Source: Phycisphaeraceae bacterium (GTDB lineage: Bacteria > Planctomycetota > Phycisphaerae > Phycisphaerales > UBA1924). From it: DNA of 64,000 bases. Where the stretch lies: NCBI GenBank assembly GCA_019636655.1, contig JAHBXB010000001.1:434001-498000 (forward strand). Reading direction: 5' to 3'. Position numbers and translations under genes: made by a program. Of the stretch, positions 1 to 64,000 are shown one piece after another. Position 1 is the stretch's first letter. Each line of letters begins with the position of its first letter. The notes beneath the pieces were generated by a model. The model did no database searches. It worked only from the letters and a program-made list of their open reading frames with translations, and was not told the DNA's origin.

Positions 1-2
1 AC

Positions 3-371
3 CTTGCGGGGGTGCCGCCGGATCGGCTCGCAGGGTTCGTCGGCGCGGCGGTGGAGCGTGCGAAGGCTGTCCCCGGGGGAGTGCGGTTCGTGGAGTGCGA
101 GGTCGACTCCCTGGACCAACTGGCGGCGCTGCTGGCGGGCGGGGGATGCCGCGTTGACGTGGTACTGCTGGACAACATGGGGCCGAAGGAGTTACGCCGG
201 GCGGTCGGGATGAGGGGGGAATCCGCGGTCGCCGTTGAACTGGAGGCCTCCGGCGGGGTGACGCTGGAAACCATCGGGGAGATCTCGGCGACCGGGGTGG
301 AGCGGATCAGCGTGGGGGGGCTCACTCACCACGCGGTTTCGCTCGACCTGGCCCTGGATGCTGAGGGTTGA
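3..371 (+). CDS. nadC: Nicotinate-nucleotide pyrophosphorylase (quinolinate phosphoribosyltransferase), C-terminal part
   Basis: Only the last 122 or so residues are in the window; the gene begins upstream and is open at the left edge. The visible part is the end of the alpha/beta barrel of quinolinate phosphoribosyltransferase, which makes nicotinate mononucleotide from quinolinate and PRPP in de novo NAD synthesis. Diagnostic stretches are ECEVDSLDQL, VVLLDNMGP, VELEASGGV and RISVGGLTH, which occur in this order at the C-terminal end of the family and include phosphate-binding loops. mutL follows 41 bases later on the same strand, but nothing shows that the two are cotranscribed. The identification is firm although most of the enzyme is missing here. 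Confidence 0.9.
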   Translation, partial: LAGVPPDRLAGFVGAAVERAKAVPGGVRFVECEVDSLDQLAALLAGGGCRVDVVLLDNMGPKELRRAVGMRGESAVAVELEASGGVTLETIGEISATGVERISVGGLTHHAVSLDLALDAEG

Positions 372-412
372 GGCGGGCGGGCGATCGAAACGAGGCGGCG
401 TAGGATCGCCCG

Positions 413-2293
413 ATGACGCCACCTGACGGTCGAGAGAGGCGGATCCGAAAACTCCCCGCGCTGCTGGTGAACCAGATCGCGGCGGGCGAGGTGGTGGAAC
501 GTCCCGCATCGGTGGTGAAGGAACTGGTGGACAACGCGCTGGATGCGGGCGCGACCAGGATCACGGTTGACCTGGAAGGGGGCGGGATCGAACTGGTCCG
601 CGTGACCGACGATGGGTGCGGGATCGCGCCCGAGGACCTGTCGCTGGCCCTTGCGGACCACGCGACGAGCAAGATCACCGAGGCCGCTGATCTGGACCGC
701 ATCGGGACGATGGGCTTCCGGGGGGAGGCGCTGGCGTCGATCGCGTCCGTCTCGAGGCTGTCGATGCGGTCGCGCCGGGCAGCCGACACGGCCGCGAGCC
801 AGGTGGAGGCGGAGGGAGAACGGATCGGCCAGGTGACGCCCGCAGGGGGGCCGGTCGGGACAAGCGTCACGGTGCGGAACCTGTTCTTCAACACGCCGGC
901 GAGGCGGAAGTTCCTTCGGACTCCGGCGACTGAGCAGGGGCATTGCCTGGACATTGTCGAGACGCTGGCCATGTCGCACCCGGCGATCGGGTTCGCGGCG
1001 AGCACGGATGGGAAGCGCGGCATCGACCTGGCGCCTGGGCAGTCGCCGCGGGAGCGGGTGGTGGCGGTGCTGGGGGCGGAGATCGAGTCGCAACTGGTTG
1101 AGGTGCATGCGGACCGGTTTGATGACTCGCGCGGACTGGCGATGTGGGGGGTTGTCGGGCTGCCGTCGATTGCGCGGGCGACGGCGAAGGCGCAGTGGGT
1201 CTTCCTGAACGGCAGGCCGATCCGCGACAAGAGCATCCAGCACGCGATCAAGGAGGCGTTCCGGGGGCTCATCGAGCCGGGGCGGTTCCCCACTGCGGTG
1301 CTGATGATCGAGATGGACCCGGGGGCGGTGGATGTCAACGTGCATCCGCGCAAGACCGAGGTGCGGTTCCGCGATCAGAGTGTGGTGCACTCGGTCGTGC
1401 TCAGGGCGATCCGCGAGGCCCTTGCGGGGGCGGACCTCACGCCGTCGGTAGCGGGGATCGGGTGGCGAGGGCAAAGTGGGCATGGATCGGCCGGAGAGGA
1501 TCGGGCGGTGGTGGGCGTGGGTGGCTCGCCGGCGCCAGGCGGCTTCGTGGACTATTTCCAGCGCCAGCCCGCGGCCCCATCGGGAGAGCGGTTGAGCTTC
1601 GAGGCGATCCGCGAGGCGGTGCAGGGCGGATCGACCGATCCCGCGGCATCGCCCCGGGCCGCGGAACCGGGACCGATCGACCAGCCTCGGCCGGCGGAGC
1701 GGGTGCTGCAGGTGCACAACTCGTTTGTGGTCACGCAGGACGAGCAGGGGATCGTGATCGTCGACCAGCACGCTCTGCACGAACGGGTGATGTTCGAGGA
1801 CCTCATCGCGAGGATCTCGGGTCGGGGCGGGACAGATGGTCAGCCGGCGCGTCTGGAGAGCCAGCGCATGCTGGTGCCGCCGGTGGTGGAGGTGACGCGT
1901 CGGCAACTGGACCGGCTCGGCGATCTGGCGCCGTTGTTCGAGCGGCTGGGGATCGAGGTGGAGCCGATCGGCCCCGCAGCGGTGGCGGTGCAGGGGTTCC
2001 CGACGTTCCTGTTCGACCGTGAGGTCGATGCTGGTCCCTTCGTGAAGGAACTGCTGGAGAAGGCGGAGGCCTCGGAGTTCGTGCCCGGGAGCGAGGAGGC
2101 CCTGCACGAGGTGCTGGACATGATGGCGTGCAAGGCCGCCGTCAAGGCGGGCGACCGGCTGACCGAGTCGGAGCTGCGAGACTTGCTGAAGATGCGCGAG
2201 GAAGTGGAGCGGTCGAGCAACTGCCCGCATGGCAGGCCGACGTCGATCCGCGTCACCATCCGCGAGCTGGAGAAGCGGTTCGGGCGCGTGTAG
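413..2293 (+). CDS. mutL: DNA mismatch repair protein MutL, endonuclease type
   Basis: A 626-residue MutL, the mismatch-repair matchmaker ATPase that links mismatch recognition to strand removal. The N-terminal GHKL ATPase has the Mg-binding ELVDNALDAG motif (E37 to N41), the DDGCGI motif near residues 66-71 and a GFRGEAL motif. A Pro/Gly-rich linker follows (about residues 340-430). The C-terminal domain carries DQHA-x2-E-x4-E beginning at D451, the metal-dependent nicking motif of MutL proteins from bacteria without MutH, and a CPHGRP motif at 604-609 that belongs to the same metal site. By family knowledge this MutL should therefore nick DNA itself. The ATG start gives a normal N-terminus (RKLPALLVNQIAAGEVVERP). 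pgk ends 7 bases away on the other strand, so the two genes converge with no room for a separate terminator. Confidence 0.97.
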   Translation: MTPPDGRERRIRKLPALLVNQIAAGEVVERPASVVKELVDNALDAGATRITVDLEGGGIELVRVTDDGCGIAPEDLSLALADHATSKITEAADLDRIGTMGFRGEALASIASVSRLSMRSRRAADTAASQVEAEGERIGQVTPAGGPVGTSVTVRNLFFNTPARRKFLRTPATEQGHCLDIVETLAMSHPAIGFAASTDGKRGIDLAPGQSPRERVVAVLGAEIESQLVEVHADRFDDSRGLAMWGVVGLPSIARATAKAQWVFLNGRPIRDKSIQHAIKEAFRGLIEPGRFPTAVLMIEMDPGAVDVNVHPRKTEVRFRDQSVVHSVVLRAIREALAGADLTPSVAGIGWRGQSGHGSAGEDRAVVGVGGSPAPGGFVDYFQRQPAAPSGERLSFEAIREAVQGGSTDPAASPRAAEPGPIDQPRPAERVLQVHNSFVVTQDEQGIVIVDQHALHERVMFEDLIARISGRGGTDGQPARLESQRMLVPPVVEVTRRQLDRLGDLAPLFERLGIEVEPIGPAAVAVQGFPTFLFDREVDAGPFVKELLEKAEASEFVPGSEEALHEVLDMMACKAAVKAGDRLTESELRDLLKMREEVERSSNCPHGRPTSIRVTIRELEKRFGRV

Positions 2294-2300
2294 CGGCGGT

Positions 2301-3506
2301 TCAGGCCTCGTCGAGCAGCTCGATGCTGGCGAACTTGTCGCCGCCGAGCATCTCCAGGCTGGCGCCGCCGCCGGTTGAGACATGGGAGAACTGGTCGGCG
2401 AGGCCGAAGGCGTCCGCTGCGGCTGCCGAGTCTCCGCCGCCGACGATGGAGGTCGCGCCGGACTTGGTGGCGGCGACGATGGCATCGGCGATGGAGCGGG
2501 TGCCGACGCTGAATGCCCGCCATTCGAAGACGCCCATGGGGCCGTTCCAGACAATGGTCTTGGCACGCCGTATCCGTGTGCCGAACTCAACCTGGGTGCC
2601 CGGGCCGATATCGAGGCCCATGAAGCCATTCTGGATGGGGCCCTCGAAGGTGCGGACCTGTCCGCCCTCGGCCGCGAACGAGCTTGAACAGATGTGATCC
2701 TTGGGCAGGTGCAGCTCGCACTTGAGGCGGGCGGCCTGGTCGATGATCGCCTGGGCGTCCTTGATGCGATCGGTCTCGACGCGGGAATCGCCGACGTTTT
2801 GGCCAAGGGCGCTCAGGAAGGTGTAGGCCATGGCGCCGCCGATGAGCACGGCATCAGTCTTGGGGAGCAGGTTGTGGATGACGGGGATCTTGTCGGCGAC
2901 CTTGGCGCCGCCGAGGACGACGACGAACGGGCGGGCCGGCTTCGCGAGGGCCTCGCCGAGGAACCGCAGTTCCTTCTGCACCAGGAGGCCGGCGACCCGG
3001 GGCTTGCCCTGCATGGCGACCGGGACGGCGACCATGGACGCCTCCTCGCGGTGGCAGGTCCCGAAGGCGTCGTTGACGTATACGTCTCCGTAAGCGGCGA
3101 GTTTCGCGGCGAACGAGGGGTCGTTCTTCTTCTCGGCCTTGTGGAAGCGGAGGTTTTCCAGGAGGAGGACATTGCCGGGCTGGAGCGCGGCGACCGCGGC
3201 CGCGGAGGCGGCGTCGACGCAGTCGTTCGAGGGGAGCGGGACCGGGATGCCGAGCAGTTCTGCGAGGCGAGTCGCAACCGGGGCGAGGGAGAACTCGTCC
3301 TCGAATCCGGCTCCCTCCGGGCGCCCCAGGTGGGACATGAGGATGCAGGATCCGCCGCGGGAGAGGACGGACTTGATGGTGGGGAGGGCCTCGGTGATGC
3401 GACGATCGTCGGTGATCCTGGTGCCGTCGAGTGGGACGTTGAAGTCAGCCCGAATGAGGACCCTCTTTCCGGAGACGTCAACGGCGTCGATGGTCTTCTT
3501 GGGCAT
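2301..3506 (-). CDS. pgk: Phosphoglycerate kinase
   Basis: 401-residue phosphoglycerate kinase, the ATP-forming step of lower glycolysis (1,3-bisphosphoglycerate + ADP to 3-phosphoglycerate + ATP). Visible landmarks are the N-terminal substrate loop (VLIRADFNVPLDG), the RPF-type and LGGAKVADK motifs, VLIGGAMAYTFL, and the nucleotide-binding GGGDSAAA/STGGGASLE segments near the C-terminus. The reading frame runs 24 codons further upstream, but the ATG at 3506 matches the usual start of the family and has a GAGG Shine-Dalgarno site 6 bases before it. It lies 113 bases downstream of atpH in the same direction and is the last gene of a long minus-strand run that begins with alaS. It may be read together with the ATP synthase genes or from its own promoter in the gap. 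Confidence 0.97.
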   Translation of the reverse strand: MPKKTIDAVDVSGKRVLIRADFNVPLDGTRITDDRRITEALPTIKSVLSRGGSCILMSHLGRPEGAGFEDEFSLAPVATRLAELLGIPVPLPSNDCVDAASAAAVAALQPGNVLLLENLRFHKAEKKNDPSFAAKLAAYGDVYVNDAFGTCHREEASMVAVPVAMQGKPRVAGLLVQKELRFLGEALAKPARPFVVVLGGAKVADKIPVIHNLLPKTDAVLIGGAMAYTFLSALGQNVGDSRVETDRIKDAQAIIDQAARLKCELHLPKDHICSSSFAAEGGQVRTFEGPIQNGFMGLDIGPGTQVEFGTRIRRAKTIVWNGPMGVFEWRAFSVGTRSIADAIVAATKSGATSIVGGGDSAAAADAFGLADQFSHVSTGGGASLEMLGGDKFASIELLDEA

Positions 3507-3619
3507 CTGAAACCTCGGGCAGGGTGGTGGTGCTTGGGCGGGATGGTAGCCGCGAGCGTGCTCGCGCGGGCGCCGCATGCAACCGTCCAGCAGACCGACG
3601 TGAGACGGGCGGAAGCCGA

Positions 3620-4243
3620 TCAGTTGCCGTTGTTGTGCTCGTCGAAGATCCGATCAAACCGGCCGCGGAGGGTGGCCGATCCTCGCTCGGTCAGCTGCTC
3701 GTGCAGCTTGCGGAGACGAGTGGAGATCGAGGCGTCGATGAGCTGGTCGCCGATCTGGAGGCGGAGGCCGCCGATCATCTTGGGATCGGTGTAGGGGTGC
3801 ACGACAGGCTCGCGGGAGAGGACGGCGCGGAGGCGATCGCGGATCGCGGCGAGTTCATCCGGGCCGATGGGCGAGGGCGTAAAGACGTCGACCTCGATGC
3901 GGCCGAAGGCGTGCTGCGTGATCTGGTCGTAGGCGGAGACGATCTGGGCGAGGTGGCCAAGCCTGTCCTTGTGGTTGAGGACGAGGAGGAAGTTGAGCGT
4001 GACATCGCTGATTCGCCCGGCGAAGATGCGGCGGAGACCCTCGGCGCGGCCCTCGGCGGGAACGATGCGTGAGGCGATGAACTCTCCGAATCGGGGATCC
4101 TGGCGGGTGAGCTCGATGATGTCCTCGAGCTCGGCGAGGAGTTCCTCGACGCGGGCCTGCCCGCCCTGCTGCTGGGCGAGTTCGAAGAGGCTCGTGGCGT
4201 AGACGCGCGACACGGCATCCGGGGCGTTCTCGGTCATGGGCAT
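3620..4243 (-). CDS. atpH: F-type ATP synthase delta subunit (OSCP)
   Basis: 207-residue F1 delta subunit, the peripheral-stalk cap that ties the alpha3beta3 head to subunit b. The mostly helical N-terminal domain starts with VSRVYATSLFELAQ, and the C-terminal segment ends in the typical MIGGLRLQIGDQLIDASISTR pattern with the YTDPKMIGG glycine turn. Two starts are possible, ATG at 4243 and ATG at 4237, two codons apart; neither has a strong Shine-Dalgarno site. The gene lies 56 bases after atpF. In most bacteria atpA, atpG, atpD and atpC follow delta, but here the next gene is pgk, so the catalytic F1 subunits must be encoded elsewhere in the genome. Confidence 0.93.
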   Translation of the reverse strand: MPMTENAPDAVSRVYATSLFELAQQQGGQARVEELLAELEDIIELTRQDPRFGEFIASRIVPAEGRAEGLRRIFAGRISDVTLNFLLVLNHKDRLGHLAQIVSAYDQITQHAFGRIEVDVFTPSPIGPDELAAIRDRLRAVLSREPVVHPYTDPKMIGGLRLQIGDQLIDASISTRLRKLHEQLTERGSATLRGRFDRIFDEHNNGN

Positions 4244-4299
4244 TGGACGGTTCCGATGAGTCGGGCGGGGGAACGAGGGGTGGTCGCGGGAGGGGGGTA

Positions 4300-4959
4300 T
4301 CAGGCGCGGCTGACGTTGCTCAGCTCGCCGATGGCCTCCTGGACGAGCTGGTGCTGGTCGCCGGAGGAGATCTCGCGGCGGAGGATCTTGGCCGCGATGC
4401 TGGTGGCGAGGTTGCTGGCCGCGTCGTGGAGTTCGATCACGGCGGAGCGCTTCGCGGCCTCGATGTCGCGACGGGCCTTCTCGCGCATGGCGGAGAGGTC
4501 GGCGTCGGCCTGGGCCCTGAGCTGGGCGGCGAGGGCGGTCTGCTCGGCCTTGGTCTGCTCGAGCATGCGCTGGGCCTCGGCGCGGGCGTCGGCGAGGTTC
4601 TTCTCGTACTGGGTGAGGGCGGCCTTGGCCTGGAGTTGGGCCATCTCGGCGGCCTCGATCTCGGAGCGGATCTTGTCGGTGCGGTCGGCGAGGCCCTTGA
4701 CGACCTTGGGCCACACCTGCGTGCCGAGGATCGCGAAGACGATGATGAAGACGATGATCGAGGTGATGGCGGGCGCCAGGCCCTGCGAGACGGTCGGGGG
4801 CAGCTCACCCTTGTCGTGGGAGCCGTGGGACGCCGCGGCCTCGTGGGCTGCGGACGGGGCGTGGGTGTCCTGGGCCAGGGCCGCGGCCGAGAGGCCGAGT
4901 GCGAGGCCGATGCTCAGGGCGATGAGCGCGGTGCGGAGGAAGGCGGGGATCTGGAGCAT
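4300..4959 (-). CDS. atpF: F-type ATP synthase subunit b
   Basis: About 219 residues. An N-terminal hydrophobic stretch with a likely signal peptide (ending near ALAQ) is followed by a His/Ala/Ser-rich segment, one membrane helix (residues about 65-85, AITSIIVFIIVFAILG) and a long charged coiled coil rich in Ala, Glu, Lys and Arg (KGLADRTDKIRSEIEAAEMA onward). This is the elongated peripheral-stalk subunit that links membrane subunit a to delta. The ATG at 4959 is chosen because GATGAGG lies 9 bases before it; an in-frame ATG at 4974 would add five residues but lacks such a site. A signal peptide before the anchoring helix matches the similar extension on atpE in this cluster. Confidence 0.9.
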   Translation of the reverse strand: MLQIPAFLRTALIALSIGLALGLSAAALAQDTHAPSAAHEAAASHGSHDKGELPPTVSQGLAPAITSIIVFIIVFAILGTQVWPKVVKGLADRTDKIRSEIEAAEMAQLQAKAALTQYEKNLADARAEAQRMLEQTKAEQTALAAQLRAQADADLSAMREKARRDIEAAKRSAVIELHDAASNLATSIAAKILRREISSGDQHQLVQEAIGELSNVSRA

Positions 4960-5049
4960 TGGGTGGAACCTCATCGGGAGGCGGGTGGGGACGGATAGGG
5001 ACGGTGCAAGCCGCGGGGACGCCTGTCGGCGGCCCGGCGGAAGAATCGA

Positions 5050-5358
<309 letters not shown>

Positions 5359-5435
5359 TCAACCTTTCTGAAACGGTGCCACGAGGGGTGCGGCGGCCGG
5401 GCGGGCGAGCCGCGCGGCCGGGATCGATCCGTTGT

Positions 5436-6353
5436 TCACGCGTGGGCGTGCTCGTGATCGTGTGCCTCATCATGCCCGTGGTCATGATGGTGGCTGAGTT
5501 GAGCGATGAATACGGTGGTGAGGAACATGAACACGAACGCCTGGAGGAAGGCGACGAAGAGCTCGAGGAAGTTGATCGCCACCGCGACCAGGGCGGAGAG
5601 GGCGGTGACGGGGATGCCGACCAGGTAGCTGCTCGCGAGGGACTGGCCGACGAAGATCAGGAAGAGGACCGCGATGAGGGTGTGCCCGGCGGTCATGTTG
5701 GCGAAGAGACGGATGGCGAGCGCGACGGGCTTGATGATGGTGCCGAGGATCTCGATGGGGATCATCAGAGGCCAGAGGTAGGCGGGGGTTCCGGCGGTGA
5801 GGTGCTTGAGGTAGCCGCCGATTCCGAGTTCGCGCACGCCGGAGAGGTTGATCACCACCGCCGCGATGAGGGCGAGGCTGCCTGTGACCCAGATGTTCTG
5901 GGTGGCGGTGCCGCCGACCGGGGCGATGTGGTGCTCGCGCAGGTAGGGGAACAGCAGGTGGAGGATGTCGATGATCGGGATGAGCCCGAGGAGGTTGTTG
6001 ATGAGGATGAAGAAGAAGAGCGTCCAGAGGAAGGGCATGAAGGCATCGGTGCGAGAGCCGAGGAGGGGCCGGACGGTGGCGTCGCGGAGGTAGGTGCAGA
6101 TGACCTCGAAGGTGTGGGAGAACGAGCCGCGGGTGACGTAGCGGTCGACGCCCTCGGACTGCGGGCCGGTGGAGATCCGCCGGGCGAAGAGCGGGAAGAG
6201 GAAGATCATGATCAGGCCGCTCAGGACGAGCGTGCCGACGTTGGACGACCAGATCCAATAGCCGGACGCCGAGGTGATGAACGGGTGGTCCACCACGTGG
6301 TCGAGGGGGTTCACGGAACCGCCGGCGGCGAGGGTGAGCGTGGGGATCATCAT
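5436..6353 (-). CDS. atpB: F-type ATP synthase subunit a
   Basis: 305-residue subunit a, the membrane stator that carries the proton half-channels. About five to six hydrophobic helices are visible. The essential arginine is Arg215 in the AIRLFANMTAGH motif, and the last helix ends in MFLTTVFIAQL. The N-terminus (PLDHVVDHPF) is typical of the longer subunit a of planctomycetes and related groups. The C-terminal tail after the last helix is unusual: 9 of the last 18 residues are histidine, mixed with Asp and Glu, a composition seen in metal-binding tails. The start overlaps the stop of the preceding atpI by four bases (ATGA), suggesting translational coupling. Confidence 0.96.
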   Translation of the reverse strand: MMIPTLTLAAGGSVNPLDHVVDHPFITSASGYWIWSSNVGTLVLSGLIMIFLFPLFARRISTGPQSEGVDRYVTRGSFSHTFEVICTYLRDATVRPLLGSRTDAFMPFLWTLFFFILINNLLGLIPIIDILHLLFPYLREHHIAPVGGTATQNIWVTGSLALIAAVVINLSGVRELGIGGYLKHLTAGTPAYLWPLMIPIEILGTIIKPVALAIRLFANMTAGHTLIAVLFLIFVGQSLASSYLVGIPVTALSALVAVAINFLELFVAFLQAFVFMFLTTVFIAQLSHHHDHGHDEAHDHEHAHA

Positions 6354-6832
6354 GGGCGGGACGACTCCGGGGCGGCCGACGGTGCGGCGGGACTGGTCGA
6401 AGAGAGCAGCACGGGGCGGAGCAGGATGTGCTCAACAGCGAGCGTGCTGAAGCAGGCGAGCAGCAGGGCGGTCCAGAACGGGCCGGGGGATGGCGATCGG
6501 GAAACAAAGAGACCCGTGGCGATGGCGGTCGCAAGGACCAGCCGGATGCTGGACGCGGCGATGATGACGAAGGCCCATCCGATCGCCGGCCGCGGCTTGA
6601 ACATGGACATGAACCCGACGCTCGCGATCGATGCCCCGAGGACGGCGGAGGCGGCGAGGAGGCCAGCGGCAAGGCCGGGCCGGTTGACCACGACACCCGT
6701 TACCACGGCGCCCACAACGGCGATGATCACAGCGACTGCGGGCATGGTCAGACCCAGGCGAACCATCGGCATGCGCAGCATGGGCTGCGTCGAGAACGAA
6801 GGCTGTGGAGTCGTGTGGGCGGGTGCGTGCAC
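6350..6832 (-). CDS. atpI: AtpI-like small membrane protein of the ATP synthase cluster
   Basis: About 160 residues with four predicted membrane helices (VAVIIAVVGAVVTGVVV; GLLAASAVLGASIAS; GWAFVIIAASSIRLVLA; ALLLACFSTLAVEHILL). Position between the AtpZ-like gene and atpB and the overall pattern fit ATP synthase protein I, thought to help assembly of the c ring or supply Mg2+. Sequence identity to well-studied AtpI is not obvious, so the call rests on topology and place. A GTG at 6832 with AGGA seven bases before it is taken as the start; a later ATG at 6781 would also leave all four helices. The longest frame would begin inside the upstream gene at 6997, which is less likely. The stop overlaps the atpB start (ATGA). 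Confidence 0.72.
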   Translation of the reverse strand: MHAPAHTTPQPSFSTQPMLRMPMVRLGLTMPAVAVIIAVVGAVVTGVVVNRPGLAAGLLAASAVLGASIASVGFMSMFKPRPAIGWAFVIIAASSIRLVLATAIATGLFVSRSPSPGPFWTALLLACFSTLAVEHILLRPVLLSSTSPAAPSAAPESSRP

Positions 6833-6962
6833 GAGGCGGTCCTGATCGGGAGACGTACGGAGTCCCCAATGGGGGTGGAAGGATAGCGGAATGCAGGCGC
6901 TTCGGCGAGTGGGGGCGCTGAAGGAAGTTGTGGTTCTTGGGCACCGGATTTTGGAAACTCGG

Positions 6963-7337
6963 TCAGTGCCTGGAGTGGCGGCGGCGGGAGTCCTCAATCG
7001 CCTGGCGGTTGGCCTTTAGAGCGTCGCGGATGAAGCGGATCGTGCCGTAGACAAGGCCGATGCCGATGCCGACCAAAAGGAAGACCGGGGAGACCCCCTG
7101 CCAGCGGTCGATCAGCCACCCGAGAAACCCCAGGGCGAGGATCGCCGCGATGAAGTCCATCCCAATGCCTGAGAGGCGGGCCAGGTTGGACCGCATCGCA
7201 TCGAGGTCCTGCTCCCTCGCCCTCCGCTCCTGGGGGGTAGCGGGAGGGGCGAGGGTCTCGAAGGGGGGGGGCTCCCCTAAATCCGGGTTCCGGTCGTCCG
7301 GGTCGCCGGGGGCGGATTGAGGGTGACTTGGTTTCAT
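6963..7337 (-). CDS. atpZ: AtpZ/AtpI-family protein of the ATP synthase cluster
   Basis: 124 residues. A soluble Pro/Glu/Arg-rich N-terminus (about 60 residues) is followed by two close membrane helices: FIAAILALGFLGWLIDRW and VFLLVGIGIGLVYGTIRFI. The Gly-rich pair with a short loop and basic end (DALKANRQ) is the pattern of the small AtpZ/AtpI proteins encoded just before atpB in many bacteria; these have been linked to Mg2+/Ca2+ transport or c-ring assembly. It begins 18 bases after the end of alaS on the same strand, so the ATP synthase genes may be read through from alaS. A 130-base gap, in which no gene is seen, separates it from atpI. Confidence 0.8.
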   Translation of the reverse strand: MKPSHPQSAPGDPDDRNPDLGEPPPFETLAPPATPQERRAREQDLDAMRSNLARLSGIGMDFIAAILALGFLGWLIDRWQGVSPVFLLVGIGIGLVYGTIRFIRDALKANRQAIEDSRRRHSRH

Positions 7338-7355
7338 CAGGAACCCAGCGGGCAG

Positions 7356-10300
7356 TCAGGTGAGTTTGCGGTGGGCAAAGACCTCCGCCGCATCGATCGC
7401 GGGGCGGAGCTTGGAGAGGTCGGTGCCGCCGCCCTGGGCGGAGTTGGGCTTGCCGCCGCCCTTGCCGCCGAGGACCTCGGTCGCAGCGCGGATCCAGTCG
7501 GAGGCGCTCAGGCCGCGCTTGACGAGGAGATCGGGCACCGAAGCGAGCACCGAGACCTTGCCCTGCTCCGAATCGGGGCTGAAGAGCATGACCGCCGCCT
7601 TGGGGCAGGCGGACTGGATTGCATCGATCGCGGCCTGGAGGGCGCCGCGGTCGGAGCCGGCCTCGATGGAGTGGACCACGACGTTTGCGAGGGATGCTGC
7701 GGAGGACTCGCCGATGCGGCGGGCCATGGCAACGACTTCCTGCGTCCGAGCGGCGAGGGCCTGCTTCTGAGAGGCCTTCACGCGGTCCTGCAGCGATGCA
7801 AGTGTGGCTCGCAGCTCGTGCTTGCGCACGGTGGGAAGTGTGAGTTGGTCGATCTCTGCGGCGATTTCCGCGGCCTCAGCGGCGAGGGCGTCACCCTGGA
7901 GTGACGCGTTGTCGGCGATCCGGCGGGCAAGGTTGTCGGCGGACTGGATGGCGGCGCGTGCCGGGACCCCGGTAAGCGCGACCAAGCGGCGGACCCCTTT
8001 CGCGACGCCTTCCTCGGAGGCCAGAACGAACTGGGCGATGTCCCCGGTATTGGAGACGTGCGTGCCGCCGCAGAACTCGATTGAGTAATCACGCCACTTG
8101 GGATTGCCCGCGTCATCGAGCAGGACCTGCACCGGAACACCGATGGAGACGATCCGGACGGGATCCGGGTAGGCCTCGCCGAAGACGGCGCGGAGGCCGG
8201 TGATGGATCGGGCGAGCGTCTGGGGACCGGCCTCGGCAAAGACGGTTTGCCGCGCTGTGATGCGGTCGCGGACGATCGACTCGATCCTGGCGAGCTCTTC
8301 TGGCGAGACGGGCTTGGAGTGGGAGAAGTCGAAGCGAAGGCGATCCGGGGCAACGAGCGAGCCCTTCTGGTCCACGCCGTCGCCAAGAGTCTGACGGAGC
8401 GCGAGGTTGAGCAGGTGGGTCGCGGTGTGGTTGGCGGCGATGGCGGAACGGCGGTTGTGATCGACGCTCAGCACGACGTCGTCGCCGACGCGGATCTCGC
8501 CGCGAGCGACGTGCCCGATGTGCAGCACGTAGCCGGCAACGGCATGGACCGAGTCAACCCTGAACTCACCGCCCTGGTGTGATCCGTCTCCGCCGGCTTC
8601 GCGGGTGACGACGAATCGGCCCGAGTCGTGCTCCTGGCCTCCCATCTCGGCGTAGAAGCTGGTCCGGTCAAGGATGATGGCGACGGGGACGAGAGATCCC
8701 AGGGAGGCTCGGGCATACTCGTCGAAGTTCTGGCCGTTGAAGACGGCGCGGACACTGGCGCGCAGGTCTTTCGCGGCGAACTTTTCGGAATCGTCGGTGG
8801 GTTCGACGCCGAGGCGGGAGAGCTGGGCGACGGTCTCGGTCGTCAGGGTGAGCCGCCCGCCGCCCTGGGCGGAGAACTTGCCGCCGGCGCGGGCCTTGTC
8901 CTTGGCCTTGGTCATGAGGGTGTCGAAGCCGGCGAGATCGACCTGGAAGCCTCGTTCCTCGGCCATGAGCCGGGTCAGGTCGGTGGGGAAGCCGTAGGTG
9001 TCGTAGAGGAGGAAGACGATGTCGCCCGGGATGATGGGCGGCTGCTTGAGGAGCATTGCCACGGAAGAGGGAGTGAGCGTCCGGAGATCGACTCCGGTGG
9101 TCTTGCCGGACTTGCCGGACTTGAAGACCAGGTCGAGGTGGTGGCCGTCGCGGGATTTCTGATCGGTCTTGAGTTCGGCGGAGGGGTCCTCGGCGACGAT
9201 GCGGGCGGAGAGCGCCTCGACCATGGCCTTCTCGGTAAGGGAGATGCCGCGGTCGAGGGTCTTGCCGAACGAGTCTTCCTCTTCCTTGAGGATGTCGCGG
9301 ACGCGGGATGGGTTGATGGTGAGTTCGGGGAAGAACTCGCCCATGCGATCGACCACGACCGGAACGAGGTTGGAGAAGAAGCCGCCCTTGGCGCCGAGCA
9401 TCTGTCGCCCGTACCGGACCGCGCGGCGGAGGATGCGGCGGAGGACGTAGCCGCGACCCTCGTTGGACGGGACGGCGCCGTCGGTGATGGCGAACGTCAG
9501 CGCGCGGATATGGTCGGCGATCACGCGGTAGGCGGTGTCGACGCCGTCGTTGTCGGCTTCGCCGAGGCGGCCCATGTACGGGCGGGCGCCTGTGGCGCGC
9601 TCGATCGCGGCGAAGATGGGCATGAACAGATCGGTGTCGTAGTTGGAGAGCTTGTTCTGCAGGACACTGACGAGTCGCTCCAGGCCCATGCCGGTATCAA
9701 CGTGGCGGGCGGGCAGGGGGCGGAGCGAGCCCGCATCCTCGCGGTTGAACTGGATGAAGACGTGGTTCCAGATCTCAAGGACATTGGGGTCGCCGGCGTT
9801 AACCAGGCGGCTGGCATCGCGGTCGCCGATGCGGTCGTAGTGGATCTCCGAGCAGGGGCCGCAGGGGCCGGTTTCTCCCATCTCCCAGAAGTTGTCCTTC
9901 ATGTTGCCCGGGAGGACGTGTCCCCTGGGAAGCAGCGAGGACCAGAGGTCGCGGGCTTCGAGGTCCGGCTCGAGACCGGAGGCGGGGTCGCCCTTGAAGT
10001 AGGTGGCGTAGAGGCGGCCGGGGGGGATGCGGTAGACCTTGGTGAGCAGCTCGAAACCCCAGGCGATGGACTCGGCCTTGAAGTAGTCGCCGAAGGACCA
10101 GTTGCCGAGCATCTCGAAAAACGTGTGGTGGTAGGTGTCCTTGCCGACATCCTCGAGGTCGTTGTGCTTGCCGCCCGCGCGGATGCACTTCTGGGAGTTG
10201 GTGGCGCGGCTGAGACCCGCGAGTGGGCTCCCGGGCTGGACCTGTCCCAGGAAGATCGGCTTGAACTGGTTCATGCCCGCGTTGGTGAACAACAGCGTCG

Positions 10301-10415
10301 GATCGTCGTGCGGGACGACCGGCGACGAGGGCACGAAGGTGTGGCCAGCGGCGCCGGGCCCTGGCCGGGACCGGAAGAAGTCGATGAACTGACGTCGGAT
10401 TTCGTCGGCGGTCAT
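7356..10415 (-). CDS. alaS: Alanine--tRNA ligase, enlarged
   Basis: About 1019 residues, roughly 140 longer than a standard alanyl-tRNA synthetase. The class II catalytic core starts with RRQFIDFFRSR and contains FTNAGMNQFK. The editing domain has zinc-site motifs HTATH (about 661-665) and CGGTH (about 780-784), and the C-terminal oligomerisation/C-Ala domain ends in a Gly-rich GGKGGGKPN stretch. The extra length includes an insertion at about residues 408-460, just before the LLYDTYGFPTDL motif, and another Lys/Gly-rich piece after it. The frame continues to 10481, but ATG 10415 begins the conserved N-terminus; no clear Shine-Dalgarno site is seen. The atpZ gene begins 18 bases after its stop. 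Function: charges tRNA-Ala and clears Ser/Gly misacylation. Confidence 0.96.
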   Translation of the reverse strand: MTADEIRRQFIDFFRSRPGPGAAGHTFVPSSPVVPHDDPTLLFTNAGMNQFKPIFLGQVQPGSPLAGLSRATNSQKCIRAGGKHNDLEDVGKDTYHHTFFEMLGNWSFGDYFKAESIAWGFELLTKVYRIPPGRLYATYFKGDPASGLEPDLEARDLWSSLLPRGHVLPGNMKDNFWEMGETGPCGPCSEIHYDRIGDRDASRLVNAGDPNVLEIWNHVFIQFNREDAGSLRPLPARHVDTGMGLERLVSVLQNKLSNYDTDLFMPIFAAIERATGARPYMGRLGEADNDGVDTAYRVIADHIRALTFAITDGAVPSNEGRGYVLRRILRRAVRYGRQMLGAKGGFFSNLVPVVVDRMGEFFPELTINPSRVRDILKEEEDSFGKTLDRGISLTEKAMVEALSARIVAEDPSAELKTDQKSRDGHHLDLVFKSGKSGKTTGVDLRTLTPSSVAMLLKQPPIIPGDIVFLLYDTYGFPTDLTRLMAEERGFQVDLAGFDTLMTKAKDKARAGGKFSAQGGGRLTLTTETVAQLSRLGVEPTDDSEKFAAKDLRASVRAVFNGQNFDEYARASLGSLVPVAIILDRTSFYAEMGGQEHDSGRFVVTREAGGDGSHQGGEFRVDSVHAVAGYVLHIGHVARGEIRVGDDVVLSVDHNRRSAIAANHTATHLLNLALRQTLGDGVDQKGSLVAPDRLRFDFSHSKPVSPEELARIESIVRDRITARQTVFAEAGPQTLARSITGLRAVFGEAYPDPVRIVSIGVPVQVLLDDAGNPKWRDYSIEFCGGTHVSNTGDIAQFVLASEEGVAKGVRRLVALTGVPARAAIQSADNLARRIADNASLQGDALAAEAAEIAAEIDQLTLPTVRKHELRATLASLQDRVKASQKQALAARTQEVVAMARRIGESSAASLANVVVHSIEAGSDRGALQAAIDAIQSACPKAAVMLFSPDSEQGKVSVLASVPDLLVKRGLSASDWIRAATEVLGGKGGGKPNSAQGGGTDLSKLRPAIDAAEVFAHRKLT

Positions 10416-10678
10416 GTGGTGGGGGATCGGCCGGGGGCCGCGGGTTGGTGAATCGGGGGCGGAGCCGAGTGAGGGTGGCATCGGTGTCTCCCACGAGCGT
10501 GCGGAGGGAGAATATCGTGGCGAACGGCGTCACGGACCGAACGCAATGCTATTCGGGCACCGGGGCAGGCGGGGGTTGTCGACCGCCGCACATGGTACAG
10601 TTGCCCCCTGTGATGTGCCGGTTCGGGGTGGAGTGGGGTTCCGGTTCCGGCCCGGCGGGCCGGGTTTGAGGGCCACGG
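10416..10678. other. Divergent intergenic region alaS / sthA
   Basis: 263 bases between the starts of two divergent genes, so promoters for both must lie here. No gene is seen. No box close to the -35/-10 consensus with proper spacing could be assigned with confidence, and no T-box-like leader or terminator hairpin was recognised upstream of alaS. Confidence 0.5.
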
Positions 10679-12094
10679 ATGCGCAAGTATGACCTGTGTG
10701 TGATCGGGAGCGGGCCGGGCGGGCAGAAGGGCGCGATCCAGGCCGCGAAGCTGGGGAAGCGAGCCTGTGTTGTCGAGAAGATGGAGTTTGTCGGGGGCGT
10801 GGCGATCAACACCGGCACGATCCCCAGCAAGGCCCTGCGAGAGGCCGTGCTGGCGGTGACCTCGCTACAGGAGCACGCGGCGGAGGTGTCGAACATCGTG
10901 ATGGATCAGGCGACGCGCCTGAAGCGGGTCGCCGACTCGTGCAGCCGTGTGATTCGCGCCGAGGTGGAGATCGTTCGCGGGCACCTGATCTCCAACGGGA
11001 TCGACCTGTACTCGGGGACGGGTAAGTTCCGCGGGCCGACGACCATCGAGGTTGAGGGGGCGCAGGGGACCGAGGTGATCGAGGCAGCCAACTTTTTGAT
11101 CGCGACCGGGACAACGCCGGCGCGGCCGAAGTCCATCCCGTTCGACACGACGGACGTCATCACTTCGGACGAGTTGCTGCGGCTGCCCTACGTGCCGCGG
11201 ACCATGATGGTGGTCGGCGGCGGGGTGATCGGGACCGAGTACGCGTCGATGCTGACATCGCTGGGGATGCGGGTGACACTCATCGAGGGGCGGAACCGGC
11301 TGCTCGACTTTGTGGACAGCGAGATCTGCGAGGCCCTGCAGTATCACCTGCGAAAGGCGGGGTTGACGCTGCGGATGGGCGAGAAGGTCGTGAGCATCAA
11401 GCGGATCGATCCGCCGGCAGGGGCGCGGGTGGGGAACGACGCGATGGTGGAGGCGACGCTGGAGAGCGGGAAGACCCTCCGGGCCGATGCGCTGATGTAC
11501 TGCGTTGGCCGCCAGGGGTGTACGGATCTGCTGAACCTGGGTGCGGCCGGGCTCGAGGCCGACGATCGCGGGCGGATCAAGGTCAACGAGCGATTCCAGA
11601 CCCAGCAGCCCCACATTTACGCCGTCGGCGACGTGATCGGGTTCCCGGCGCTGGCGAGCACGTCGATGGAGCAAGGCCGGCTCGCGGCGTGCGCCATGTT
11701 CGGAGAGCGTGCTGATGCGGTGCAGCGGTTGCTGCCCTATGGAATCTACTCGATCCCGGAGATCTCGATGGTCGGCTGGACCGAGGACCAGTTGACGAAG
11801 GAAGGGATTCCGTACGAGGCTGGGGTGGCGCAATACCAGGAGACGGCCCGGGGCCACCTGCTTGGCGACGACATCGGCATGCTCAAGCTGCTGATCCACC
11901 AGGAGAGCCACGCGATCCTTGGGGTGCACATCATCGGGACGCAGGCTACGGAGTTGGTTCACATCGGGCAGGCCGTCATGGCGTTCAACGGCACCGTCGA
12001 GCACATCGTGAACACCGTGTTCAACTACCCCACGCTGGCCGAGTGCTACAAGATCGCGGCCCTCAACGGGCTCAACAAGCTCAAGAGCATCTGA
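10679..12094 (+). CDS. sthA: Soluble (Si-specific) NAD(P)+ transhydrogenase
   Basis: 471-residue flavoprotein of the pyridine nucleotide-disulfide oxidoreductase family, most like SthA, which balances NADPH and NADH in the cytoplasm. It has the FAD-binding GSGPGG at residues 10-15, the second dinucleotide motif VVGGGVIGTEY near 178, an FAD-binding YAVGDVIGFPALAS, and a C-terminal dimerisation domain with FNYPTLAECYKIAALNGLN, as in SthA. Lipoamide dehydrogenases carry a CxxxxC redox pair after GG; here the segment is GGVAINTGTIPSKAL, so both cysteines are gone. That rules out a lipoamide dehydrogenase or glutathione reductase and agrees with a transhydrogenase, which needs no disulfide. It is followed 26 bases later by the polymerase subunit gene. 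Confidence 0.92.
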   Translation: MRKYDLCVIGSGPGGQKGAIQAAKLGKRACVVEKMEFVGGVAINTGTIPSKALREAVLAVTSLQEHAAEVSNIVMDQATRLKRVADSCSRVIRAEVEIVRGHLISNGIDLYSGTGKFRGPTTIEVEGAQGTEVIEAANFLIATGTTPARPKSIPFDTTDVITSDELLRLPYVPRTMMVVGGGVIGTEYASMLTSLGMRVTLIEGRNRLLDFVDSEICEALQYHLRKAGLTLRMGEKVVSIKRIDPPAGARVGNDAMVEATLESGKTLRADALMYCVGRQGCTDLLNLGAAGLEADDRGRIKVNERFQTQQPHIYAVGDVIGFPALASTSMEQGRLAACAMFGERADAVQRLLPYGIYSIPEISMVGWTEDQLTKEGIPYEAGVAQYQETARGHLLGDDIGMLKLLIHQESHAILGVHIIGTQATELVHIGQAVMAFNGTVEHIVNTVFNYPTLAECYKIAALNGLNKLKSI

Positions 12095-12120
12095 GGTTTA
12101 TTCCGGGCTATGCTGGGGGC

Positions 12121-13299
12121 GTGGCGGCCCGAAAGAACAAGCCGAAGCCCGATCGGGGTGTCGCGGATGCGGCGCCGGCGGCCGCGGGCGCTGCCGTCGT
12201 CGTGCCCACGCTCGAGGGGCTGCTTGGCCAGGATCGTGCCGTGGCGACGCTCCGGCAGGCGATGGACTCCGGGCGGATCCACCACGCGTGGATCTTCAGC
12301 GGCCCCGCGGGAGTCGGCAAGTTCACGGCGGCAGTCGCCTTCGGGGCGTTGCTGCTGGACCCGACCCTGGCGCCCGATCTGAGCGGGGCCCTCGCGGCCG
12401 AAGAGGGCAGCGAGACTCGGCGGCTGATCGAGTCGGGCACGCACCCGGACTTTCACATCGTGAACAAGGAGTTGGCAGGGATCAGCCGCGAGCCGAGCGT
12501 GCGGAGCGGCAAGCAGCGGGTGATCCCGGTGGACGTGGTGCGTGAGTTCCTGGTCGAGCCGGCTGTGCGGACGCGGAGAGTTCGGGGGAAGACCCTTGCG
12601 GGCAAGGTGTTCATCGTTGATGAGGCGGAGTTGATGCGTGATGATGCGCAGGACACGCTGCTCAAGACGCTGGAAGAACCTCCCGAGGGCGCGGTCATCA
12701 TCCTGGTAACCGCGAGCGAGGAGCAACTCCGCCCAACGGTGCGGAGCCGATGCCAGCGGGTGGCCTTCGGAACGCTGGGTCAGCGGGAGATGGACCGATG
12801 GCTCAAGGCCTATGCGGATCGGATGGCGTCGACCGGGAGTGAGACGGCCAGGGAGATCTCGGCGAAGGAAGCCGAGTGGCTCGCTGCGTACTCGGGCGGC
12901 TCGCCGGGGTGGGCGGCCTCAGCGATCGAGAACGGGCTGTTCGGCTGGCACGAGGCTCTGGCGCCGCTGCTGGCTCAGGTCGATGCGGGGAGGCTGCCGC
13001 CGGAACTGGGCGCGACGATGTCGCGGCTGGTGGAGGAGCGTGCGGCGGCCTGGGTGAAGGCGAATCCGGAGGCGAGCAAGGAGTCCGCCAACGCGCACTG
13101 GGCCCGCCGGATGTTCTCGCTGCTTGCTGAGCACCAGCGAGGATCGATTCGTCGAGCAGTGGTCAAAGGAGATGGGACCGGCGCCGCGCTGCGGGCGATC
13201 GATCTGCTGCAGGCGGCTGAGCGGCAGATCGCGACGAACACCAACCCGTCGCATGTCATGGAGAATCTTGCGGCGCAGCTCGTGGTGCGGGACTGGTAA
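12121..13299 (+). CDS. holB: DNA polymerase III delta-prime subunit (clamp loader AAA+ protein)
   Basis: 392-residue AAA+ clamp-loader subunit. It has Walker A GPAGVGKF at 61-68, the Walker B-like VFIVDEAELM, a sensor-1 region (ILVTASEEQLRPT) and the RSRCQ arginine-finger motif, in the order seen in DnaX and HolB. It lacks the four-cysteine zinc module typical of DnaX gamma/tau, and its length and the IHHAWIFSGP opening favour delta-prime. It has an added segment between Walker A and B (residues about 80-140) dealing with a peptide rich in Ser, Arg and Val. The GTG start at 12121 has GGGGG just before it; the frame runs on into sthA, so a longer start is unlikely. It helps load the beta clamp in replication. 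Confidence 0.87.
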   Translation: MAARKNKPKPDRGVADAAPAAAGAAVVVPTLEGLLGQDRAVATLRQAMDSGRIHHAWIFSGPAGVGKFTAAVAFGALLLDPTLAPDLSGALAAEEGSETRRLIESGTHPDFHIVNKELAGISREPSVRSGKQRVIPVDVVREFLVEPAVRTRRVRGKTLAGKVFIVDEAELMRDDAQDTLLKTLEEPPEGAVIILVTASEEQLRPTVRSRCQRVAFGTLGQREMDRWLKAYADRMASTGSETAREISAKEAEWLAAYSGGSPGWAASAIENGLFGWHEALAPLLAQVDAGRLPPELGATMSRLVEERAAAWVKANPEASKESANAHWARRMFSLLAEHQRGSIRRAVVKGDGTGAALRAIDLLQAAERQIATNTNPSHVMENLAAQLVVRDW

Positions 13300-13327
13300 A
13301 CTCGCGGCGGGAGCAGACCTGGGCGGC

Positions 13328-13801
13328 TCAGCCCTGCACGCTCAGCGGCCGGTGCTCGGCCGCGGCGGGGGGGGGCGGCGCCGGACGGGATCGATCGGGG
13401 ACGTTGGCTTGCCCTCGTTCACCGGCGAGCTTGTCCATCAGCATGCGCCATGTCTCGCGTTCGTACTCGAGCAACTGGATCACATGGTCGGCCTTTGTCT
13501 GGTCTTTTTCCAGACTGGCCGACGTGAGCTCGGTGTACATGTAGGTGTACAACGATGACACCTTGGCGCAGAGATCGGGATCGACCTCGGGGCGCGTTGA
13601 GGTGATGAGCTCGACGAGGATGTCGCGGCAGCGCTGGAAGCCGTTGTACACAGCCTCGTAGTTCTTGGTGCCGAGCGCATCACGCCCCTGTCGCGCGAAT
13701 CGCACGGCGCCATCCAGGAGCATCAGCCGCAGCTCCTCGGGACTGGCGGTGAGGATCTTGGTGCGGAGGTACGGATTGACGTTTGCGGTTTCACTGCTCA
13801 T
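13328..13801 (-). CDS. fliS: Flagellar export chaperone FliS
   Basis: 157 residues. The four-helix FliS core is recognisable: NPYLRTKILTASPEELRLML at the start, then DGAVRFARQG, RCRDILVELI, and DLCAKVSSLYTYMYTEL, with KADHVIQLLEYERETWRML as the last helix. FliS binds unpolymerised flagellin in the cytoplasm and delivers it to the flagellar export gate. The C-terminal 30 residues are Pro/Arg/Ala-rich and outside the fold. ATG 13801 begins the family consensus; an overlapping longer frame to 14617 is just read-through of the fliD region. It follows fliD by 70 bases on the same strand, the usual fliD-fliS order, and it converges with holB. Flagellin genes are not in the window. Confidence 0.93.
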   Translation of the reverse strand: MSSETANVNPYLRTKILTASPEELRLMLLDGAVRFARQGRDALGTKNYEAVYNGFQRCRDILVELITSTRPEVDPDLCAKVSSLYTYMYTELTSASLEKDQTKADHVIQLLEYERETWRMLMDKLAGERGQANVPDRSRPAPPPPAAAEHRPLSVQG

Positions 13802-13871
13802 GGGCGACGGAACTATCGGGCCATGGGAGGGGCGGCTTGAGCAACGGGCGGCCTGGAATCGTCGTTGCGGG

Positions 13872-16748
13872 TTATCGGGCCGCCAGGGCGGCGAGGCCGC
13901 CGAGCGAGGACTGCTGGGACTGCAGCGAGGCGATGGCCTGCTCCATCTGCAGGAACTGGCGGGAGAGAACGATGCGCTTGTTCTCCAGCTTCTTGTCGAT
14001 GTCGGCGATGCGGTCGTTCTGGAGCTTGATCTGGGCCTCGAAGCCGTCGGCACGGGACTTAAAAAGGCCCGCGGCGATATCCACGTAGGACTCCGCCAGC
14101 CGTCCGATCTGTTCCATGACGCCAAGGGTCGTGTACGTCGGGGTTGTCGGGTTGCTGTCGACAACCACGGGCTGGTCCGGCGTGGGCGTTGTCGGATTGG
14201 TCGGCGGTGTTGCCGCGACCTTTGCGGAGAACAGGTCGGCGACAGCCTGTGCATCCTGGTTAAGCGCCGCGCGGAGCGCATCAGTGTCAAGGGTGACCGA
14301 GGCGCCAGAACCGATCTTGATGCCCACCTGCGACAGGAACTGGAATGTCCCGGAGACGCCGATGGCCTTGGCCTGGATGGAGCTGAACAGCGAACTCCGC
14401 AGTTGCACAGCAGTCGAATCGCCGAGGAGGGTTCCTTTCTTCTTGGTCGCCTCGTCGTACTTGGTGTAGGTCGCGATGCGGGCGGTGATCTCGTTGAACT
14501 TGTCGACGAACTCCTGGACCGCGGTGACAATCGCGTCCGTATCCCGCGACACCGTGAGGGACACGGGCGTGGTGCTGGTGGATACGGCATCGAGGCGGAC
14601 ACCCGGGACAATCCCATCGAACGTGTTGGTGGTGCTTTCGAGCAGCACGCCGCGGGCCGGGTCGTCGACGCCGTAGAACATGCGGGCGTCGGAGCCGCGG
14701 CTGAGCGTGACGAAGGACAGGTCGACGCCGCCGGTATCGAGCGTGAACCGGCCGGCCTTGCCGGTCAGTTTGCTGGAGAGGCTGAGCCTGAAGGGCGTCG
14801 CGCCGTTGCCATCGCTGATGACAGCCGCGGAGACGTTGATGTTCGCGGAGTTGATCTTCTGGGCGATGGTGTCGAGGGTATCGGCAGCCGTGAAAGCGAC
14901 CTTCCGCTCGTAGGAACCGTCGATCGTGTTGTCGTCGCCGGTGCCGGCGGCCTCGCCGGCGATGTTCAGGCTCTTGGCGACCGTGCCGGAAGCGTCTGTG
15001 ATCCGGATCTTGGATCCGCCGGTTTCGCCGGCTCGCTCGCGGATCAGGATGCCGTCGCCGTTGGCGTTGATCACCGCCTCGACGTTCAGCGTGGCGCCGT
15101 TGATCTGCGCCAGGACATCGCCGATCGTCCGGGTGGACTCGCTGATGGTGATGGTCGCACGCCGGCCGTCGCTGCCGGTGATCTCGAACGATCCCGTGCC
15201 GATGCCGGACCCGCCATTGAGCGTCGACAGCGATGTGCCCAGGGCGATGTAGCGGTGCTGCAGGCGCTGGCCGCTGAAGGTGGCCGAGGCAACTCCGGCG
15301 GGATCTGTGGCGAGCCCCAGGGCGGTCGCTCCGCCACCAGAAACAATCAGGTTGCCGCTGCCGCCGGTGGAATCGGTGAGCTTCAGGCCGGTGCCGGTCG
15401 CGTCGAGGGAGGCCCGTACCTTGACACTCCCGCCGGCGGTGGTGGCGGTATTGATCGCGTCGATGATGTCCGAGACCGAGCCGCCGGTGGGGACGGTGAA
15501 GCTGTACGAGGCGCCGGTCCGATCGGTGATCGTAATATCACCGGCGGCAAGGCCGAGGCCGCCGTTGAGATTGGAAGCGAGGGTCGAGTTGATGCCCGCG
15601 ACCACACGGGCGCCGGTGATCGTGCTGGACGCGACGTTGGCTTCAAGGCCCAGGTCCGTGGCGGCGGTGCTCGCGGCGTTCCCGGTACCGGCATTGGCGA
15701 CGACAAAGTTTCCCGTGCCGCCGGTATTGTCGGTCAGGGTCAGGCCCGTGCCGTCTGCGGAGATCGCCGCGGTGACCGTACCGTTGGACTGGGTATTGAT
15801 CCTGGTGATGACGTCCTGGATCGACGACGATGCGGAGGCGATCTTGACGCTCTGGCCGTCGTACATGTCACCGAGGTCGATGAGCACGGAGGCGCCGTCG
15901 CGGGTGGTGATCGCCAGGTCGGGCGTGCTGGTGCCCGCGGCGGCGTTGAAACGGACGCCGTTTCCATCGCGGACGGCCGAGAGCGACGTGCCGCCGCCGA
16001 CATAGTGGATGCGGGAGCCGGTCAGGACCTTGCCGGCGGGAGTGGTTGCGGATGTGCCCGCGATGCCGAGGCTGGTGGCCGTGTCGTACCCGGGGGCGTT
16101 CGCAACGACAAGCTGGCCGGCTCCCCCGGCCGTGTCGCTGAGCACCAGATGGTCGCCCTGCGCCGAGGCCGTGAACCTGCCGTTCCCGGCGGCGTTGATC
16201 GCTTCGAGCACCTCGCCGACCGTGGCGGTTCGCGAGAGGTCGACAGTGACCGCGGTTCCCGCGGAGTCCGTCACCGTGATCTTGCCACGGGCAACGCCGG
16301 CCCCGCCGTTGAGGTCGGAGAGGCTGATGTCGCGGTCCAGGCGGCCGCGATCGGACTCGAAGATGAACTGCGAAGCGCCGAGGCCGGAGATATTGCGATC
16401 GGCGAACCCGCGGGAGAGCACCTGCTGGCTCGAGACCACGCGGTCCACGATGAACGTGTAGTTGCCCGGCAGAGCGCCGGTGGTTGCGGCGGCGCTGAGC
16501 ACGGAGGGATTGCTGCTGGTCGCAACGGCGGACTGGAAGATCTTCTTGGTTGAGAACGACGTGGCGAGGGTCTTGAGCGCGCCGACGCGGGTGTTCAGAT
16601 CGAGGAACGCGGCTTGCTGGGCCTGAATCTGGATAAGCCGCTGCTGAGCCAGGGTCTTGGGCCTGGCCTCGATCTGGAGCAACTGCTCGATGAGCTGGCC
16701 GCTGTTGATGCCGCTAAACAGGCCCGTGGTGCTGGTGATTCCGCTCAT
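13872..16748 (-). CDS. fliD: Flagellar filament-capping protein FliD, expanded
   Basis: 958 residues, about twice the usual 450-600 of FliD, the cap at the filament tip that guides flagellin polymerisation. The N-terminal FliD domain (residues about 1-110) starts with the typical SGLFSGINSGQLIEQLLQIE-like segment, and the C-terminal domain (about 620-958) ends with a heptad-patterned helix pair (YVDIAAGLFKSRADGFEAQI ... NKRIVLSRQF). Between them lie at least four copies of a 60-100-residue module resembling the flagellin/FliD 'IN' motif (consensus LNGGxGxxxGxxxITDxxG ... VxDVIxxIN). These are likely to form surface-exposed domains of the cap. GGAGG lies 6 bases before the ATG. It is followed by fliS. 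Confidence 0.93.
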   Translation of the reverse strand: MSGITSTTGLFSGINSGQLIEQLLQIEARPKTLAQQRLIQIQAQQAAFLDLNTRVGALKTLATSFSTKKIFQSAVATSSNPSVLSAAATTGALPGNYTFIVDRVVSSQQVLSRGFADRNISGLGASQFIFESDRGRLDRDISLSDLNGGAGVARGKITVTDSAGTAVTVDLSRTATVGEVLEAINAAGNGRFTASAQGDHLVLSDTAGGAGQLVVANAPGYDTATSLGIAGTSATTPAGKVLTGSRIHYVGGGTSLSAVRDGNGVRFNAAAGTSTPDLAITTRDGASVLIDLGDMYDGQSVKIASASSSIQDVITRINTQSNGTVTAAISADGTGLTLTDNTGGTGNFVVANAGTGNAASTAATDLGLEANVASSTITGARVVAGINSTLASNLNGGLGLAAGDITITDRTGASYSFTVPTGGSVSDIIDAINTATTAGGSVKVRASLDATGTGLKLTDSTGGSGNLIVSGGGATALGLATDPAGVASATFSGQRLQHRYIALGTSLSTLNGGSGIGTGSFEITGSDGRRATITISESTRTIGDVLAQINGATLNVEAVINANGDGILIRERAGETGGSKIRITDASGTVAKSLNIAGEAAGTGDDNTIDGSYERKVAFTAADTLDTIAQKINSANINVSAAVISDGNGATPFRLSLSSKLTGKAGRFTLDTGGVDLSFVTLSRGSDARMFYGVDDPARGVLLESTTNTFDGIVPGVRLDAVSTSTTPVSLTVSRDTDAIVTAVQEFVDKFNEITARIATYTKYDEATKKKGTLLGDSTAVQLRSSLFSSIQAKAIGVSGTFQFLSQVGIKIGSGASVTLDTDALRAALNQDAQAVADLFSAKVAATPPTNPTTPTPDQPVVVDSNPTTPTYTTLGVMEQIGRLAESYVDIAAGLFKSRADGFEAQIKLQNDRIADIDKKLENKRIVLSRQFLQMEQAIASLQSQQSSLGGLAALAAR
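15085..16330 (-). repeat. Tandem flagellin-IN-like modules inside fliD
   Basis: At least four diverged protein-level repeats. Each starts with a Leu/Ser-Asn-Gly-Gly turn, continues with a Gly-rich strand and an ITD/ITG-Gly turn, and ends with a helix of the form VxDVIxxINxA. The segments lie near 16330-16195, 15985-15790, 15590-15450 and 15245-15085. They are clear in the translation but poor at DNA level, so the duplication is old or has diverged under selection. Confidence 0.75.
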
Positions 16749-17366
16749 GCGCCCTCCATGGCGTGCGAAGGTCGAAACAGATCAAGGTGGAGCGTGGGCG
16801 GTGGGACGAACGGGTCGGCCTTACGACGCGGCCCGGGTCTGCGAGCGAGAACCCCGGTGCAGCCCGGACCGCACGTGGAACTGCGGCACGCCGCCGCGGG
16901 CGCTCGGTCGTTCCAGGCCCTTTCGGCCGAGCCGAAGGCTGTCCATGACCCAGCCGTTGAGGGTGCGCTGGAACATGGCTTTGGCCTTCGCCTCAGTCAT
17001 TCTGCGACCGGTCGAATCCTGCTTCACGGCCAGGGCTCCTTCCCGCCGAACGCGGCCGACGCGTGTAGATCGGCCCTGCTCTGTAGTCTGCTGTAATTCG
17101 GGATCCAAACAAAACAGGTACAAAAGTCGCGGTCCCGGAACGACCGGTGTACTCATCGGCTTCAGCACCGGGCGTCTTGCCCGTGCAGTCCATTTCATGC
17201 TCGAAACCGCCAGCGTTCACGCACCCGAGCCCCCCGGTGAGCGTTGTTACGCAATCAGCGAACGACGCAGGGCTACGCGCCGATAATGAGGCGCGGCAGT
17301 TTGCCGGGTATTCGCCGCGTATCCCGGGAAAGTTCAGGAACCGGCAATCGACGGAGTTTAGTTGTG
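16749..17366. other. 618-base region without a confident gene between fliD and a membrane protein gene
   Basis: Contains the divergent upstream regions of fliD (minus) and the 17367 gene (plus). A short minus-strand frame (16821-17000, about 60 residues, starting MTEAKAKAMFQRTL, basic, no known motif) could be a small protein but has only a poor ribosome site. An A+T-richer patch near 17080-17135 is the likeliest place for a promoter. A GCCGATAA octamer at 17279-17286 resembles a flagellar sigma-28 -10 box but points away from fliD and has no -35 partner. Confidence 0.4.
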
Positions 17367-17990
17367 ATGCAGGACTGGTGCCCCACGATTCTCCGGCGAA
17401 CGGCGACCGCCATCTCGGCGCTCCTCCTCCTTTCCGCGGTCGGGGGCATCATACTGACAGTTGTCAACACGCCCAAGCCGGCGTGGTTTGCCCTGTCGTT
17501 TGAGGTGGCCATTTTGGGGGCAACTGCGGTCGGGTTGGCAGCGGGGTTGCGGCGGACGGGGCGGTGCACCGCGATGGCCTACGCCTGTGTTGCCGGAGTG
17601 GTCATGGCCGGGTCGTTCCTGTCGGGGCTCAGCGCCCATTGGACCCTTGGGTCGCTGGACTTACGGTTGATCGTGATCGCTCGGATCGCCGCGGCGGGCG
17701 TGCTGGCGCTGATCGCGGCGTGGGCCATCCTGGGCCGGGCGCCCACGCGCACGGTTCCGATGCTGGCTCGAGCGGGTGCTGCGGGTGTGGTGGCGTCGGG
17801 CTTGCTCGTTGGGGTTTGGTTGCTCCGCGCCCAGTTCGCGGGGATGTCCGAGGTTGTGCGGTTCGTGCTGGGAGTCGTTGTGTTTCTGATTCTGACGGGC
17901 CTCGTTGCGGCGGCAGTCGATCGACTGATTCGTGCGTTCGAGATCGGCGTCGAATCGCCGCCTCCCGGAGCGCCGCCCGCAACCCGCTGA
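17367..17990 (+). CDS. Hypothetical six-helix membrane protein
   Basis: 207 residues, no family recognised. About six hydrophobic helices are visible, starting ISALLLLSAVGGIILTVV, then ALSFEVAILGATAVGLAAGL, AYACVAGVVMAGSFL, LIVIARIAAAGVLALIAAW, GAAGVVASGLLVGVWLL and VLGVVVFLILTGLVAAAV; the C-terminus is short, Pro-rich and cytosolic in appearance. The ATG at 17367 has GGAG 10 bases upstream; the open frame extends to 17244 without a better start. It ends 45 bases before the sugar-type ABC permease and reads the same way, so it may belong to that operon, but nothing in the sequence ties it to transport. Confidence 0.6.
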   Translation: MQDWCPTILRRTATAISALLLLSAVGGIILTVVNTPKPAWFALSFEVAILGATAVGLAAGLRRTGRCTAMAYACVAGVVMAGSFLSGLSAHWTLGSLDLRLIVIARIAAAGVLALIAAWAILGRAPTRTVPMLARAGAAGVVASGLLVGVWLLRAQFAGMSEVVRFVLGVVVFLILTGLVAAAVDRLIRAFEIGVESPPPGAPPATR

Positions 17991-18035
17991 CAATGCAGCA
18001 CAGGGTCTGTGGTGGTCTGGTAGGATCGTTGCGGA

Positions 18036-19100
18036 ATGACCGCGAAGCGATCCAAGGCCGACTGGCGCGTTCGACTCGGATCGGCGATGGCGACGTACGG
18101 GTCGGTTGTTGCCCTCGCGATGCTCCTGCTCGTCGGGTCACGGCTCAGCGAGTCGTTCATCTCGATCGCGAACTTCAACAACATCCTGCGTCAGAACTCG
18201 GTGGTCGGCATCATTGCTGTTGGGATGACGTTCGTCATCATTCTGGGCGGCATCGACCTCTCGGTCGGCTCGCTCGTGGCGATGCTTGGCGGGCTGGGAA
18301 TCCTCGCGATGAACACGGCGAGCGCCGCCGGAGCGCCGGATTGGCTCGCCATCGTTGTTGGAGCGTCGGTGATGGTGCTTGGGGGGCCGCTGGTGGGGAT
18401 GGGGAGCGGGGTCCTGATTGCAAAGGGACGGATCGCACCCTTTATCGCCACGCTTGGGGGCATGGCGGCGTTCCGCTCGATCTCGCTCGCGGCGGCCGAC
18501 GGGGGGGAGTTCCGGTCGGCGGTCTCGGCTTTCGGGGTCATTGGGTCGGGGGGAATCGAGATTCCCTTTGTTCAGATCAGCGAGGGCGTGGCCATGCGGG
18601 TGCATTACCCCGTCCTGGCCTTCCTGATCGTCGCCGCTGTAGCCCACGTGGTGCTCAGGCGCACGACGCTGGGCACGTATATCCACGCCATCGGCGACAA
18701 CGATCGCGCGGCTCGCTATGCGGCCATCCCGGTCGATCGGGTGCGGATTGTGACGTACGGGATCAGCGGATTGGCGTGCGGAATCGGGGCCCTGCTGATC
18801 GCATCGCGGCTCAACTCGGTGAGCAGTTCGCAGACCGGGACACTCTATGAACTCGACGCGATCGCCGCCGTGGTGGTCGGCGGGACTCGGATGCAGGGGG
18901 GAGCGGGTCGGGTATGGGGGACCGTGGTGGGCGTCCTCCTTCTGGGGGTTGTCAATAACATGCTCAACATGGTCTCGAGCAGCGAGACGCTCAGGTGGCT
19001 CGGACTTGGAAGCGTGAACATGATCCACCTGCAAGGGCTGGTCAAGGGGGCGATCATTGTGGCCGCGGTGCTGGTGCAGCGGCCGGGTCGGCAGGCCTGA
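18036..19100 (+). CDS. ABC transporter permease, ribose/simple-sugar type (RbsC-like)
   Basis: 354-residue inner-membrane permease of the RbsC/branched-chain permease superfamily. Visible signatures are ANFNNILRQNSVVGIIAVGM, the well-conserved GGIDLSVGS motif near residue 70, the coupling segment TYIHAIGDNDRAARYAAIPVDRVR with its EAA-like loop contacting the ATPase, and the SRLNSV and DAIAAVVVGGTRMQGGAGRVWGT stretches of the family. About ten helices are visible. The next gene (33 bases on) encodes the matching periplasmic binding protein. No RbsA-type double ATPase is in the window, so the energising subunit must be encoded elsewhere. The substrate is not deducible beyond a likely sugar or sugar derivative. 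Confidence 0.9.
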   Translation: MTAKRSKADWRVRLGSAMATYGSVVALAMLLLVGSRLSESFISIANFNNILRQNSVVGIIAVGMTFVIILGGIDLSVGSLVAMLGGLGILAMNTASAAGAPDWLAIVVGASVMVLGGPLVGMGSGVLIAKGRIAPFIATLGGMAAFRSISLAAADGGEFRSAVSAFGVIGSGGIEIPFVQISEGVAMRVHYPVLAFLIVAAVAHVVLRRTTLGTYIHAIGDNDRAARYAAIPVDRVRIVTYGISGLACGIGALLIASRLNSVSSSQTGTLYELDAIAAVVVGGTRMQGGAGRVWGTVVGVLLLGVVNNMLNMVSSSETLRWLGLGSVNMIHLQGLVKGAIIVAAVLVQRPGRQA

Positions 19101-19132
19101 GCGGTCGACAACTCAGGCGAAGGAGCGAGGCG

Positions 19133-20128
19133 ATGCGTGGATGGGCGAGTCTGGCGGCGGCGTGCATGGTGGTAGTTGCGGGTGCAGCGGTGCTTGTTGG
19201 CGCGGGGGGCGAGGTCTCGGCGCAGCCGAAGGAGGCGGCGACCTCAAAGAAGCTGCGCATCGGTGTGTCCGTACCGGCCGCCGATCACGGCTGGACGGCT
19301 GGAATCGGCTGGTGGGCGCAGAAGGCCATGGAGCTGCACCCCGAAATCGATTGGGTGTACGCCACCGCAAACAACCCCGAGAAGCAGACCGCCGACATCG
19401 AGGACATGATGGTCAAGGGGGTCGACGGGCTCGTGATCCTGGCGACGGAATCGACCCCGCTCACGCCCGTGGCCAAGCGGGCTCATGACCGCGGGATCTT
19501 CATCGTCAACGTTGATCGCGGGTTCACGGAGCCGGTGGCTGACGTGTTTCTTGAGGGGGACAACAAGGCATTCGGTCGTAAGGCCGCCGAGTTCATGGCG
19601 CAGAAGCTTGGTGGCAAGGGGAACATCGTGATCCTCTCGGGCATCCCGTGCACGGTGGATACAGACCGTGTCACGGCCGCGATGGAGGTTTTCTCGCGGT
19701 ACCCGGGGATCAAGGTCCTCGGCAGCCAGCCGGCGATGTGGAGCCGCGAGAAAGCGCTGGCTGTGATGGAGAACTTCCTGACGCAGTTCCCGAAGATCGA
19801 CGCTGTTTGGGCCGCGGACGACGACATGGCGCTTGGGGCCATCCAGGCGATCAAGGAATCGGGACGCCAGAAGCAGATGTGGGTGTTCCCGGGAGCCGGC
19901 ATGAAGGAAGTGGTCAAAATGGTCATGGACAAAGACCCTATGGTCCCGGCCAATATCACCTACTCGCCGTCGATGATCGCGGCGGGGATCCACACGGCGG
20001 TTTCGGTGCTGCGAGATGGCAATCGTGAGAAGGTGATGCAGTTCATGCCCCGGCACCTGATGATCGATGTCGAGCTCATCACTCCGGAGAACGCGGCGCA
20101 GTACTACTTCCCCGACGCCGTGTATTGA
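19133..20128 (+). CDS. Periplasmic sugar-binding protein of an ABC importer (RbsB-like)
   Basis: 331 residues. A signal peptide (residues about 1-31, ending VSAQ) precedes a type I periplasmic binding fold of the RbsB/LacI-like class: LRIGVSVPAADHGWTAGIG, then the NNPEKQTADIEDMMVKGVDGLVI segment (binding several loops of the sugar site) and VNVDRGF ... VFLEGDNKAFGRKAAEFMA, followed by the hinge and TYSPSMIAAGIH. Typical residues of sugar binders (Asp/Arg in NVDRG, Asp in AADDDMALGA) are present. No lipobox cysteine follows the signal, so the protein is probably soluble. AGGAG lies 6-8 bases before the ATG. It pairs with the permease just upstream. Confidence 0.9.
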   Translation: MRGWASLAAACMVVVAGAAVLVGAGGEVSAQPKEAATSKKLRIGVSVPAADHGWTAGIGWWAQKAMELHPEIDWVYATANNPEKQTADIEDMMVKGVDGLVILATESTPLTPVAKRAHDRGIFIVNVDRGFTEPVADVFLEGDNKAFGRKAAEFMAQKLGGKGNIVILSGIPCTVDTDRVTAAMEVFSRYPGIKVLGSQPAMWSREKALAVMENFLTQFPKIDAVWAADDDMALGAIQAIKESGRQKQMWVFPGAGMKEVVKMVMDKDPMVPANITYSPSMIAAGIHTAVSVLRDGNREKVMQFMPRHLMIDVELITPENAAQYYFPDAVY

Positions 20129-20134
20129 TCACGG

Positions 20135-21301
20135 GTGAGCCGCCGCATGGATGCACCATCGAGGCCGAGCGGATGGCTGAACAGCCTGTGGCGGGCGGCG
20201 AGACACCGCCCCGCCGCGGCGGTTGGTGCGGTGTGGCTGGCGCTGGTGGTGCTGTGTTGCGTTGGGACGCTGCCTTGGACTCTTGGATCAGGACCCAGTG
20301 GTCCGCGGTACGACGTGCAGGACCGACTTGCAAGGAGCCTGCCTCCGTCCTGGGCGCCCGGCAACGAGATCCCGCAAGGGCCAGGGGTTGACCGACTCCC
20401 GGATTCACGTGCCAAGCGCCTCCATGATGTGGCGGCCAGAGAGGCGATCAATGCGGAGGCCCGGCGGCGGGGCACGACTTCCGGGGAGATGGCGGCGAGC
20501 GGCTTTGTCCCAAGCGGCGACCAGCTTCGCGATTCGGCGCCGACGATGCTGATGGGCACCGATGTGCTCGGGCGTGACTTATTTGTGCGGATCATCGCTG
20601 GCGGTGGCGTATCTCTTGGTGTCGGGCTGGCGGCGGCGCTGATCTCCGTGTTCCTCGGGACGCTCTACGGCGCTGTGGCGGGCTACGCCGGCGGGCGAGT
20701 TGACTCACTGATGATGCGCCTCGTCGATATTCTCTATGGACTGCCATACATCCTGCTCGTGGTGCTGCTCGCGGTGGCATCAGATGCGGTCGTCCAGCGG
20801 CTCCAGATCGAACGGGCGAGGAGTGGGCTGCCCGAGCTTCCCTCGTCGCGTGTCGAGATGCTACAGGTTGTCACGCTGCTGGTCGCGATCGGTGGGGTAT
20901 CGTGGCTCACCATGGCGAGGGTGATCCGTGGCCAGGTTCTCAGCTTCAAGGCACGGCCGTTCGTTGAGGCGGCGCGAGCGGTCGGCGCAACGCCGACGCG
21001 GATATTCCTGCGGCACCTCTTGCCGAACCTTGTTGGGCCGATCGTGGTCTACGCCACTCTCACCGTGCCGCAGGCCATTCTGCAGGAGAGTTTTCTCTCG
21101 TTTCTCGGAATTGGTGTCCGACCGCCGCTCCCGAGCTGGGGGAGTCTCGCGGCGGACGGGCTGAGCGAACTGAACCCGTATCAATCGAACTGGTGGTTAC
21201 TCGCGTTCCCCTGCCTGATGCTGGCCACCACATTGCTCGCCCTCAACTTCGTCGGCGAGGGGCTCCGCGAGGCCCTCGATCCAAGGAGGGCCGCGCCGTG
21301 A
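20135..21301 (+). CDS. ABC transporter permease, dipeptide/oligopeptide type (OppC/DppC-like)
   Basis: 388 residues, longer than typical OppC (about 300). The N-terminal helix WRAARHRPAAAVGAVWLALVV is followed by about 100 periplasmic residues rich in Arg, Ser and Pro, then the LMGTDVLGRDLFVRIIAGGGVSL motif that is diagnostic for OppC/DppC. The EAA loop (FVEAARAVGATPTRIFLRHLLPN) contacts the ATPase. The extra length lies in the first periplasmic loop and in a second insertion near residues 225-250. The GTG start is 6 bases after the preceding stop; an ATG at 20147 is an alternative. Its stop overlaps the next gene (GTGA), so it is cotranslated with the ATPase. The OppB-type partner permease and a peptide-binding protein are not found in the window. 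Confidence 0.88.
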   Translation: MSRRMDAPSRPSGWLNSLWRAARHRPAAAVGAVWLALVVLCCVGTLPWTLGSGPSGPRYDVQDRLARSLPPSWAPGNEIPQGPGVDRLPDSRAKRLHDVAAREAINAEARRRGTTSGEMAASGFVPSGDQLRDSAPTMLMGTDVLGRDLFVRIIAGGGVSLGVGLAAALISVFLGTLYGAVAGYAGGRVDSLMMRLVDILYGLPYILLVVLLAVASDAVVQRLQIERARSGLPELPSSRVEMLQVVTLLVAIGGVSWLTMARVIRGQVLSFKARPFVEAARAVGATPTRIFLRHLLPNLVGPIVVYATLTVPQAILQESFLSFLGIGVRPPLPSWGSLAADGLSELNPYQSNWWLLAFPCLMLATTLLALNFVGEGLREALDPRRAAP

Positions 21302-22335
21302 CCCTGCTCCGCGTGAACGACCTGAGCGTGTCGTTCCGATCGCGCGCCGGCTCGTGGCGGCGCGTGGTCGATGGGGCATCGTTCATCGTGCATCCCCGCC
21401 AGACCCTGGCGATTGTCGGCGAATCCGGGAGCGGCAAAACCGTCACCGCGCTAAGCCTCATGCGGCTCTTGCCCGAGGACTCGGCGCGGATCGACACCGG
21501 GTCTGCCGTCCTGGAATCGCGAGAAGGCCCGGTTGACCTGCTGCGTTGCCCCGAGCGTCAGTCCAGGCGGCTCCGAGGCGGCGACGTCGCGATGATTTTT
21601 CAGGAGCCTATGACGAGCCTGAACCCGGTGTTCACGATTGGAGAGCAGATTGTTGAGGCAGTGCAGTGGCATCAGTCGGTGAGCCGGGCCGAGGCACGCG
21701 ACATCGCCTCTGCGGCGCTTGAAGAAGTTGGTATCTCCGGCGCCCGTTCCCGGCTGGGTCACTACCCGCACCAGTTCTCGGGAGGGATGAGGCAGCGGGT
21801 GATGATCGCCATGGCGCTGGCCTGTCGACCGCGGCTGCTGTTGGCCGACGAACCGACCACCGCACTTGACGTCACCGTTCAGGCCCAGGTGCTGGACCTG
21901 CTTCGCTCACTCAAGCACTCGCGAGATCTCTCGATGGTGCTGATTACACACGCCCTGAGCCTGGTCGCTGAGCACGCCGATACGGTGTGCGTGATGCACG
22001 CCGGTCGGATCATCGAGTACGCTCCGGTTCGCCTCCTTCTGTCGAGACCGATGCACCCATACACCCAGGGACTCTTGGCGTGTGTACCGACGGTTGGCGG
22101 CGCTCGTGGGAGATTCCAGACGATTCGTGAGTTTGTTGACGATCCAAGCCGGTATGCTCCATTGGCCGACGGCCATGTACCCTGGTGGCCGGGACGTGTG
22201 GCGCCGCCGGATGCCGGTCCCAGTTCCGATCTCGCAGAGATTGGTCCTAGCCATTGGCTTCGAATCTGGTCGAACCGTGCAGCCCGGGGTGCCCGTTTCG
22301 ACTCCGACAGCGCTCGAGCTGTCGGACCGACTTAG
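21298..22335 (+). CDS. ABC transporter ATP-binding protein, dipeptide/oligopeptide type (OppD-like)
   Basis: 345-residue ATPase. Walker A GESGSGKT is at 41-48, the Q-loop is in [17 protein letters not shown], the signature is FSGGMRQR (near 160), Walker B is [13 protein letters not shown], and the switch His is in LITHALSLV. The EPMTSLNP and HPYTQGLL motifs identify the OppD/DppD class. After HPYTQGLL the usual C-terminal Fe-S/cysteine motif of OppD is absent; instead a 70-residue tail runs through [21 protein letters not shown] to HWLRIW. GTG at 21298 overlaps the previous stop and has AAGGAGGG 10 bases upstream. Only one ATPase is present where Opp systems usually have two, so OppF may be elsewhere or the ATPase may act as a homodimer. 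Confidence 0.9.
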
Positions 22336-22339
22336 AGAG

Positions 22340-22609
22340 ATGGGACGCCACGTTTTCAACAGGCGGGATTGGAACGGCATTGACTTATCGCCTGCGGGTC
22401 CGACGATCCTGGAGATGGGACAATTCGAAGTATGTAAATTCTTGCAGTATCTAGACTTGTACAGAAATAACGATTGCCCAACAAACCCACGATTGGCGTA
22501 CGTGGAGCGTGCCCGGGACGGCAGCAAAGACTTTTCCACATTCAACTCACGGCGGACACGGCAGGAGTTTGCGACTACTTACCTGGAGCTGCACGCGTGC
22601 GAGCCCTGA
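22340..22609 (+). CDS. Possible small protein in an A+T-richer gap
   Basis: 89-codon frame from ATG 22340, starting 5 bases after the oppD-like stop and overlapping the next gene by 13 bases. The translation (MGRHVFNRRDWNGIDLS ... EMGQFEVCKFLQYLDLY) has the balance of charged and hydrophobic residues of a real soluble protein, with many Asn and Arg, but no family was recognised and no strong Shine-Dalgarno site is seen. The stretch from about 22370 to 22540 is visibly richer in A+T than its surroundings, which could mean transferred DNA, a promoter region for the following glycosyltransferase gene, or both. It may well be non-coding. Confidence 0.25.
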   Translation: MGRHVFNRRDWNGIDLSPAGPTILEMGQFEVCKFLQYLDLYRNNDCPTNPRLAYVERARDGSKDFSTFNSRRTRQEFATTYLELHACEP

Positions 22610-23811
22610 TCCTTGCGGATGAGAGTTTCTCGGGGCGTGAGCAGGGCATGCTCACGCGCCTGGAGGTCGGGTTGGTCGCCGAGGGGGTGCGCGTCGTGCG
22701 GGCGGTGCCCGCCACGGCGCTGGATTCGGCGCCGGGCGCTGTGTATTCGCCTGTGGTGGGGTACGACGTTGGGTTGATGGGACTCAGGCGTTCGAGCCGC
22801 GCCCGAGCCCTCGTTGACCGGGTGCAGGGCGCACTCGAGTCCTCGGCCGGGGCGCAAGGGAGCAAGGCGCTGCAGGAAAGTCTGGTCGGGGAGGCCGCGC
22901 TCGTCGACGTTGTGCATTGTTTCGGCGACGCCGCGTGGCCGCTCGGGATTGAGCTGGGGCTGCAGACCGGGGCTGGTGTTGTGCTCGAAGTCACATCGGC
23001 CCGTGCGGTCGCGCGTGCGGCGGAACTGGCGGCGCATCACGGGTGGGGGAGCGAGCCGCCGGCCGTCGTGCTCTTTGCGCCCGATCTGGCGATGGCACGG
23101 GCCCTTGAGGAGGCAGTTGGGCGGGTGTCGGTCTCGTCCGGTGGCAAGACTGCCGGAGGGCGAATCGCGCTTTCCCCCTGGGGCGTGCACGCGCCCGGCA
23201 CGCTTCCCGCGCACCGACGAGTGCCGCTGGACCCTGCCGCACCGATCTCCATTGCGGTGCTGCTCAGCGACGAACGAGGCGATCACGCGCTGACGCCGGT
23301 GATCACGGCCCTATCGGAAGTTGCCAGGAGATGCCCGGAACTGCTCGTGTTCTTTGATGCAGGGTGCCAGCGCCACGCGCAGGTCTGGCGCCGCTCATCA
23401 GAGCTTGGGCTGCTGCCCCGGATCTCGATGGTGGGAGACATGGAGTCCCATCGCGAGCCGGTGTTGCACGTGGATCTGCTGCTGCAGCCCGGAGCCGGGG
23501 CCGAGCATCGCTCGCTTACACTCGACGCCATGGCGGCCGGGGCATTGGTGGTCGCAGCCGCGGACCCGCTTGTCGATTGCCTGATCGGGGGCACGACGGC
23601 CACGGTCATCACCGAGGACCGGCGGGCGGATACCGCGTCGTGGGCGGAGGCGATCATGTCGCTGATTGCGGAGCCCGACCGTGCCTTGCGCCAGCGGGAA
23701 ACAGCGCTGGCATGGGTGCGGGACCACCGATCGGGCGCCGGGCATGTGGCGGCGGTGCTGAAGGGCTACGAGCAACTCGTCGGTCCGGGGGCACGCGCCG
23801 AGAAGGACTAG
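22597..23811 (+). CDS. Glycosyltransferase-like protein, GT4 (GT-B) fold
   Basis: 404 residues that follow the GT-B pattern: an N-terminal Rossmann-like half starting VRALILADESF, a linker, and a C-terminal half with FFDAGCQRHAQVWRR, VLHVDLLLQPGAGAEHRSLTLDAMAAGALVVAAADP, which aligns with the sugar-nucleotide region of GT4 enzymes (usual PSxxEGxxLxxxEAMAxGxPVVA). The family glutamate pair is changed here to AEHRS...LDAMAAG, so the donor site is less certain and the protein could be inactive or use an atypical donor. No signal peptide or membrane segment is seen. GTG at 22597 has GGAG 9 bases before it. The gene ends 44 bases before xseA. Confidence 0.62.
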   Translation: MRALILADESFSGREQGMLTRLEVGLVAEGVRVVRAVPATALDSAPGAVYSPVVGYDVGLMGLRRSSRARALVDRVQGALESSAGAQGSKALQESLVGEAALVDVVHCFGDAAWPLGIELGLQTGAGVVLEVTSARAVARAAELAAHHGWGSEPPAVVLFAPDLAMARALEEAVGRVSVSSGGKTAGGRIALSPWGVHAPGTLPAHRRVPLDPAAPISIAVLLSDERGDHALTPVITALSEVARRCPELLVFFDAGCQRHAQVWRRSSELGLLPRISMVGDMESHREPVLHVDLLLQPGAGAEHRSLTLDAMAAGALVVAAADPLVDCLIGGTTATVITEDRRADTASWAEAIMSLIAEPDRALRQRETALAWVRDHRSGAGHVAAVLKGYEQLVGPGARAEKD

Positions 23812-23854
23812 GCGGAAGGGCGACGGCGGGTGCCCAGGCAGGTAGGCTGTGCAC

Positions 23855-25438
23855 ATGGGACGACTCCCGTTTGATCCGCAGCGGATGGCCGCGGCACCGC
23901 AGCACGGGCCGCTGAGTGGGGGGGGGGAATCGCGGCTCACCGTGAGCCAACTCGCCTCATTGATCGAAGGGGTGTTGCGAGACGCGTTGCCCGCGAAAGT
24001 GCGGGTCGTTGGCGAGGTCAGCGGGTTTCAGGCCAAGGGACACTGGTACTTCTCCCTCAAGGACGCCGCCGCGGTCATCGGCTGCGTGATGTGGGAGTCT
24101 GCCGCGCGACGCTCGGTGTTTGAGCCGACCGACGGGCAGGAGGTTGTTCTCACCGGCAGAGTCGAGTTCTGGGGCAAGGGCGGGCGGACGCAGTTCTACG
24201 TCGAGCGGATTGAGCCGGTCGGGGCAGGGGCCCTCGATCTCAAGTTCCGGCAGCTCTGCGAGGAACTGAAGGGACTGGGCTGGTTCTCTCCGGATCGGAA
24301 ACGACCGGTGCCGACGTTTCCGCGGCGGGTCGCCGTTATCACCAGCCGGACCGGCGCAGCCTTGCAGGACGTGCTCGACACCATGCGGCGTCGCTGTCCG
24401 GCTGTGGGCCTCGGAGTGATCGATGTTCGCGTGCAGGGGGATGGAGCGGCGGCGGAGATTGCCGCCGCAATCCGGTGGGTATCGAGGGTGCACGCCGCCG
24501 AGGGGATCGACGCGGTCCTCCTTACGCGTGGCGGAGGTTCGAAAGAGGACCTCTGGGCGTTTAACGAGCGAATCGTCGCCGAGGCGGTCGTGCAATCGGC
24601 CATTCCGGTGGTAGCGGCGATCGGTCATGAGACAGACACAACCATCGCAGAGCTGGTTGCGGACGAGCGGTGCGCGACGCCGACGCAGGCCGCGATGCGG
24701 GTCACGCCCGATCGGGACGCGCTCCGTGAGCAGATTGGGACAATGGGGGGACGGCTGGCCTCGATCATGTCGCGTGCCTGTAAGCATGAGCGTGAGCGTC
24801 TTCGGTCGGCCGCCCGCCACCCATTTTTCAGCGATCCCGGCGTCATCGTTGCGGATCGACGGGACGACGCCGCCGACGCCGCGGTGCGGCTGGCGTCGGT
24901 CGTTCGGCGGAGGGTATCCGACGCGGGTGTGCGGCTTGAACGGGCGTCTGGGGCGCTGGAGCGGCACCGCCCGGCAGCGGTGTACGCACGCCGAGCGGCG
25001 GAAGTCGCGAGGTTCGGCGCCGCGCTTCGGGCCGCGATGGCCGGCAGACTCGTCCGAGCACGGGCCGAGGCGGAGGCGGCCGCGCGACGGCTGGTCGGGG
25101 CGGTCCGTGTCGTGCTGCCACGAGAGGGAAGCAGGGTGGCGGCCGCGGAGCGTGCCCTGGAGCTCGTCGGACCGATCAGCGTTCTCCGCCGGGGGTTTTC
25201 CGTGACGTTGCGCGGCGATGGGAGCGTTGTTCGCTCAATCGGCGACGTGCGAAGCGGCGAGGTGTTGGATACGCGACTTGTTGATGGAACGGTCCGGTCA
25301 ACGGTTCAGGGCGATGCGAGCGGCCATGGAGCAATCCCCGTGGAACGCGTTGCTCAGGCGGAGACCGCGCGGGCACGGCGCAAGGCGGGCCGGGCGGGCG
25401 CGGTCTCCAAGGGGCAGATGGACCTGTTCGGGGGTTGA
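23855..25438 (+). CDS. xseA: Exodeoxyribonuclease VII large subunit
   Basis: 527 residues. An N-terminal OB-fold domain (LTVSQLASLIEGVLRDAL, VGEVSGFQAKGHWYFSLKD) binds single-stranded DNA. The catalytic domain contains RVAVITSRTGAALQDVL, the conserved DVRVQGDGAAAEIAAAI, the LTRGGGSKEDLWAFN motif and VVAAIGHETDTT, where Asp and His metal ligands occur, followed by a long coiled-coil region. With xseB it forms the exonuclease VII complex, which degrades single-stranded DNA from both ends to oligonucleotides in mismatch repair and recombination. ATG 23855 is preferred over GTG 23849. The short gap of 45 bases to xseB and same direction fit an operon; both subunits are needed. Confidence 0.96.
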   Translation: MGRLPFDPQRMAAAPQHGPLSGGGESRLTVSQLASLIEGVLRDALPAKVRVVGEVSGFQAKGHWYFSLKDAAAVIGCVMWESAARRSVFEPTDGQEVVLTGRVEFWGKGGRTQFYVERIEPVGAGALDLKFRQLCEELKGLGWFSPDRKRPVPTFPRRVAVITSRTGAALQDVLDTMRRRCPAVGLGVIDVRVQGDGAAAEIAAAIRWVSRVHAAEGIDAVLLTRGGGSKEDLWAFNERIVAEAVVQSAIPVVAAIGHETDTTIAELVADERCATPTQAAMRVTPDRDALREQIGTMGGRLASIMSRACKHERERLRSAARHPFFSDPGVIVADRRDDAADAAVRLASVVRRRVSDAGVRLERASGALERHRPAAVYARRAAEVARFGAALRAAMAGRLVRARAEAEAAARRLVGAVRVVLPREGSRVAAAERALELVGPISVLRRGFSVTLRGDGSVVRSIGDVRSGEVLDTRLVDGTVRSTVQGDASGHGAIPVERVAQAETARARRKAGRAGAVSKGQMDLFGG

Positions 25439-25483
25439 TGCTACGTTGGACCACGGCAGCTGCCGGCAAGCGAGGTGGGATCG

Positions 25484-25741
25484 ATGAGCCCAACACGACA
25501 GGGATCGGGCGAAAAGGGAGCAACGGGCGACGCCGCCGAGCCGGCGTTCGAGGAAGCGCTCGCACGGGTCGAAGCGATCATCGAACGAATCGAGGGAGGT
25601 GAAGTCGGCCTCGAGGAGTCGTTGGCTCAGTACGAAAAAGGGGTCGAGATGATCCGTCGCTGCCGCGTGCTCCTCGAGAGGGCCGAACAGAAGGTCGAGG
25701 AGTTGACCGCAAAGATGAAGCAGGATCGTGGCGGCGAGTAG
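25484..25741 (+). CDS. xseB: Exodeoxyribonuclease VII small subunit
   Basis: 85 residues. After a disordered start, the two-helix XseB core is clear: FEEALARVEAIIERIEGGEV, then the conserved GLEESLAQYEKGVEMIRRCR and LLERAEQKVEEL. Several copies wrap the coiled coils of XseA and are needed for a stable nuclease. GAGGTGGG lies 5 bases before the ATG at 25484, which settles the start over an in-frame GTG nine bases earlier. It ends 57 bases before the next gene. Confidence 0.95.
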   Translation: MSPTRQGSGEKGATGDAAEPAFEEALARVEAIIERIEGGEVGLEESLAQYEKGVEMIRRCRVLLERAEQKVEELTAKMKQDRGGE

Positions 25742-25798
25742 ATCCGCAACATCTCCGACTGGCGTCGGTAGACAGTCGGGGATGGTGGTAGCGAACCG

Positions 25799-26737
25799 AT
25801 GAAGTGCTTTCGACTTGTCATCGTGATTGGCGGGCTCGTCGTCTGGGGCTCCTTGTTCTCGTGCTCCTCGGCCTCGAAGGCGCCCCCATCGGCGGGAACT
25901 GCCGAAACCGCCAGCCCGCGCCACGCGCTCCACAATGTTCACCGGGTCAACGATCGCATTGTCTCCGGGTCGGTCCCCGAGGGCGGACCGGGATTCGATG
26001 ATCTCCGGGACATGGGCATCCGGACGGTCATTTCGGTCGATGGCGCCACCCCCGACATCGAGGCCGCACAGGCCCGCGGGATGCGGTACGTCCATATTCC
26101 GGTTACCTACGCAAACGTGACCAATGCGCAGCGGCTGGAGATCGCCAGGGCGATCCGGGATCTCCCCGGGCCGGTGTATGTCCACTGCCACCACGGCAAG
26201 CACCGCGGGCCCGCGGCGGCCGCGGCGGCTGCTGTGGCACTGGGGATCATGACGCCCGACGAGGGGATCGCGTTCATGAAGGCGGCGGGCACCGCGTCGA
26301 ACTACCAGGGGCTGTATGCCTGCGTGTCAACAGCCGTCGTCGCCAGCGCCGCAGAAATCGACTCCGCGCCAGCGGACTTTCCGCAAGTGCGGCGGGCCCA
26401 CGGACTGGTCGCCGCGATGGTTGAGGTGGATCAGGCGTACGAACTTCTGGGGGAGATCCGGGCTGCCGAATGGCAAGTGCCTAAAACCCACCCGGACCTG
26501 GTTCCCGCAGCCGAGGCGGGGCGGCTTACGGACAACCTCCGGATCGGCGGCGAGGATCCGAAATGCCGGGACCTGGGGGACGACTTCGTGAAGCGGCTCG
26601 CCGCGGCCGTTGAGGAAGCGTCGGCGCTTGAGGAGGGGATCGTGGCGGGCGAGCCGCCGGAGTCCCTCGATGCCAAGTGGAAAATCGTCGCCGCCTCGTG
26701 CAAGGATTGTCATGCGACGTACCGGGACCGCAGGTAG
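25799..26737 (+). CDS. Lipoprotein fusing a dual-specificity-phosphatase-like domain to a c-type cytochrome motif
   Basis: 312 residues. The signal peptide is of the lipoprotein type: a hydrophobic stretch ending LFSC, with Cys22 as the likely lipidated residue. Residues about 45-170 form a cysteine-phosphatase-like domain: VNDRIVSGSVPEGGPGFDDL, MGIRTVISVDG, and the catalytic HCHHGKHR (HCx5R; Cys130, Arg136). A second half (about 185-312) is helical and ends with CKDCH at 301-305, the CxxCH haem-attachment motif, in a position typical of cytochrome c-prime-like four-helix proteins. Both parts should face the periplasm. Substrate unknown; HCx5R enzymes remove phosphate from proteins, inositides or other molecules. 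The ATG has only a weak ribosome site. Confidence 0.7.
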   Translation: MKCFRLVIVIGGLVVWGSLFSCSSASKAPPSAGTAETASPRHALHNVHRVNDRIVSGSVPEGGPGFDDLRDMGIRTVISVDGATPDIEAAQARGMRYVHIPVTYANVTNAQRLEIARAIRDLPGPVYVHCHHGKHRGPAAAAAAAVALGIMTPDEGIAFMKAAGTASNYQGLYACVSTAVVASAAEIDSAPADFPQVRRAHGLVAAMVEVDQAYELLGEIRAAEWQVPKTHPDLVPAAEAGRLTDNLRIGGEDPKCRDLGDDFVKRLAAAVEEASALEEGIVAGEPPESLDAKWKIVAASCKDCHATYRDRR

Positions 26738-26794
26738 GCAACCGGTTCAGCCAAAACGGGGGATTCGCCTCGGGCGGGGCCGATAGAGGGGGCC

Positions 26795-28150
26795 ATGCCG
26801 GACTACGAGGTGTACCTGCTGATTCTCAAGTTGATGTGGGTGTTCTTTGTCTTTGCGTTTGGGGCGTGTGTCGGGTCGCTCATCAACGTGCTGGTGTACC
26901 GGCTGCCGCGTGGGCTCAACGTGGTGACGCCGCCCTCGGCCTGTCCGGCGTGCGGCACGACGCTGACTTGGCGAGAGAACATCCCGGTGCTCGGGTGGCT
27001 GGTGCTCGGCGGCAAATGCCGGTTCTGCAAGTCAAAGATCTCGGCGCGGTACCCGATTGTCGAGGCGTTCGTCGGGCTGCTTTTCGCGGGGCTCTTTGTG
27101 CTGTGGTACATCGTCCCCGCGTACGCGGTCGAGTTGTCGTGGGACGGTGAGAAGTGGTCCTCGCTTCGTCCCTACTGGTTTCTCAACGACCCGTGGGACA
27201 CCTGGCCCACCTTCATCATGATTGTGCTTATGCTCGGGGCGTTGACGGCGATGACCCTGATCGACGCCGAGACGTACACGATCCCGCTGGAACTGACCTG
27301 GTTTATCGCCATCCTTGGGCTGGTTGTCCATACGGCTCACGCGGGTTGGGTTCAGGCGTACGCCCCGAATGGCCGGCTGCCATGGCCGGCGCCGCACATG
27401 AAGGACCACATGGGGTGGGTGTGGTGCATTGCCACGCCGACGAGTTGGAGGTGGATGGGGGCAGCCTTTGGCGGCGCCGTTGGGCTCGCCGTGTCCGGGC
27501 TGCTCTTGCGTCTCGGGCTCATCCGACGCAGCTTTGCGGACTACGACCAGTGGGAGGCTCAGGCACGTGCCGCGGCGGAGGCCGAGGGGGATATCGCGCC
27601 CCAGGCGACCGCACCGGAGATGTGGCTCATGTACCCGCACGCAAGGCGGGAGATGTTCAAGGAACTGGTGTTCCTGTCGCCCCCGATAGCCCTGGCGTGG
27701 ATCGGGGGGGTCGTGTGCCACCGGTGGCTTGCCAGCGACACCTTAGCGGGGAGGGTCGGCGTCGTTCCGGACCTGTGGCTTCAGGTTCTTGCCGGGGTGC
27801 TCCTGGGGTTTCTCGTTGGCGGCGGCGTGGCGTGGGGGATCCGGATCCTGGGCACGATTGCCTTCGGGAAGGAGGCCATGGGACTCGGTGATGTGTACCT
27901 GATGGCCGGAGTCGGGGCATGCCTGGGCTGGATTTCCGCCGTACTGGCCTTTTTCCTGGCGGCGTTCGTCGGGATCTTCTGGCTTGTCATCGGGCTGGTC
28001 GCGGGGGGCAGGGTTCAACGGCAACTGCCATATGGCCCGTACCTGGCGGTTGCGACCCTCCTGCTGGTTATCCTCAAGCCGGTTCTGCAACTGGGATTGA
28101 CCCTGCTTTTTCGGGTTCCCGCGGGCGATCCGCCGATCTACCTGCCGTAG
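26795..28150 (+). CDS. pilD: Prepilin peptidase / N-methyltransferase, enlarged
   Basis: 451-residue membrane protease of family A24, which cleaves the leader of type IV prepilins and pseudopilins and methylates the new N-terminus. It starts with hydrophobic helix 1 and the GACVGSLINVLVYRLPRG motif, then the zinc-binding tetracysteine C50-x2-C53 ... C75-x2-C78. Catalytic aspartates are Asp157 (LIDAETYTIPLEL) and Asp366 (GLGDVYLMAGVGACLG). The stretch between them is unusually long (about 200 residues instead of 60) and includes a charged segment (FADYDQWEAQARAAAEAEGD). Its presence means that type IV pili or a type II secretion system is made by this cell. Two hairpins follow the stop. Confidence 0.92.
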   Translation: MPDYEVYLLILKLMWVFFVFAFGACVGSLINVLVYRLPRGLNVVTPPSACPACGTTLTWRENIPVLGWLVLGGKCRFCKSKISARYPIVEAFVGLLFAGLFVLWYIVPAYAVELSWDGEKWSSLRPYWFLNDPWDTWPTFIMIVLMLGALTAMTLIDAETYTIPLELTWFIAILGLVVHTAHAGWVQAYAPNGRLPWPAPHMKDHMGWVWCIATPTSWRWMGAAFGGAVGLAVSGLLLRLGLIRRSFADYDQWEAQARAAAEAEGDIAPQATAPEMWLMYPHARREMFKELVFLSPPIALAWIGGVVCHRWLASDTLAGRVGVVPDLWLQVLAGVLLGFLVGGGVAWGIRILGTIAFGKEAMGLGDVYLMAGVGACLGWISAVLAFFLAAFVGIFWLVIGLVAGGRVQRQLPYGPYLAVATLLLVILKPVLQLGLTLLFRVPAGDPPIYLP

Positions 28151-28160
28151 ACCCCTCTGT

Positions 28161-28194
28161 CCGCGATGGATCGCGGCGAACCGCCGGGAGGCGG
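28161..28194 (+). terminator. Pair of short hairpins after the prepilin peptidase gene
   Basis: Two adjacent inverted repeats: CCGCGA-TGGA-TCGCGG (28161-28176) and CCGCC-GGGA-GGCGG (28181-28194). They lie just past the stop of the prepilin peptidase gene. No run of T follows, so they are not standard intrinsic terminators; they may stabilise the transcript end or assist factor-dependent termination. Confidence 0.3.
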
Positions 28195-28311
28195 AAACTG
28201 GGGCGGTGAGTCGGACGGGTTTGACACCGGCGGCGTTTCGGATAGCGTTGCCACTTCTTGACCCGTCGGGCGGAGCCGGCGGACTGGCTTGGATGCACGG
28301 AGGATGCGCGA

Positions 28312-28977
28312 ATGAACGTGTCGAACGGCTTGATCGGTCAGGTTGCGAAGCTGGTGGCCGGCGGGGTGATGATGGCGGCGTTGGCCGCTGGACTGGGGGG
28401 CTGTAACAACGATCTCAAGGATCAGAACGCGGCACTGACGCAGGAGAATCAGGAACTGCGCGACCGCAACTCGCAGCTCGAGAGCCAGCTGCAGACGGCG
28501 GACACGGCGAGGTCGGTTGCCGACGGCATGCCGACAGCGACTTATAGCACGGGCCGCCCCTCCGCTCGTCGGAGCAGCTCTCCCGACGACTTCGGTGCGG
28601 GCACGCAGATCTCCCGCCAGGGCAACGACATCGTGGTGACGGTTGCGGGCGACGTGCTCTTTGACTCGGGCCAGGCGACGCTCAAGCCGACTTCCAAGAA
28701 GACCTTGGACAAGGTCGCGGCGGCGCTCAAGTCCAAGTACAGCGGGAACCCCGTCCGCATCGATGGGTACACGGACACGGACCCGATCCGCAAGAGCAAG
28801 TTCGCGAGCAACGAGGCCCTGTCCGCCGCCCGGGCCGAGTCGGTCGAGAACTACCTGATCTCCAAGGGTGTCCCGACGTCCCGGCTCTCGATCCGGGCCA
28901 TGGGGTCGTCGAACCCCAAGCCCACGAAGAAGGACTCGAGGCGGGTCGAGATCGTCGTCATGGACGGCGGGATCTGA
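28312..28977 (+). CDS. OmpA/Pal-family peptidoglycan-binding lipoprotein
   Basis: 221 residues. The signal ends in a lipobox (AAGLGGC), giving Cys31 as the lipidation site. Residues about 34-60 form a short Asn/Gln/Leu-rich coiled coil (LKDQNAALTQENQELRDRN), like the stalk of Lpp- or Pal-like proteins. A low-complexity linker precedes the OmpA domain (about 105-221): LFDSGQATLKPTSKKTLDKV, IDGYTDTDPIRKSKFASNEALSAARAESVENYL and MGSSNPKPTKKDSRRVEIVV, where NEALSAARAxSV and RRVEI are the peptidoglycan-binding signatures. It should anchor the outer membrane or a surface complex to the cell wall. GGAGG lies 8 bases before the ATG. A strong terminator follows. Confidence 0.9.
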   Translation: MNVSNGLIGQVAKLVAGGVMMAALAAGLGGCNNDLKDQNAALTQENQELRDRNSQLESQLQTADTARSVADGMPTATYSTGRPSARRSSSPDDFGAGTQISRQGNDIVVTVAGDVLFDSGQATLKPTSKKTLDKVAAALKSKYSGNPVRIDGYTDTDPIRKSKFASNEALSAARAESVENYLISKGVPTSRLSIRAMGSSNPKPTKKDSRRVEIVVMDGGI

Positions 28978-29012
28978 TCGCCGCGGCAAACCCGAAGATC
29001 CATTGACCGAGG

Positions 29013-29045
29013 GTGTAGCCCGCGACGGTACGCGGGCTACACTTT
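29013..29045 (+). terminator. Intrinsic terminator after the OmpA-like lipoprotein gene
   Basis: A perfect 12-bp inverted repeat, GTGTAGCCCGCG (29013-29024) and CGCGGGCTACAC (29031-29042), with a 6-base loop ACGGTA, followed by TTT. It lies 36 bases past the stop codon and 12 bases before the tRNA gene, so it closes the lipoprotein transcript. The T run is short, but the stem is long and G+C-rich. Confidence 0.75.
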
Positions 29046-29056
29046 CGGCGTTTTAT

Positions 29057-29130
29057 GGGCGATTGGCGCAGCTGGCTAGCGCGCATGCATGACACGCATG
29101 AGGTCACTGGTTCGAGTCCAGTATCGCCCA
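29057..29130 (+). tRNA. tRNA-Val (anticodon GAC)
   Basis: A 74-base cloverleaf with all stems paired: acceptor GGGCGAT/ATCGCCC, D stem GCGC/GCGC, anticodon stem CATGC/GCATG with loop ATGACAC (U33, anticodon GAC, reading GTC and GTT valine codons), and T stem ACTGG/CCAGT with loop TTCGAGT. Discriminator base A. The 3' CCA is not encoded and must be added. No duplicated tRNA end was noticed nearby, so there is no sign of an integrated element. Confidence 0.95.
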
Positions 29131-29509
29131 CTTTCCACGGTTGCAGGCGGCTCGCATCGGTCGCACCGGCCCGCAAAACCCCTGCAAGACTCGGTGATTC
29201 GGCCTCATCCGGCGAGCCTGTGCAATCGGGTGCGATCGGGTACTTCGCCGCTTTTGGCGCCACACTCGGCCGCTTTCCGGCACGACCGCCTTCTTCTTGC
29301 TTCGGCGCCCCGGAGCAGTGGTTCTCGGTCCTAGCGAGAGCAACGGCTGACTTGTAGCCCGCTGATTTCATGAAAAGGCGAGGATAGTGCCTTGCGTCCG
29401 GCGGGTTTGCTGTATCCTCGCGGACCAAGACCTGAAAAAACACGATCGGTGTTCCCAGCCATCGTGGCTGGCTGGATTCTGTCCAAAGTGATGAGTTTGG
29501 AGGTAAACA
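29131..29509. other. 379-base region without a gene before the dockerin-like protein gene
   Basis: No convincing coding frame on either strand. The tRNA transcript should end here and the promoter of the following secreted-protein gene should lie here. TTGCGT (29392-29397) and TATCCT (29413-29418) look like promoter boxes, but the spacer is only 15 bases, so this is a weak suggestion. Confidence 0.4.
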
Positions 29510-31192
29510 ATGGAAGACGCACGAGCCACGCGACCGAACACAGCCGCCAACACCGCTCGCGTCGTCCAGTTTGCCATGGTGCTACTGGCAGTGCACGTTG
29601 CCGCGCCTGATCTGAGTGCCCAATGCTGGCTGAGCGGCGTTGGCGCCCCAGGGCTTGGCGGCGACGCTGCCGCTGCGGTCAGTTGGGATCCGGATGGGTC
29701 CGGCCCAATGCCGGCGGAACTGGTTGTTGGCGGCTCGTTTATCACCGCCAGTGGCTCAACCGTAAACCGCATTGCGCGATGGAACGGCACCACGTGGTCG
29801 GGGTTTGGAACAGGAATGAATGGCACTGTTAGCGCCCTGACGGTCCTGCCCGGGGGTGACCTCGTCGCCGCGGGGTCGTTCACCACGGCGGGAGGCATCA
29901 CAGTCAACCGCATCGCACGATGGAACGGGGCCGCTTGGTCCGCGCTGGGCACGGGAATGGACGACCTTGTCAACGCTGTGACGACGCTATCCAATGGCGA
30001 CCTTGTGGCCGGCGGGAGGTTTACCACGGCGGGCGGCGCGGCGGCAAGCCGCATCGCGAGGTGGGACGGGACGGCGTGGTCCGCCGTCGGTGGTGGGGTC
30101 GGCGGGACGCCCCCGTACTACGTTGTTTCGCTCAAGACGCTCGCCAACGGCGATCTGATCGCGGGCGGCTACTTCTCGACGGCGGGTGGCGTCCCGGCGA
30201 GTTCGATCGCGCGGTGGGACGGCTCGGCATGGGCGCCGCTCGGCGTCGGGATCAGCGGGGTTGTCAATGCGCTGACAACCATGTCCAACGGCGATCTGAT
30301 CGTCGGAGGACAGTTCACCAATACGGGCAACCTCGGGCTGGTGGTGCGGCGCATCGCGCGATGGAACGGCACGGCGTGGTCGGCCATCGGCACCGGGATG
30401 GATGGCGCCGGGTTCCCGTTGGTGTGGTCGGTGTGGACGCTGCCGCAGGGCGACTTGGTTGCGGCCGGCGACTTCAGCAGCGCCGGGGGAAACGTCGCGA
30501 ACAATGTCGCTCGCTGGAACGGCACCGCCTGGTCGGCGCTCGGTAGCGGCACCAACAACGTCGTGCGTGCGCTTACGACGCTCAACGACAGTACGCTTGT
30601 GGCTGCCGGCAACTTCTCGCTCGCGGGTGGAGCGACAGCGAATCGGGTTGCCCGGTACGCGACCGGCTTCACCGGTCCGCACATTCTGCAGCACCCGCAA
30701 GACTCCATTGCCTGTCCCGACCACTCCGTCGAGTTCCACGTGAGCGCCAACGGTCTGAGCCCCTTCACCTACCAATGGCAATGGCAGCCCGCCGGGACGG
30801 CCACCGCCTGGGTCGACCTCGCGGTCGGGGACAACGCCGATACCGGAGGCGTGCTCGTCGTGAATGTGACCAACGAGGCGACCGCCACGCTCGAGGCGCG
30901 CCCGCTCGCCGGGTACACCAACTTCGCGCCGCGTGAGTTCCGCTGTGTCGTCACCAATGCCTGCGGCGACAGCGTCACGAGCGACGCTGCAACCCTTACA
31001 GTGTGCCCGGCGGACTTCGACTGTGACGGTCAGATCACGCCTCTCGACATCGCCGCGTTTGTCAATGCGTGGTCCACCAGCCTTGCTACGGGCACTCTTG
31101 CCGGCGATTTCGACTCAGACGGGGCGGTAACCCCTACGGACATTGCGGTCTTCGTGTCCGCGTGGTTTAGTGCAGTTTCCAACGGGTGCTAA
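29510..31192 (+). CDS. Secreted beta-propeller repeat protein with dockerin-like C-terminus
   Basis: 560 residues. After a basic N-terminus and a signal peptide (ending near DLSAQ), about 6.5 copies of a 47-residue repeat fill residues 70-385; each has the form LVAGGxFTTAGG ... NRIARWNGTAWSALGTGM ... VNALTTLxNGD and probably gives one blade of a beta-propeller. An Ig-like segment follows (about 390-500: HILQHPQDSIACPDHSVEFHV ... CVVTNACGDSVTS). The end holds two Asp-rich Ca-binding-type motifs, CPADFDCDGQITPLDIAAFV and GDFDSDGAVTPTDIAVFVSAW, the dockerin-like tail frequent on planctomycete exported proteins, closing with a final Cys. GGAGGT lies 8 bases before the ATG. Role: probably surface attachment or binding; ligand unknown. 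Confidence 0.82.
   Translation: MEDARATRPNTAANTARVVQFAMVLLAVHVAAPDLSAQCWLSGVGAPGLGGDAAAAVSWDPDGSGPMPAELVVGGSFITASGSTVNRIARWNGTTWSGFGTGMNGTVSALTVLPGGDLVAAGSFTTAGGITVNRIARWNGAAWSALGTGMDDLVNAVTTLSNGDLVAGGRFTTAGGAAASRIARWDGTAWSAVGGGVGGTPPYYVVSLKTLANGDLIAGGYFSTAGGVPASSIARWDGSAWAPLGVGISGVVNALTTMSNGDLIVGGQFTNTGNLGLVVRRIARWNGTAWSAIGTGMDGAGFPLVWSVWTLPQGDLVAAGDFSSAGGNVANNVARWNGTAWSALGSGTNNVVRALTTLNDSTLVAAGNFSLAGGATANRVARYATGFTGPHILQHPQDSIACPDHSVEFHVSANGLSPFTYQWQWQPAGTATAWVDLAVGDNADTGGVLVVNVTNEATATLEARPLAGYTNFAPREFRCVVTNACGDSVTSDAATLTVCPADFDCDGQITPLDIAAFVNAWSTSLATGTLAGDFDSDGAVTPTDIAVFVSAWFSAVSNGC
29720..30661 (+). repeat. Tandem 141-base (47-residue) propeller repeats
   Basis: About 6.5 tandem units. 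Most are 47 codons, and two (the third and fifth) are 51-53 codons because of loop insertions. The most constant core is IARWNGTAWSALGTGM. The DNA also repeats recognisably (GCGATGGAACGGCAC-type cores), so the array arose by duplication. Confidence 0.8.
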
Positions 31193-31282
31193 GGGACAAT
31201 GGAGGGCTTGGTCCGGACCCTGATGTGAGTCCTCCGCTGGCTCGGTGATCTGGGCCGACGGCTGCTGTGGTACCCTGATGTT

Positions 31283-31903
31283 ATGGACTCGCCTTCCCAG
31301 GTCTGGAGCGAGAACATCGTGCCAGCGGCATCAGGTATCTTGCCGTCCGCCCCGCCGACCCGGGCGGGGGCATTGCCTGCGAGACGCACCGTCTGGCCGT
31401 CGGTGGTCGGTATCGTCGCGTTGGTCATCGGTGCCTTAGGGGTGCTGATGAACGCGTGGGGCGTCCTCATGATGCTGGTGCCGGCGGTCTCTCCCGGCAT
31501 GTCGTCGGTCAACAACGCGACGATGCAGGCATTTGAGACCTACGCACCGCTCCTCCTGCCCTGCTATCTCGCCGGCGTCGTGCTTGCTGTGACGCTGGGC
31601 GTTTCCGGGGTCGGGTTGTTGCAGCGGCGGCGGTGGGGGGCGCGGCTCGTGTGGGGCTGGGGATGGGTGAAGATCCTGCAGACGGTTGCCGCCAGCATCG
31701 GCGCGGCGCTGATGCAGCGGGCGCAGATGGTCGGGATGGTCTCGTCGACGCCAGTGCCGGCCGGAATGCCAGCCGGGATGCCCGATGTGGTGATGGTGCT
31801 GACTCTCATCATGTCCATGGCGTGGGGGCTCGCGCTCCCGGTGTTCGTGCTGGTATGGCTGAGCCTTCGGACGATCAGGGAGCAAACGGCCACCTGGCGC
31901 TGA
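31283..31903 (+). CDS. Hypothetical four-helix membrane protein
   Basis: 206 residues. A 35-residue hydrophilic N-terminus is followed by four hydrophobic segments: VVGIVALVIGALGVLMNAWGVL; YLAGVVLAVTLGVSGVGLL; a weaker helix around WGWVKILQTVAASIGAALM; and MVLTLIMSMAWGLALPVFVLVWL. A Met/Pro-rich loop (PAGMPAGMPD) lies before the last helix. The layout resembles small DUF-type membrane proteins of planctomycetes, but no family was recognised. It ends 15 bases before the zinc-ribbon membrane protein gene and reads the same way, suggesting a two-gene unit. No good ribosome site is visible. Confidence 0.6.
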   Translation: MDSPSQVWSENIVPAASGILPSAPPTRAGALPARRTVWPSVVGIVALVIGALGVLMNAWGVLMMLVPAVSPGMSSVNNATMQAFETYAPLLLPCYLAGVVLAVTLGVSGVGLLQRRRWGARLVWGWGWVKILQTVAASIGAALMQRAQMVGMVSSTPVPAGMPAGMPDVVMVLTLIMSMAWGLALPVFVLVWLSLRTIREQTATWR

Positions 31904-31918
31904 GGTGATCAGCGGCAG

Positions 31919-33418
31919 ATGACGGAGCGATTCGCGATGCGGTGCAAGATGTGCAACTACTCGCTCTGGAATCTTCCCTCACGGACCTGTCCGGAGTGCG
32001 GGACGCCCTTTCGGCCAAGCGACTTCGACTTTGTGCCCAACAGCGTGCGATTCTGCTGCCCGGGCTGTCGCCAGGATTACTACGGCACGGGCTCGCGCGG
32101 TCATTTGGTTCCAGGGGAGTTTGCCTGTGTGCGGTGTGGCCGGCATCTTCACATGGATGACATGGTGCTGCTACCCACGGAAGGCCTGGTCGAGGAGCAG
32201 ACGCAGGTCGACGTTGTGCCGTGGCTTGACCGCAAGCGGCGCGGCCGGCTCGTCGGGTGGATTACGACCGTAGGGCTGGCCCTTGGCATGCCGCGGCGGT
32301 TGGCAGGTGCAATCCCCGTGGGGCGAGGGACGGGAGCAGCCCTCGGGTTCCTTGTCGTCACGTCATTTGTCTACCTGGCCATCGGCCTTGCGGTTCCGGC
32401 GCTCGCCATGGCCGCGTTGACGGTTGCGGCGGGCCAGTTCGGGGCGCTCGTGTTGCTGCTGATCGGTCCGCTTCTTCTCATCGTTGCGATGGTGCTGTGG
32501 GCTCTTTGCACCCATCTGATCCTCGCGCTGACAGGAGGGACCCCGCGGGGTGTCTCAGGCACCCTTGCGTGCGCCTGCTACGCAAGCGGGGCAAATGTGC
32601 TTTTGGCCATCCCCTGTCTCTCGTTCTACATGATCCCTCTGGCGTGGATATGGAGCGCGATTGCTCTCAGCATCATGCTGATCGTGGCCCAGCGTGTCTC
32701 AGCTCTCCGCGGCATCCTGGCGGCCGTCATCCCGCCGCTGCTCCTGGTTTTGACAGGTGTAGGGCTCGTCGGCTTCGCCATCTGGACCACCACACAGCAG
32801 GTTGCTGCTATGGCGGCCACACAGTCTGGATCCGTCGCGGCGACCATGGCGATCGAGGCTGTAACCGACGGGATTATGGAGTTTGTGGAGGACAACGAAG
32901 GGTCGCTGCCGCCCCACGGTGTGGCGCTCGTTGCGGATCGGCATCTCTCGATTTCGGACTTGTACTCCAGTGGGATGCCGGCGGCACCGGACCGAATGGT
33001 GGCGGGCGTCGATCTGATCGACCTGGTCACGATGAGCCAGTCCGACAAGACGGCAGCGGTAGAGCGGGCGGCGGGGATGTTGCCGGATGGGGTCATTGCC
33101 CATCGGGTCGGTGACGTCGTGTTCGCCTACCACGGGATTGACATGGTCGATGAAGCAACTGACCCGCGGCTGTGGATCTGTGTGCTCGTACCAGAGAGTG
33201 GGGCTGGCCCGGCTACCCTCAGAATTATCCGGCGGATGGTTATGGTCGGGAGGGTTGACGGACAGACAGAAGGGTTCTCCAGCGATTCCTGGCCAGAGCA
33301 ACTGAACCTTCAGAACGCCCTGCGCGCCAAGCACGGGCTTGCACCGCTGCCCGATCCACTCGGTGTGTCGCAGGATGCGCCGGTCGCGGCGACCACTGGG
33401 TTACCGTCTGGGTTGTAG
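31919..33418 (+). CDS. Zinc-ribbon, Yip1-like membrane protein
   Basis: 499 residues. The N-terminus has two cysteine pairs of a zinc ribbon, C9-x2-C12 and C24-x2-C27 (CKMCNYSL, CPECG), followed by a second ribbon (FCCPGCRQDY ... FACVRCGRHL). Residues about 110-290 contain around five membrane helices with the wide spacing and small residues of the Yip1 superfamily (VTSFVYLAIGLAVPALAMAALTV, LLLIVAMVLWALCTHLILAL, ALSIMLIVAQRV). A globular C-terminal domain (about 300-499) faces one side of the membrane and contains an HGVALVADRHLSISDLYSSGMP segment resembling pseudopilin-type or DUF1559-type loops. Such zinc-ribbon/Yip1 proteins are frequent in planctomycetes; function unknown. Confidence 0.65.
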   Translation: MTERFAMRCKMCNYSLWNLPSRTCPECGTPFRPSDFDFVPNSVRFCCPGCRQDYYGTGSRGHLVPGEFACVRCGRHLHMDDMVLLPTEGLVEEQTQVDVVPWLDRKRRGRLVGWITTVGLALGMPRRLAGAIPVGRGTGAALGFLVVTSFVYLAIGLAVPALAMAALTVAAGQFGALVLLLIGPLLLIVAMVLWALCTHLILALTGGTPRGVSGTLACACYASGANVLLAIPCLSFYMIPLAWIWSAIALSIMLIVAQRVSALRGILAAVIPPLLLVLTGVGLVGFAIWTTTQQVAAMAATQSGSVAATMAIEAVTDGIMEFVEDNEGSLPPHGVALVADRHLSISDLYSSGMPAAPDRMVAGVDLIDLVTMSQSDKTAAVERAAGMLPDGVIAHRVGDVVFAYHGIDMVDEATDPRLWICVLVPESGAGPATLRIIRRMVMVGRVDGQTEGFSSDSWPEQLNLQNALRAKHGLAPLPDPLGVSQDAPVAATTGLPSGL

Positions 33419-33431
33419 CTAAATGGGGAAG

Positions 33432-33914
33432 CTACGCGTTCGCCTGTCCATGAGCCTCGACAAACCAAAGGGCCTTGTCCGTTCCTCGGGAGACCTCGGT
33501 GAAGATGTCCGCGGTGTTCTTGTCGCCGAGGCGGTCAGCCTGGTCGATGGCCTTTCGTGCTAGGGCGCCGAACGAGGCCAAGGCGGCAGAGAGCGCCGCA
33601 ACATGCTGACGCCCGCCGGAGATGTTCAGGGGATACTCCCCCAGCGAGCTCTTCGCCGCCGCAACGCGGGCGGTGCCGAGCGGAGTGCCACCGAGTTGCG
33701 CCGTCCTCTCGGCGATCAGGTCGGCGAACTCGCTGACCTCACCCGAGATCCGGTCGAACAACTCGTGGAGCGCGATGAAGGACGGGCCCTTCACGTTCCA
33801 GTGGGCCTGCTTTACCTGTGTCTGTAGGTCAACGCAATCGGCCAACCGGGCGTTGAGCAACTCCACAACGGCTGTTCGAACCTTGAGCGGAAGGTCATTC
33901 TTGGTCTTGTGCAT
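33432..33914 (-). CDS. dps: DNA-protection-during-starvation ferritin (Dps)
   Basis: 160 residues of the Dps mini-ferritin family, dodecamers that oxidise Fe2+ with H2O2 and store iron, protecting DNA. The ferroxidase-site residues are in place: His38 and His50 (QAHWNVKGPSFIALHELFD), Asp65 and Glu69 (EFADLIAER). The helix pattern and length agree with the family; the basic N-terminus (MHKTKNDLPLK) is short. ATG 33914 is chosen; TTG 33920 is the only extension. It converges with the zinc-ribbon gene (13 bases apart) and is divergent from the glycogen synthase gene. Regulation by peroxide would be expected, but no OxyR/PerR-type operator was recognised. Confidence 0.93.
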   Translation of the reverse strand: MHKTKNDLPLKVRTAVVELLNARLADCVDLQTQVKQAHWNVKGPSFIALHELFDRISGEVSEFADLIAERTAQLGGTPLGTARVAAAKSSLGEYPLNISGGRQHVAALSAALASFGALARKAIDQADRLGDKNTADIFTEVSRGTDKALWFVEAHGQANA

Positions 33915-33982
33915 GGGCAAACTCTAGACCGGATCGGCACGCGGCGATCCCGCATCAGTGCCGGTCGGTACACTGTGACCGC

Positions 33983-35935
33983 ATGCCCGATCGCCCATGG
34001 TACGAATCCGCTTTGAACCGCCTTCCCAGTCGTCCGGAGGGTGGAAGCGATGTGGTCGACAGCGAGCGTGCCCCTATGGGCGCGGTGCTCTTCGAGTTCT
34101 CATGGGAGGTCTGCAACCAACTCGGCGGTATCTACCAGGTTCTCCGGTCGAAAGCCAAGCGGATGGCCGAGCGGTGGCGCAATCGGTACTTCCTGGTTGG
34201 TCCCTACGTCGAGGCGCGGGCGGCGTTGGAGTTTGAGCCGAAGAAGCCGACGGGATGGATCGCCAAGGTGGTCGATGACCTCGGCGCACAGGGAGTCATC
34301 GCTCACCACGGACGGTGGCTCATCCCCGGACGGCCGCGAGTGCTGCTGCTGGAGTTCAGGCCCGGGCCGGCGGAGCTTCAGGAACTGAAGTACTTCGTAT
34401 GGGAACACCATGGCATCGAGACTCCGGGTGATGTGTGGATGATCGATGGCGTCGTCGCCCTCGCCGAGGCGAGCCGGCGGCTCTTGCACGCTGTATCGCG
34501 CCGTTGGGCGGCGGCGAGTGAGGCCGATGCCGGCGCCGATGAGGGGCACCCATCGACGAGCGGGCCGTTGCGGCCCGGCCGTCGGGTCGTGGCGCATTTC
34601 CACGAGTGGCTGGCGGGTCTGGCGATTCCGATGATCCGCCGCGATGGGCTGCCCGTGGCGACGGTCTTCACCACGCACGCGACGATTCTCGGCAGGTCGA
34701 TGGCGTGGAACGATGAAGCGTTCTACGACCACCTGCCTTGGGTGAACCAGGCCGAGGAGGCTGGGCGGTTCAACGTCCGATGCCAGCACGCAATCGAGCG
34801 GGCGGCGGCGCATGGGTCGGACGTGTTCACCACCGTCTCGCCGATTACGGGGGAGGAGTGCACGCATCTGCTCGGGCGCGGGCCGGACCTGATCCTGCCG
34901 AACGGGATCAGTGTCGAACAGTCTACGGTGAGCCACGAGTTTCAGAACGCGCACGGGCAGTTCAAGGACCGGATCCACCGGTTCGTTATGGGGCACTTCT
35001 TCCCGAGCTACTCGTTCGATCTGGACCGAACCCTCTATTTCTTTACGAGCGGCCGATTCGAGCCTCGGAACAAAGGATTCGATCTCTGCCTGGAAGCGAT
35101 GGCCCGGCTCAACGCCGAACTCAAGGCGTCGAATCTCGGGGTGACCGTGGTCTTCTTCGTCGTGACACAGCGTCCGGTCGTGTCGCTCCAGCCGCGGGCG
35201 CTCGAGAACCGGGGGATCCTGCGTGAACTCCGCGCTGCATCGGATCGGATTGCCGGTGATATCGGAGAGAAGCTGTTCCGGGCGGCCGCATCGGGCTCTT
35301 ACACGCGCCTGGACGACCTGGCGGACGAGTACTGGGCGTTGAGGTTGCGGCGGACGCTGGCGGCGATGCGTTCAGATCGGCCGCCGCTGCTGTGCACGCA
35401 CGTGCTGGAGGACGAAGCCAACGATCCGGTGCTGAATCACATCCGCTCGCTCTGGTTTGCCAACAGCGCGGATGATCCGGTGAAGATCGTGTACCACCCG
35501 GCGTTCATCAACCCGGCGAATCCCCTGTGGGGCCTGGAGTACGAGCAGTTTGTTCGAGGGTGCCACCTGGGCGTGTTCCCGAGCGCGTACGAGCCGTGGG
35601 GCTACACGCCGGTGGAGTGCGTGATTGGCGGCGTGCCGGCGATCACGAGCGATCTGGCGGGCTTCGGAAGGTACGTCGAGGAGTACTACGGGGATCACGA
35701 TCGATGGGGGCTCCGCGTGCTTAATCGCCGCGGCCGCTCCTATTCGGACGCCGCGGCGGACCTCGCCCGGATGCTCCTTGCCTACTGCCGGCTCGACCGC
35801 CGCGAGCGGGTCCTGCTGAGAAACGAGGTTCAGCAGCGATCCTGGGCATTCGATTGGGGCATGCTTGGTCAGGCCTACGACTGGGCGCACGACCTGGCGA
35901 TGGCGCGAGCCGCGGCGGGCGCGGGCGGGCAGTAG
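33983..35935 (+). CDS. Glycogen synthase, eukaryotic (GT3) type
   Basis: 650 residues matching animal and fungal glycogen [starch] synthase, not bacterial GlgA. Visible GT3 landmarks: FEFSWEVCNQLGGIYQVLRSKA near the start, YFVWEHHGIETPGDVW, VAHFHEWLAGLAI, TTHATILGR, ILPNGISV, the sugar-donor region FTSGRFEPRNKGFDLCLEA, and SAYEPWGYTPVECVIGGVPAITSDLAGFG, where the glutamates of the E-x7-E motif lie. GT3 enzymes use UDP-glucose and in eukaryotes depend on glucose-6-phosphate and phosphorylation; no such regulatory tail is obvious here. It is divergent from dps and converges with the next gene (6 bases). It is the only storage-polysaccharide enzyme in the window. Confidence 0.93.
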   Translation: MPDRPWYESALNRLPSRPEGGSDVVDSERAPMGAVLFEFSWEVCNQLGGIYQVLRSKAKRMAERWRNRYFLVGPYVEARAALEFEPKKPTGWIAKVVDDLGAQGVIAHHGRWLIPGRPRVLLLEFRPGPAELQELKYFVWEHHGIETPGDVWMIDGVVALAEASRRLLHAVSRRWAAASEADAGADEGHPSTSGPLRPGRRVVAHFHEWLAGLAIPMIRRDGLPVATVFTTHATILGRSMAWNDEAFYDHLPWVNQAEEAGRFNVRCQHAIERAAAHGSDVFTTVSPITGEECTHLLGRGPDLILPNGISVEQSTVSHEFQNAHGQFKDRIHRFVMGHFFPSYSFDLDRTLYFFTSGRFEPRNKGFDLCLEAMARLNAELKASNLGVTVVFFVVTQRPVVSLQPRALENRGILRELRAASDRIAGDIGEKLFRAAASGSYTRLDDLADEYWALRLRRTLAAMRSDRPPLLCTHVLEDEANDPVLNHIRSLWFANSADDPVKIVYHPAFINPANPLWGLEYEQFVRGCHLGVFPSAYEPWGYTPVECVIGGVPAITSDLAGFGRYVEEYYGDHDRWGLRVLNRRGRSYSDAAADLARMLLAYCRLDRRERVLLRNEVQQRSWAFDWGMLGQAYDWAHDLAMARAAAGAGGQ

Positions 35936-35941
35936 ATTCGT

Positions 35942-36694
35942 TCAGCGGTCGCGGGCCGCGGTGCCAAACGGTGGCTCGGCGAGTACGAGCCGAAGCGAGG
36001 CAATGACGCCGCGTTGGAGGTCGTTCCAAGGGCGTCCGGCGCGCCGAACGAATCTCTGATTGATCTCGAGCTCGATCCCGGCGTAGCGATCGGCTGGGAA
36101 TCTCGTCCGCAGATGGGTCGTGAATCCGTCGTCCGTCCCGCGATAGGGGGCGTTGGGGCGGATGCGGAGACGCGGAAACTCCGCTCGCAGAGCCGCGAGC
36201 CAGCGGCGACACAAGACCCGCTCGGAGTCGCGACTGGGGTCGAAGAGGATTCCGACGTCGACAGACCGGCGCTGGCCCCGGATTACGGGCGTGAACGAGT
36301 GGACCGAGAGATGGACGGCGCCGGCTGAGCGCTGCAGGAGTCGAGCGATGTGGAGTTCAACCTGCCGGCGGTAGGGCGCGTAGTAGGTGGCGAGGATCGC
36401 CTTGGTCGCCTTCGCCGGGAGTGAAGAGGTGGCCGTCGAGAACAGGCCGTCATTGCCGATGGACCGGTTGAGGTCAACCACGAGGCGAGATGTGGCCGAG
36501 TAGAACAGCCGGGAACCGGTTGCCGAGCTGAGCCGACGGGCAAGGACAAGGGCTCCGGGATCCCAAGCACGGTGGGTGCGGAGCAGGCCGCGTCGGTTCG
36601 CGAACAACGGGGCACAGCGGGCGGGGATCCTGTTGCCGCCGTGCTCGCAGGTGACAACCAGGGCCCACGCCGAGTCGCAATTATCGTCCGGCAC
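35942..36694 (-). CDS. N-formylglutamate amidohydrolase-family protein
   Basis: 250 residues. The family core is present: VTCEHGGNRIPARCAPLF near the N-terminus (metal-binding Glu and His), RAWDPGALVLARRLS, DLNRSIGND, HLSVHSFTP, and the C-terminal GIELEINQRFV. These hydrolases split formyl- or similar amide groups from glutamate derivatives; the true substrate here is unknown. Its start overlaps the preceding GCS2 gene by 14 bases, and it is the last gene of a four-gene operon with GCS2, an ATP-grasp ligase and a C39-like peptidase, which suggests that it acts on a glutamate-containing product of those enzymes. Confidence 0.85.
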   Translation of the reverse strand: MPDDNCDSAWALVVTCEHGGNRIPARCAPLFANRRGLLRTHRAWDPGALVLARRLSSATGSRLFYSATSRLVVDLNRSIGNDGLFSTATSSLPAKATKAILATYYAPYRRQVELHIARLLQRSAGAVHLSVHSFTPVIRGQRRSVDVGILFDPSRDSERVLCRRWLAALRAEFPRLRIRPNAPYRGTDDGFTTHLRTRFPADRYAGIELEINQRFVRRAGRPWNDLQRGVIASLRLVLAEPPFGTAARDR

Positions 36695-37943
36695 GGAACA
36701 TCTCTCCCCGTGCCAGGCAATCGCAGAGCTCTGAATAGACGGCCCGAATCTCCTCGGCGGCTGGGTGCTGGCCCAGGGCGCGACTCAGTCGTGTCGCCAG
36801 CGTGCCCTCGCGCGTGATGACACCCAGCGACGGTATCCAGAGTGGAGCGTCCGGCGCGGGCGCCAGGCAGGACTCGATGAGGTGTGCCCAGAGCTCGCTG
36901 CCGGTCGCTCGGTCTTGCTTGTATCCGAGCGCGGCGAGATAGTCCCGGTCGGTAACGACTCCAGTGCCCGCCTGATGGATCATCGTCGTCAGGATCGGTT
37001 CGAGCCGCTCCACCGGCCACTGCTTCTGGTTCTCTGCAGGCTGCCAACGCTCTCCCACGATGTCGCGGAGCACCGCGACGATCGCGGCACAGATGGAAAG
37101 GTCGGCAAGCGGGCACTCCTGCACATCGAGAACCCGGATCTCGATGGCGTTCCGCATGAACCGCGCAATAGCGCCGCGGGCGTTGACCCACTCGAATCGG
37201 ACGATTCCCTCTGGGTCAAGAGGCTCCAGGTCGCGGTAGATCCCCTCGAGCAGCTCGCCCTCGTAGCGGTCCTTGGTATAGATCGGCTCGGGGATGACCC
37301 GGCCGCTGACTGAAGGCACCCGGCGTGCGTTGGTCCGGTAGACCGCGAGGCGGTTGTCAGCGACTCCCGTCAACTTCCCGTCCATGATGGGAGAACTGGC
37401 CGCGAGCGCCGGCATGATCGGGAGCAGGAGCCTGATCGCGGCGTGCAGGCGACCAAACTGGTCGTCGCCGGCTTCGTGCGGGTCGGCAAACGGCAGGTTG
37501 AGGTGGACGCTCTGGAGGTTGGCCCAGCCGTGGCCGGACGTGCCGAAGATGCGGTCGAAGGCCGAGTAGATCGGTCCGTTGTCGTGGGGCCAGAGGCGCA
37601 TCTCCTTGAGCGGATTCATCAGCGGGTGCATCGCCGAGGGCATCAGGCGGGCGCCGAAGGCCTCAAGGAGCGAGTTGACGCGGCCCACGCTGTCGCCGAA
37701 GCGAGCCGGCAGGGGAGCGAGCGACGCTTCGGGGCCGAGCGTCTTGAACTCGACGACGTGGAGCGCCAGCTCATTGGACCAGCCGAGCCCGGTCTCGGGC
37801 AGCTCGACGTCGGAGACGAACTCGGGCGAATCAATGTGCTTGCGAAGCAGGAGGTCCGCGATCGGCATCACGATTCCGGTGCGGGAATCGGTGATCATGT
37901 ACTCCAGTTCGACCCCGAAGCCTTCGAACAGTCCTAGCGACAC
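36681..37943 (-). CDS. Glutamate-cysteine ligase-like enzyme, GCS2 family
   Basis: 420 residues of the GCS2 (YbdK/plant-type-related) family of the glutamine-synthetase fold, which joins glutamate to an amine using ATP. The N-terminus FEGFGVELEYMITD carries the Mg/ATP glutamates; LALHVVEFKTLGP, NPLKEMRLWPHDN, QSVHLNLPFAD and the C-terminal FMRNAIEIRVLDVQECPLAD fit the family. Members make gamma-glutamyl-cysteine or other gamma-glutamyl amides, and many in bacteria have unknown acceptor. It lies 35 bases after the ATP-grasp gene and overlaps the next gene by 14 bases. No second gene for glutathione synthesis (gshB) is next to it, so the acceptor is probably not simply cysteine for glutathione. 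Confidence 0.87.
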   Translation of the reverse strand: MSLGLFEGFGVELEYMITDSRTGIVMPIADLLLRKHIDSPEFVSDVELPETGLGWSNELALHVVEFKTLGPEASLAPLPARFGDSVGRVNSLLEAFGARLMPSAMHPLMNPLKEMRLWPHDNGPIYSAFDRIFGTSGHGWANLQSVHLNLPFADPHEAGDDQFGRLHAAIRLLLPIMPALAASSPIMDGKLTGVADNRLAVYRTNARRVPSVSGRVIPEPIYTKDRYEGELLEGIYRDLEPLDPEGIVRFEWVNARGAIARFMRNAIEIRVLDVQECPLADLSICAAIVAVLRDIVGERWQPAENQKQWPVERLEPILTTMIHQAGTGVVTDRDYLAALGYKQDRATGSELWAHLIESCLAPAPDAPLWIPSLGVITREGTLATRLSRALGQHPAAEEIRAVYSELCDCLARGEMFRAGR

Positions 37944-37978
37944 GATTCGACCTCGCTTTCAGAAGAGTGCGAACCGAT

Positions 37979-39466
37979 CTAGCGAGCGGCAGGCTGGGGA
38001 CTACCGGGCCCACGACGGCCGGCCATCGCCCGGTCGAAGAGCACCTGCATGACCGCGAGGTAGAGGTCACCCTTGAGGTACCGGTCCTCGTAGCCCGAAT
38101 CAATATTGGGATTGTCGTTGACTTCCATGACGTAGCACTTCCCCTTCACCTGCTTGAGATCGACACCGTAGAGCCCGTCCCCGATGAGGTTAGCGGCCTT
38201 GACGGCCAGATTGACGACCCGTTTCGGGGCCTCCGACACCGCCATGGTCTCCACCTTGCCAAAGTCCTTCTTCCCGGCGCTGTCGGTCTGGACGATCTGC
38301 CAGTGGCCGCGCGCCATGTGGTACTTGCTCACGAACAGGGGTTTCCGGTTGAGCACGCCGACGCGCCAATCAAACTCGGAAGGGAGGTACGCCTGGGCGA
38401 TGACCAGGTCGGACTTCGCCAGCATGGCCTGAAGAGCACGGTCCAGCTCGTCGGCCGTGCTCACCTTGACGACTCCGCGGGAGAACGCCCCGTCGGGAGT
38501 CTTGAGGACACATGGATAGCCAACCCACAGCGGGACCTGATCGATATTGTCGCGGTGGACGATCATGGTGCGAGGGCTCGGTACCCCGTGGCGGTCGAGC
38601 AGCTCGGCGAGGTAGACCTTGTTGGTGCAGCGGACGATCGACAGTGGGTCGTCGATGACGGCGAGCCCCTCGGCCGCCGCGCGCCGGGCGAAGCGGTAGG
38701 TGTGGTGGTTGACTGCGGTCGTCTCGCGGATAAAGAGGGCCTCGAACTCGGCGAGCCGCCCGAAGTCATCCTTTCCGATGATCTCTGGATCAAACCCGAC
38801 GGCCTTTGCCGCCTTGACAAAGCGATCGATGGCACCCTTGCTCGACGGGGCGCTTTCCTCGTCGGGGTTGTAGAGGATGGCGAGATCCAGTCGCGGGCTC
38901 TCGGGTACTTTCTTGGGAGCCCGGCGCGTGAGGAAGTACTGGTTCGCCGCGTAGAGCATGAACAGCCAGTGCTCGGTCGGGATCTCGCTCGCGGGGATGG
39001 GGTTGATGCTCCGCAGTTCCCAGCGGCCCTCGTCGTGTGTGAACTTCGCGCGCAGGAGTGGGGCTGGAAAAAGGTTGAACAGGGCGAGCGCCAGGCGGTC
39101 GTACCGCTCCGCGATGTTCCGGCCAAAGTAGATACTGAGATCGAAAGTGGGGGACTGGATGTGCGAGAAGGATTTCTGGATCAGCGAATCGAGATCATCG
39201 CCGGCCAGGCGGATCATCGTCTGGAGTTTGAGGTCCTGGATGGTGGTGATGCTCGGCAGTGGTTTGTGGCCGCGAGCCGCGGCGAGGAGCGATACGTAGT
39301 AGCCGAAACTCTGGTAGCGATACGATCGGCAGAGGTTGAAGACCTTGGCGCCGCGCAGGTCGCTGTACTGAGGGTCGGACAGGTAGGCGCGTGCCGAAAC
39401 CAGTTCCACGCCCGGGGTGTCCAGCGGCCAGTCGTTCGGGTTGTTAACGACGATCAGGATGTCCAT
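37979..39466 (-). CDS. RimK-like ATP-grasp ligase with RLAN N-terminal domain
   Basis: 495 residues. Residues about 1-160 match the RLAN domain (RimK-like ATP-grasp N-terminal): VFNLCRSYRYQSFGYYVSLLAAARGHKPLPS is the hallmark stretch, and SIYFGRNIA follows. The C-terminal 280 residues are an ATP-grasp ligase: FIRETTAVNHHTYRFARRA, VIDDPLSIVRCTNKVYLAELL, PCVLKTPDGAFSRGVVKV (P-loop-like Gly/Ser), and the Mg-binding DLKQVKGKCYVMEVNDNPNIDSG. ATP-grasp ligases of this group form amide bonds, adding amino acids (often glutamate) to a carboxyl end of a protein or metabolite. The gene overlaps the upstream peptidase by 23 bases and precedes GCS2 by 35, so it is cotranslated. Confidence 0.9.
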   Translation of the reverse strand: MDILIVVNNPNDWPLDTPGVELVSARAYLSDPQYSDLRGAKVFNLCRSYRYQSFGYYVSLLAAARGHKPLPSITTIQDLKLQTMIRLAGDDLDSLIQKSFSHIQSPTFDLSIYFGRNIAERYDRLALALFNLFPAPLLRAKFTHDEGRWELRSINPIPASEIPTEHWLFMLYAANQYFLTRRAPKKVPESPRLDLAILYNPDEESAPSSKGAIDRFVKAAKAVGFDPEIIGKDDFGRLAEFEALFIRETTAVNHHTYRFARRAAAEGLAVIDDPLSIVRCTNKVYLAELLDRHGVPSPRTMIVHRDNIDQVPLWVGYPCVLKTPDGAFSRGVVKVSTADELDRALQAMLAKSDLVIAQAYLPSEFDWRVGVLNRKPLFVSKYHMARGHWQIVQTDSAGKKDFGKVETMAVSEAPKRVVNLAVKAANLIGDGLYGVDLKQVKGKCYVMEVNDNPNIDSGYEDRYLKGDLYLAVMQVLFDRAMAGRRGPGSPQPAAR

Positions 39467-40325
39467 CGGAGTCCCCCGCGCCTCGTGCTCGTGTCCCGCC
39501 GCGGGAAGATTGGGCTTCCGCCGAGCGTGGGACCGGTTTGGTGTCCTGCCTGGCTGCCTTGCCTGCTTTGGGGGCCGTGCCCCGGTCGGTCGCGCTGCCC
39601 TTGCTAGCGTCGGGCGAGCCTCTGCCTAGTGGCTCGAGGATTACCAGATCCGGGTCGTAGGTGACGATCCCGAGGAGGATCGAGCAGATGACCCGTTCCA
39701 CATCGATCTCGTAGAGGTGGCTCTCGAACCACGGGTTCGGGTGCAGCGGGTCGGCCACCAGCACCTTCCGGCTGGCTTCGTCGTAGCCGCAGAGCACGAC
39801 GAAGTGGCCCGCGGGGTCGCCCCGGACGTCGTCGTAGTCCGACTTTGGCCCGTACTCCCGTGGTGCTCGGTAGAGGTAGGTCGCGCTCAAGCCGGTGAGG
39901 ATGGGAACACCCCGAGAGAGGTGCCGGACCAGCAGGTCCGTCGTCAGGTCCTCGAACTCCAGCCGGCCTCCACGTGTCAGGAACTCAAGGTACCCCTCGG
40001 TTGCGGCCTGGAGCCGCTTTTTTTGCTTATAGCGGGCCTGCGCGGCGAGCTTCGCCGCGAGTCCGTCCTGACCTGATTCAAACCAGGTTGGGTCGAACAT
40101 GCGGACGTTGTAGGTGTAGATCGTCGCCTTGAAGCCCCTCCGGAGGGCATGGCAGGCGAGGATGACCGCAAGGGTGCCGCCATTTTCAAGTCGACGGACT
40201 TCGCGGAGCAACTGGTCCAGGGGCAAGTCGCGGCGGAAATACCGATAGACAGCGTGCAGGCAGGTTGGGCCGCAGGCGGTCTCGTCCGGTTGCGGGAGGA
40301 TGTCGAGGCGGAGCTTGTTTTGCAT
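39444..40325 (-). CDS. C39-like cysteine peptidase
   Basis: 293 residues, first gene of the operon. The papain-like C39 pattern is clear: Gln12 (oxyanion), Cys18 in DETACGPTCL, His174 in GHFVVLCGYD and Asp192 in VLVADPLHPN form the expected set. Unlike bacteriocin-processing C39 domains it is not fused to an ABC transporter and has no membrane segment. The last 60 residues are Lys/Arg/Gly/Ser-rich, disordered, and overlap the next gene. C39-like peptidases cut after a double-glycine-type leader, so a peptide precursor may exist elsewhere. It begins 231 bases from the divergent POT transporter gene. Confidence 0.85.
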   Translation of the reverse strand: MQNKLRLDILPQPDETACGPTCLHAVYRYFRRDLPLDQLLREVRRLENGGTLAVILACHALRRGFKATIYTYNVRMFDPTWFESGQDGLAAKLAAQARYKQKKRLQAATEGYLEFLTRGGRLEFEDLTTDLLVRHLSRGVPILTGLSATYLYRAPREYGPKSDYDDVRGDPAGHFVVLCGYDEASRKVLVADPLHPNPWFESHLYEIDVERVICSILLGIVTYDPDLVILEPLGRGSPDASKGSATDRGTAPKAGKAARQDTKPVPRSAEAQSSRGGTRARGAGDSDGHPDRR

Positions 40326-40555
40326 CCGGCGTGGCGTCCGAGCGTCGGCGGAGAGTGTAGCTGGTCACAGCCACACCAAGCCCGGGTGCCAGCCTGCCCC
40401 GGACTCGCTGCCGATGCGGGGATTGGACACAGCGGCGGCAGGCAGCCGACAAGGGCGGGAATGCGGGCCCGGATTGGGCCACCCCGGCCGTGCGGGGAGC
40501 GAAGACGGTTGGTATCGTGGAGGGATCCGGCGTCCTGCCGGGAGAAGAGGATTCC
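40326..40555. promoter_or_regulatory. Divergent promoter region, C39-peptidase operon / POT transporter
   Basis: 230 bases that must drive the four-gene operon leftward and the transporter rightward. No -35/-10 pair was assigned. The gene pair facing outward from a shared region makes coordinated control possible. AAGAGG before the POT ATG (40556) is the only clear ribosome site. Confidence 0.4.
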
Positions 40556-42634
40556 ATGGCGGATACGAAGAACCCCGGTTTGGGCGTCGGCGTGCAGCAG
40601 AGCGGGAGCACCATCATGGGGCACCCGCCGGGCTTGTTCCTGCTGTTCCTGGTCGAAATGTGGGAGCGGTTCAGCTATTACGGCATGCGGGCGCTGCTCA
40701 CGCTGTACCTCGTCGCGGTGATCTCAGCGAAACAGGTGGGGCCGGGGACATACGAGAACACCCTGGTCTTCGAAGAAAAGCCTCTCCAGCCCACGCAGGC
40801 CATCGCCGCGCAGGAGCGGACGATCCTGCTGGACATCGGCGACGCCAAGCCGGCCGTTCCACCGGCTCCAAAGCCGACCGGGAACCCGGTTCTGGTGATC
40901 CGACCGGCCAAGCAGGTGGCGGATCCCTCGGATGCGAGCAAGCAAGTCTGGGTCGCGGCGGACGATGCGGACTCGGGGTATCACACCGTGAGCGGCCCGG
41001 AGGGCGGGCCGTTTGTCGGCGGCGAGTTCGGGTATGTCGTGACGAATCCGACCGATGTGCCGGTGTCCTGCGTGATCAAGCTCGAACGTGGAGTGGACGG
41101 CACCAAGCAGACATTCTTTACGATCAACGACAATGCCGAACTGGTGACGGCGGAGATCAAGCCCGACAAGAGCCTGGGCACTGATCGTCCGTTCGTCGCG
41201 GTGCTGGCCTTGAACTCCCACGACAGCGGGCGAAACTGGAGCGAGGGCTCCGCAAACACGCTCTACGGCTGGTACACGGGCCTGGCGTACCTGCTGCCCA
41301 TCCTCGGCGGCCTGCTCGCGGACAAGCTCATCGGTACGCACCGGTCGATGGTCATCGGGAGCATCCTGATCGCCATGGGGCACATCATCCTGGGCGTATC
41401 CGGATTCGGCGAACTGGCGCTCAACGCGGTGGGGATGTCAACCTTCATCGGCGGACTCGCGGTGATTGTGCTCGGCACCGGCTTCTTCAAGCCGACGGTG
41501 TCGGTGATGGTCGGGCAGTTGTACGGTCAGGACGATCCACGCCGGGACGGTGCTTTCACCATTTTCTACATGGGCATCAATCTCGGTGCGTTCCTCTGCG
41601 CCTACGTGTGCGGCACGCTTGGTGAGAAGGTCGGCTGGCACTGGGGCTTCGGGTCTGCCGCGGTCGGGATGCTCCTGGGGATGTGCCTCTACCTGTGGGG
41701 GAAGCCGCGGTATCTCATCGGTATCGGCGAGGCCCCCCGGGCGGGGGCGTGGCGGAATGCGATGATCTTCCTCCTCCTTTCGCTCGTGGCCTCGGCGCTC
41801 TTCGGCTACCTCTACCACTCGGGGATGACCCGCACACTGAACAGCGGCGTCGAGTACCTGCAATCCAGGCCGCCACTCGGCTGGGCAGTCGTCGCGGCGC
41901 TGTTGGCGATCATCCTCGGGTGGGTCGGCTGGTTCCTCGCGAACAACCGGCCCGAGGATCGTGGCCCGGTGATCACGATCTTCGTGTTCATGCTCTTCAA
42001 CGCCGTGTTCTGGATGGGATTCGAGCAGGCGGGATCGAGCATCAACCTCTTCACGAAGCAGAACACCGATCGCGATCTGTTCGGATTCGAGATCCCGGCC
42101 TCGTGGTTCCAGTCCGTGAATGCCGGACTGATCTTCATCATGGCGCCCTTCTTCGCCTGGCTCTGGACCGCTCTGGGCCGCAGGAAACTCAACCCGAGCC
42201 AGCCCATCAAGATCTTCCTTGGCATCTTCTTCCTCGGCGTCGGCTACCTGTTCATGGTGCGTGCCGGGGCCATCGCCGCAGGCGGCGCGGCCAAGGCCGG
42301 CATGATGTACATCTTCCTGCTCTACTTCTGGCACACCGTCGGCGAGTTGTGCCTCTCGCCGACCGGCCTGTCGTACGTCACCAAGGCCGCGCCCGTGAAG
42401 TTCGTCTCGCTCCTGATGGGCATCTGGTTCGTGTCGTCGTTCATTGCCAATCTCGGCGGCGGATTGGTCGCCGCCCAGGTGAAGGCTGTTGAGCAGGGCG
42501 ACTACAAGCTGCCGTGGAACTTCGGCGGGCAGGGGGACTTCTTCTTCCTGTTTGTCGTGGCGTGCTCGGTTGCGGCGGCGCTCATGCTCGTGCTGACCCC
42601 ATTCCTCAAGAAGCTGATGCGGCCGGGAACCTGA
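40556..42634 (+). CDS. POT/PTR-family peptide transporter with large extra domain
   Basis: 692 residues, where bacterial POT proton-coupled peptide transporters have about 450-500. The signature ExxER is at Glu34-Glu37-Arg38 (EMWERFSYYGMRALLTLY, TM1). After TM1 there is an extra 175-residue piece (about 57-230) rich in Val, Asp and Pro (IGDAKPAVPPAPKPTGNP, GGEFGYVVTNPTDVP), folded like a beta-rich soluble domain. Standard POT sequence resumes with LYGWYTGLAYLLPILGGLLAD. The second POT signature region FYMGINLGAFLCAYVCG and the C-terminal WFVSSFIANLGGG are present. By position the insert sits between TM1 and TM2, therefore outside the cytoplasm. It probably imports di- or tripeptides. It is divergent from the peptidase/ligase operon. 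Confidence 0.85.
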   Translation: MADTKNPGLGVGVQQSGSTIMGHPPGLFLLFLVEMWERFSYYGMRALLTLYLVAVISAKQVGPGTYENTLVFEEKPLQPTQAIAAQERTILLDIGDAKPAVPPAPKPTGNPVLVIRPAKQVADPSDASKQVWVAADDADSGYHTVSGPEGGPFVGGEFGYVVTNPTDVPVSCVIKLERGVDGTKQTFFTINDNAELVTAEIKPDKSLGTDRPFVAVLALNSHDSGRNWSEGSANTLYGWYTGLAYLLPILGGLLADKLIGTHRSMVIGSILIAMGHIILGVSGFGELALNAVGMSTFIGGLAVIVLGTGFFKPTVSVMVGQLYGQDDPRRDGAFTIFYMGINLGAFLCAYVCGTLGEKVGWHWGFGSAAVGMLLGMCLYLWGKPRYLIGIGEAPRAGAWRNAMIFLLLSLVASALFGYLYHSGMTRTLNSGVEYLQSRPPLGWAVVAALLAIILGWVGWFLANNRPEDRGPVITIFVFMLFNAVFWMGFEQAGSSINLFTKQNTDRDLFGFEIPASWFQSVNAGLIFIMAPFFAWLWTALGRRKLNPSQPIKIFLGIFFLGVGYLFMVRAGAIAAGGAAKAGMMYIFLLYFWHTVGELCLSPTGLSYVTKAAPVKFVSLLMGIWFVSSFIANLGGGLVAAQVKAVEQGDYKLPWNFGGQGDFFFLFVVACSVAAALMLVLTPFLKKLMRPGT

Positions 42635-42720
42635 TGATGCAGCAGGCCTGATTGCCTGATCACTCAACCGCCCCGATTCCCCGCGGTATCCTCCATGGGG
42701 AAGACCCACAGGGGACACCC

Positions 42721-45066
42721 ATGCAGCGAGCGTGGCTTTTTTGCATCGCCGTACAGTTGTGCTGCACCCCATTGTGGGCCCAGCCCGTCAAGGCGCCGGG
42801 GAATCTCGACTTTGAGTCGGGGGCTCCCGGCAGCGCGCCGCCAGGGTGGTTCGTTCCTACTCCCGGCATCAAGGCCTCCATCTCGGATCACGGCGCCGTT
42901 GAGGGCGCACAGTGTCTCCAGATCGTCGGCAGCCGGAAGGGCCGGGAGGCTCCGTTCGGCAACGTCATGCAGATGTTCGACGCGGCCGCGTTCCGCGGCA
43001 AGCGGGTCGCTCTCTCCGGCCAAGTCAGGATCGAGCGGCCCGAGGGCTCGGATGCGAGAGCCCAGCTCTGGCTGCGGGTGGATCGGGCGCCGGAAGCCGG
43101 GGGGAATCCGCGGCCGGGATTCTTCGACAACATGAACGACCGTCCGGTCACCTCCGATCTATGGTCGCAATGCGTGATCGCCGGTCCCGTTGCCGATGAC
43201 GCCACGGCGATCGCAATCGGATGCCTTGTCATCGGGGCCAACGAGGGGGTCACCGTCTGGGTCGATGGGCTCTCGTTCGGCGTGGATGACACACCCCGGA
43301 TTGTCGATCCGCCCGCTCCGGTCTCCGACCGCGGCATGGAGAATCTGATCGCGTTGGCCAGGCTGCTCGGCTACGTGAGGTACTTCCATCCCTCCGATCA
43401 GGCCGCAAAGGCCGATTGGGACGCGATCGCGATCGAGGGGGTACGCAGGGTCGAGGCCGCCCGTGATGCCAACGACCTCGCCGCGAGTCTCAGGGCGTTG
43501 ATCTTGCCTTACGCGCCGACCGTCCGGATCGAGACGGAACCTGTCGAAGCACCCGACGCCGACGCTCTGAAGCAGCTCGCAAACGGCGACCGCGAGCCGC
43601 GTGAAGGGGAGAGTGGCGTCCAGGAACCGGGATTCGTCATCGCGTGGCGGCACCACGGCCTCGGCCCGCAGCTCGCGGGGCTGGGGAAGGACGCCAAGAC
43701 GATCTACCGAAGTTCCCGTGTGCGCCGTCCAATCGGGGAGGATCCCGGGTCTTCTCCGATTCCGCCGCTCGGCGCGGCCATCGCCGCCGACCTTGGCGGC
43801 GGGGTGTGGTGCTCGGTGCCGATTACTCTGTGTGCCGACTCCCGCTCCACCCTGCCGGTCGTCGATGAGCCGGCGAGCCCGCGTGACGCATGGCCCGTCC
43901 GCTGGCGCCCCTTGGGTGACGATCGCGCGGTTCGCCTGGCGGATGTGATCCTGTGCTGGAATGCGCTCCAGCACTTCTATCCGTACTTCGATGCGGTCGA
44001 CTCCGACTGGGCCGCTGAACTTCCTGCCGCCCTCCGGCGGGCCGGGATGGACGCGGACGAGGGGGCATTCGTGGACACGCTGCGGCGCATGCTGGCCGCC
44101 CTTCACGATGGGCATGTGCATGTGGGGCACGCCTCCCGGGCCTCCGCCTACACCCTCCCGATCGCGTGGGATTGGGTTGAGGACCAGCTGGTCGTCACCC
44201 AAGTAGCCGAGGCCGCGGATGGGCCGGAGAGGGGCGATGTTGTTGTCTCAATCGACGGGGTGCCAGCAAGGACCGTGTTTGACGAAGCCCGGGCGCTCAC
44301 CTCTGGGGCGACGGCGGGCTGGATCAACCACCAGGCGCTCCAAGAGATGCTCAGGGGCGATTCTTCGCGGCCGGTCCTGCTTGTTCTTGAATCCCCGGGT
44401 GGAGCGCAGCGTGGGGTGGCCCTGCCGCGGGCTGTCCGGGAGACGCCGGTCGTTGAGCCTCGGCCGAAGCCGATCGCCGAGCTGAGTCCGGGGATCTGGT
44501 ACGTGGACATCGATCGGATCGACGATGCAGCGTTCCGAGGGGCCCTGCCGGACCTGGAGAAAGCCGCCGGGATCGTCTTCGATCTGCGTGGATACCCGGG
44601 CAAGCTCTCGACAATTGTCCTGGCCCACTTGATCGACACGCCGATCACCTGCTCGCGTTGGAATGTCCCGATCATCACGTGGCCAGATGGGCTCCACCGG
44701 GATTTTGAGTTCTCGAACTGGACGGTTCGGCCAGCGCGGCCGCGGCTGAAGTGCCCGACCGCATTCATCATCGACGGTCGGGCGATTTCCTATGCCGAGA
44801 CGTACATGGCCATGGTCGAAAACTACGCCCTTGCACGCATCGTCGGCCAGCCCACGGCAGGGACGAACGGCAACGTCAACTCGCTCCTCTTGCCCGGCGG
44901 CTACTCCGCCTCGTTCACCGGTATGAAGGTACTGCGTCACGACGGCTCCCAGTACCACGGCAAGCCCGTCCAGCCGACGGACCCGGTCAATCGCACACGC
45001 ACAGGGATCATCGAGGGAAGGGACGAACTGCTTGATCGGGCTGTCGAGATCGTGTCGCCCGATTAG
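42721..45066 (+). CDS. S41-family peptidase (C-terminal processing protease-like), exported
   Basis: 781 residues. A signal peptide ends near LWAQ. Residues about 25-205 form a beta-rich N-terminal domain of unknown type (FESGAPGSAPPGWFVP ... VWVDGLSFGVDD) resembling carbohydrate-binding-like modules. A helical and linker region follows, with two LARLLGYVRYFHPSDQ/ILCWNALQHFYPYFDAVDSDW repeats, a pattern seen in a class of S41 enzymes. Then a PDZ-like part (GDVVVSIDGVPARTVFDEA) and the S41 core, with FDLRGYPGKLS and the Ser-containing AISYAETYMAMVE, where Ser is the likely nucleophile. It should cut peptides or protein tails in the periplasm or at the surface. AGGGGA lies before the ATG. It converges with rtcB. 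Confidence 0.78.
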   Translation: MQRAWLFCIAVQLCCTPLWAQPVKAPGNLDFESGAPGSAPPGWFVPTPGIKASISDHGAVEGAQCLQIVGSRKGREAPFGNVMQMFDAAAFRGKRVALSGQVRIERPEGSDARAQLWLRVDRAPEAGGNPRPGFFDNMNDRPVTSDLWSQCVIAGPVADDATAIAIGCLVIGANEGVTVWVDGLSFGVDDTPRIVDPPAPVSDRGMENLIALARLLGYVRYFHPSDQAAKADWDAIAIEGVRRVEAARDANDLAASLRALILPYAPTVRIETEPVEAPDADALKQLANGDREPREGESGVQEPGFVIAWRHHGLGPQLAGLGKDAKTIYRSSRVRRPIGEDPGSSPIPPLGAAIAADLGGGVWCSVPITLCADSRSTLPVVDEPASPRDAWPVRWRPLGDDRAVRLADVILCWNALQHFYPYFDAVDSDWAAELPAALRRAGMDADEGAFVDTLRRMLAALHDGHVHVGHASRASAYTLPIAWDWVEDQLVVTQVAEAADGPERGDVVVSIDGVPARTVFDEARALTSGATAGWINHQALQEMLRGDSSRPVLLVLESPGGAQRGVALPRAVRETPVVEPRPKPIAELSPGIWYVDIDRIDDAAFRGALPDLEKAAGIVFDLRGYPGKLSTIVLAHLIDTPITCSRWNVPIITWPDGLHRDFEFSNWTVRPARPRLKCPTAFIIDGRAISYAETYMAMVENYALARIVGQPTAGTNGNVNSLLLPGGYSASFTGMKVLRHDGSQYHGKPVQPTDPVNRTRTGIIEGRDELLDRAVEIVSPD

Positions 45067-45083
45067 TCGCCGGCTAGCCGGCA

Positions 45084-46277
45084 TCAGTCTTCCGGCCGTT
45101 CACCCTCGGGCGCCATCTTGACGATCCTCGGGTCGAAGCGGGCGATGACCTCGACCAGATCTGACTGGTGCGACATCACCTCGTGGATGTCCTTGTATGC
45201 CCCCGGCACCTCGTCCGAGCCTGCTGAAAGGACTTCGACCCCGTGAGTCTCCAGATCCTTGGCGACTGTCTTGATTCGGTACTGCTCGCGGGCCCTTGTG
45301 CGAGACATCGCCCGCCCCGCGCCGTGGCTCGCCGACAGCAGCGATTCACGGGAGCCCCGCCCCCGCACCACAAACCCCGGCGAAGCCATCGTTCCAGGGA
45401 TGACTCCCAGCACGCCAACTCCGGCCGGTGTTGCGCCCTTTCGGTGCACAATCAGATCTCGCTCCCCACGGCCGTCTCCAGGGTCGTGGCGCTCCTTCCA
45501 CGCGAAGTTGTGGTGATTCTCGATGGACGCCAGCGGGTCCGCGCCAAGCTCTCTAAGGATTCGCCGGTGGATGACCTCGTGGTTCGCCGCGGCGTACGCG
45601 CCCATGAGGTTCATCGCGTCCCAGTACTCGCGGCCTTCCTGCGAGTCCAGGTCGAGCCAGGCAAGATAGCGAAGGTCCTTGGGCAGGTCGTCGTGCAGGC
45701 TCATCGCCAGGCGAGAGTAGTGGTTGCAGACCGCCGCGCCAGTGCCGCGGCTGCCGCTGTGGGAGAGCAGGGCGAGGTACTCGCCCGCCACCAGCCCAAG
45801 GTCGGGCTTCTCCAGGGTGAGCGTGCCATACTCGACGAAGTGGTTGCCGGATCCGCTGGTCCCCAGCTGCGACCAGGCCTTGTCCTTGCCCTCGCGGGTG
45901 ACGCGGCTGACGGTCCAATCAAGGTCAAGAACCTCGTGCTCGGCCCGTCGCTGGAGTGTGCCGCCGACGCCGAAACACGTCTTGGACTCCAGCGCATGGA
46001 TCAACTGCTGCCGTTCGGCGGGCTTTGCCAGGCTTGTCGACGGAATGTCGAGAACGGTTAACCTCATCCGGCAGGCGATATCAACCCCGACCGCGTAGGG
46101 AATGACAGCGTTCTCGGTCGCGAGAACTCCCCCGATGGGCAGGCCGTACCCCTGGTGGGCGTCCGGCATCAGCGCGCCAACCACCGCTACCGGAAGCCGG
46201 CAGGCGGCCTCCATCTGTGAAACGGCGCCCTCCTCGAGGCCGGCACCCCAGACTCTCCATTTGGCGCTGCCAGTCAT
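45084..46277 (-). CDS. rtcB: RNA-splicing ligase RtcB family protein
   Basis: 397 residues, near the compact form of RtcB, the GTP- and Mn-dependent ligase that joins RNA 2',3'-cyclic phosphate or 3'-phosphate ends to 5'-OH ends. Motifs: MPDAHQGYGLPIGGVLA, YAVGVDIACRM, GSGNHFVE (metal and GMP site), SIENHHNFAW, HRKGATPA, and ASHGAGRAMSR with the active-site His that takes GMP. The DIACRM motif replaces the more usual DIGCGM, a modest change in the metal-binding region. It starts 12 bases after rpoD on the same strand. RtcB repairs cleaved tRNA or rRNA; no RtcA or archease gene is beside it. Confidence 0.9.
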   Translation of the reverse strand: MTGSAKWRVWGAGLEEGAVSQMEAACRLPVAVVGALMPDAHQGYGLPIGGVLATENAVIPYAVGVDIACRMRLTVLDIPSTSLAKPAERQQLIHALESKTCFGVGGTLQRRAEHEVLDLDWTVSRVTREGKDKAWSQLGTSGSGNHFVEYGTLTLEKPDLGLVAGEYLALLSHSGSRGTGAAVCNHYSRLAMSLHDDLPKDLRYLAWLDLDSQEGREYWDAMNLMGAYAAANHEVIHRRILRELGADPLASIENHHNFAWKERHDPGDGRGERDLIVHRKGATPAGVGVLGVIPGTMASPGFVVRGRGSRESLLSASHGAGRAMSRTRAREQYRIKTVAKDLETHGVEVLSAGSDEVPGAYKDIHEVMSHQSDLVEVIARFDPRIVKMAPEGERPED

Positions 46278-46289
46278 GCCGGCGGAAAC

Positions 46290-48164
46290 TCAGTCGACGA
46301 TTTCACCGCTCTCGACTTCGCTGCCGTCAACAAAGCCCTCAAGCTTGCGCGCACGCACGGGGTGCTGGAGCTTGCGGATCGCCTTCGCCTCGACCTGCCT
46401 GACGCGCTCGCGTGTGACCTTGAAGATCCGCCCGACCTCCTCGAGCGTGTACGTGTACCCGTCGCCGATCCCGTATCGAAGCTTGATGATCTCCCGCTCG
46501 CGATAGGTCAGGCCGCGCAACACGTGCTCGATCCGGTTGCGGAGCATCTCCTGCGCCGCCGTATCGGATGGGGAGCCCTGACGCTCGTCCTCGATGAAGT
46601 CACCGAAATAGGAGTCCTCGCTCTCGCCGACGGGACGGTCGAGCGACACGGGGTGGCGGCTGATCTTCATTACGCGCCGGACTTCCCACACGTTCATCCC
46701 GGCCTTTTCGGCGAGTTCCTCGATCGTCGGCTCCCGGCCAGTCTCCTGGAGCAGCAGTTTCTGGATGTTCCTCAGCCGCGTCATCGTCTCGATCATGTGG
46801 ACGGGAACGCGGATCGTCCGCGCGTGATCGGCAATCGCCCGCGTGATGGCCTGGCGGATCCACCACGTCGCGTAGGTGCTGAACTTGTAGCCCCGCTTGT
46901 ACTCGTACTTGTCGACCGCGCGGAGCAGGCCCGTGTTGCCCTCCTGGATCACGTCGAGGAAGGGCAGGCCGCGATTGCGGTACTTCTTGGCGATCGACAC
47001 GACCAGACGGAGGTTGCCCCCGGCGAGGTCCCGTTTAGCCTGCTCGTACTCCCAGAAGACGGTCTCGATGTCCTTGATCCGGCGGGCCAGGTCGTCGGGC
47101 TCCTCCATCAACAGCGACCTCAGGCCGTTCAGCTCGTCCCGGATCACCTGCACATCGTCGGCCTCGTACCGCTTGGGCATCCGCTCGGCGCGGCGAAGTT
47201 CCGACTGGAGGTCCCGCATCTTGGTGTTCATGCTCCGCAGCCGCTTCATCAGCGGGATGATGCGGCCGGTCCGGAGGCTCAACTCCTCGGTGAGCGCCGC
47301 CATCTTGCGGCGTCTTGTCGAGATCCGCTCGCGCAGCTCGGTCGCCCGATTCTGGTCGCCGGCTTGGCGCGCCTGTTCGAGAGACTCCCAGTCCGTCCGG
47401 TTCAGCGAGAGCAGTTTGTCCAGTGTCCTGAGGTTGTACGGGATACGGAGCGTGATCTTGCCCTTCGCGTTCTCCTCGGCCGTTGAGATGCGCATCGTCC
47501 GGTCAAACGGCAGGGAGCCGTCTGCGACTTGCCGCAGCATGTCCACAGCTTGAACGACCGCATAATCGTTCTCGAGCACGCGCCGCCGGAAAATCATCCG
47601 CGTCGTCTCGATCTTCTTGGCGAGCCGTACTTCCTCGTCACGGGTGAGCAGCGGGATCGATCCCATCTGCGAGAGGTACATCCTCACCGGATCGTCGATT
47701 CGCTTGGCATGCCCCCCCTCCGCGAGCGCCGCAGCGAGTTCGTTTCGGATCGCTTCCTCTTCAGGGTCTACCGCCGCCTTCGCCGGAACAGGCCGCTCGG
47801 CGACGATCTCCTGGCCGTTCGGGAGTGTCATCCGGAGCCAGCCCGGTTCCTCCATCCGCTCGCCGCCCGGGACGCTCATCGCGCGGGCGCTCCTCGCCAG
47901 CGCCGCCGGGGTCTGCCGCGCCTCGGGCGATGCGACGCTCGCGCCGCCGCGCTTCTTGCTCTCCCTCCACCGGCGCGCCCTGTATTCCATCTCGTCGATC
48001 AGCTCAATGCCAAGCTGGTCCAAGTGCACGAGCAGTTCGTGCAGACGCTCGGGGTCGACCATCTCGTCGGGGAGGGTGTTGTTCAACTCCTCATAACTGA
48101 GCCACTTGCGCTCACGGCTCACGTCGACCAGCTGCGCCATCGCTGGATGAAGATCACAGATCAC
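46290..48164 (-). CDS. rpoD: RNA polymerase primary sigma factor RpoD (sigma-70)
   Basis: 624 residues. Region 1.1-like N-terminus ([18 protein letters not shown]), region 1.2 ([23 protein letters not shown]), a non-conserved region of about 200 residues, then the near-invariant region 2 ([59 protein letters not shown]), region 3 ([15 protein letters not shown]) and region 4 ([45 protein letters not shown]) with the -35-binding helix-turn-helix. The start is GTG 48164 with AGGAGA 5 bases before it. It recognises housekeeping promoters. It follows dnaG by 99 bases and is followed by rtcB. Confidence 0.97.
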
Positions 48165-48263
48165 ATGCGTCTCCTGACCGTTCCGCTGCAGACCAACCTC
48201 GTCCCTGTATCCTTCGCGGTGGACCGCTCACGCGTCGGCCCACCGTGCATTTTTCTTTGCCCC

Positions 48264-50156
48264 CTACGACGCCCTGGGCATGGCTCTCCGGTCCGTGCCA
48301 ACGTCCGCCGCGCGACGCCGGAGCGACTCCAGACGCGCGGCCGCATCGTCCCATCCAGAAGAAGGAGGCGCCGACACGCCATCGTGCCCGCGCCGTGCCT
48401 CGTCCAGCCATTCCTTCCACAGCCGTCGGACGGCCTCCAGGTTCCGTTCCGCCAGGCGATCCACCTCGGAGGCCAGCCACGTCGCGATGTGCTGGGATTC
48501 GACGTCCTCGAGTCGCGACAGGACGGCTGCAAGCGACGGGGGCTCACCCTCGTGCACCAGCTGCTCGACAGCCCCGGACACCGCCATGTCGTCCTTCGTC
48601 GCTCGCGAATCCGGTGGCCAGATCAGCCCACGATCACGATCAGACAACGCGTGGACCAGTTGTGGATCGCAGAGCAGACACCCGATCAACCGCTCTCTTC
48701 CGTTCATCCGGCGGCGACGCTCGGGAGGCTCGTGGGTGCTGTCCGACACCGAGCCCGCGGAGCGCCGCTGGCCCCCGGCTCGGTCGGTACGGCTCCCAAT
48801 GCTGCCGAACAGCACGTCCGATTCCACTCCGGTGAGTTGCGAGAGCCGCCTGACGATCATTTGCCGGAATGCGGGCTCGATGCGATCCAGGCCGAGGTCG
48901 GCAAGGCGGGCAATAAACTCCTCGACGATCCGGCTCTGGGCCGCCACCCCCCGGTTTGACATCTCCGATTCGACCCGTGAGAGCAGCATCCGGAACGGGT
49001 CAACGGCGCGGGCGATCGCCTCCCTGAATGTCGCGGCGCCACCCTCCCGTTTGAGGAGTTCATCCGGGTCCTTGGCGTCGGTGACATCTGAGAGCCTTGC
49101 AATCCGGAGGTCCACGCGCTCCGAGAAGAAGACCTCAACAGCCCGCTGTGCTGCGCGCTGACCCGCCTCGTCGCCGTCGAACAGCAGCACGATCGCCTCG
49201 CACTGGCGGCGGAGCAGGCGGGCGTTGCCCGCGGTCATCGCCGTGCCCAGAGTTGCGACCACGTTCCGCACTCCGGCGGCGTGGCACGCAATGACGTCGA
49301 TATACCCTTCGACCACGATCGCCGTGCGGGACGATTGGATGGCGCGAGCGGCCTGGTGCAGACCGTAGAGCGTCGCGCCCTTGTCGAAGACCGGTGACTC
49401 CGCGGAGTTGAGGTACTTCGCATCCTCGGTGCCGTCCGGCCGTTTCGCATCGCTCAGCCGGCGACCGCCGAACGCGATGACGCGGCCGATCTGGTCATGG
49501 ATCGGGAAGATCAGGCGGTCCCGGAACGCGTCGTACGAGCCGCCGTTTTCCCGTCGCTTGAGCAGGCCCGCGGCGACGAATGCGTCATGCTTCATCCGCT
49601 TCGCATCGATCGTCTTGACGAGCCCGTCCCACATCGCCGGAGCGGCGCCAAGGTCGAACTCGCGGACCATTTCCGGCGGGATCCCGCGCCGAGCAATGAG
49701 ATCCCTCGCCCCCTTCCCGTGCTCCTCGTGCCGCAGGATCGTCCTAAAGAAGTCGCACGCGGTGAGGTTCGCGGCCAGCAGGCTCTCGCGCGCGGATCTC
49801 GCGGCCTCATCGGCCCCTGGCGACGAGTGCCGCCGGGGCGTGAGTGTAATGCGGGCACGCTGCGCCAGATGCTCCAGTGCCTCGCGGAAACTCATCTTGT
49901 GGAAGTTGCGGACGAAGGTCAACGCGTCGCCGCCGGCGCCGCACGCGAAGCAGTGGAAGATGCCCTTGTGCGGCACAACGTGCATCGACGGAGAGTGATC
50001 GTCGTGAAACGGGCAGAGGCCGACGAACTCCCGCCCCTTCGGCCGGAGTGCAACGTGCTCGCCCACGAGCTGGACGAGGTCTGTTGCCTCCAGCACGCGC
50101 TGCCGATCGTCTACGTATCCCGGTCCTGTCGTCACGGGGATCAGTCTTCCTGACAT
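48264..50156 (-). CDS. dnaG: DNA primase DnaG
   Basis: 630 residues. The N-terminal CHC2 zinc finger begins at Cys48 (LCPFHDDHSPSMHVVP ... FHCFACGAGGD). The Toprim catalytic core includes VVEGYIDVIACHAAG and LLFDGDEAGQ. A C-terminal helicase-binding region (about 430-630) is divergent. It makes RNA primers at the replication fork. The ORF extends to 50396 without further good starts; ATG 50156 matches the family start (RLIPVTTGPGYVDDRQRVLEAT). dnaG, rpoD and rtcB read the same way; dnaG-rpoD order is the classical macromolecular-synthesis operon, here without rpsU in front. Confidence 0.95.
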   Translation of the reverse strand: MSGRLIPVTTGPGYVDDRQRVLEATDLVQLVGEHVALRPKGREFVGLCPFHDDHSPSMHVVPHKGIFHCFACGAGGDALTFVRNFHKMSFREALEHLAQRARITLTPRRHSSPGADEAARSARESLLAANLTACDFFRTILRHEEHGKGARDLIARRGIPPEMVREFDLGAAPAMWDGLVKTIDAKRMKHDAFVAAGLLKRRENGGSYDAFRDRLIFPIHDQIGRVIAFGGRRLSDAKRPDGTEDAKYLNSAESPVFDKGATLYGLHQAARAIQSSRTAIVVEGYIDVIACHAAGVRNVVATLGTAMTAGNARLLRRQCEAIVLLFDGDEAGQRAAQRAVEVFFSERVDLRIARLSDVTDAKDPDELLKREGGAATFREAIARAVDPFRMLLSRVESEMSNRGVAAQSRIVEEFIARLADLGLDRIEPAFRQMIVRRLSQLTGVESDVLFGSIGSRTDRAGGQRRSAGSVSDSTHEPPERRRRMNGRERLIGCLLCDPQLVHALSDRDRGLIWPPDSRATKDDMAVSGAVEQLVHEGEPPSLAAVLSRLEDVESQHIATWLASEVDRLAERNLEAVRRLWKEWLDEARRGHDGVSAPPSSGWDDAAARLESLRRRAADVGTDRRAMPRAS

Positions 50157-50595
50157 TCCGGGCCGCTCGCCGTCTCCGACATAGACGCCTGAGCGCCGTC
50201 CACGCGATTCTTCCTCAGCCCGCGTTCTGTCCGCACCGCGCGGGCACGACCTCAAACCCGAAGGCTGCTGGATCCTTGAAGGCCGCGTGTGCGAAACGTG
50301 TAGCGCCCGAATCTCCGCGGCCGGATCGGCCGCATTGCCTGCCCCAGTTGTGGCACATGATCTGTGCCTACAGACGCTACCGCTCGGCTCGCTCAAGATT
50401 CGTGTTTATCCGCGTGGGTTATAGGGCCTTGCGGCCGGGACCCAGGGATACCGGGTTGAGCGACGCTGCCCCAAACGTAGCACGCCTGCGGCACCGGTCA
50501 AACCCGGACCAACATTCTGAGCACAGTTCGCCCAGCTTCACCCGCTACCCAATGGCAGCGCTAGCCGCTCCTCTTGGCCGGCATACCTTCTGAGC
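50157..50595. other. 439-base region between divergent dnaG and acyP
   Basis: No credible gene is seen. It should hold promoters of dnaG (minus) and acyP (plus). A 7-bp inverted repeat with 3-base loop (GCGGCCG-GAT-CGGCCGC, 50317-50333) is the only clear structure. The in-frame extension of dnaG across the left half of this region reads as random Arg/Ser/Pro sequence and is not taken as coding. Confidence 0.5.
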
Positions 50596-50862
50596 GTGCG
50601 GCAGAGGGTTGTCTATTCCGGTCGTGTGCAGGGTGTCGGTTTCCGGGTCACCGCCCGCGGCGTGGCCCTGCGGCATCCGGTCTCGGGATTTGTTCGCAAC
50701 GAGGCCGACGGCTCTGTGATGCTGGAGGTGCAGGGGGACCACGCGACGATCGAGCTGTTCCGCCACGAGTTGCGGACCGCGATGCACCGGAATATCAAGG
50801 GCGAGCACGAGGCCTCGATCGCCGAGGTTTCGGGAGAGAATGAGTTTGTGATCCGGGCCTGA
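50596..50862 (+). CDS. acyP: Acylphosphatase
   Basis: 88 residues, the full length of the family. GRVQGVGFR with catalytic Arg17 and the GFVRN motif with Asn35 define the active site that hydrolyses acyl phosphates such as 1,3-bisphosphoglycerate or carbamoyl phosphate. The C-terminal strands (VMLEVQGDHATIELF) fit. GTG start. It ends 15 bases before the HAD gene in the same direction, probably one transcript. Confidence 0.93.
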   Translation: MRQRVVYSGRVQGVGFRVTARGVALRHPVSGFVRNEADGSVMLEVQGDHATIELFRHELRTAMHRNIKGEHEASIAEVSGENEFVIRA

Positions 50863-50876
50863 GGCGTGCTCCACCC

Positions 50877-51599
50877 ATGTTGATCCTCTTTGACATCGAC
50901 GCCACCCTCATCTCCACCAGTGGCGCCGGCATTCGGGCCATGGAAGACGCGGCTCGGTCCGTCTTCCATCCCGACTTCGCCGCGGATGGCATCGACTACG
51001 CCGGGCGCCTCGATCCCCTGATCATTGGGGACTTCTTCAACGTGGCGAAACAGTCTCGATCAGCCGTCGCCGTCGCGGAGTTCAGAGCCGCGTACGGCCG
51101 GAACCTGGCAACGAGGCTGGTCGAGCCGGGGGTCATCGCCCGACCGCTCCCCGGTGTTCCGGAGCTGCTTCGTGCGCTCCAAGCCTCATCGGAGGTCACG
51201 CTCGGCCTGCTCACGGGCAACTTCCCTGAGACCGGCACGCTGAAGCTCAAGCATTGCGGGATCGATCCCGAGGGGTTCCGGATCAGGGTCTGGGGCGACG
51301 AATCACCCCACGATCCACCATCCCGGGAGCATCTGCCTGCGGTCGCCCTTGAGCGGTACCACGCGATCCACGCCAGGCGGGTCGATCCCTCGCAGGTCAC
51401 CGTCATCGGCGACACCCCGCACGATGTTCGGTGCGCGAGGGTCAACGGGTGCCGGTCGCTGGCGGTTGCCACGGGTCGGTTCGGCACCGCCGAGCTCCGA
51501 TCTGTAGGCGCCGACCTTGTGGTCGAGGATCTTTCATCGACGCAGCGGATCCTTGAGTGGCTGCTGTCGGTATCGCCCGAGTCGCGCCGGGCGAGCTAG
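50877..51599 (+). CDS. HAD-superfamily hydrolase (phosphatase-like)
   Basis: 240 residues. HAD motifs in order: motif I FDIDATL (Asp6 nucleophile and Asp8), motif II LTGN (Thr), a Lys/Arg-containing region before, and motif IV VIGDTPHDVRCA. The cap domain (about 15-95) with YAGRLDPLIIGDFF is helical, as in phosphoglycolate-phosphatase-like HADs, and the Ala/Thr after the second Asp replaces the more common Gly. Likely a small-molecule phosphatase; substrate not inferable. It follows acyP at 15 bases. Another acyl-phosphate-related role is possible but not shown. Confidence 0.85.
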   Translation: MLILFDIDATLISTSGAGIRAMEDAARSVFHPDFAADGIDYAGRLDPLIIGDFFNVAKQSRSAVAVAEFRAAYGRNLATRLVEPGVIARPLPGVPELLRALQASSEVTLGLLTGNFPETGTLKLKHCGIDPEGFRIRVWGDESPHDPPSREHLPAVALERYHAIHARRVDPSQVTVIGDTPHDVRCARVNGCRSLAVATGRFGTAELRSVGADLVVEDLSSTQRILEWLLSVSPESRRAS

Positions 51600-51676
51600 A
51601 GCCCGCGTAGGCGGGGCCCATGCGGCGCCCGCTGCTACACTGCGTCCACGCCGCCGAACGATGGAGCCCTGTGGCC

Positions 51677-52426
51677 ATGTCGAACAGCTACCGCGCTCTG
51701 TGCGCCGACTTCTATATCAACCAGCGACTCAACCTCAAGATGGACCTTCCGATGCGGCGGGACACGGTGCTGTCGCTCTTTGACCGGATCCGCCGCGAGA
51801 TTCCCTCGCTCGATAAGTTCCGGAGGTACCAGAACGAGCTCTCACTTGAGTCCGGTTCCCGCGAGCCCGCCCAGCAGTGGCTTGGCGTCCGGCGCACGAG
51901 CATCCGGTCAGGTTCGGTCAACCCGGAGTCGCCCGAGGACTCCTACCGGCTCCACCGCCTCGTTCTGGAGACGGCCCCGTATTTCCTGGACATCAGCCCG
52001 CTGGACATCGAGTACCTCGAAGTTCTGTACGGGTTCGATCTTCTCGCCTCGGGCAACCATGACGCCATCGTCTACGAGGCCCTGTTTGCCGGGTCGCCCA
52101 TCGCCCAGCTCGTTGACTCGCCGAACACGATGCCCACCGATTTCCAGCCGGTCTTCGGGGTCTCCCTTACGCCCGAGTGCGATGTCCATGCCCAGTTCGA
52201 AGTCAAGACTCGCACGTCCGCCCGTCAGGTGCGTTCGGGAGACTTCCGAGAAGAGCCGATCAGCGTCTATCTCACGGTCCGCCGGCAGGGGCCGGTTTCC
52301 GATATCCATGATCTTGCCACCGCGCTCGCGTCATTGACCCACCACGCTCAGGACCTGCTCGACAACCGCGTGGTGCCGCACCTGATCGTGCCAATTCGGA
52401 ACACGATCGCCTCTGGCAGCGCATAA
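51677..52426 (+). CDS. Hypothetical conserved protein
   Basis: 249 residues with no family recognised. It opens with FYINQRLNLKMDLPMRRDTVLSLFDRIRREIP and continues with RYQNELSLES, then YRLHRLVLETAPYFLDISPLDIEYLEVLYGFDL and a domain with FGVSLTPECDVHAQFEVKTRTSARQ. It has no signal peptide or membrane segment. The orderly hydrophobic pattern and absence of low complexity suggest a folded cytosolic protein; I believe similar proteins occur in other Phycisphaerae but could not check. ATG 51677 has GGAG about 10 bases before it; the frame continues a few codons further upstream. Confidence 0.6.
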   Translation: MSNSYRALCADFYINQRLNLKMDLPMRRDTVLSLFDRIRREIPSLDKFRRYQNELSLESGSREPAQQWLGVRRTSIRSGSVNPESPEDSYRLHRLVLETAPYFLDISPLDIEYLEVLYGFDLLASGNHDAIVYEALFAGSPIAQLVDSPNTMPTDFQPVFGVSLTPECDVHAQFEVKTRTSARQVRSGDFREEPISVYLTVRRQGPVSDIHDLATALASLTHHAQDLLDNRVVPHLIVPIRNTIASGSA

Positions 52427-52454
52427 CCTCCCGCTCCGGTTCGAGGCCCATCGC

Positions 52455-52901
52455 ATGGGAGCCTGCCTTACAACTCTTCACTCGATCCTGACGCCAGCCC
52501 AGGCGGGCGTGGATCGAGGGATGCCGACGGGCGTGCTGCTTGTACTGGTCGGCGGCATGATCGTGCTCGCGATCATCGGCGGGGTGGTCGTCATGGTCGT
52601 CCGGAACCGGCTGCTGGCCAAGTCGGATTCGCGCGCGGAGTCGGGTTCGATGCTCGACAGCCTTCGCCGGGCGAGGGATCGGGGCGAGATTTCCCCTGAT
52701 GAGTTCGACGCCGCGAGGAGCGCTTTGATCGCCCGGACGAGCTTCGGCGAGGGAGTCACCAAGCGCCCGGTGACCAGGAAGCCGTGGCAACCGGCCAGCA
52801 CGCCTGCCGACGAGCCGCGATCCCGCGTTGCACCCCCGGGCTTTGACCTCACGGGGGCGCCCCTCCCGCCAACGCCTCCGGAGGGGCCTGGTACCGAATA
52901 A
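52455..52901 (+). CDS. Small membrane protein with SHOCT-like motif
   Basis: 148 residues. A short N-terminus is followed by one strong membrane helix (VLLVLVGGMIVLAIIGGVVVMVV, residues about 26-48). Residues about 65-92 match the short SHOCT-like helix pair (MLDSLRRARDRGEISPDEFDAARSALI), a motif often found at the end of membrane or oligomerising proteins. The rest is Pro/Arg-rich, disordered. Start ATG 52455; it follows the unknown gene by 28 bases. Function unknown. Confidence 0.6.
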   Translation: MGACLTTLHSILTPAQAGVDRGMPTGVLLVLVGGMIVLAIIGGVVVMVVRNRLLAKSDSRAESGSMLDSLRRARDRGEISPDEFDAARSALIARTSFGEGVTKRPVTRKPWQPASTPADEPRSRVAPPGFDLTGAPLPPTPPEGPGTE

Positions 52902-53076
52902 CGGATAACAAAACTCGGACGCGCCGCGGCGGCTTTTCGGCGGCGAACGCCGCGCCTACCTTGCTCTCACGCGGACGAACCCCGGACTGCAGTGCAGGGA
53001 CCTTCGACGACCGCCGATACACTCAGACGTTCGTCTCCGGACCGAGACCGTTACCGGACTTTGTTGCGAGAACGCT

Positions 53077-54459
53077 ATGGCAAAGAACCGCCAGGATGAT
53101 TTCGATTCCAGCTCCCCCGGCTCTCGCGGCGATGCGCCCTCTGGCGGCGGCGGAGGAGGTGGTGGTGGGGGGGGAGGCGCAGGCGGTGGTGGCGGCGGCG
53201 GATTCAAGGGACGGAAGGTGACCACCTGTTCCTTCTGCGGCAAGACGAGCCGCGAGGTGGGCCCCATGGTCGAGGGTCCCAACGTCTACATCTGCTCGAA
53301 CTGCACCGACCTCTGCCAGAACATCTTCAAGCAGGAACGACGGAGAGTGTCCTCCCCCGGGGCGATGTTCTCCGAGGTCCCCGCGCCGCGACGGATCAAG
53401 GAGTTCCTGGACCAGTACGTCGTCGGTCAGGACATGGCCAAACGGGCCCTGTCCGTGGCCGTGCACTCGCACTACAAGCGGTTGCTGCACGCTGAGAAGG
53501 ACGAGACCGACGTCGAACTCGACAAGTCCAATATCCTGCTGATCGGCCCCACCGGCTCGGGCAAGACCCTCCTGGCTCGGACCTTGGCGCGGATCCTCAA
53601 TGTTCCCTTCGCCATCGGCGACGCGACCACGCTTACGGAAGCGGGCTACGTCGGCGAGGACGTCGAGAACCTGCTGCTCAAGCTCCTGCAGGCGGCCGAC
53701 TTCGACGTGGACGCAGCGCAGCGCGGCATTATCTACATCGACGAAATAGACAAGATCGGCAAGACCTCGAACAACGTCTCGATCACCCGCGACGTTTCGG
53801 GCGAGGGTGTCCAGCAATCGCTGCTGAAACTGCTCGAGGGCACGATCTCCAACGTCCCGCCGCAGGGCGGGCGCAAGCACCCCGAGCAGCAGTACATCCA
53901 GATGGACACGACGCACATCCTGTTCATCTGTGGTGGCACCTTCGTGGGTCTCGAGGACATCATCCGCCGCCGCATCGGCAAGAACCGCATCGGGTTCACC
54001 GTGGGAGACGGCGTGACGGACGAGGCCAGGACGCGGGCCGAGGTGCTGGGACAGGTCATCCCGGATGACCTCATCGAGTTCGGCATGATTCCCGAGTTTG
54101 TTGGGCGTCTCCCGATCATCGCCCCGCTCATGCCGCTGACGCTCGAGGCGATGATCAACATCCTGACCGAGCCGAAGAACGCCCTGATCCGTCAATACCA
54201 GCACATCTTCAAGCTGGAGAACGCCAAGCTGACGTTCACCAACGGCGCGCTCCGCGCAATCGCCGCCAGAGCGATGAAGCGTGAGACCGGGGCTCGCGCC
54301 CTCCGCGCCGTGCTTGAGGAGGTCATGCTCCCGCTGATGTATGAACTCCCCGACCGGGATCACGCCGGAGCGGAGTACATCATCGACGGCGACGATGTTG
54401 AGTCGGCGTCAACCCGACGGCTCGGTGACCTGCGGGTGAAGCGGAAGGAATCAGCCTGA
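53077..54459 (+). CDS. clpX: ATP-dependent Clp protease ATP-binding subunit ClpX with glycine-rich linker
   Basis: 460 residues. The N-terminal 22 residues are Ser/Gly-rich, then residues 23-42 are nearly pure glycine (19 of 20), then the zinc-binding domain C51-x2-C54 ... C73-x2-C76 ([16 protein letters not shown]). The AAA+ core has Walker A GPTGSGKT at 157-164, Walker [11 protein letters not shown], the pore loop [26 protein letters not shown], an IGF loop-like RIGFTV motif for ClpP docking, and sensor 2 in [11 protein letters not shown]. It unfolds tagged proteins for ClpP. The glycine stretch is absent in usual ClpX and is coded by GGC/GGT/GGG runs around 53143-53202. clpP is not in the window. 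Confidence 0.94.
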
Positions 54460-54474
54460 GTCGAGGTCGTGTCC

Positions 54475-55767
54475 CTAGTTGAGCGGGCGGCAGACCCACC
54501 CGGTCTTGCCGTCCACCTCGACGCTGGCGAGCACGTGGACCCTGACATCCGATTCCAGCAGGCCGCGAACGTCCCGCGGCTCATCGGTGAGCAGGTGCTG
54601 CACGACGCCGGACTCGGCCGTGACTCCTTTGACCGCCATGGCGATCAGCGAGGCATTTGCTGTTGCCCATGCCGAAGCACTCAGCAGCGACCCGGTCACG
54701 TCCCCCGCGCCCGCAGTTCTGTGACCAAGCGCGTGGAGGCTGCCGGATTCCCCTACGGCGAAGTCGATGCTCGGTGCACCCGGGCAGCGGATCGGGAGGG
54801 GCGTCAGCCCTGGAATGTGCCGTGCAAGAGACGCCGGTATTTCGGCCGTCGAGCGGTCTGTGGGTGCCGCGGCTGTATGGGGCACCGGGGGCTCGATGCG
54901 AGCGTCCTCATGCGTGTTCGGCGTTGAGCCGGCCACGGCAAGACCGATGAGATCCATGACGCGGTCGGCCCCACCCTCGACCTTTCCGCTGAACAGCATC
55001 GTCGACGATCGGCCGGGTTTGATCCTGGAAGCCCCCGGCGCTCTCCGAAGCGGACGTCGCACAAAGGTTCGAACGGCGCTCGAGATCTTCGAGTAGGCCT
55101 GGTCCGCGGCGTCGTCGGACGAACCCATCACCGCGACCCGCACCATCGCCCCCAACGGGCGTTCCGCCTCCAGTTCGGCGCCTTCGCCTCCAGCCAGGCG
55201 GGCAATCGCCCGGTAGGCACCGACGACCGCGACCTCGTCCGCGCTGGTCAGAAGCGTGACCCAGCGGACCTCGGGCCGCTGGGACAGCCCCGGCTCGTCG
55301 GTCTCGTCCGCCCGGATGATCCACCGGTCAGAGATCGCCGCGGCTTTGGCAAGAGCGTCCTCAATGCCCGTGCCCTGAATGCTGGTCGCACAACCGACCA
55401 ACTCGACGACAACGTGACCGCTGCGAACCTGCACAAAGCAGATCGTCGATTCCTCGGCCTCGGCGGCCGTGCGGGCATACTGCGACGCCCAGGCAGAGCC
55501 AAGCACCGGAAGGTGGCCCATGACCAGAAGCTCGATCCCCGCGGCCGCCTCCGACCCGTCGATTGCAGGTGACGGTCCGTCGGTTCGCTGCACTCCTCGG
55601 TTGGATCGTCCGCCCACTTCGCCGAGAAACAGGTCGGTCAGCGCGTCGTAAGCCTCCTCGGGCATGTCCCCGATACCCCAGTCGCGCTTCGGCGACACCG
55701 CCCCCCCGGGTCCGACTCGGCCGAGAATGTCCAGATCTCCCTCGTTCTTCGGCATCGTCGTGCTCAT
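54475..55767 (-). CDS. Unrecognised protein encoded next to the ParA-glycogen-binding fusion
   Basis: 430 residues, no family recognised. It reads as a Gly/Asp-rich N-terminus, then a globular core (GIELLVMGHLPVLGSAWASQYA ... ICFVQVRSGHVVVELVG; ADEVAVVGAYRAIARLAG; VRVAVMGSSDDAADQAYSKISSAVRTFV) of alternating strands and helices like a Rossmann-type fold, and a C-terminal part with SIDFAVGESGSLHALGHR. No P-loop, membrane helix or signal peptide is obvious. GGAGG is 6 bases before the ATG. It starts 35 bases after the ParA-like gene and is its only close neighbour in that direction, so it may be a partner (adaptor or regulator) of that ATPase. This is inference from position. Confidence 0.5.
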   Translation of the reverse strand: MSTTMPKNEGDLDILGRVGPGGAVSPKRDWGIGDMPEEAYDALTDLFLGEVGGRSNRGVQRTDGPSPAIDGSEAAAGIELLVMGHLPVLGSAWASQYARTAAEAEESTICFVQVRSGHVVVELVGCATSIQGTGIEDALAKAAAISDRWIIRADETDEPGLSQRPEVRWVTLLTSADEVAVVGAYRAIARLAGGEGAELEAERPLGAMVRVAVMGSSDDAADQAYSKISSAVRTFVRRPLRRAPGASRIKPGRSSTMLFSGKVEGGADRVMDLIGLAVAGSTPNTHEDARIEPPVPHTAAAPTDRSTAEIPASLARHIPGLTPLPIRCPGAPSIDFAVGESGSLHALGHRTAGAGDVTGSLLSASAWATANASLIAMAVKGVTAESGVVQHLLTDEPRDVRGLLESDVRVHVLASVEVDGKTGWVCRPLN

Positions 55768-55802
55768 GCGAGCCTCCGGCCCACCCCCTCGGGTCGTCCT
55801 CA

Positions 55803-57281
55803 TCAGTCCCTGCGGATGACGACCACGCTGTTCACGTCGCCGTACGGGTTCGTGACGGAAATCGGGTTGAACGGATCCGCCACCCAGCGCCCGTCGACCA
55901 CGAGGCGGTACTGAACGGTCCCAGTCCGCAGCGGCAGGCACAGCTCGAACACCCCGAGTTCGCGATTGAGGCGCATCACCGACGCCTCGGCGGACCACCC
56001 GTTGAAGTCACCCGCAATGCTGATGACTCGGCCGAGCGTTGCTGGTTGCACAAACCATACCCCCTCGCTATCCATGCTCACGCCCAGCTTGCGGGCAAGC
56101 CCTGTGGGGGTCTCGATGTGTGCTTGTTGGGCCGCGCGGTCCGGGGCCGCCGCAGGCTGGGGCGATGCGTGCGATACCGGGATCGACTCCGTGACAGGGC
56201 TGTCGCACTTGGCTTCGATAATGACCGATGGCGTTTCGCCAATCTGGATGGTTGGAATCGGTCCGCCCTTCGGGGCGAGCGATCGCTGGCGATCCACTCG
56301 CTTCTGGAGCTTCCGTGCCTTGTCCAACACGTCGGCCGAGCGGCTGGAAGCCTCGACTTCGGCTGGGCCCGGTACGCTCTCAGGGGCCGCGACTTCGAAT
56401 GCCAGCGCCTGCTCCGCCACGCCCGGAACGATGTGCACCGGGATCGGATCCTCGATCGGCGGCGAGATGAGCGGCGCCGCCAGCGTCCCATCACCGATGA
56501 GCCATGCTGCGAGCGCGGCGTAGTCCGCAGCGCCGACTGACCCGGGGGCGTACTCGCAGATCGGCTGCCCGAATGAGGCCGCCTCTTTCAGGCCGGGGTC
56601 AAGCCTGATGACGCACGGGGCAACCTTTCCCGGAAACCGCCGATGCAACTCCTCAAGCACGTCGCGGGCGAGAACCCCATCCTCGTCATGCATGGTTGCC
56701 AGGAGACGATACCTAGGGGATACACCCAGTCTCTTGGCAATCGACTTGATTGTGCTGATCTGCTTCCCAGCGCCCTGCAGCGCAAAGAACCCTGTTTCGA
56801 CCGGAATGAGCACCTCGTCGGCCGAGACCAGCGCGTTGTATGCCAGCAGGCCGATCGCCGGAGAACAGTCAACAAAGCAGTGTTGGTAGCCGCCGTGGGC
56901 GGCAAGGAGCTCCAAGGCGGCCTTCAGTCGGCCTTCGGCCCCTTCCATGCCAGCGAGCGAACCGCGAGGAGCCTCAAGCCCGGCAAGCTTCATCGTGCTC
57001 GGCGCCAGGTCGAGATTCCGGCCCACCCGCCACAGGAGCCGCGAAGGATCGATCGCCGTCCGCTTGGCACCGGGCTCACCGGAGGCAGCCAGCATCGCAT
57101 CGCCAATGGTCAGGTCGATGCGTTGCTCCGGGATCGCCAGCCCGGCGGCGCAGTGCCCCTGGGGATCCATGTCGACGAGCAGTGTCTTGCGACCCTCGGC
57201 CGCGAACGCACCGGCAAGATTGATCGCCGTTGTGGTCTTGCCACACCCGCCCTTCTGGTTGATGATCGCGATCGTTCTCAC
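55803..57281 (-). CDS. ParA/MinD-type ATPase fused to an AMPK-beta-like glycogen-binding domain (CBM48)
   Basis: 492 residues. Residues 1-260 are a ParA/MinD-like deviant Walker ATPase: KGGCGKTT at 10-17 with signature Lys10 and catalytic Lys15, LLVDMDPQGHCAAGL, and CFVDCSPAIGLLAYNAL. A linker follows (about 270-400). Residues 410-492 match the AMPK-beta glycogen-binding domain: IAGDFNGWS (Trp429) and VQYRLVVDGRWVADP (Trp466), then GDVNSVVVI. Both tryptophans that stack on glucose in AMPK are conserved. ParA-like ATPases place DNA or particles along the nucleoid or membrane; the fusion suggests that a polysaccharide, such as glycogen, is the cargo or the signal. GTG start with AGGGG before it; the ORF continues upstream only as low-quality sequence. 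Confidence 0.82.
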   Translation of the reverse strand: MRTIAIINQKGGCGKTTTAINLAGAFAAEGRKTLLVDMDPQGHCAAGLAIPEQRIDLTIGDAMLAASGEPGAKRTAIDPSRLLWRVGRNLDLAPSTMKLAGLEAPRGSLAGMEGAEGRLKAALELLAAHGGYQHCFVDCSPAIGLLAYNALVSADEVLIPVETGFFALQGAGKQISTIKSIAKRLGVSPRYRLLATMHDEDGVLARDVLEELHRRFPGKVAPCVIRLDPGLKEAASFGQPICEYAPGSVGAADYAALAAWLIGDGTLAAPLISPPIEDPIPVHIVPGVAEQALAFEVAAPESVPGPAEVEASSRSADVLDKARKLQKRVDRQRSLAPKGGPIPTIQIGETPSVIIEAKCDSPVTESIPVSHASPQPAAAPDRAAQQAHIETPTGLARKLGVSMDSEGVWFVQPATLGRVISIAGDFNGWSAEASVMRLNRELGVFELCLPLRTGTVQYRLVVDGRWVADPFNPISVTNPYGDVNSVVVIRRD

Positions 57282-57444
57282 GCGCCGCCCCTGCGTTCTT
57301 GGAGGTCCTCCCGTCTGGCCCGAGCCGGCGACCACAGTCACCAACGCGCACCTTCCGCGCCTCGCCCCGAAGTTATCGGGATCTTGCGGTCCGACCCTTG
57401 AAACAGGCGGGGCTGTCCATCGGACACCCGAGGCTGTGGACGGC

Positions 57445-58632
57445 TCATCCGCGAATCGAGTCGATCGCGAACGAGACCGCCTCCGCCGGCGGATCGGTGA
57501 CGACATGCACCTCCCCGGCACCGTCCGCGATCACGAGTCGGAGCTTGCCCCCCGCCACCTTCTTGTCGTCCAGCATCCGCTCGATCACGCGCGGCGTAGG
57601 CGCCAGGCCCATGATCCGGGTTGGCAATCCAACCCCGGATTCCCCCAGCAATGCCTCAAGCCGGGTCCGAAGGCCGGGCCTTACCCTTCCAAGCCGCTCA
57701 CCGAGCGACGCCGCGGCGAGCAAGCCGAGCCCAACCGCCTCCCCATGGGAGAGCCCAAGGTCGACCTGCGACTCCAGGGCGTGGGCGAAGGTATGGCCAA
57801 GATTCAGGCTCATTCGCCCCGGCCCTGCCGCGGCCGACTCCCGCTCGTCCTCCACCACCACGTTGGCCTTGACCTTGACGTTTCGTGCGACGAGCTCCGT
57901 CAGGATCCGGCTGTCCCGGCGATGAATCCCCGCGAGGGACGATTCCGTCCATGCGAGCAGACCGGGGTCCCCCCGTGCGGGAGCGAGCAGGCCGTGCTTG
58001 ACGCACTCAGCGAGCCCGCTTCGAAATGCGCGATCGGGGAGCGAGGCGAGAATGGCGACATCGCACACAATGAGCAGAGGTTGATGGATCACCCCTGCCA
58101 TGTTCTTTCGCAGCTCCTCCGAGTCGCCGCCATGCCGAGCCCGGACGTTTACGCCGGTCTTGCCGCCGACGCTGGCGTCGACCATCGCGAGCAGCGTCGT
58201 CGGTACGTTGATCCACGCGATCCCTCGTCGGTAGATCGCCGCGGCAAAGCCCGCGACATCCCCCAGGATTCCCCCGCCCAGGGCAACCAGGAGGTCAGAC
58301 CGCTCCAGCCCGGCTGCGACCAGCCCGGCGACGATCCGCTCGACGGTTGGAAACGATTTGGAATGTTCGTTGAGGTTCTCTCCGAGCGCCGTGGGCTTGA
58401 GTCCGGCGCGTCGCAGGGAATCGATCACGGCGGCAGAGTGTTCCGCGGGCACCCGCTCGTCATGCACCAGCGCGGACCGGCCCGCGGCCGACAGGAACCG
58501 GGCCCGCTCACCCACTTCCTGAACAAGCTCGGAACCGACAACGACGTCGTACGCTCGTTCGCCGAGTTCCACGCGGACAATGGTCCGGTCCGGACGAGCC
58601 TGGGCAGCCCGGTCATGCATGCGTTCGCTCAC
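57445..58632 (-). CDS. aroB: 3-dehydroquinate synthase
   Basis: 395 residues. NAD-binding and catalytic motifs of AroB are present: ALGGGILGDVAGFAAAIYRRG, PTTLLAMVDASVGGKTGVN, GLAECVKHGLL, LNLGHTFAHALE and LSHGEAVGLG, which include the zinc-binding Glu and His residues. The enzyme converts DAHP to 3-dehydroquinate, the second step of the shikimate pathway. The start GTG 58632 overlaps the stop of panD (GTGA), so it is coupled to it; an ATG at 58620 is another option. 163 bases separate it from the ParA-like gene downstream. Confidence 0.95.
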   Translation of the reverse strand: MSERMHDRAAQARPDRTIVRVELGERAYDVVVGSELVQEVGERARFLSAAGRSALVHDERVPAEHSAAVIDSLRRAGLKPTALGENLNEHSKSFPTVERIVAGLVAAGLERSDLLVALGGGILGDVAGFAAAIYRRGIAWINVPTTLLAMVDASVGGKTGVNVRARHGGDSEELRKNMAGVIHQPLLIVCDVAILASLPDRAFRSGLAECVKHGLLAPARGDPGLLAWTESSLAGIHRRDSRILTELVARNVKVKANVVVEDERESAAAGPGRMSLNLGHTFAHALESQVDLGLSHGEAVGLGLLAAASLGERLGRVRPGLRTRLEALLGESGVGLPTRIMGLAPTPRVIERMLDDKKVAGGKLRLVIADGAGEVHVVTDPPAEAVSFAIDSIRG

Positions 58633-58994
58633 TCGTACCGCATCACCCTGTCGACGGAGTTGTCGGGGTTCATGACCAGCACCGTCGGGCTGTGCTTGGC
58701 GTATTGGGCATCGTCGAGCAGCACATAGTGCATCACGATCAGGGGGTCGCCGACCTCGACCAGATGGGCCGCCGCGCCGTTGATCTCAATGGATCGCGAA
58801 CCAGGCTTGCCCCTGAGGATGTAGGTCTCGAAACGCTCGCCGTTGCGGCAGTTGGCGATCTCGACCGCGTCGCTCGGCCTCATTCCGCTCTGGGCCAGCA
58901 GTTCGGGGTCGATGGTGATCGAGCCGACGTAGTCGGGAAGTGCCGCCGTCACCACGGCCCGGTGCAGCTTGCTGTGAAGCACCTTGCGGAGCAT
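58629..58994 (-). CDS. panD: Aspartate 1-decarboxylase (pyruvoyl enzyme)
   Basis: 121 residues. The self-cleavage site Gly24-Ser25 is intact (YVGSITIDPELL); Ser25 becomes the pyruvoyl group that decarboxylates aspartate to beta-alanine for pantothenate and coenzyme A. Other active-site segments (RGKPGSRSIEINGAAAHL, DPLIVMHYVLL) are in place. Its ATG shares a base with the rsfS stop (TAATG) and its stop overlaps the aroB start, so rsfS-panD-aroB form one translationally coupled group. No other pantothenate gene is in the window. Confidence 0.96.
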   Translation of the reverse strand: MLRKVLHSKLHRAVVTAALPDYVGSITIDPELLAQSGMRPSDAVEIANCRNGERFETYILRGKPGSRSIEINGAAAHLVEVGDPLIVMHYVLLDDAQYAKHSPTVLVMNPDNSVDRVMRYE

Positions 58995-59515
58995 TATTCC
59001 TCGGCCTCCCGGCCATCATCCCCCCGGCGTCTCTCAGGCTTGCCCAAGCCGGCTCGATCACGGTTTCCCGCGACCTTCGAGCCGTCACCGGCACGCTCCC
59101 ATGCAACCCGCTCGGCCTCTCCCCACAGCATCTCCAGATCGTAGTGCGCACGGACGTTGGGCTCAAAGATGTGCACGACGACATCGACCATGTCGAGCAC
59201 AATCCACGTTGTCCGATCATCAATCGAGCGTCCAAAGACGCTGCTCCCGGTCTGGGCCGCGGCCTTCGCGACGTCGTCCGCGGCGCTCCGCATCTGGCGG
59301 TCGCTGGATCCGGATCCGATGACCAGAAAATCGGACACTTGGCTCAGCCTCCGGACATCCAGCACGACAACGTCCTCGCACTTGTCGTCGTGCAGCATCC
59401 GAGCGGCGTCAATCGCCAGGGCCTTCGCGGCGGCCTCGGCCTCCTCGTTCGGGGTGTAGACGATGCTGGCTTCAGGCGGTAGTTCGCCCGGGGATTCCCG
59501 GCGGTTGGTCGGCAT
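58994..59515 (-). CDS. rsfS: Ribosome silencing factor RsfS (Iojap family)
   Basis: 173 residues. The RsfS core is clear: LAIDAARMLHDDKCEDVVVLDVR, SDFLVIGSGSSDRQMRSAADDV and the signature WIVLDMVDVVVHIFEPNVRAHYDLEMLWGEAERV. It binds ribosomal protein uL14 of the large subunit and stops subunit joining in starvation. The C-terminal tail is basic and acidic, disordered (about 145-173). ATG 59515 is taken over the longer frame to 59551. A GT10-like gene starts divergently 57 bases away. Confidence 0.93.
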   Translation of the reverse strand: MPTNRRESPGELPPEASIVYTPNEEAEAAAKALAIDAARMLHDDKCEDVVVLDVRRLSQVSDFLVIGSGSSDRQMRSAADDVAKAAAQTGSSVFGRSIDDRTTWIVLDMVDVVVHIFEPNVRAHYDLEMLWGEAERVAWERAGDGSKVAGNRDRAGLGKPERRRGDDGREAEE

Positions 59516-59572
59516 CGGGGGAGCGTAGACCCGGGCCATCCAACCGACCATTCACCCGAGGTACTATCGGTC

Positions 59573-60568
59573 GTGACCCGAATGCCCGTCGCCAACAGAC
59601 CGCCCGCCTCAACCCGGCTCCGGACACTGGGGCTGTTTCTCGAACGGGATCACTTTGCCGATGAGTTGTGGAACCAGTGCGACGGCCCGATGGGCCGGGA
59701 CGGAGACCTGCAGATCCGATTCTCGGATCCCCACGCCGACCATGTTCTGGTCATGACCGGTCCCGTGCTGCCCAACGGGGGATCACGCCTCTCGAGGTGG
59801 CGGAAGCGATTAGCAAGGCTCCGCGGGGCCTCGGTCGCCGCGGCCAAGGCCCAGCACGCCTGGAAGAGGCTCGGCCTGCCCCGTGACAAAGTCACGGTCA
59901 TGTTCTACGAGCCTCCGGGGATCATCTCCGACGAGGTCTTTGAAGTGGCCCGGAGGCACGCATCGCGTGTGTTCGCCCCGGACCCGCGGGCGACCCATCC
60001 GATCGTCCTCCCGGCCACCTGGTGGATTCATGAGCCGCTTGCGAGCCTCAGGGAGCTGGAGGCGCCCACCCTGGAGTCGAAGCCGATCCCGCTCGCGGCG
60101 GTGTCCTCGGGCAAGGCCCTTATCCCTGGCCACGCCGAGCGCACCCGGTTTTTCGGACTGCTCCGGGAGGCAGGCATCCCGCTGGAACTCTTCGGCAAGG
60201 GCCTTCCTGCTGGGCTCAGCCCGCGCGGGCCGGTGCACGCCAAGTCCATGTGCTTCCGCCCCGCCCAGTTTGCGCTCGCCATCGAGAACTACGCCCAGGG
60301 TGACCTGTACGTTTCGGAGAAACTCTGGGACCCACTTCTGTGCTGGACCGTTCCGCTGTACTACGGCTCTCGCGCCGCCGATTCCATTATCCCGCCGGAG
60401 TCCTTCATCCGCCTCCCCGACCTTGGGGTCCGTGGAGTGGAGACCGTGCGGCAGGTCCTCTCGACTCCCGGTCTCTGGGAGGCAAGACTTCCGGCTCTCG
60501 CCGAGGCTCGGTGGCGCGCGCTGACGGACCTCAGGCTCGTCGTCTGGGCTCGGCGGACGCTTTTCTAG
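59573..60568 (+). CDS. Glycosyltransferase family 10-like (fucosyltransferase-type) protein
   Basis: 331 residues. The C-terminal half matches the GDP-sugar-binding region of family 10: FALAIENYAQGDLYVSEKLWDPLLCWTVPLYYGSR, where the family shows FENS...YVTEKL...G.VPVYYG, followed by PPESFIRL. The N-terminal half carries a stretch similar to the acceptor side (VMFYEPPGIISDEV). It likely adds fucose or a related sugar to a surface glycan or lipid. GTG start at 59573 with an alternative ATG 59582; no signal or anchor. It precedes the FkbM methyltransferase gene by 31 bases. Confidence 0.75.
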   Translation: MTRMPVANRPPASTRLRTLGLFLERDHFADELWNQCDGPMGRDGDLQIRFSDPHADHVLVMTGPVLPNGGSRLSRWRKRLARLRGASVAAAKAQHAWKRLGLPRDKVTVMFYEPPGIISDEVFEVARRHASRVFAPDPRATHPIVLPATWWIHEPLASLRELEAPTLESKPIPLAAVSSGKALIPGHAERTRFFGLLREAGIPLELFGKGLPAGLSPRGPVHAKSMCFRPAQFALAIENYAQGDLYVSEKLWDPLLCWTVPLYYGSRAADSIIPPESFIRLPDLGVRGVETVRQVLSTPGLWEARLPALAEARWRALTDLRLVVWARRTLF

Positions 60569-60599
60569 GGCGACCGCCCGGCGGCCCACAGGATTCCTC

Positions 60600-61542
60600 G
60601 TGACGACACCGCAACAGCCCGTGCCCCCCGATTCCGCGTTCGTGATGCCGCTCCTGCTGGTCATCGGCTCGGTGCTGCTCCTGATTCTCGTGGTGCTCCT
60701 GCTGCGGATGAGCAGGCTCGGTGCCCGCCTTCGCCGGTTCGATGCTCGCGTCAAGCGGGCAGAGGGCGATCTGCTCAGGACGCGCCGGAGCATCGGCGCT
60801 CTCCGCGTAGCACAGTCCCTCGCGGCCGCGGGCCGCGCTCCGGCGCTCCCGTTTCGGTTTGCATCGCAGTACGGTGAGGATCTGTTTCTCTACGATCTCT
60901 TTGAGGGAAAGACGGACGGCCTCTACATCGAAGTCGGCGCCTATGACGGATACACCTGCAGCGTGACCTACGCGTTTGAGGCGATGGGGTGGTCGGGCGT
61001 TCTGATCGAGGCCATTCCAGAGCGGTACAAGGCGTGCCTCGAACGGCGCCCGGGCAGTCAGGTCGCCCACGCCGCCCTCGGTCGACGAGGGTCCACCGGG
61101 AACACCACGTTCACCGTCGTCGGCGATGCGGGCGATCCCGGTTCGGAGATGCTCTCGTTCCTCTCAAAGAGCCCCGCCCACGCCCGGCTCCTGAAGCGCT
61201 CGAAGGCACCCCGCCGGGAGGTCACGGTCCCGCTGTCCACGATGGACGAGGTCCTTGCCGCCGCCGAGCGTGCGGCCCCGCCGGGACGGCCGTCGATCGC
61301 TGGTCGGCCGATCGACTTTGCCGTCGTCGACGTTGAGGGGGCCGAGATCGAGGTGTTCGAGGGCTTCGATCTCGAAGCCCGCCGCGTCCGAGTGCTCGTG
61401 GTTGAGGACATGGAGCCCCGGAATGCGGCAAGCCCCTCCGCGTACCTCTCGCGGCGGCATTACACCATTGCGGCGCGGGTCGGGGTGTCGAGCGTCTTCA
61501 TCCGGTCCGATGAGCCCGATCTCATCCGGCGAGCCCGCATGC

Positions 61543-61562
<20 letters not shown>
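60600..61562 (+). CDS. FkbM-family methyltransferase, membrane-anchored
   Basis: 320 residues. One N-terminal membrane helix (residues about 14-36, FVMPLLLVIGSVLLLILVVLLL) is followed by a coiled basic stretch and a SAM-dependent methyltransferase of the FkbM type: FASQYGEDLFLYDLF, YIEVGAYDGYTCSVTYAFEAMGW (glycine-rich SAM motif), VLIEAIPERYKACL and FAVVDVEGAEIEVFEGFDLE. FkbM enzymes O-methylate sugars or polyketides; with the GT10-like gene a role in decorating a glycan is likely. Its 3' end overlaps the convergent MFS gene by 20 bases. Confidence 0.88.

Positions 61563-64000
<2,438 letters not shown>

Follow-up and report, generated by a model that had tools for sequence, protein, structure and literature searches.

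In the cargo-positioning systems built on ParA-type ATPases, as PMC10241942 describes them, it is the partner, and not the ATPase, that links to the cargo, and the partners have a positively charged, disordered N-terminus. What should be made of an ATPase that carries a putative cargo-binding domain of its own, and one of the kind found in AMPK beta? In AMPK, this CBM also touches the kinase itself. We know of no ParA system that has a polysaccharide as its cargo or input, and no report of a ParA with a glycogen-binding domain was found in the open-access literature among the matches listed.

Such a protein is encoded in the window, a term used here for the whole stretch of 64,000 nucleotides that was analyzed, where it is followed by a second gene, its partner:

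55803..57281, minus strand: ParA-type ATPase with C-terminal AMPK-beta-type CBM (ParA-CBM), 492 aa, GTG start
56496..57281, minus strand: ATPase domain, residues 1-262, with deviant Walker A NQKGGCGKTT, DMDPQ and DCSP (Pfam and PDB alignments)
56292..56348, minus strand: basic motif of the linker, conserved as SRAAELAxRAR (about residues 312-330)
55812..56033, minus strand: AMPK1_CBM domain, residues 417-490, with stacking W429 and W466 (Pfam and PDB alignments)
54475..55767, minus strand: partner gene, 430 aa, ATG start, 35 bases downstream of ParA-CBM

The ParA-CBM reading frame runs on the minus strand from a GTG at 57281 to a stop at 55803-55805. Pfam AAA_31 matches residues 1-185 (E 3.8e-38), and the ATPase domain aligns to the solved chains 8ray_B (E 1.4e-40) and Soj 1wcv (E 2.5e-33). 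The signature residues of the deviant Walker A, K10 and K15, are invariant over the 161 aligned rows, as is D37 over its rows; the Walker B D138 is present in 161/161 rows, the catalytic Asp of the DxDPQ motif (D39) in 159/160, and the Walker A Cys (C13) in 149/159, duplicates being included in all these counts. In the solved chains 2bek and 8ray, an Ala stands at the D39 position. Judged by its sequence, the ATPase active site is complete and has what defines a deviant-Walker ParA/MinD protein. The DNA-contact arginines of Soj, R189 and R218, correspond to position 201, an Arg in 48 of the 161 rows, and position 230, Lys or Arg in 93; position 232 is Lys or Arg in 160/161 (duplicates again included). 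Between the ATPase and the CBM lies a long, variable linker whose conserved basic motif was found by an HMM in 86/87 CBM-intact, 13/20 eroded and 14/24 CBM-absent proteins.

The CBM itself matches the AMPK1_CBM profile (PF16561) over residues 417-490 with an E-value of 1.6e-10 and 41.5 bits (cut-off 26.8), and the solved AMPK beta-2 and beta-1 chains align to it at 9.6e-10 and 6e-9. In the beta-2 alignments, used for the residue comparison, W429, R459, W466 and N484 fall on the W, K, W and N of the beta motifs SFNNW, YKFFVDG, DGQW and NN (W100, K126, W133 and N150 of beta). Among CBM-bearing rows, duplicates included, W429 is kept in 141/145, W466 in 135/145, Arg or Lys at 459 in 140/145 and N484 in 126/144. 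The C-terminal domain of this ParA has the residues for glucan binding, a putative activity. The initial annotation, which had proposed a deviant-Walker ParA ending in an AMPK-beta-type domain with both tryptophans, is borne out by the AAA_31 match, by an AMPK1_CBM match above cut-off and by W429 and W466; only its domain boundary (410-492) began slightly early.

Could the fusion be an accident of one genome? The AMPK1_CBM match of ParA-CBM is the sole one in the genome by the Pfam profile, and the same layout is met again throughout the order and in further class families, which together argue that it is beyond chance. A partner adjoins a complete ParA, on the same strand, in 129/131 genomes of the order, at a median distance of 21 bases when the first start codon is used. 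It is also present at 77 of 80 named loci, a set weighted toward close relatives; of the three loci without it, two run into the end of a contig. In seven other families of the class, every one of the 23 loci has the fusion, with W/W in 23/23; families f7, f8, f15-f17, f19 and f21-f28 lay outside the ParA survey. The pair is not local: it occurs all through the order and likewise in the seven class families examined beyond it. Constant companionship of the two genes, a point raised at the outset, holds for nearly all of the order and fails at some loci: all four loci of family f20 and strain ZRK32 (L178) have an ATPase-CBM without a recognized partner next door, so the partner is either not always needed or located elsewhere. 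The CBM, in turn, is absent from 24 of 132 typed genomes of the order, 23 of which keep ATPase and partner; the remaining one, G015, has no partner either. For f18 (L266), the top ParA match comes without a CBM, yet this match is far weaker and may be another gene; outside the class, one of 20 examined among the best matches carries a CBM (L348, of the KGGVGKT type).

The genes around the pair differ from family to family. Ten conserved neighbor clusters were scanned, of which four have no Pfam match and six are named (DHQ synthase, M19 peptidase, DUF2752, Maf, GMP synthase and ClpX); none is a glycogen gene. Beside the pair in the window are what we take, by eye, to be aroB, panD and rsfS. 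The source genome also has a separate KGGVGKT ParA (L002) and four ParB_N matches elsewhere.

What, then, is the partner? Its ATG at 55767 lies 35 bases beyond the ParA-CBM stop, and it has no Pfam or NCBIfam family at E-values up to 1, in agreement with its earlier description as an unrecognized gene at this distance; searches of Pfam, NCBIfam and PADLOC gave nothing consistent. Against Pfam, 47 relatives of the partner produced nine chance-level single matches (best 0.015), none of them to ParB. The partner profile also matches, at 1e-8, two proteins assigned to AAA_31/CbiA by Pfam. The idea that the partner is a divergent copy of its own ParA was rejected: a profile comparison found no similarity (probability 0.2). 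Its predicted parts are as follows:

55621..55659, minus strand: N-terminal helix, residues 37-49, consensus DALADLFLG, conserved, inside a low-confidence tail
54913..55539, minus strand: FlhG/FleN-like MinD fold without P-loop, residues 77-285 (AlphaFold, Foldseek and VIA-align)
54478..54816, minus strand: residues 318-430, a domain that is probably PD-(D/E)XK-like but has no (D/E)xK (AlphaFold and fold search)

For the first domain, VIA-align places FlhG 4rz3 on top (Z 11.8, rmsd 3.5, 159 residues), followed by FleN (Z 10.8), with the next fold at 9.0; the FlhG/FleN structures 4rz3, 5j1j and 7ejw span Z 11.8 to 9.9. The place of Walker A is taken by GHLPVxxxxW. None of 160 aligned rows has a Walker A there; across 261 whole partner ORFs, the pattern occurs in two, both times at residue 41 of the tail, and the N-terminal DQAxxLR motif of FlhG/FleN in one (duplicates included). 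The last domain is modeled with a pLDDT of 94. Its fold match (Z 7.9, rmsd 3.1, 101 residues) scores no higher than common arrangements do, although most top rows are PD-(D/E)XK nucleases, none of which came under E 0.001 in Foldseek; over 69 aligned rows, no conserved acid-x-Lys follows D339/G342/H345, and Cys and His are conserved instead of (D/E)xK. By these models, the partner is a P-loop-less, MinD-like domain of the FlhG/FleN kind followed by a domain that is probably PD-(D/E)XK-like and lacks the catalytic motif. With FlhG-like and nuclease-like folds and no ParB match, this is not a ParB-type partner. In the AlphaFold model, the N-terminal helix spans residues 37-48; the tail around it is net negative in 103 of 129 proteins, neutral in 9 and positive in 17. 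One might guess that DALADLFLG resembles the EIDAL motif of flagellar C-ring proteins (PMC12826062).

Whether the CBM follows glycogen metabolism can be asked across the order. As the initial annotation had noted, the window contains a glycogen synthase:

34094..35914, plus strand: GT3 glycogen synthase, given for context at a distance of about 19 kb (PF05693, E 3.2e-171)

The tryptophan state was typed by HMM-aligned columns in 132 of 151 order genomes, 19 being left out; typing by regular expression was wrong for four (G013, G071, G107, G146) and was abandoned. Genomes with both tryptophans intact have GT3 or GlgA in 63/88 cases, and those with an eroded or lost CBM in 5/44 (absent in 39); GT3 is present in five non-intact genomes. 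Simulations on the tree reach this synthase-tryptophan association in 2 and 3 of 1000 runs. The association lies mostly between families, one of which (f2) is a single clade, and it is not significant inside family f1 (Fisher p 0.41). Loss of the CBM or erosion of its tryptophans is concentrated in f2, which has no GT3 match and a genuine GlgA in two genomes only: three of its 38 typed genomes are intact, and among these are G013 and G111, the two with GlgA. In 17 f2 genomes, the tryptophans are lost where the profile still recognizes the CBM fold; this erosion of the glucan site ahead of the fold speaks for a lost ligand.

These counts depend on what is accepted as a synthase. GT5-like enzymes (PF08323) have matches in 129/151 order genomes; those of G111 (E 9e-77) and G013 (E 7e-71) were counted as genuine GlgA, and the others listed are weak, reaching about 1e-16 at best, the three examined being GT4/GT5-like proteins under every NCBIfam cut-off listed. 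G106, whose GT3 match (E 5.6e-4) is below cut-off, was kept out of the GT3 set. Alpha-glucan phosphorylase, called with PF00343 at 1e-20 (76/151), had seemed linked to the CBM (phi 0.46; 21 and 28 of 1000 simulations), but the better model, TIGR02094, has no association: 36 genomes with and 5 without among the intact, 20 and 3 among the others (64 typed genomes, p 1.0). Neither phosphorylase nor the combined marker (phi 0.69) was therefore used further. TIGR02094 is over cut-off in 256/298 class genomes and in 16 of 20 sampled f2 genomes; GlgB, called with TIGR01515, is over cut-off in 18/151 and is too narrow as a marker. Occurrence of the domain where no glycogen is made, which was to count against glucan binding, thus has a mixed answer: 25 of the 88 intact genomes have neither GT3 nor genuine GlgA, yet phosphorylase and GT5-like enzymes are widespread.

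One of the two options in the initial annotation was a system that places or partitions glycogen granules. Here, granules would be the ParA cargo, to which ParA would be fixed by its CBM; the DNA or nucleoid side would come from the partner, perhaps by way of the nuclease-like domain, so that granules are spaced and shared at division. The ATPase does belong to the class that positions cargo (PMC10241942), the CBM site is retained where GT3 or GlgA is retained, and a nuclease-like fold could bind DNA; but the 23 genomes that keep ATPase and partner without a CBM and the f20 fusions without a neighboring partner weaken this reading, the partner tail is mostly net negative where the described partners have a positive one (PMC10241942), and the DNA-contact arginines of Soj are not conserved, although K/R232, nearly constant, points the other way. 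Dedicated granule positioning is accordingly unlikely. The same observations favor the other option of the initial annotation, the coupling of glycogen to another ParA function.

A more skeptical view, that the CBM, as a beta-sandwich, now binds protein or phosphate and has no further need of glucan, like some E-set domains, and that its conservation reflects the fold, draws on the 25 genomes that keep both tryptophans without a synthase, on a phosphorylase that does not track the CBM and on the kinase contacts of the AMPK domain; still, the tryptophans and N484 are among the well-kept positions, and in f2 the site erodes before the fold. We rate it as quite improbable. Even less probable, in our estimate, is an ordinary orphan ParA that regulates something unrelated, such as cell division or envelope growth, with a CBM that merely retains or buffers it on the storage polymer: the variable neighbors without a glycogen gene and a core pair that outlives the CBM fit this account, but there is no positive sign of another process.

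The reading that we tentatively prefer, at somewhat less than even confidence, sees the two genes as a ParA-type switch in which the ATPase brings along a predicted alpha-glucan tether, with glycogen as a tether or input to a more basic function of ParA and partner. Since ATPase and partner persist without the CBM, glucan binding looks like an addition of this kind to a conserved switch and not like its whole purpose. In the proposed cycle, ATP would dimerize ParA, and the CBM would keep the dimer on glycogen or another alpha-glucan; the partner, a pseudo-ATPase that shares the ParA superfold and exposes a conserved helix, would dock on the dimer and either govern hydrolysis or relay the ParA state. 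The more basic function of ParA and partner would then outlast CBM decay.

A bolder picture, which we consider rather doubtful, is that in one bacterial class glycogen itself supports a ParA cycle: with the ATPase anchored to the polymer, its nucleotide state would be read by a partner derived from an inactive FlhG and an inactive nuclease, and glycogen would be spaced, shared at division or sensed. If true, bacteria would have their own version of the AMPK-beta idea, with a positioning ATPase as its basis. Having ParA and a glucan-binding domain in one chain makes the lineages without tryptophans or without CBM natural mutants, and the partner suggests that a pseudo-enzyme regulator beside an active ParA can arise through reuse of a MinD-like ATPase and a nuclease fold.

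How does the locus compare with its closest relatives? Chromosomal ParA/Soj proteins (1wcv, 6iub, 8ray) align over the whole ATPase domain (E 1.4e-40 to 2e-30) and share the deviant Walker A and catalytic Asp; ParA-CBM differs in its Walker A Cys, its added linker and CBM, a partner that is not ParB-like and Soj DNA-contact arginines that are not kept. AMPK beta (1z0m, 2f15) shares the glycogen-binding domain with its glucan-stacking residues, but the host here is an ATPase and not a kinase subunit, the beta Lys is replaced by Arg, and the counterpart of the beta DPSE is a conserved DPxN. The first domain of the partner is folded like the MinD-like ATPases FlhG/FleN (4rz3, 5j1j, 7ejw); unlike them, the partner has no Walker A, has an extra C-terminal domain and is encoded next to a ParA. 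Its last domain probably resembles PD-(D/E)XK nucleases such as EndoMS and XisH, with conserved Cys and His in place of a conserved (D/E)xK. Finally, McdA/McdB, PomZ/PomX and other cargo-positioning pairs likewise join a ParA-type ATPase to a partner of its own that is specific to the family; in contrast to these, the partner here is a pseudo-ATPase with a net negative tail (of low confidence in the model), and it is the ATPase itself that carries the putative cargo-binding domain.

The window holds the three elements named by the initial annotation, a ParA-type ATPase (ParA) ending in an AMPK-beta-type glucan-binding domain (CBM), an adjoining unrecognised gene (partner) 35 bases downstream, and a GT3 glycogen synthase (PF05693):

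55803-57281, minus strand, ParA, 492 aa
54475-55767, minus strand, partner, 430 aa
34094-35914, GT3 synthase, about 19 kb from the pair

ParA matches Pfam AAA_31 (3.8e-38) and AMPK1_CBM (1.6e-10, over the cut-off), and its CBM, the single match of that family in the genome, aligns with solved AMPK beta chains with both tryptophans in place; among the 25 NCBIfam matches listed for ParA, none is over the cut-off. The partner matches nothing in Pfam or NCBIfam. The deviant Walker A motif reads NQKGGCGKTT; in 161 aligned homologs (duplicates included), K10 and K15 are invariant, C13 is found in 149/159 rows and K/R232 in 160/161, and D37, D39 and D138 are conserved, D39 standing where both solved chains, 2bek and 8ray, have Ala. 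In up to 145 CBM rows, again with duplicates, Y458 and D469 are present in 145/145, W429 in 141/145, R/K459 in 140/145, W466 in 135/145 and N484 in 126/144. The linker has a median of 124 residues where the CBM is intact (both tryptophans), and a motif HMM detects its basic SRAAELAxRAR element in 86/87 such proteins, 13/20 with an eroded CBM (tryptophans lost) and 14/24 with none. Besides this ATPase, the genome encodes a second ParA, of the classical KGGVGKT type, as well as further MinD-type proteins. Several order (Phycisphaerales) genomes also contain short ORFs of about 105-135 aa, apart from ParA, with a strong AMPK1_CBM match (G073:C71:14516, G104:C10:1116034, G112:C86:15013 and G131:C21:106504; loci L050, L052, L053 and L069).

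What is the partner? Its AlphaFold model, built from a 47-row alignment, has two confident domains (78-285 and 318-430) and a low-confidence tail with one helix, DALADLFLG. As modelled, domain 1 has the FlhG/FleN fold (Foldseek 4rz3, E 9.5e-6; VIA-align FlhG Z 11.8, FleN 10.8, SRP54 next at 9.0); Walker A is found in 0/160 aligned rows, GHLPVxxxxW taking its place. Domain 2, modelled alone at pLDDT 94, returns nothing under E 0.001 in Foldseek, and its top VIA-align matches are mostly PD-(D/E)XK proteins (EndoMS, Z 7.9; a Pyrococcus repair endonuclease, 7.7; PaqCI, 7.1; the XisH family, 6.5); this fold is only probable because Z below 8 can reflect a common arrangement. Since Walker A is missing and the aligned rows of domain 2 have no conserved acid-x-Lys, the partner would be a fusion of two inactivated enzymes. 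Domain 2 (54478-54816) carries C328, H345, H391 and H or Y411 in 58/69 rows, which could serve to bind metal rather than as a nuclease centre. In family f10 of the class (Phycisphaerae), the partner has only some 220 aa, matching the pseudo-ATPase domain alone (L217 5465-6139; L218 5925-6590).

The pair is widespread in the order. A single-sequence search found the partner in 126/151 genomes and the CBM family in 136/151, some of the latter matches being other proteins; in 40 fetched neighbourhoods plus the window, ParA and a partner-family ORF are each present in 41/41, and ParA bears the CBM in 33. Does the partner always accompany ParA, as the initial annotation asked? Within the order nearly so: among the 132 genomes typed out of 151, 131 with complete ParA, a same-strand partner adjoins it in 129/131 (absent in G006 and G015), at a median gap of 21 bases counted from the first start codon. 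Family f20, however, has no recognised partner next door at 4/4 loci (L256, L257, L259, L260). Across 23 loci from seven other class families (f9-f14, f20), the CBM has both tryptophans in 23/23 and a partner-family ORF adjoins in 19/23. In strain ZRK32 (L178), no forward ORF above 150 aa lies within 2 kb after the ATPase-CBM gene. Partner-profile matches occur in 107/298 class genomes, including weak ones to other MinD-type proteins. The partner is seen in 77 of the best 80 relatives listed from the named collection; these 80 bear planctomycete labels, mostly Phycisphaerae, except L135 (Leptolyngbya), L138 (bacterium) and L173 (uncultured bacterium). An f18 locus (L266), a much weaker match, has ParA without CBM. 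Outside the class, the CBM is on 1/20 fetched ParA proteins: L348 1107-2300 encodes this KGGVGKT-type ParA ending in an AMPK-type CBM, and no recognised partner was found in the 3.7 kb fetched.

CBM state, typed by HMM-aligned columns, differs among families: f1 (46/46 genomes typed) has 39 intact, 2 eroded and 5 absent; f2 (38/45) has 3, 17 and 18; other order families (48/60) have 46, 1 and 1. GT3 or GlgA, the other synthase counted, is present in 63 and missing from 25 genomes with an intact CBM, against 5 and 39 of the rest (Fisher 2e-11, kinship ignored); among 1000 simulations of either trait along the ParA tree, 2 and 3 attained the observed phi of 0.58. The only two f2 genomes with genuine GlgA are among its three intact ones. 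Since the association is not significant inside f1 (p 0.41) and phosphorylase (TIGR02094) shows no link to CBM state (36 with and 5 without among intact, 20 and 3 among the rest, p 1.0), an intact glucan site associates with synthase genes only, and mostly on the strength of one clade. A glycosyltransferase of about 500 aa, with a starch-synthase-like N-terminus and a GT4 C-terminus (L278 1294-2934, from this genome's C1; L279 1154-2638), falls below the listed NCBIfam cut-offs, with similar weak matches across much of the order; it is perhaps an alpha-glucan synthase.

If the ATPase persists without the CBM, what does the glucan site do? The ATPase is constant, and CBM and partner may each be missing from the locus, so the glucan domain looks like an attachment or input and not what the switch exists for; we tentatively favor a predicted glucan tether or input on a ParA switch, judged from sequence. 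The initial annotation had offered both glycogen-granule placement and coupling of glycogen to another ParA function; the latter gains from ATPases kept without CBM or partner. Dedicated granule positioning is less likely: 24/132 typed genomes lack the CBM, and 23 of these retain the partner. A non-glucan role for the CBM seems somewhat less likely again, and an orphan ParA unrelated to glycogen is the least probable of these readings.

Among the matches listed from the open-access literature (few subscription journals, no bioRxiv preprints), no report describes a ParA-glycogen-domain fusion or ParA-type glycogen handling. ParA with an AMPK-beta-type CBM and a predicted pseudo-enzyme partner belongs to the ParA/MinD ATPases, in a form previously unreported as far as searched. 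The positions of Soj's DNA-contact arginines are not conserved in the aligned ParA rows, but K/R232 is kept in 160/161, so the basic residues point both ways on DNA binding. Partners of A/D ATPases are extremely diverse and many of the ATPases are called orphans, according to PMC10241942, which also describes the tails of known partners as positively charged, whereas the tail is net negative in 103/129 partners here.
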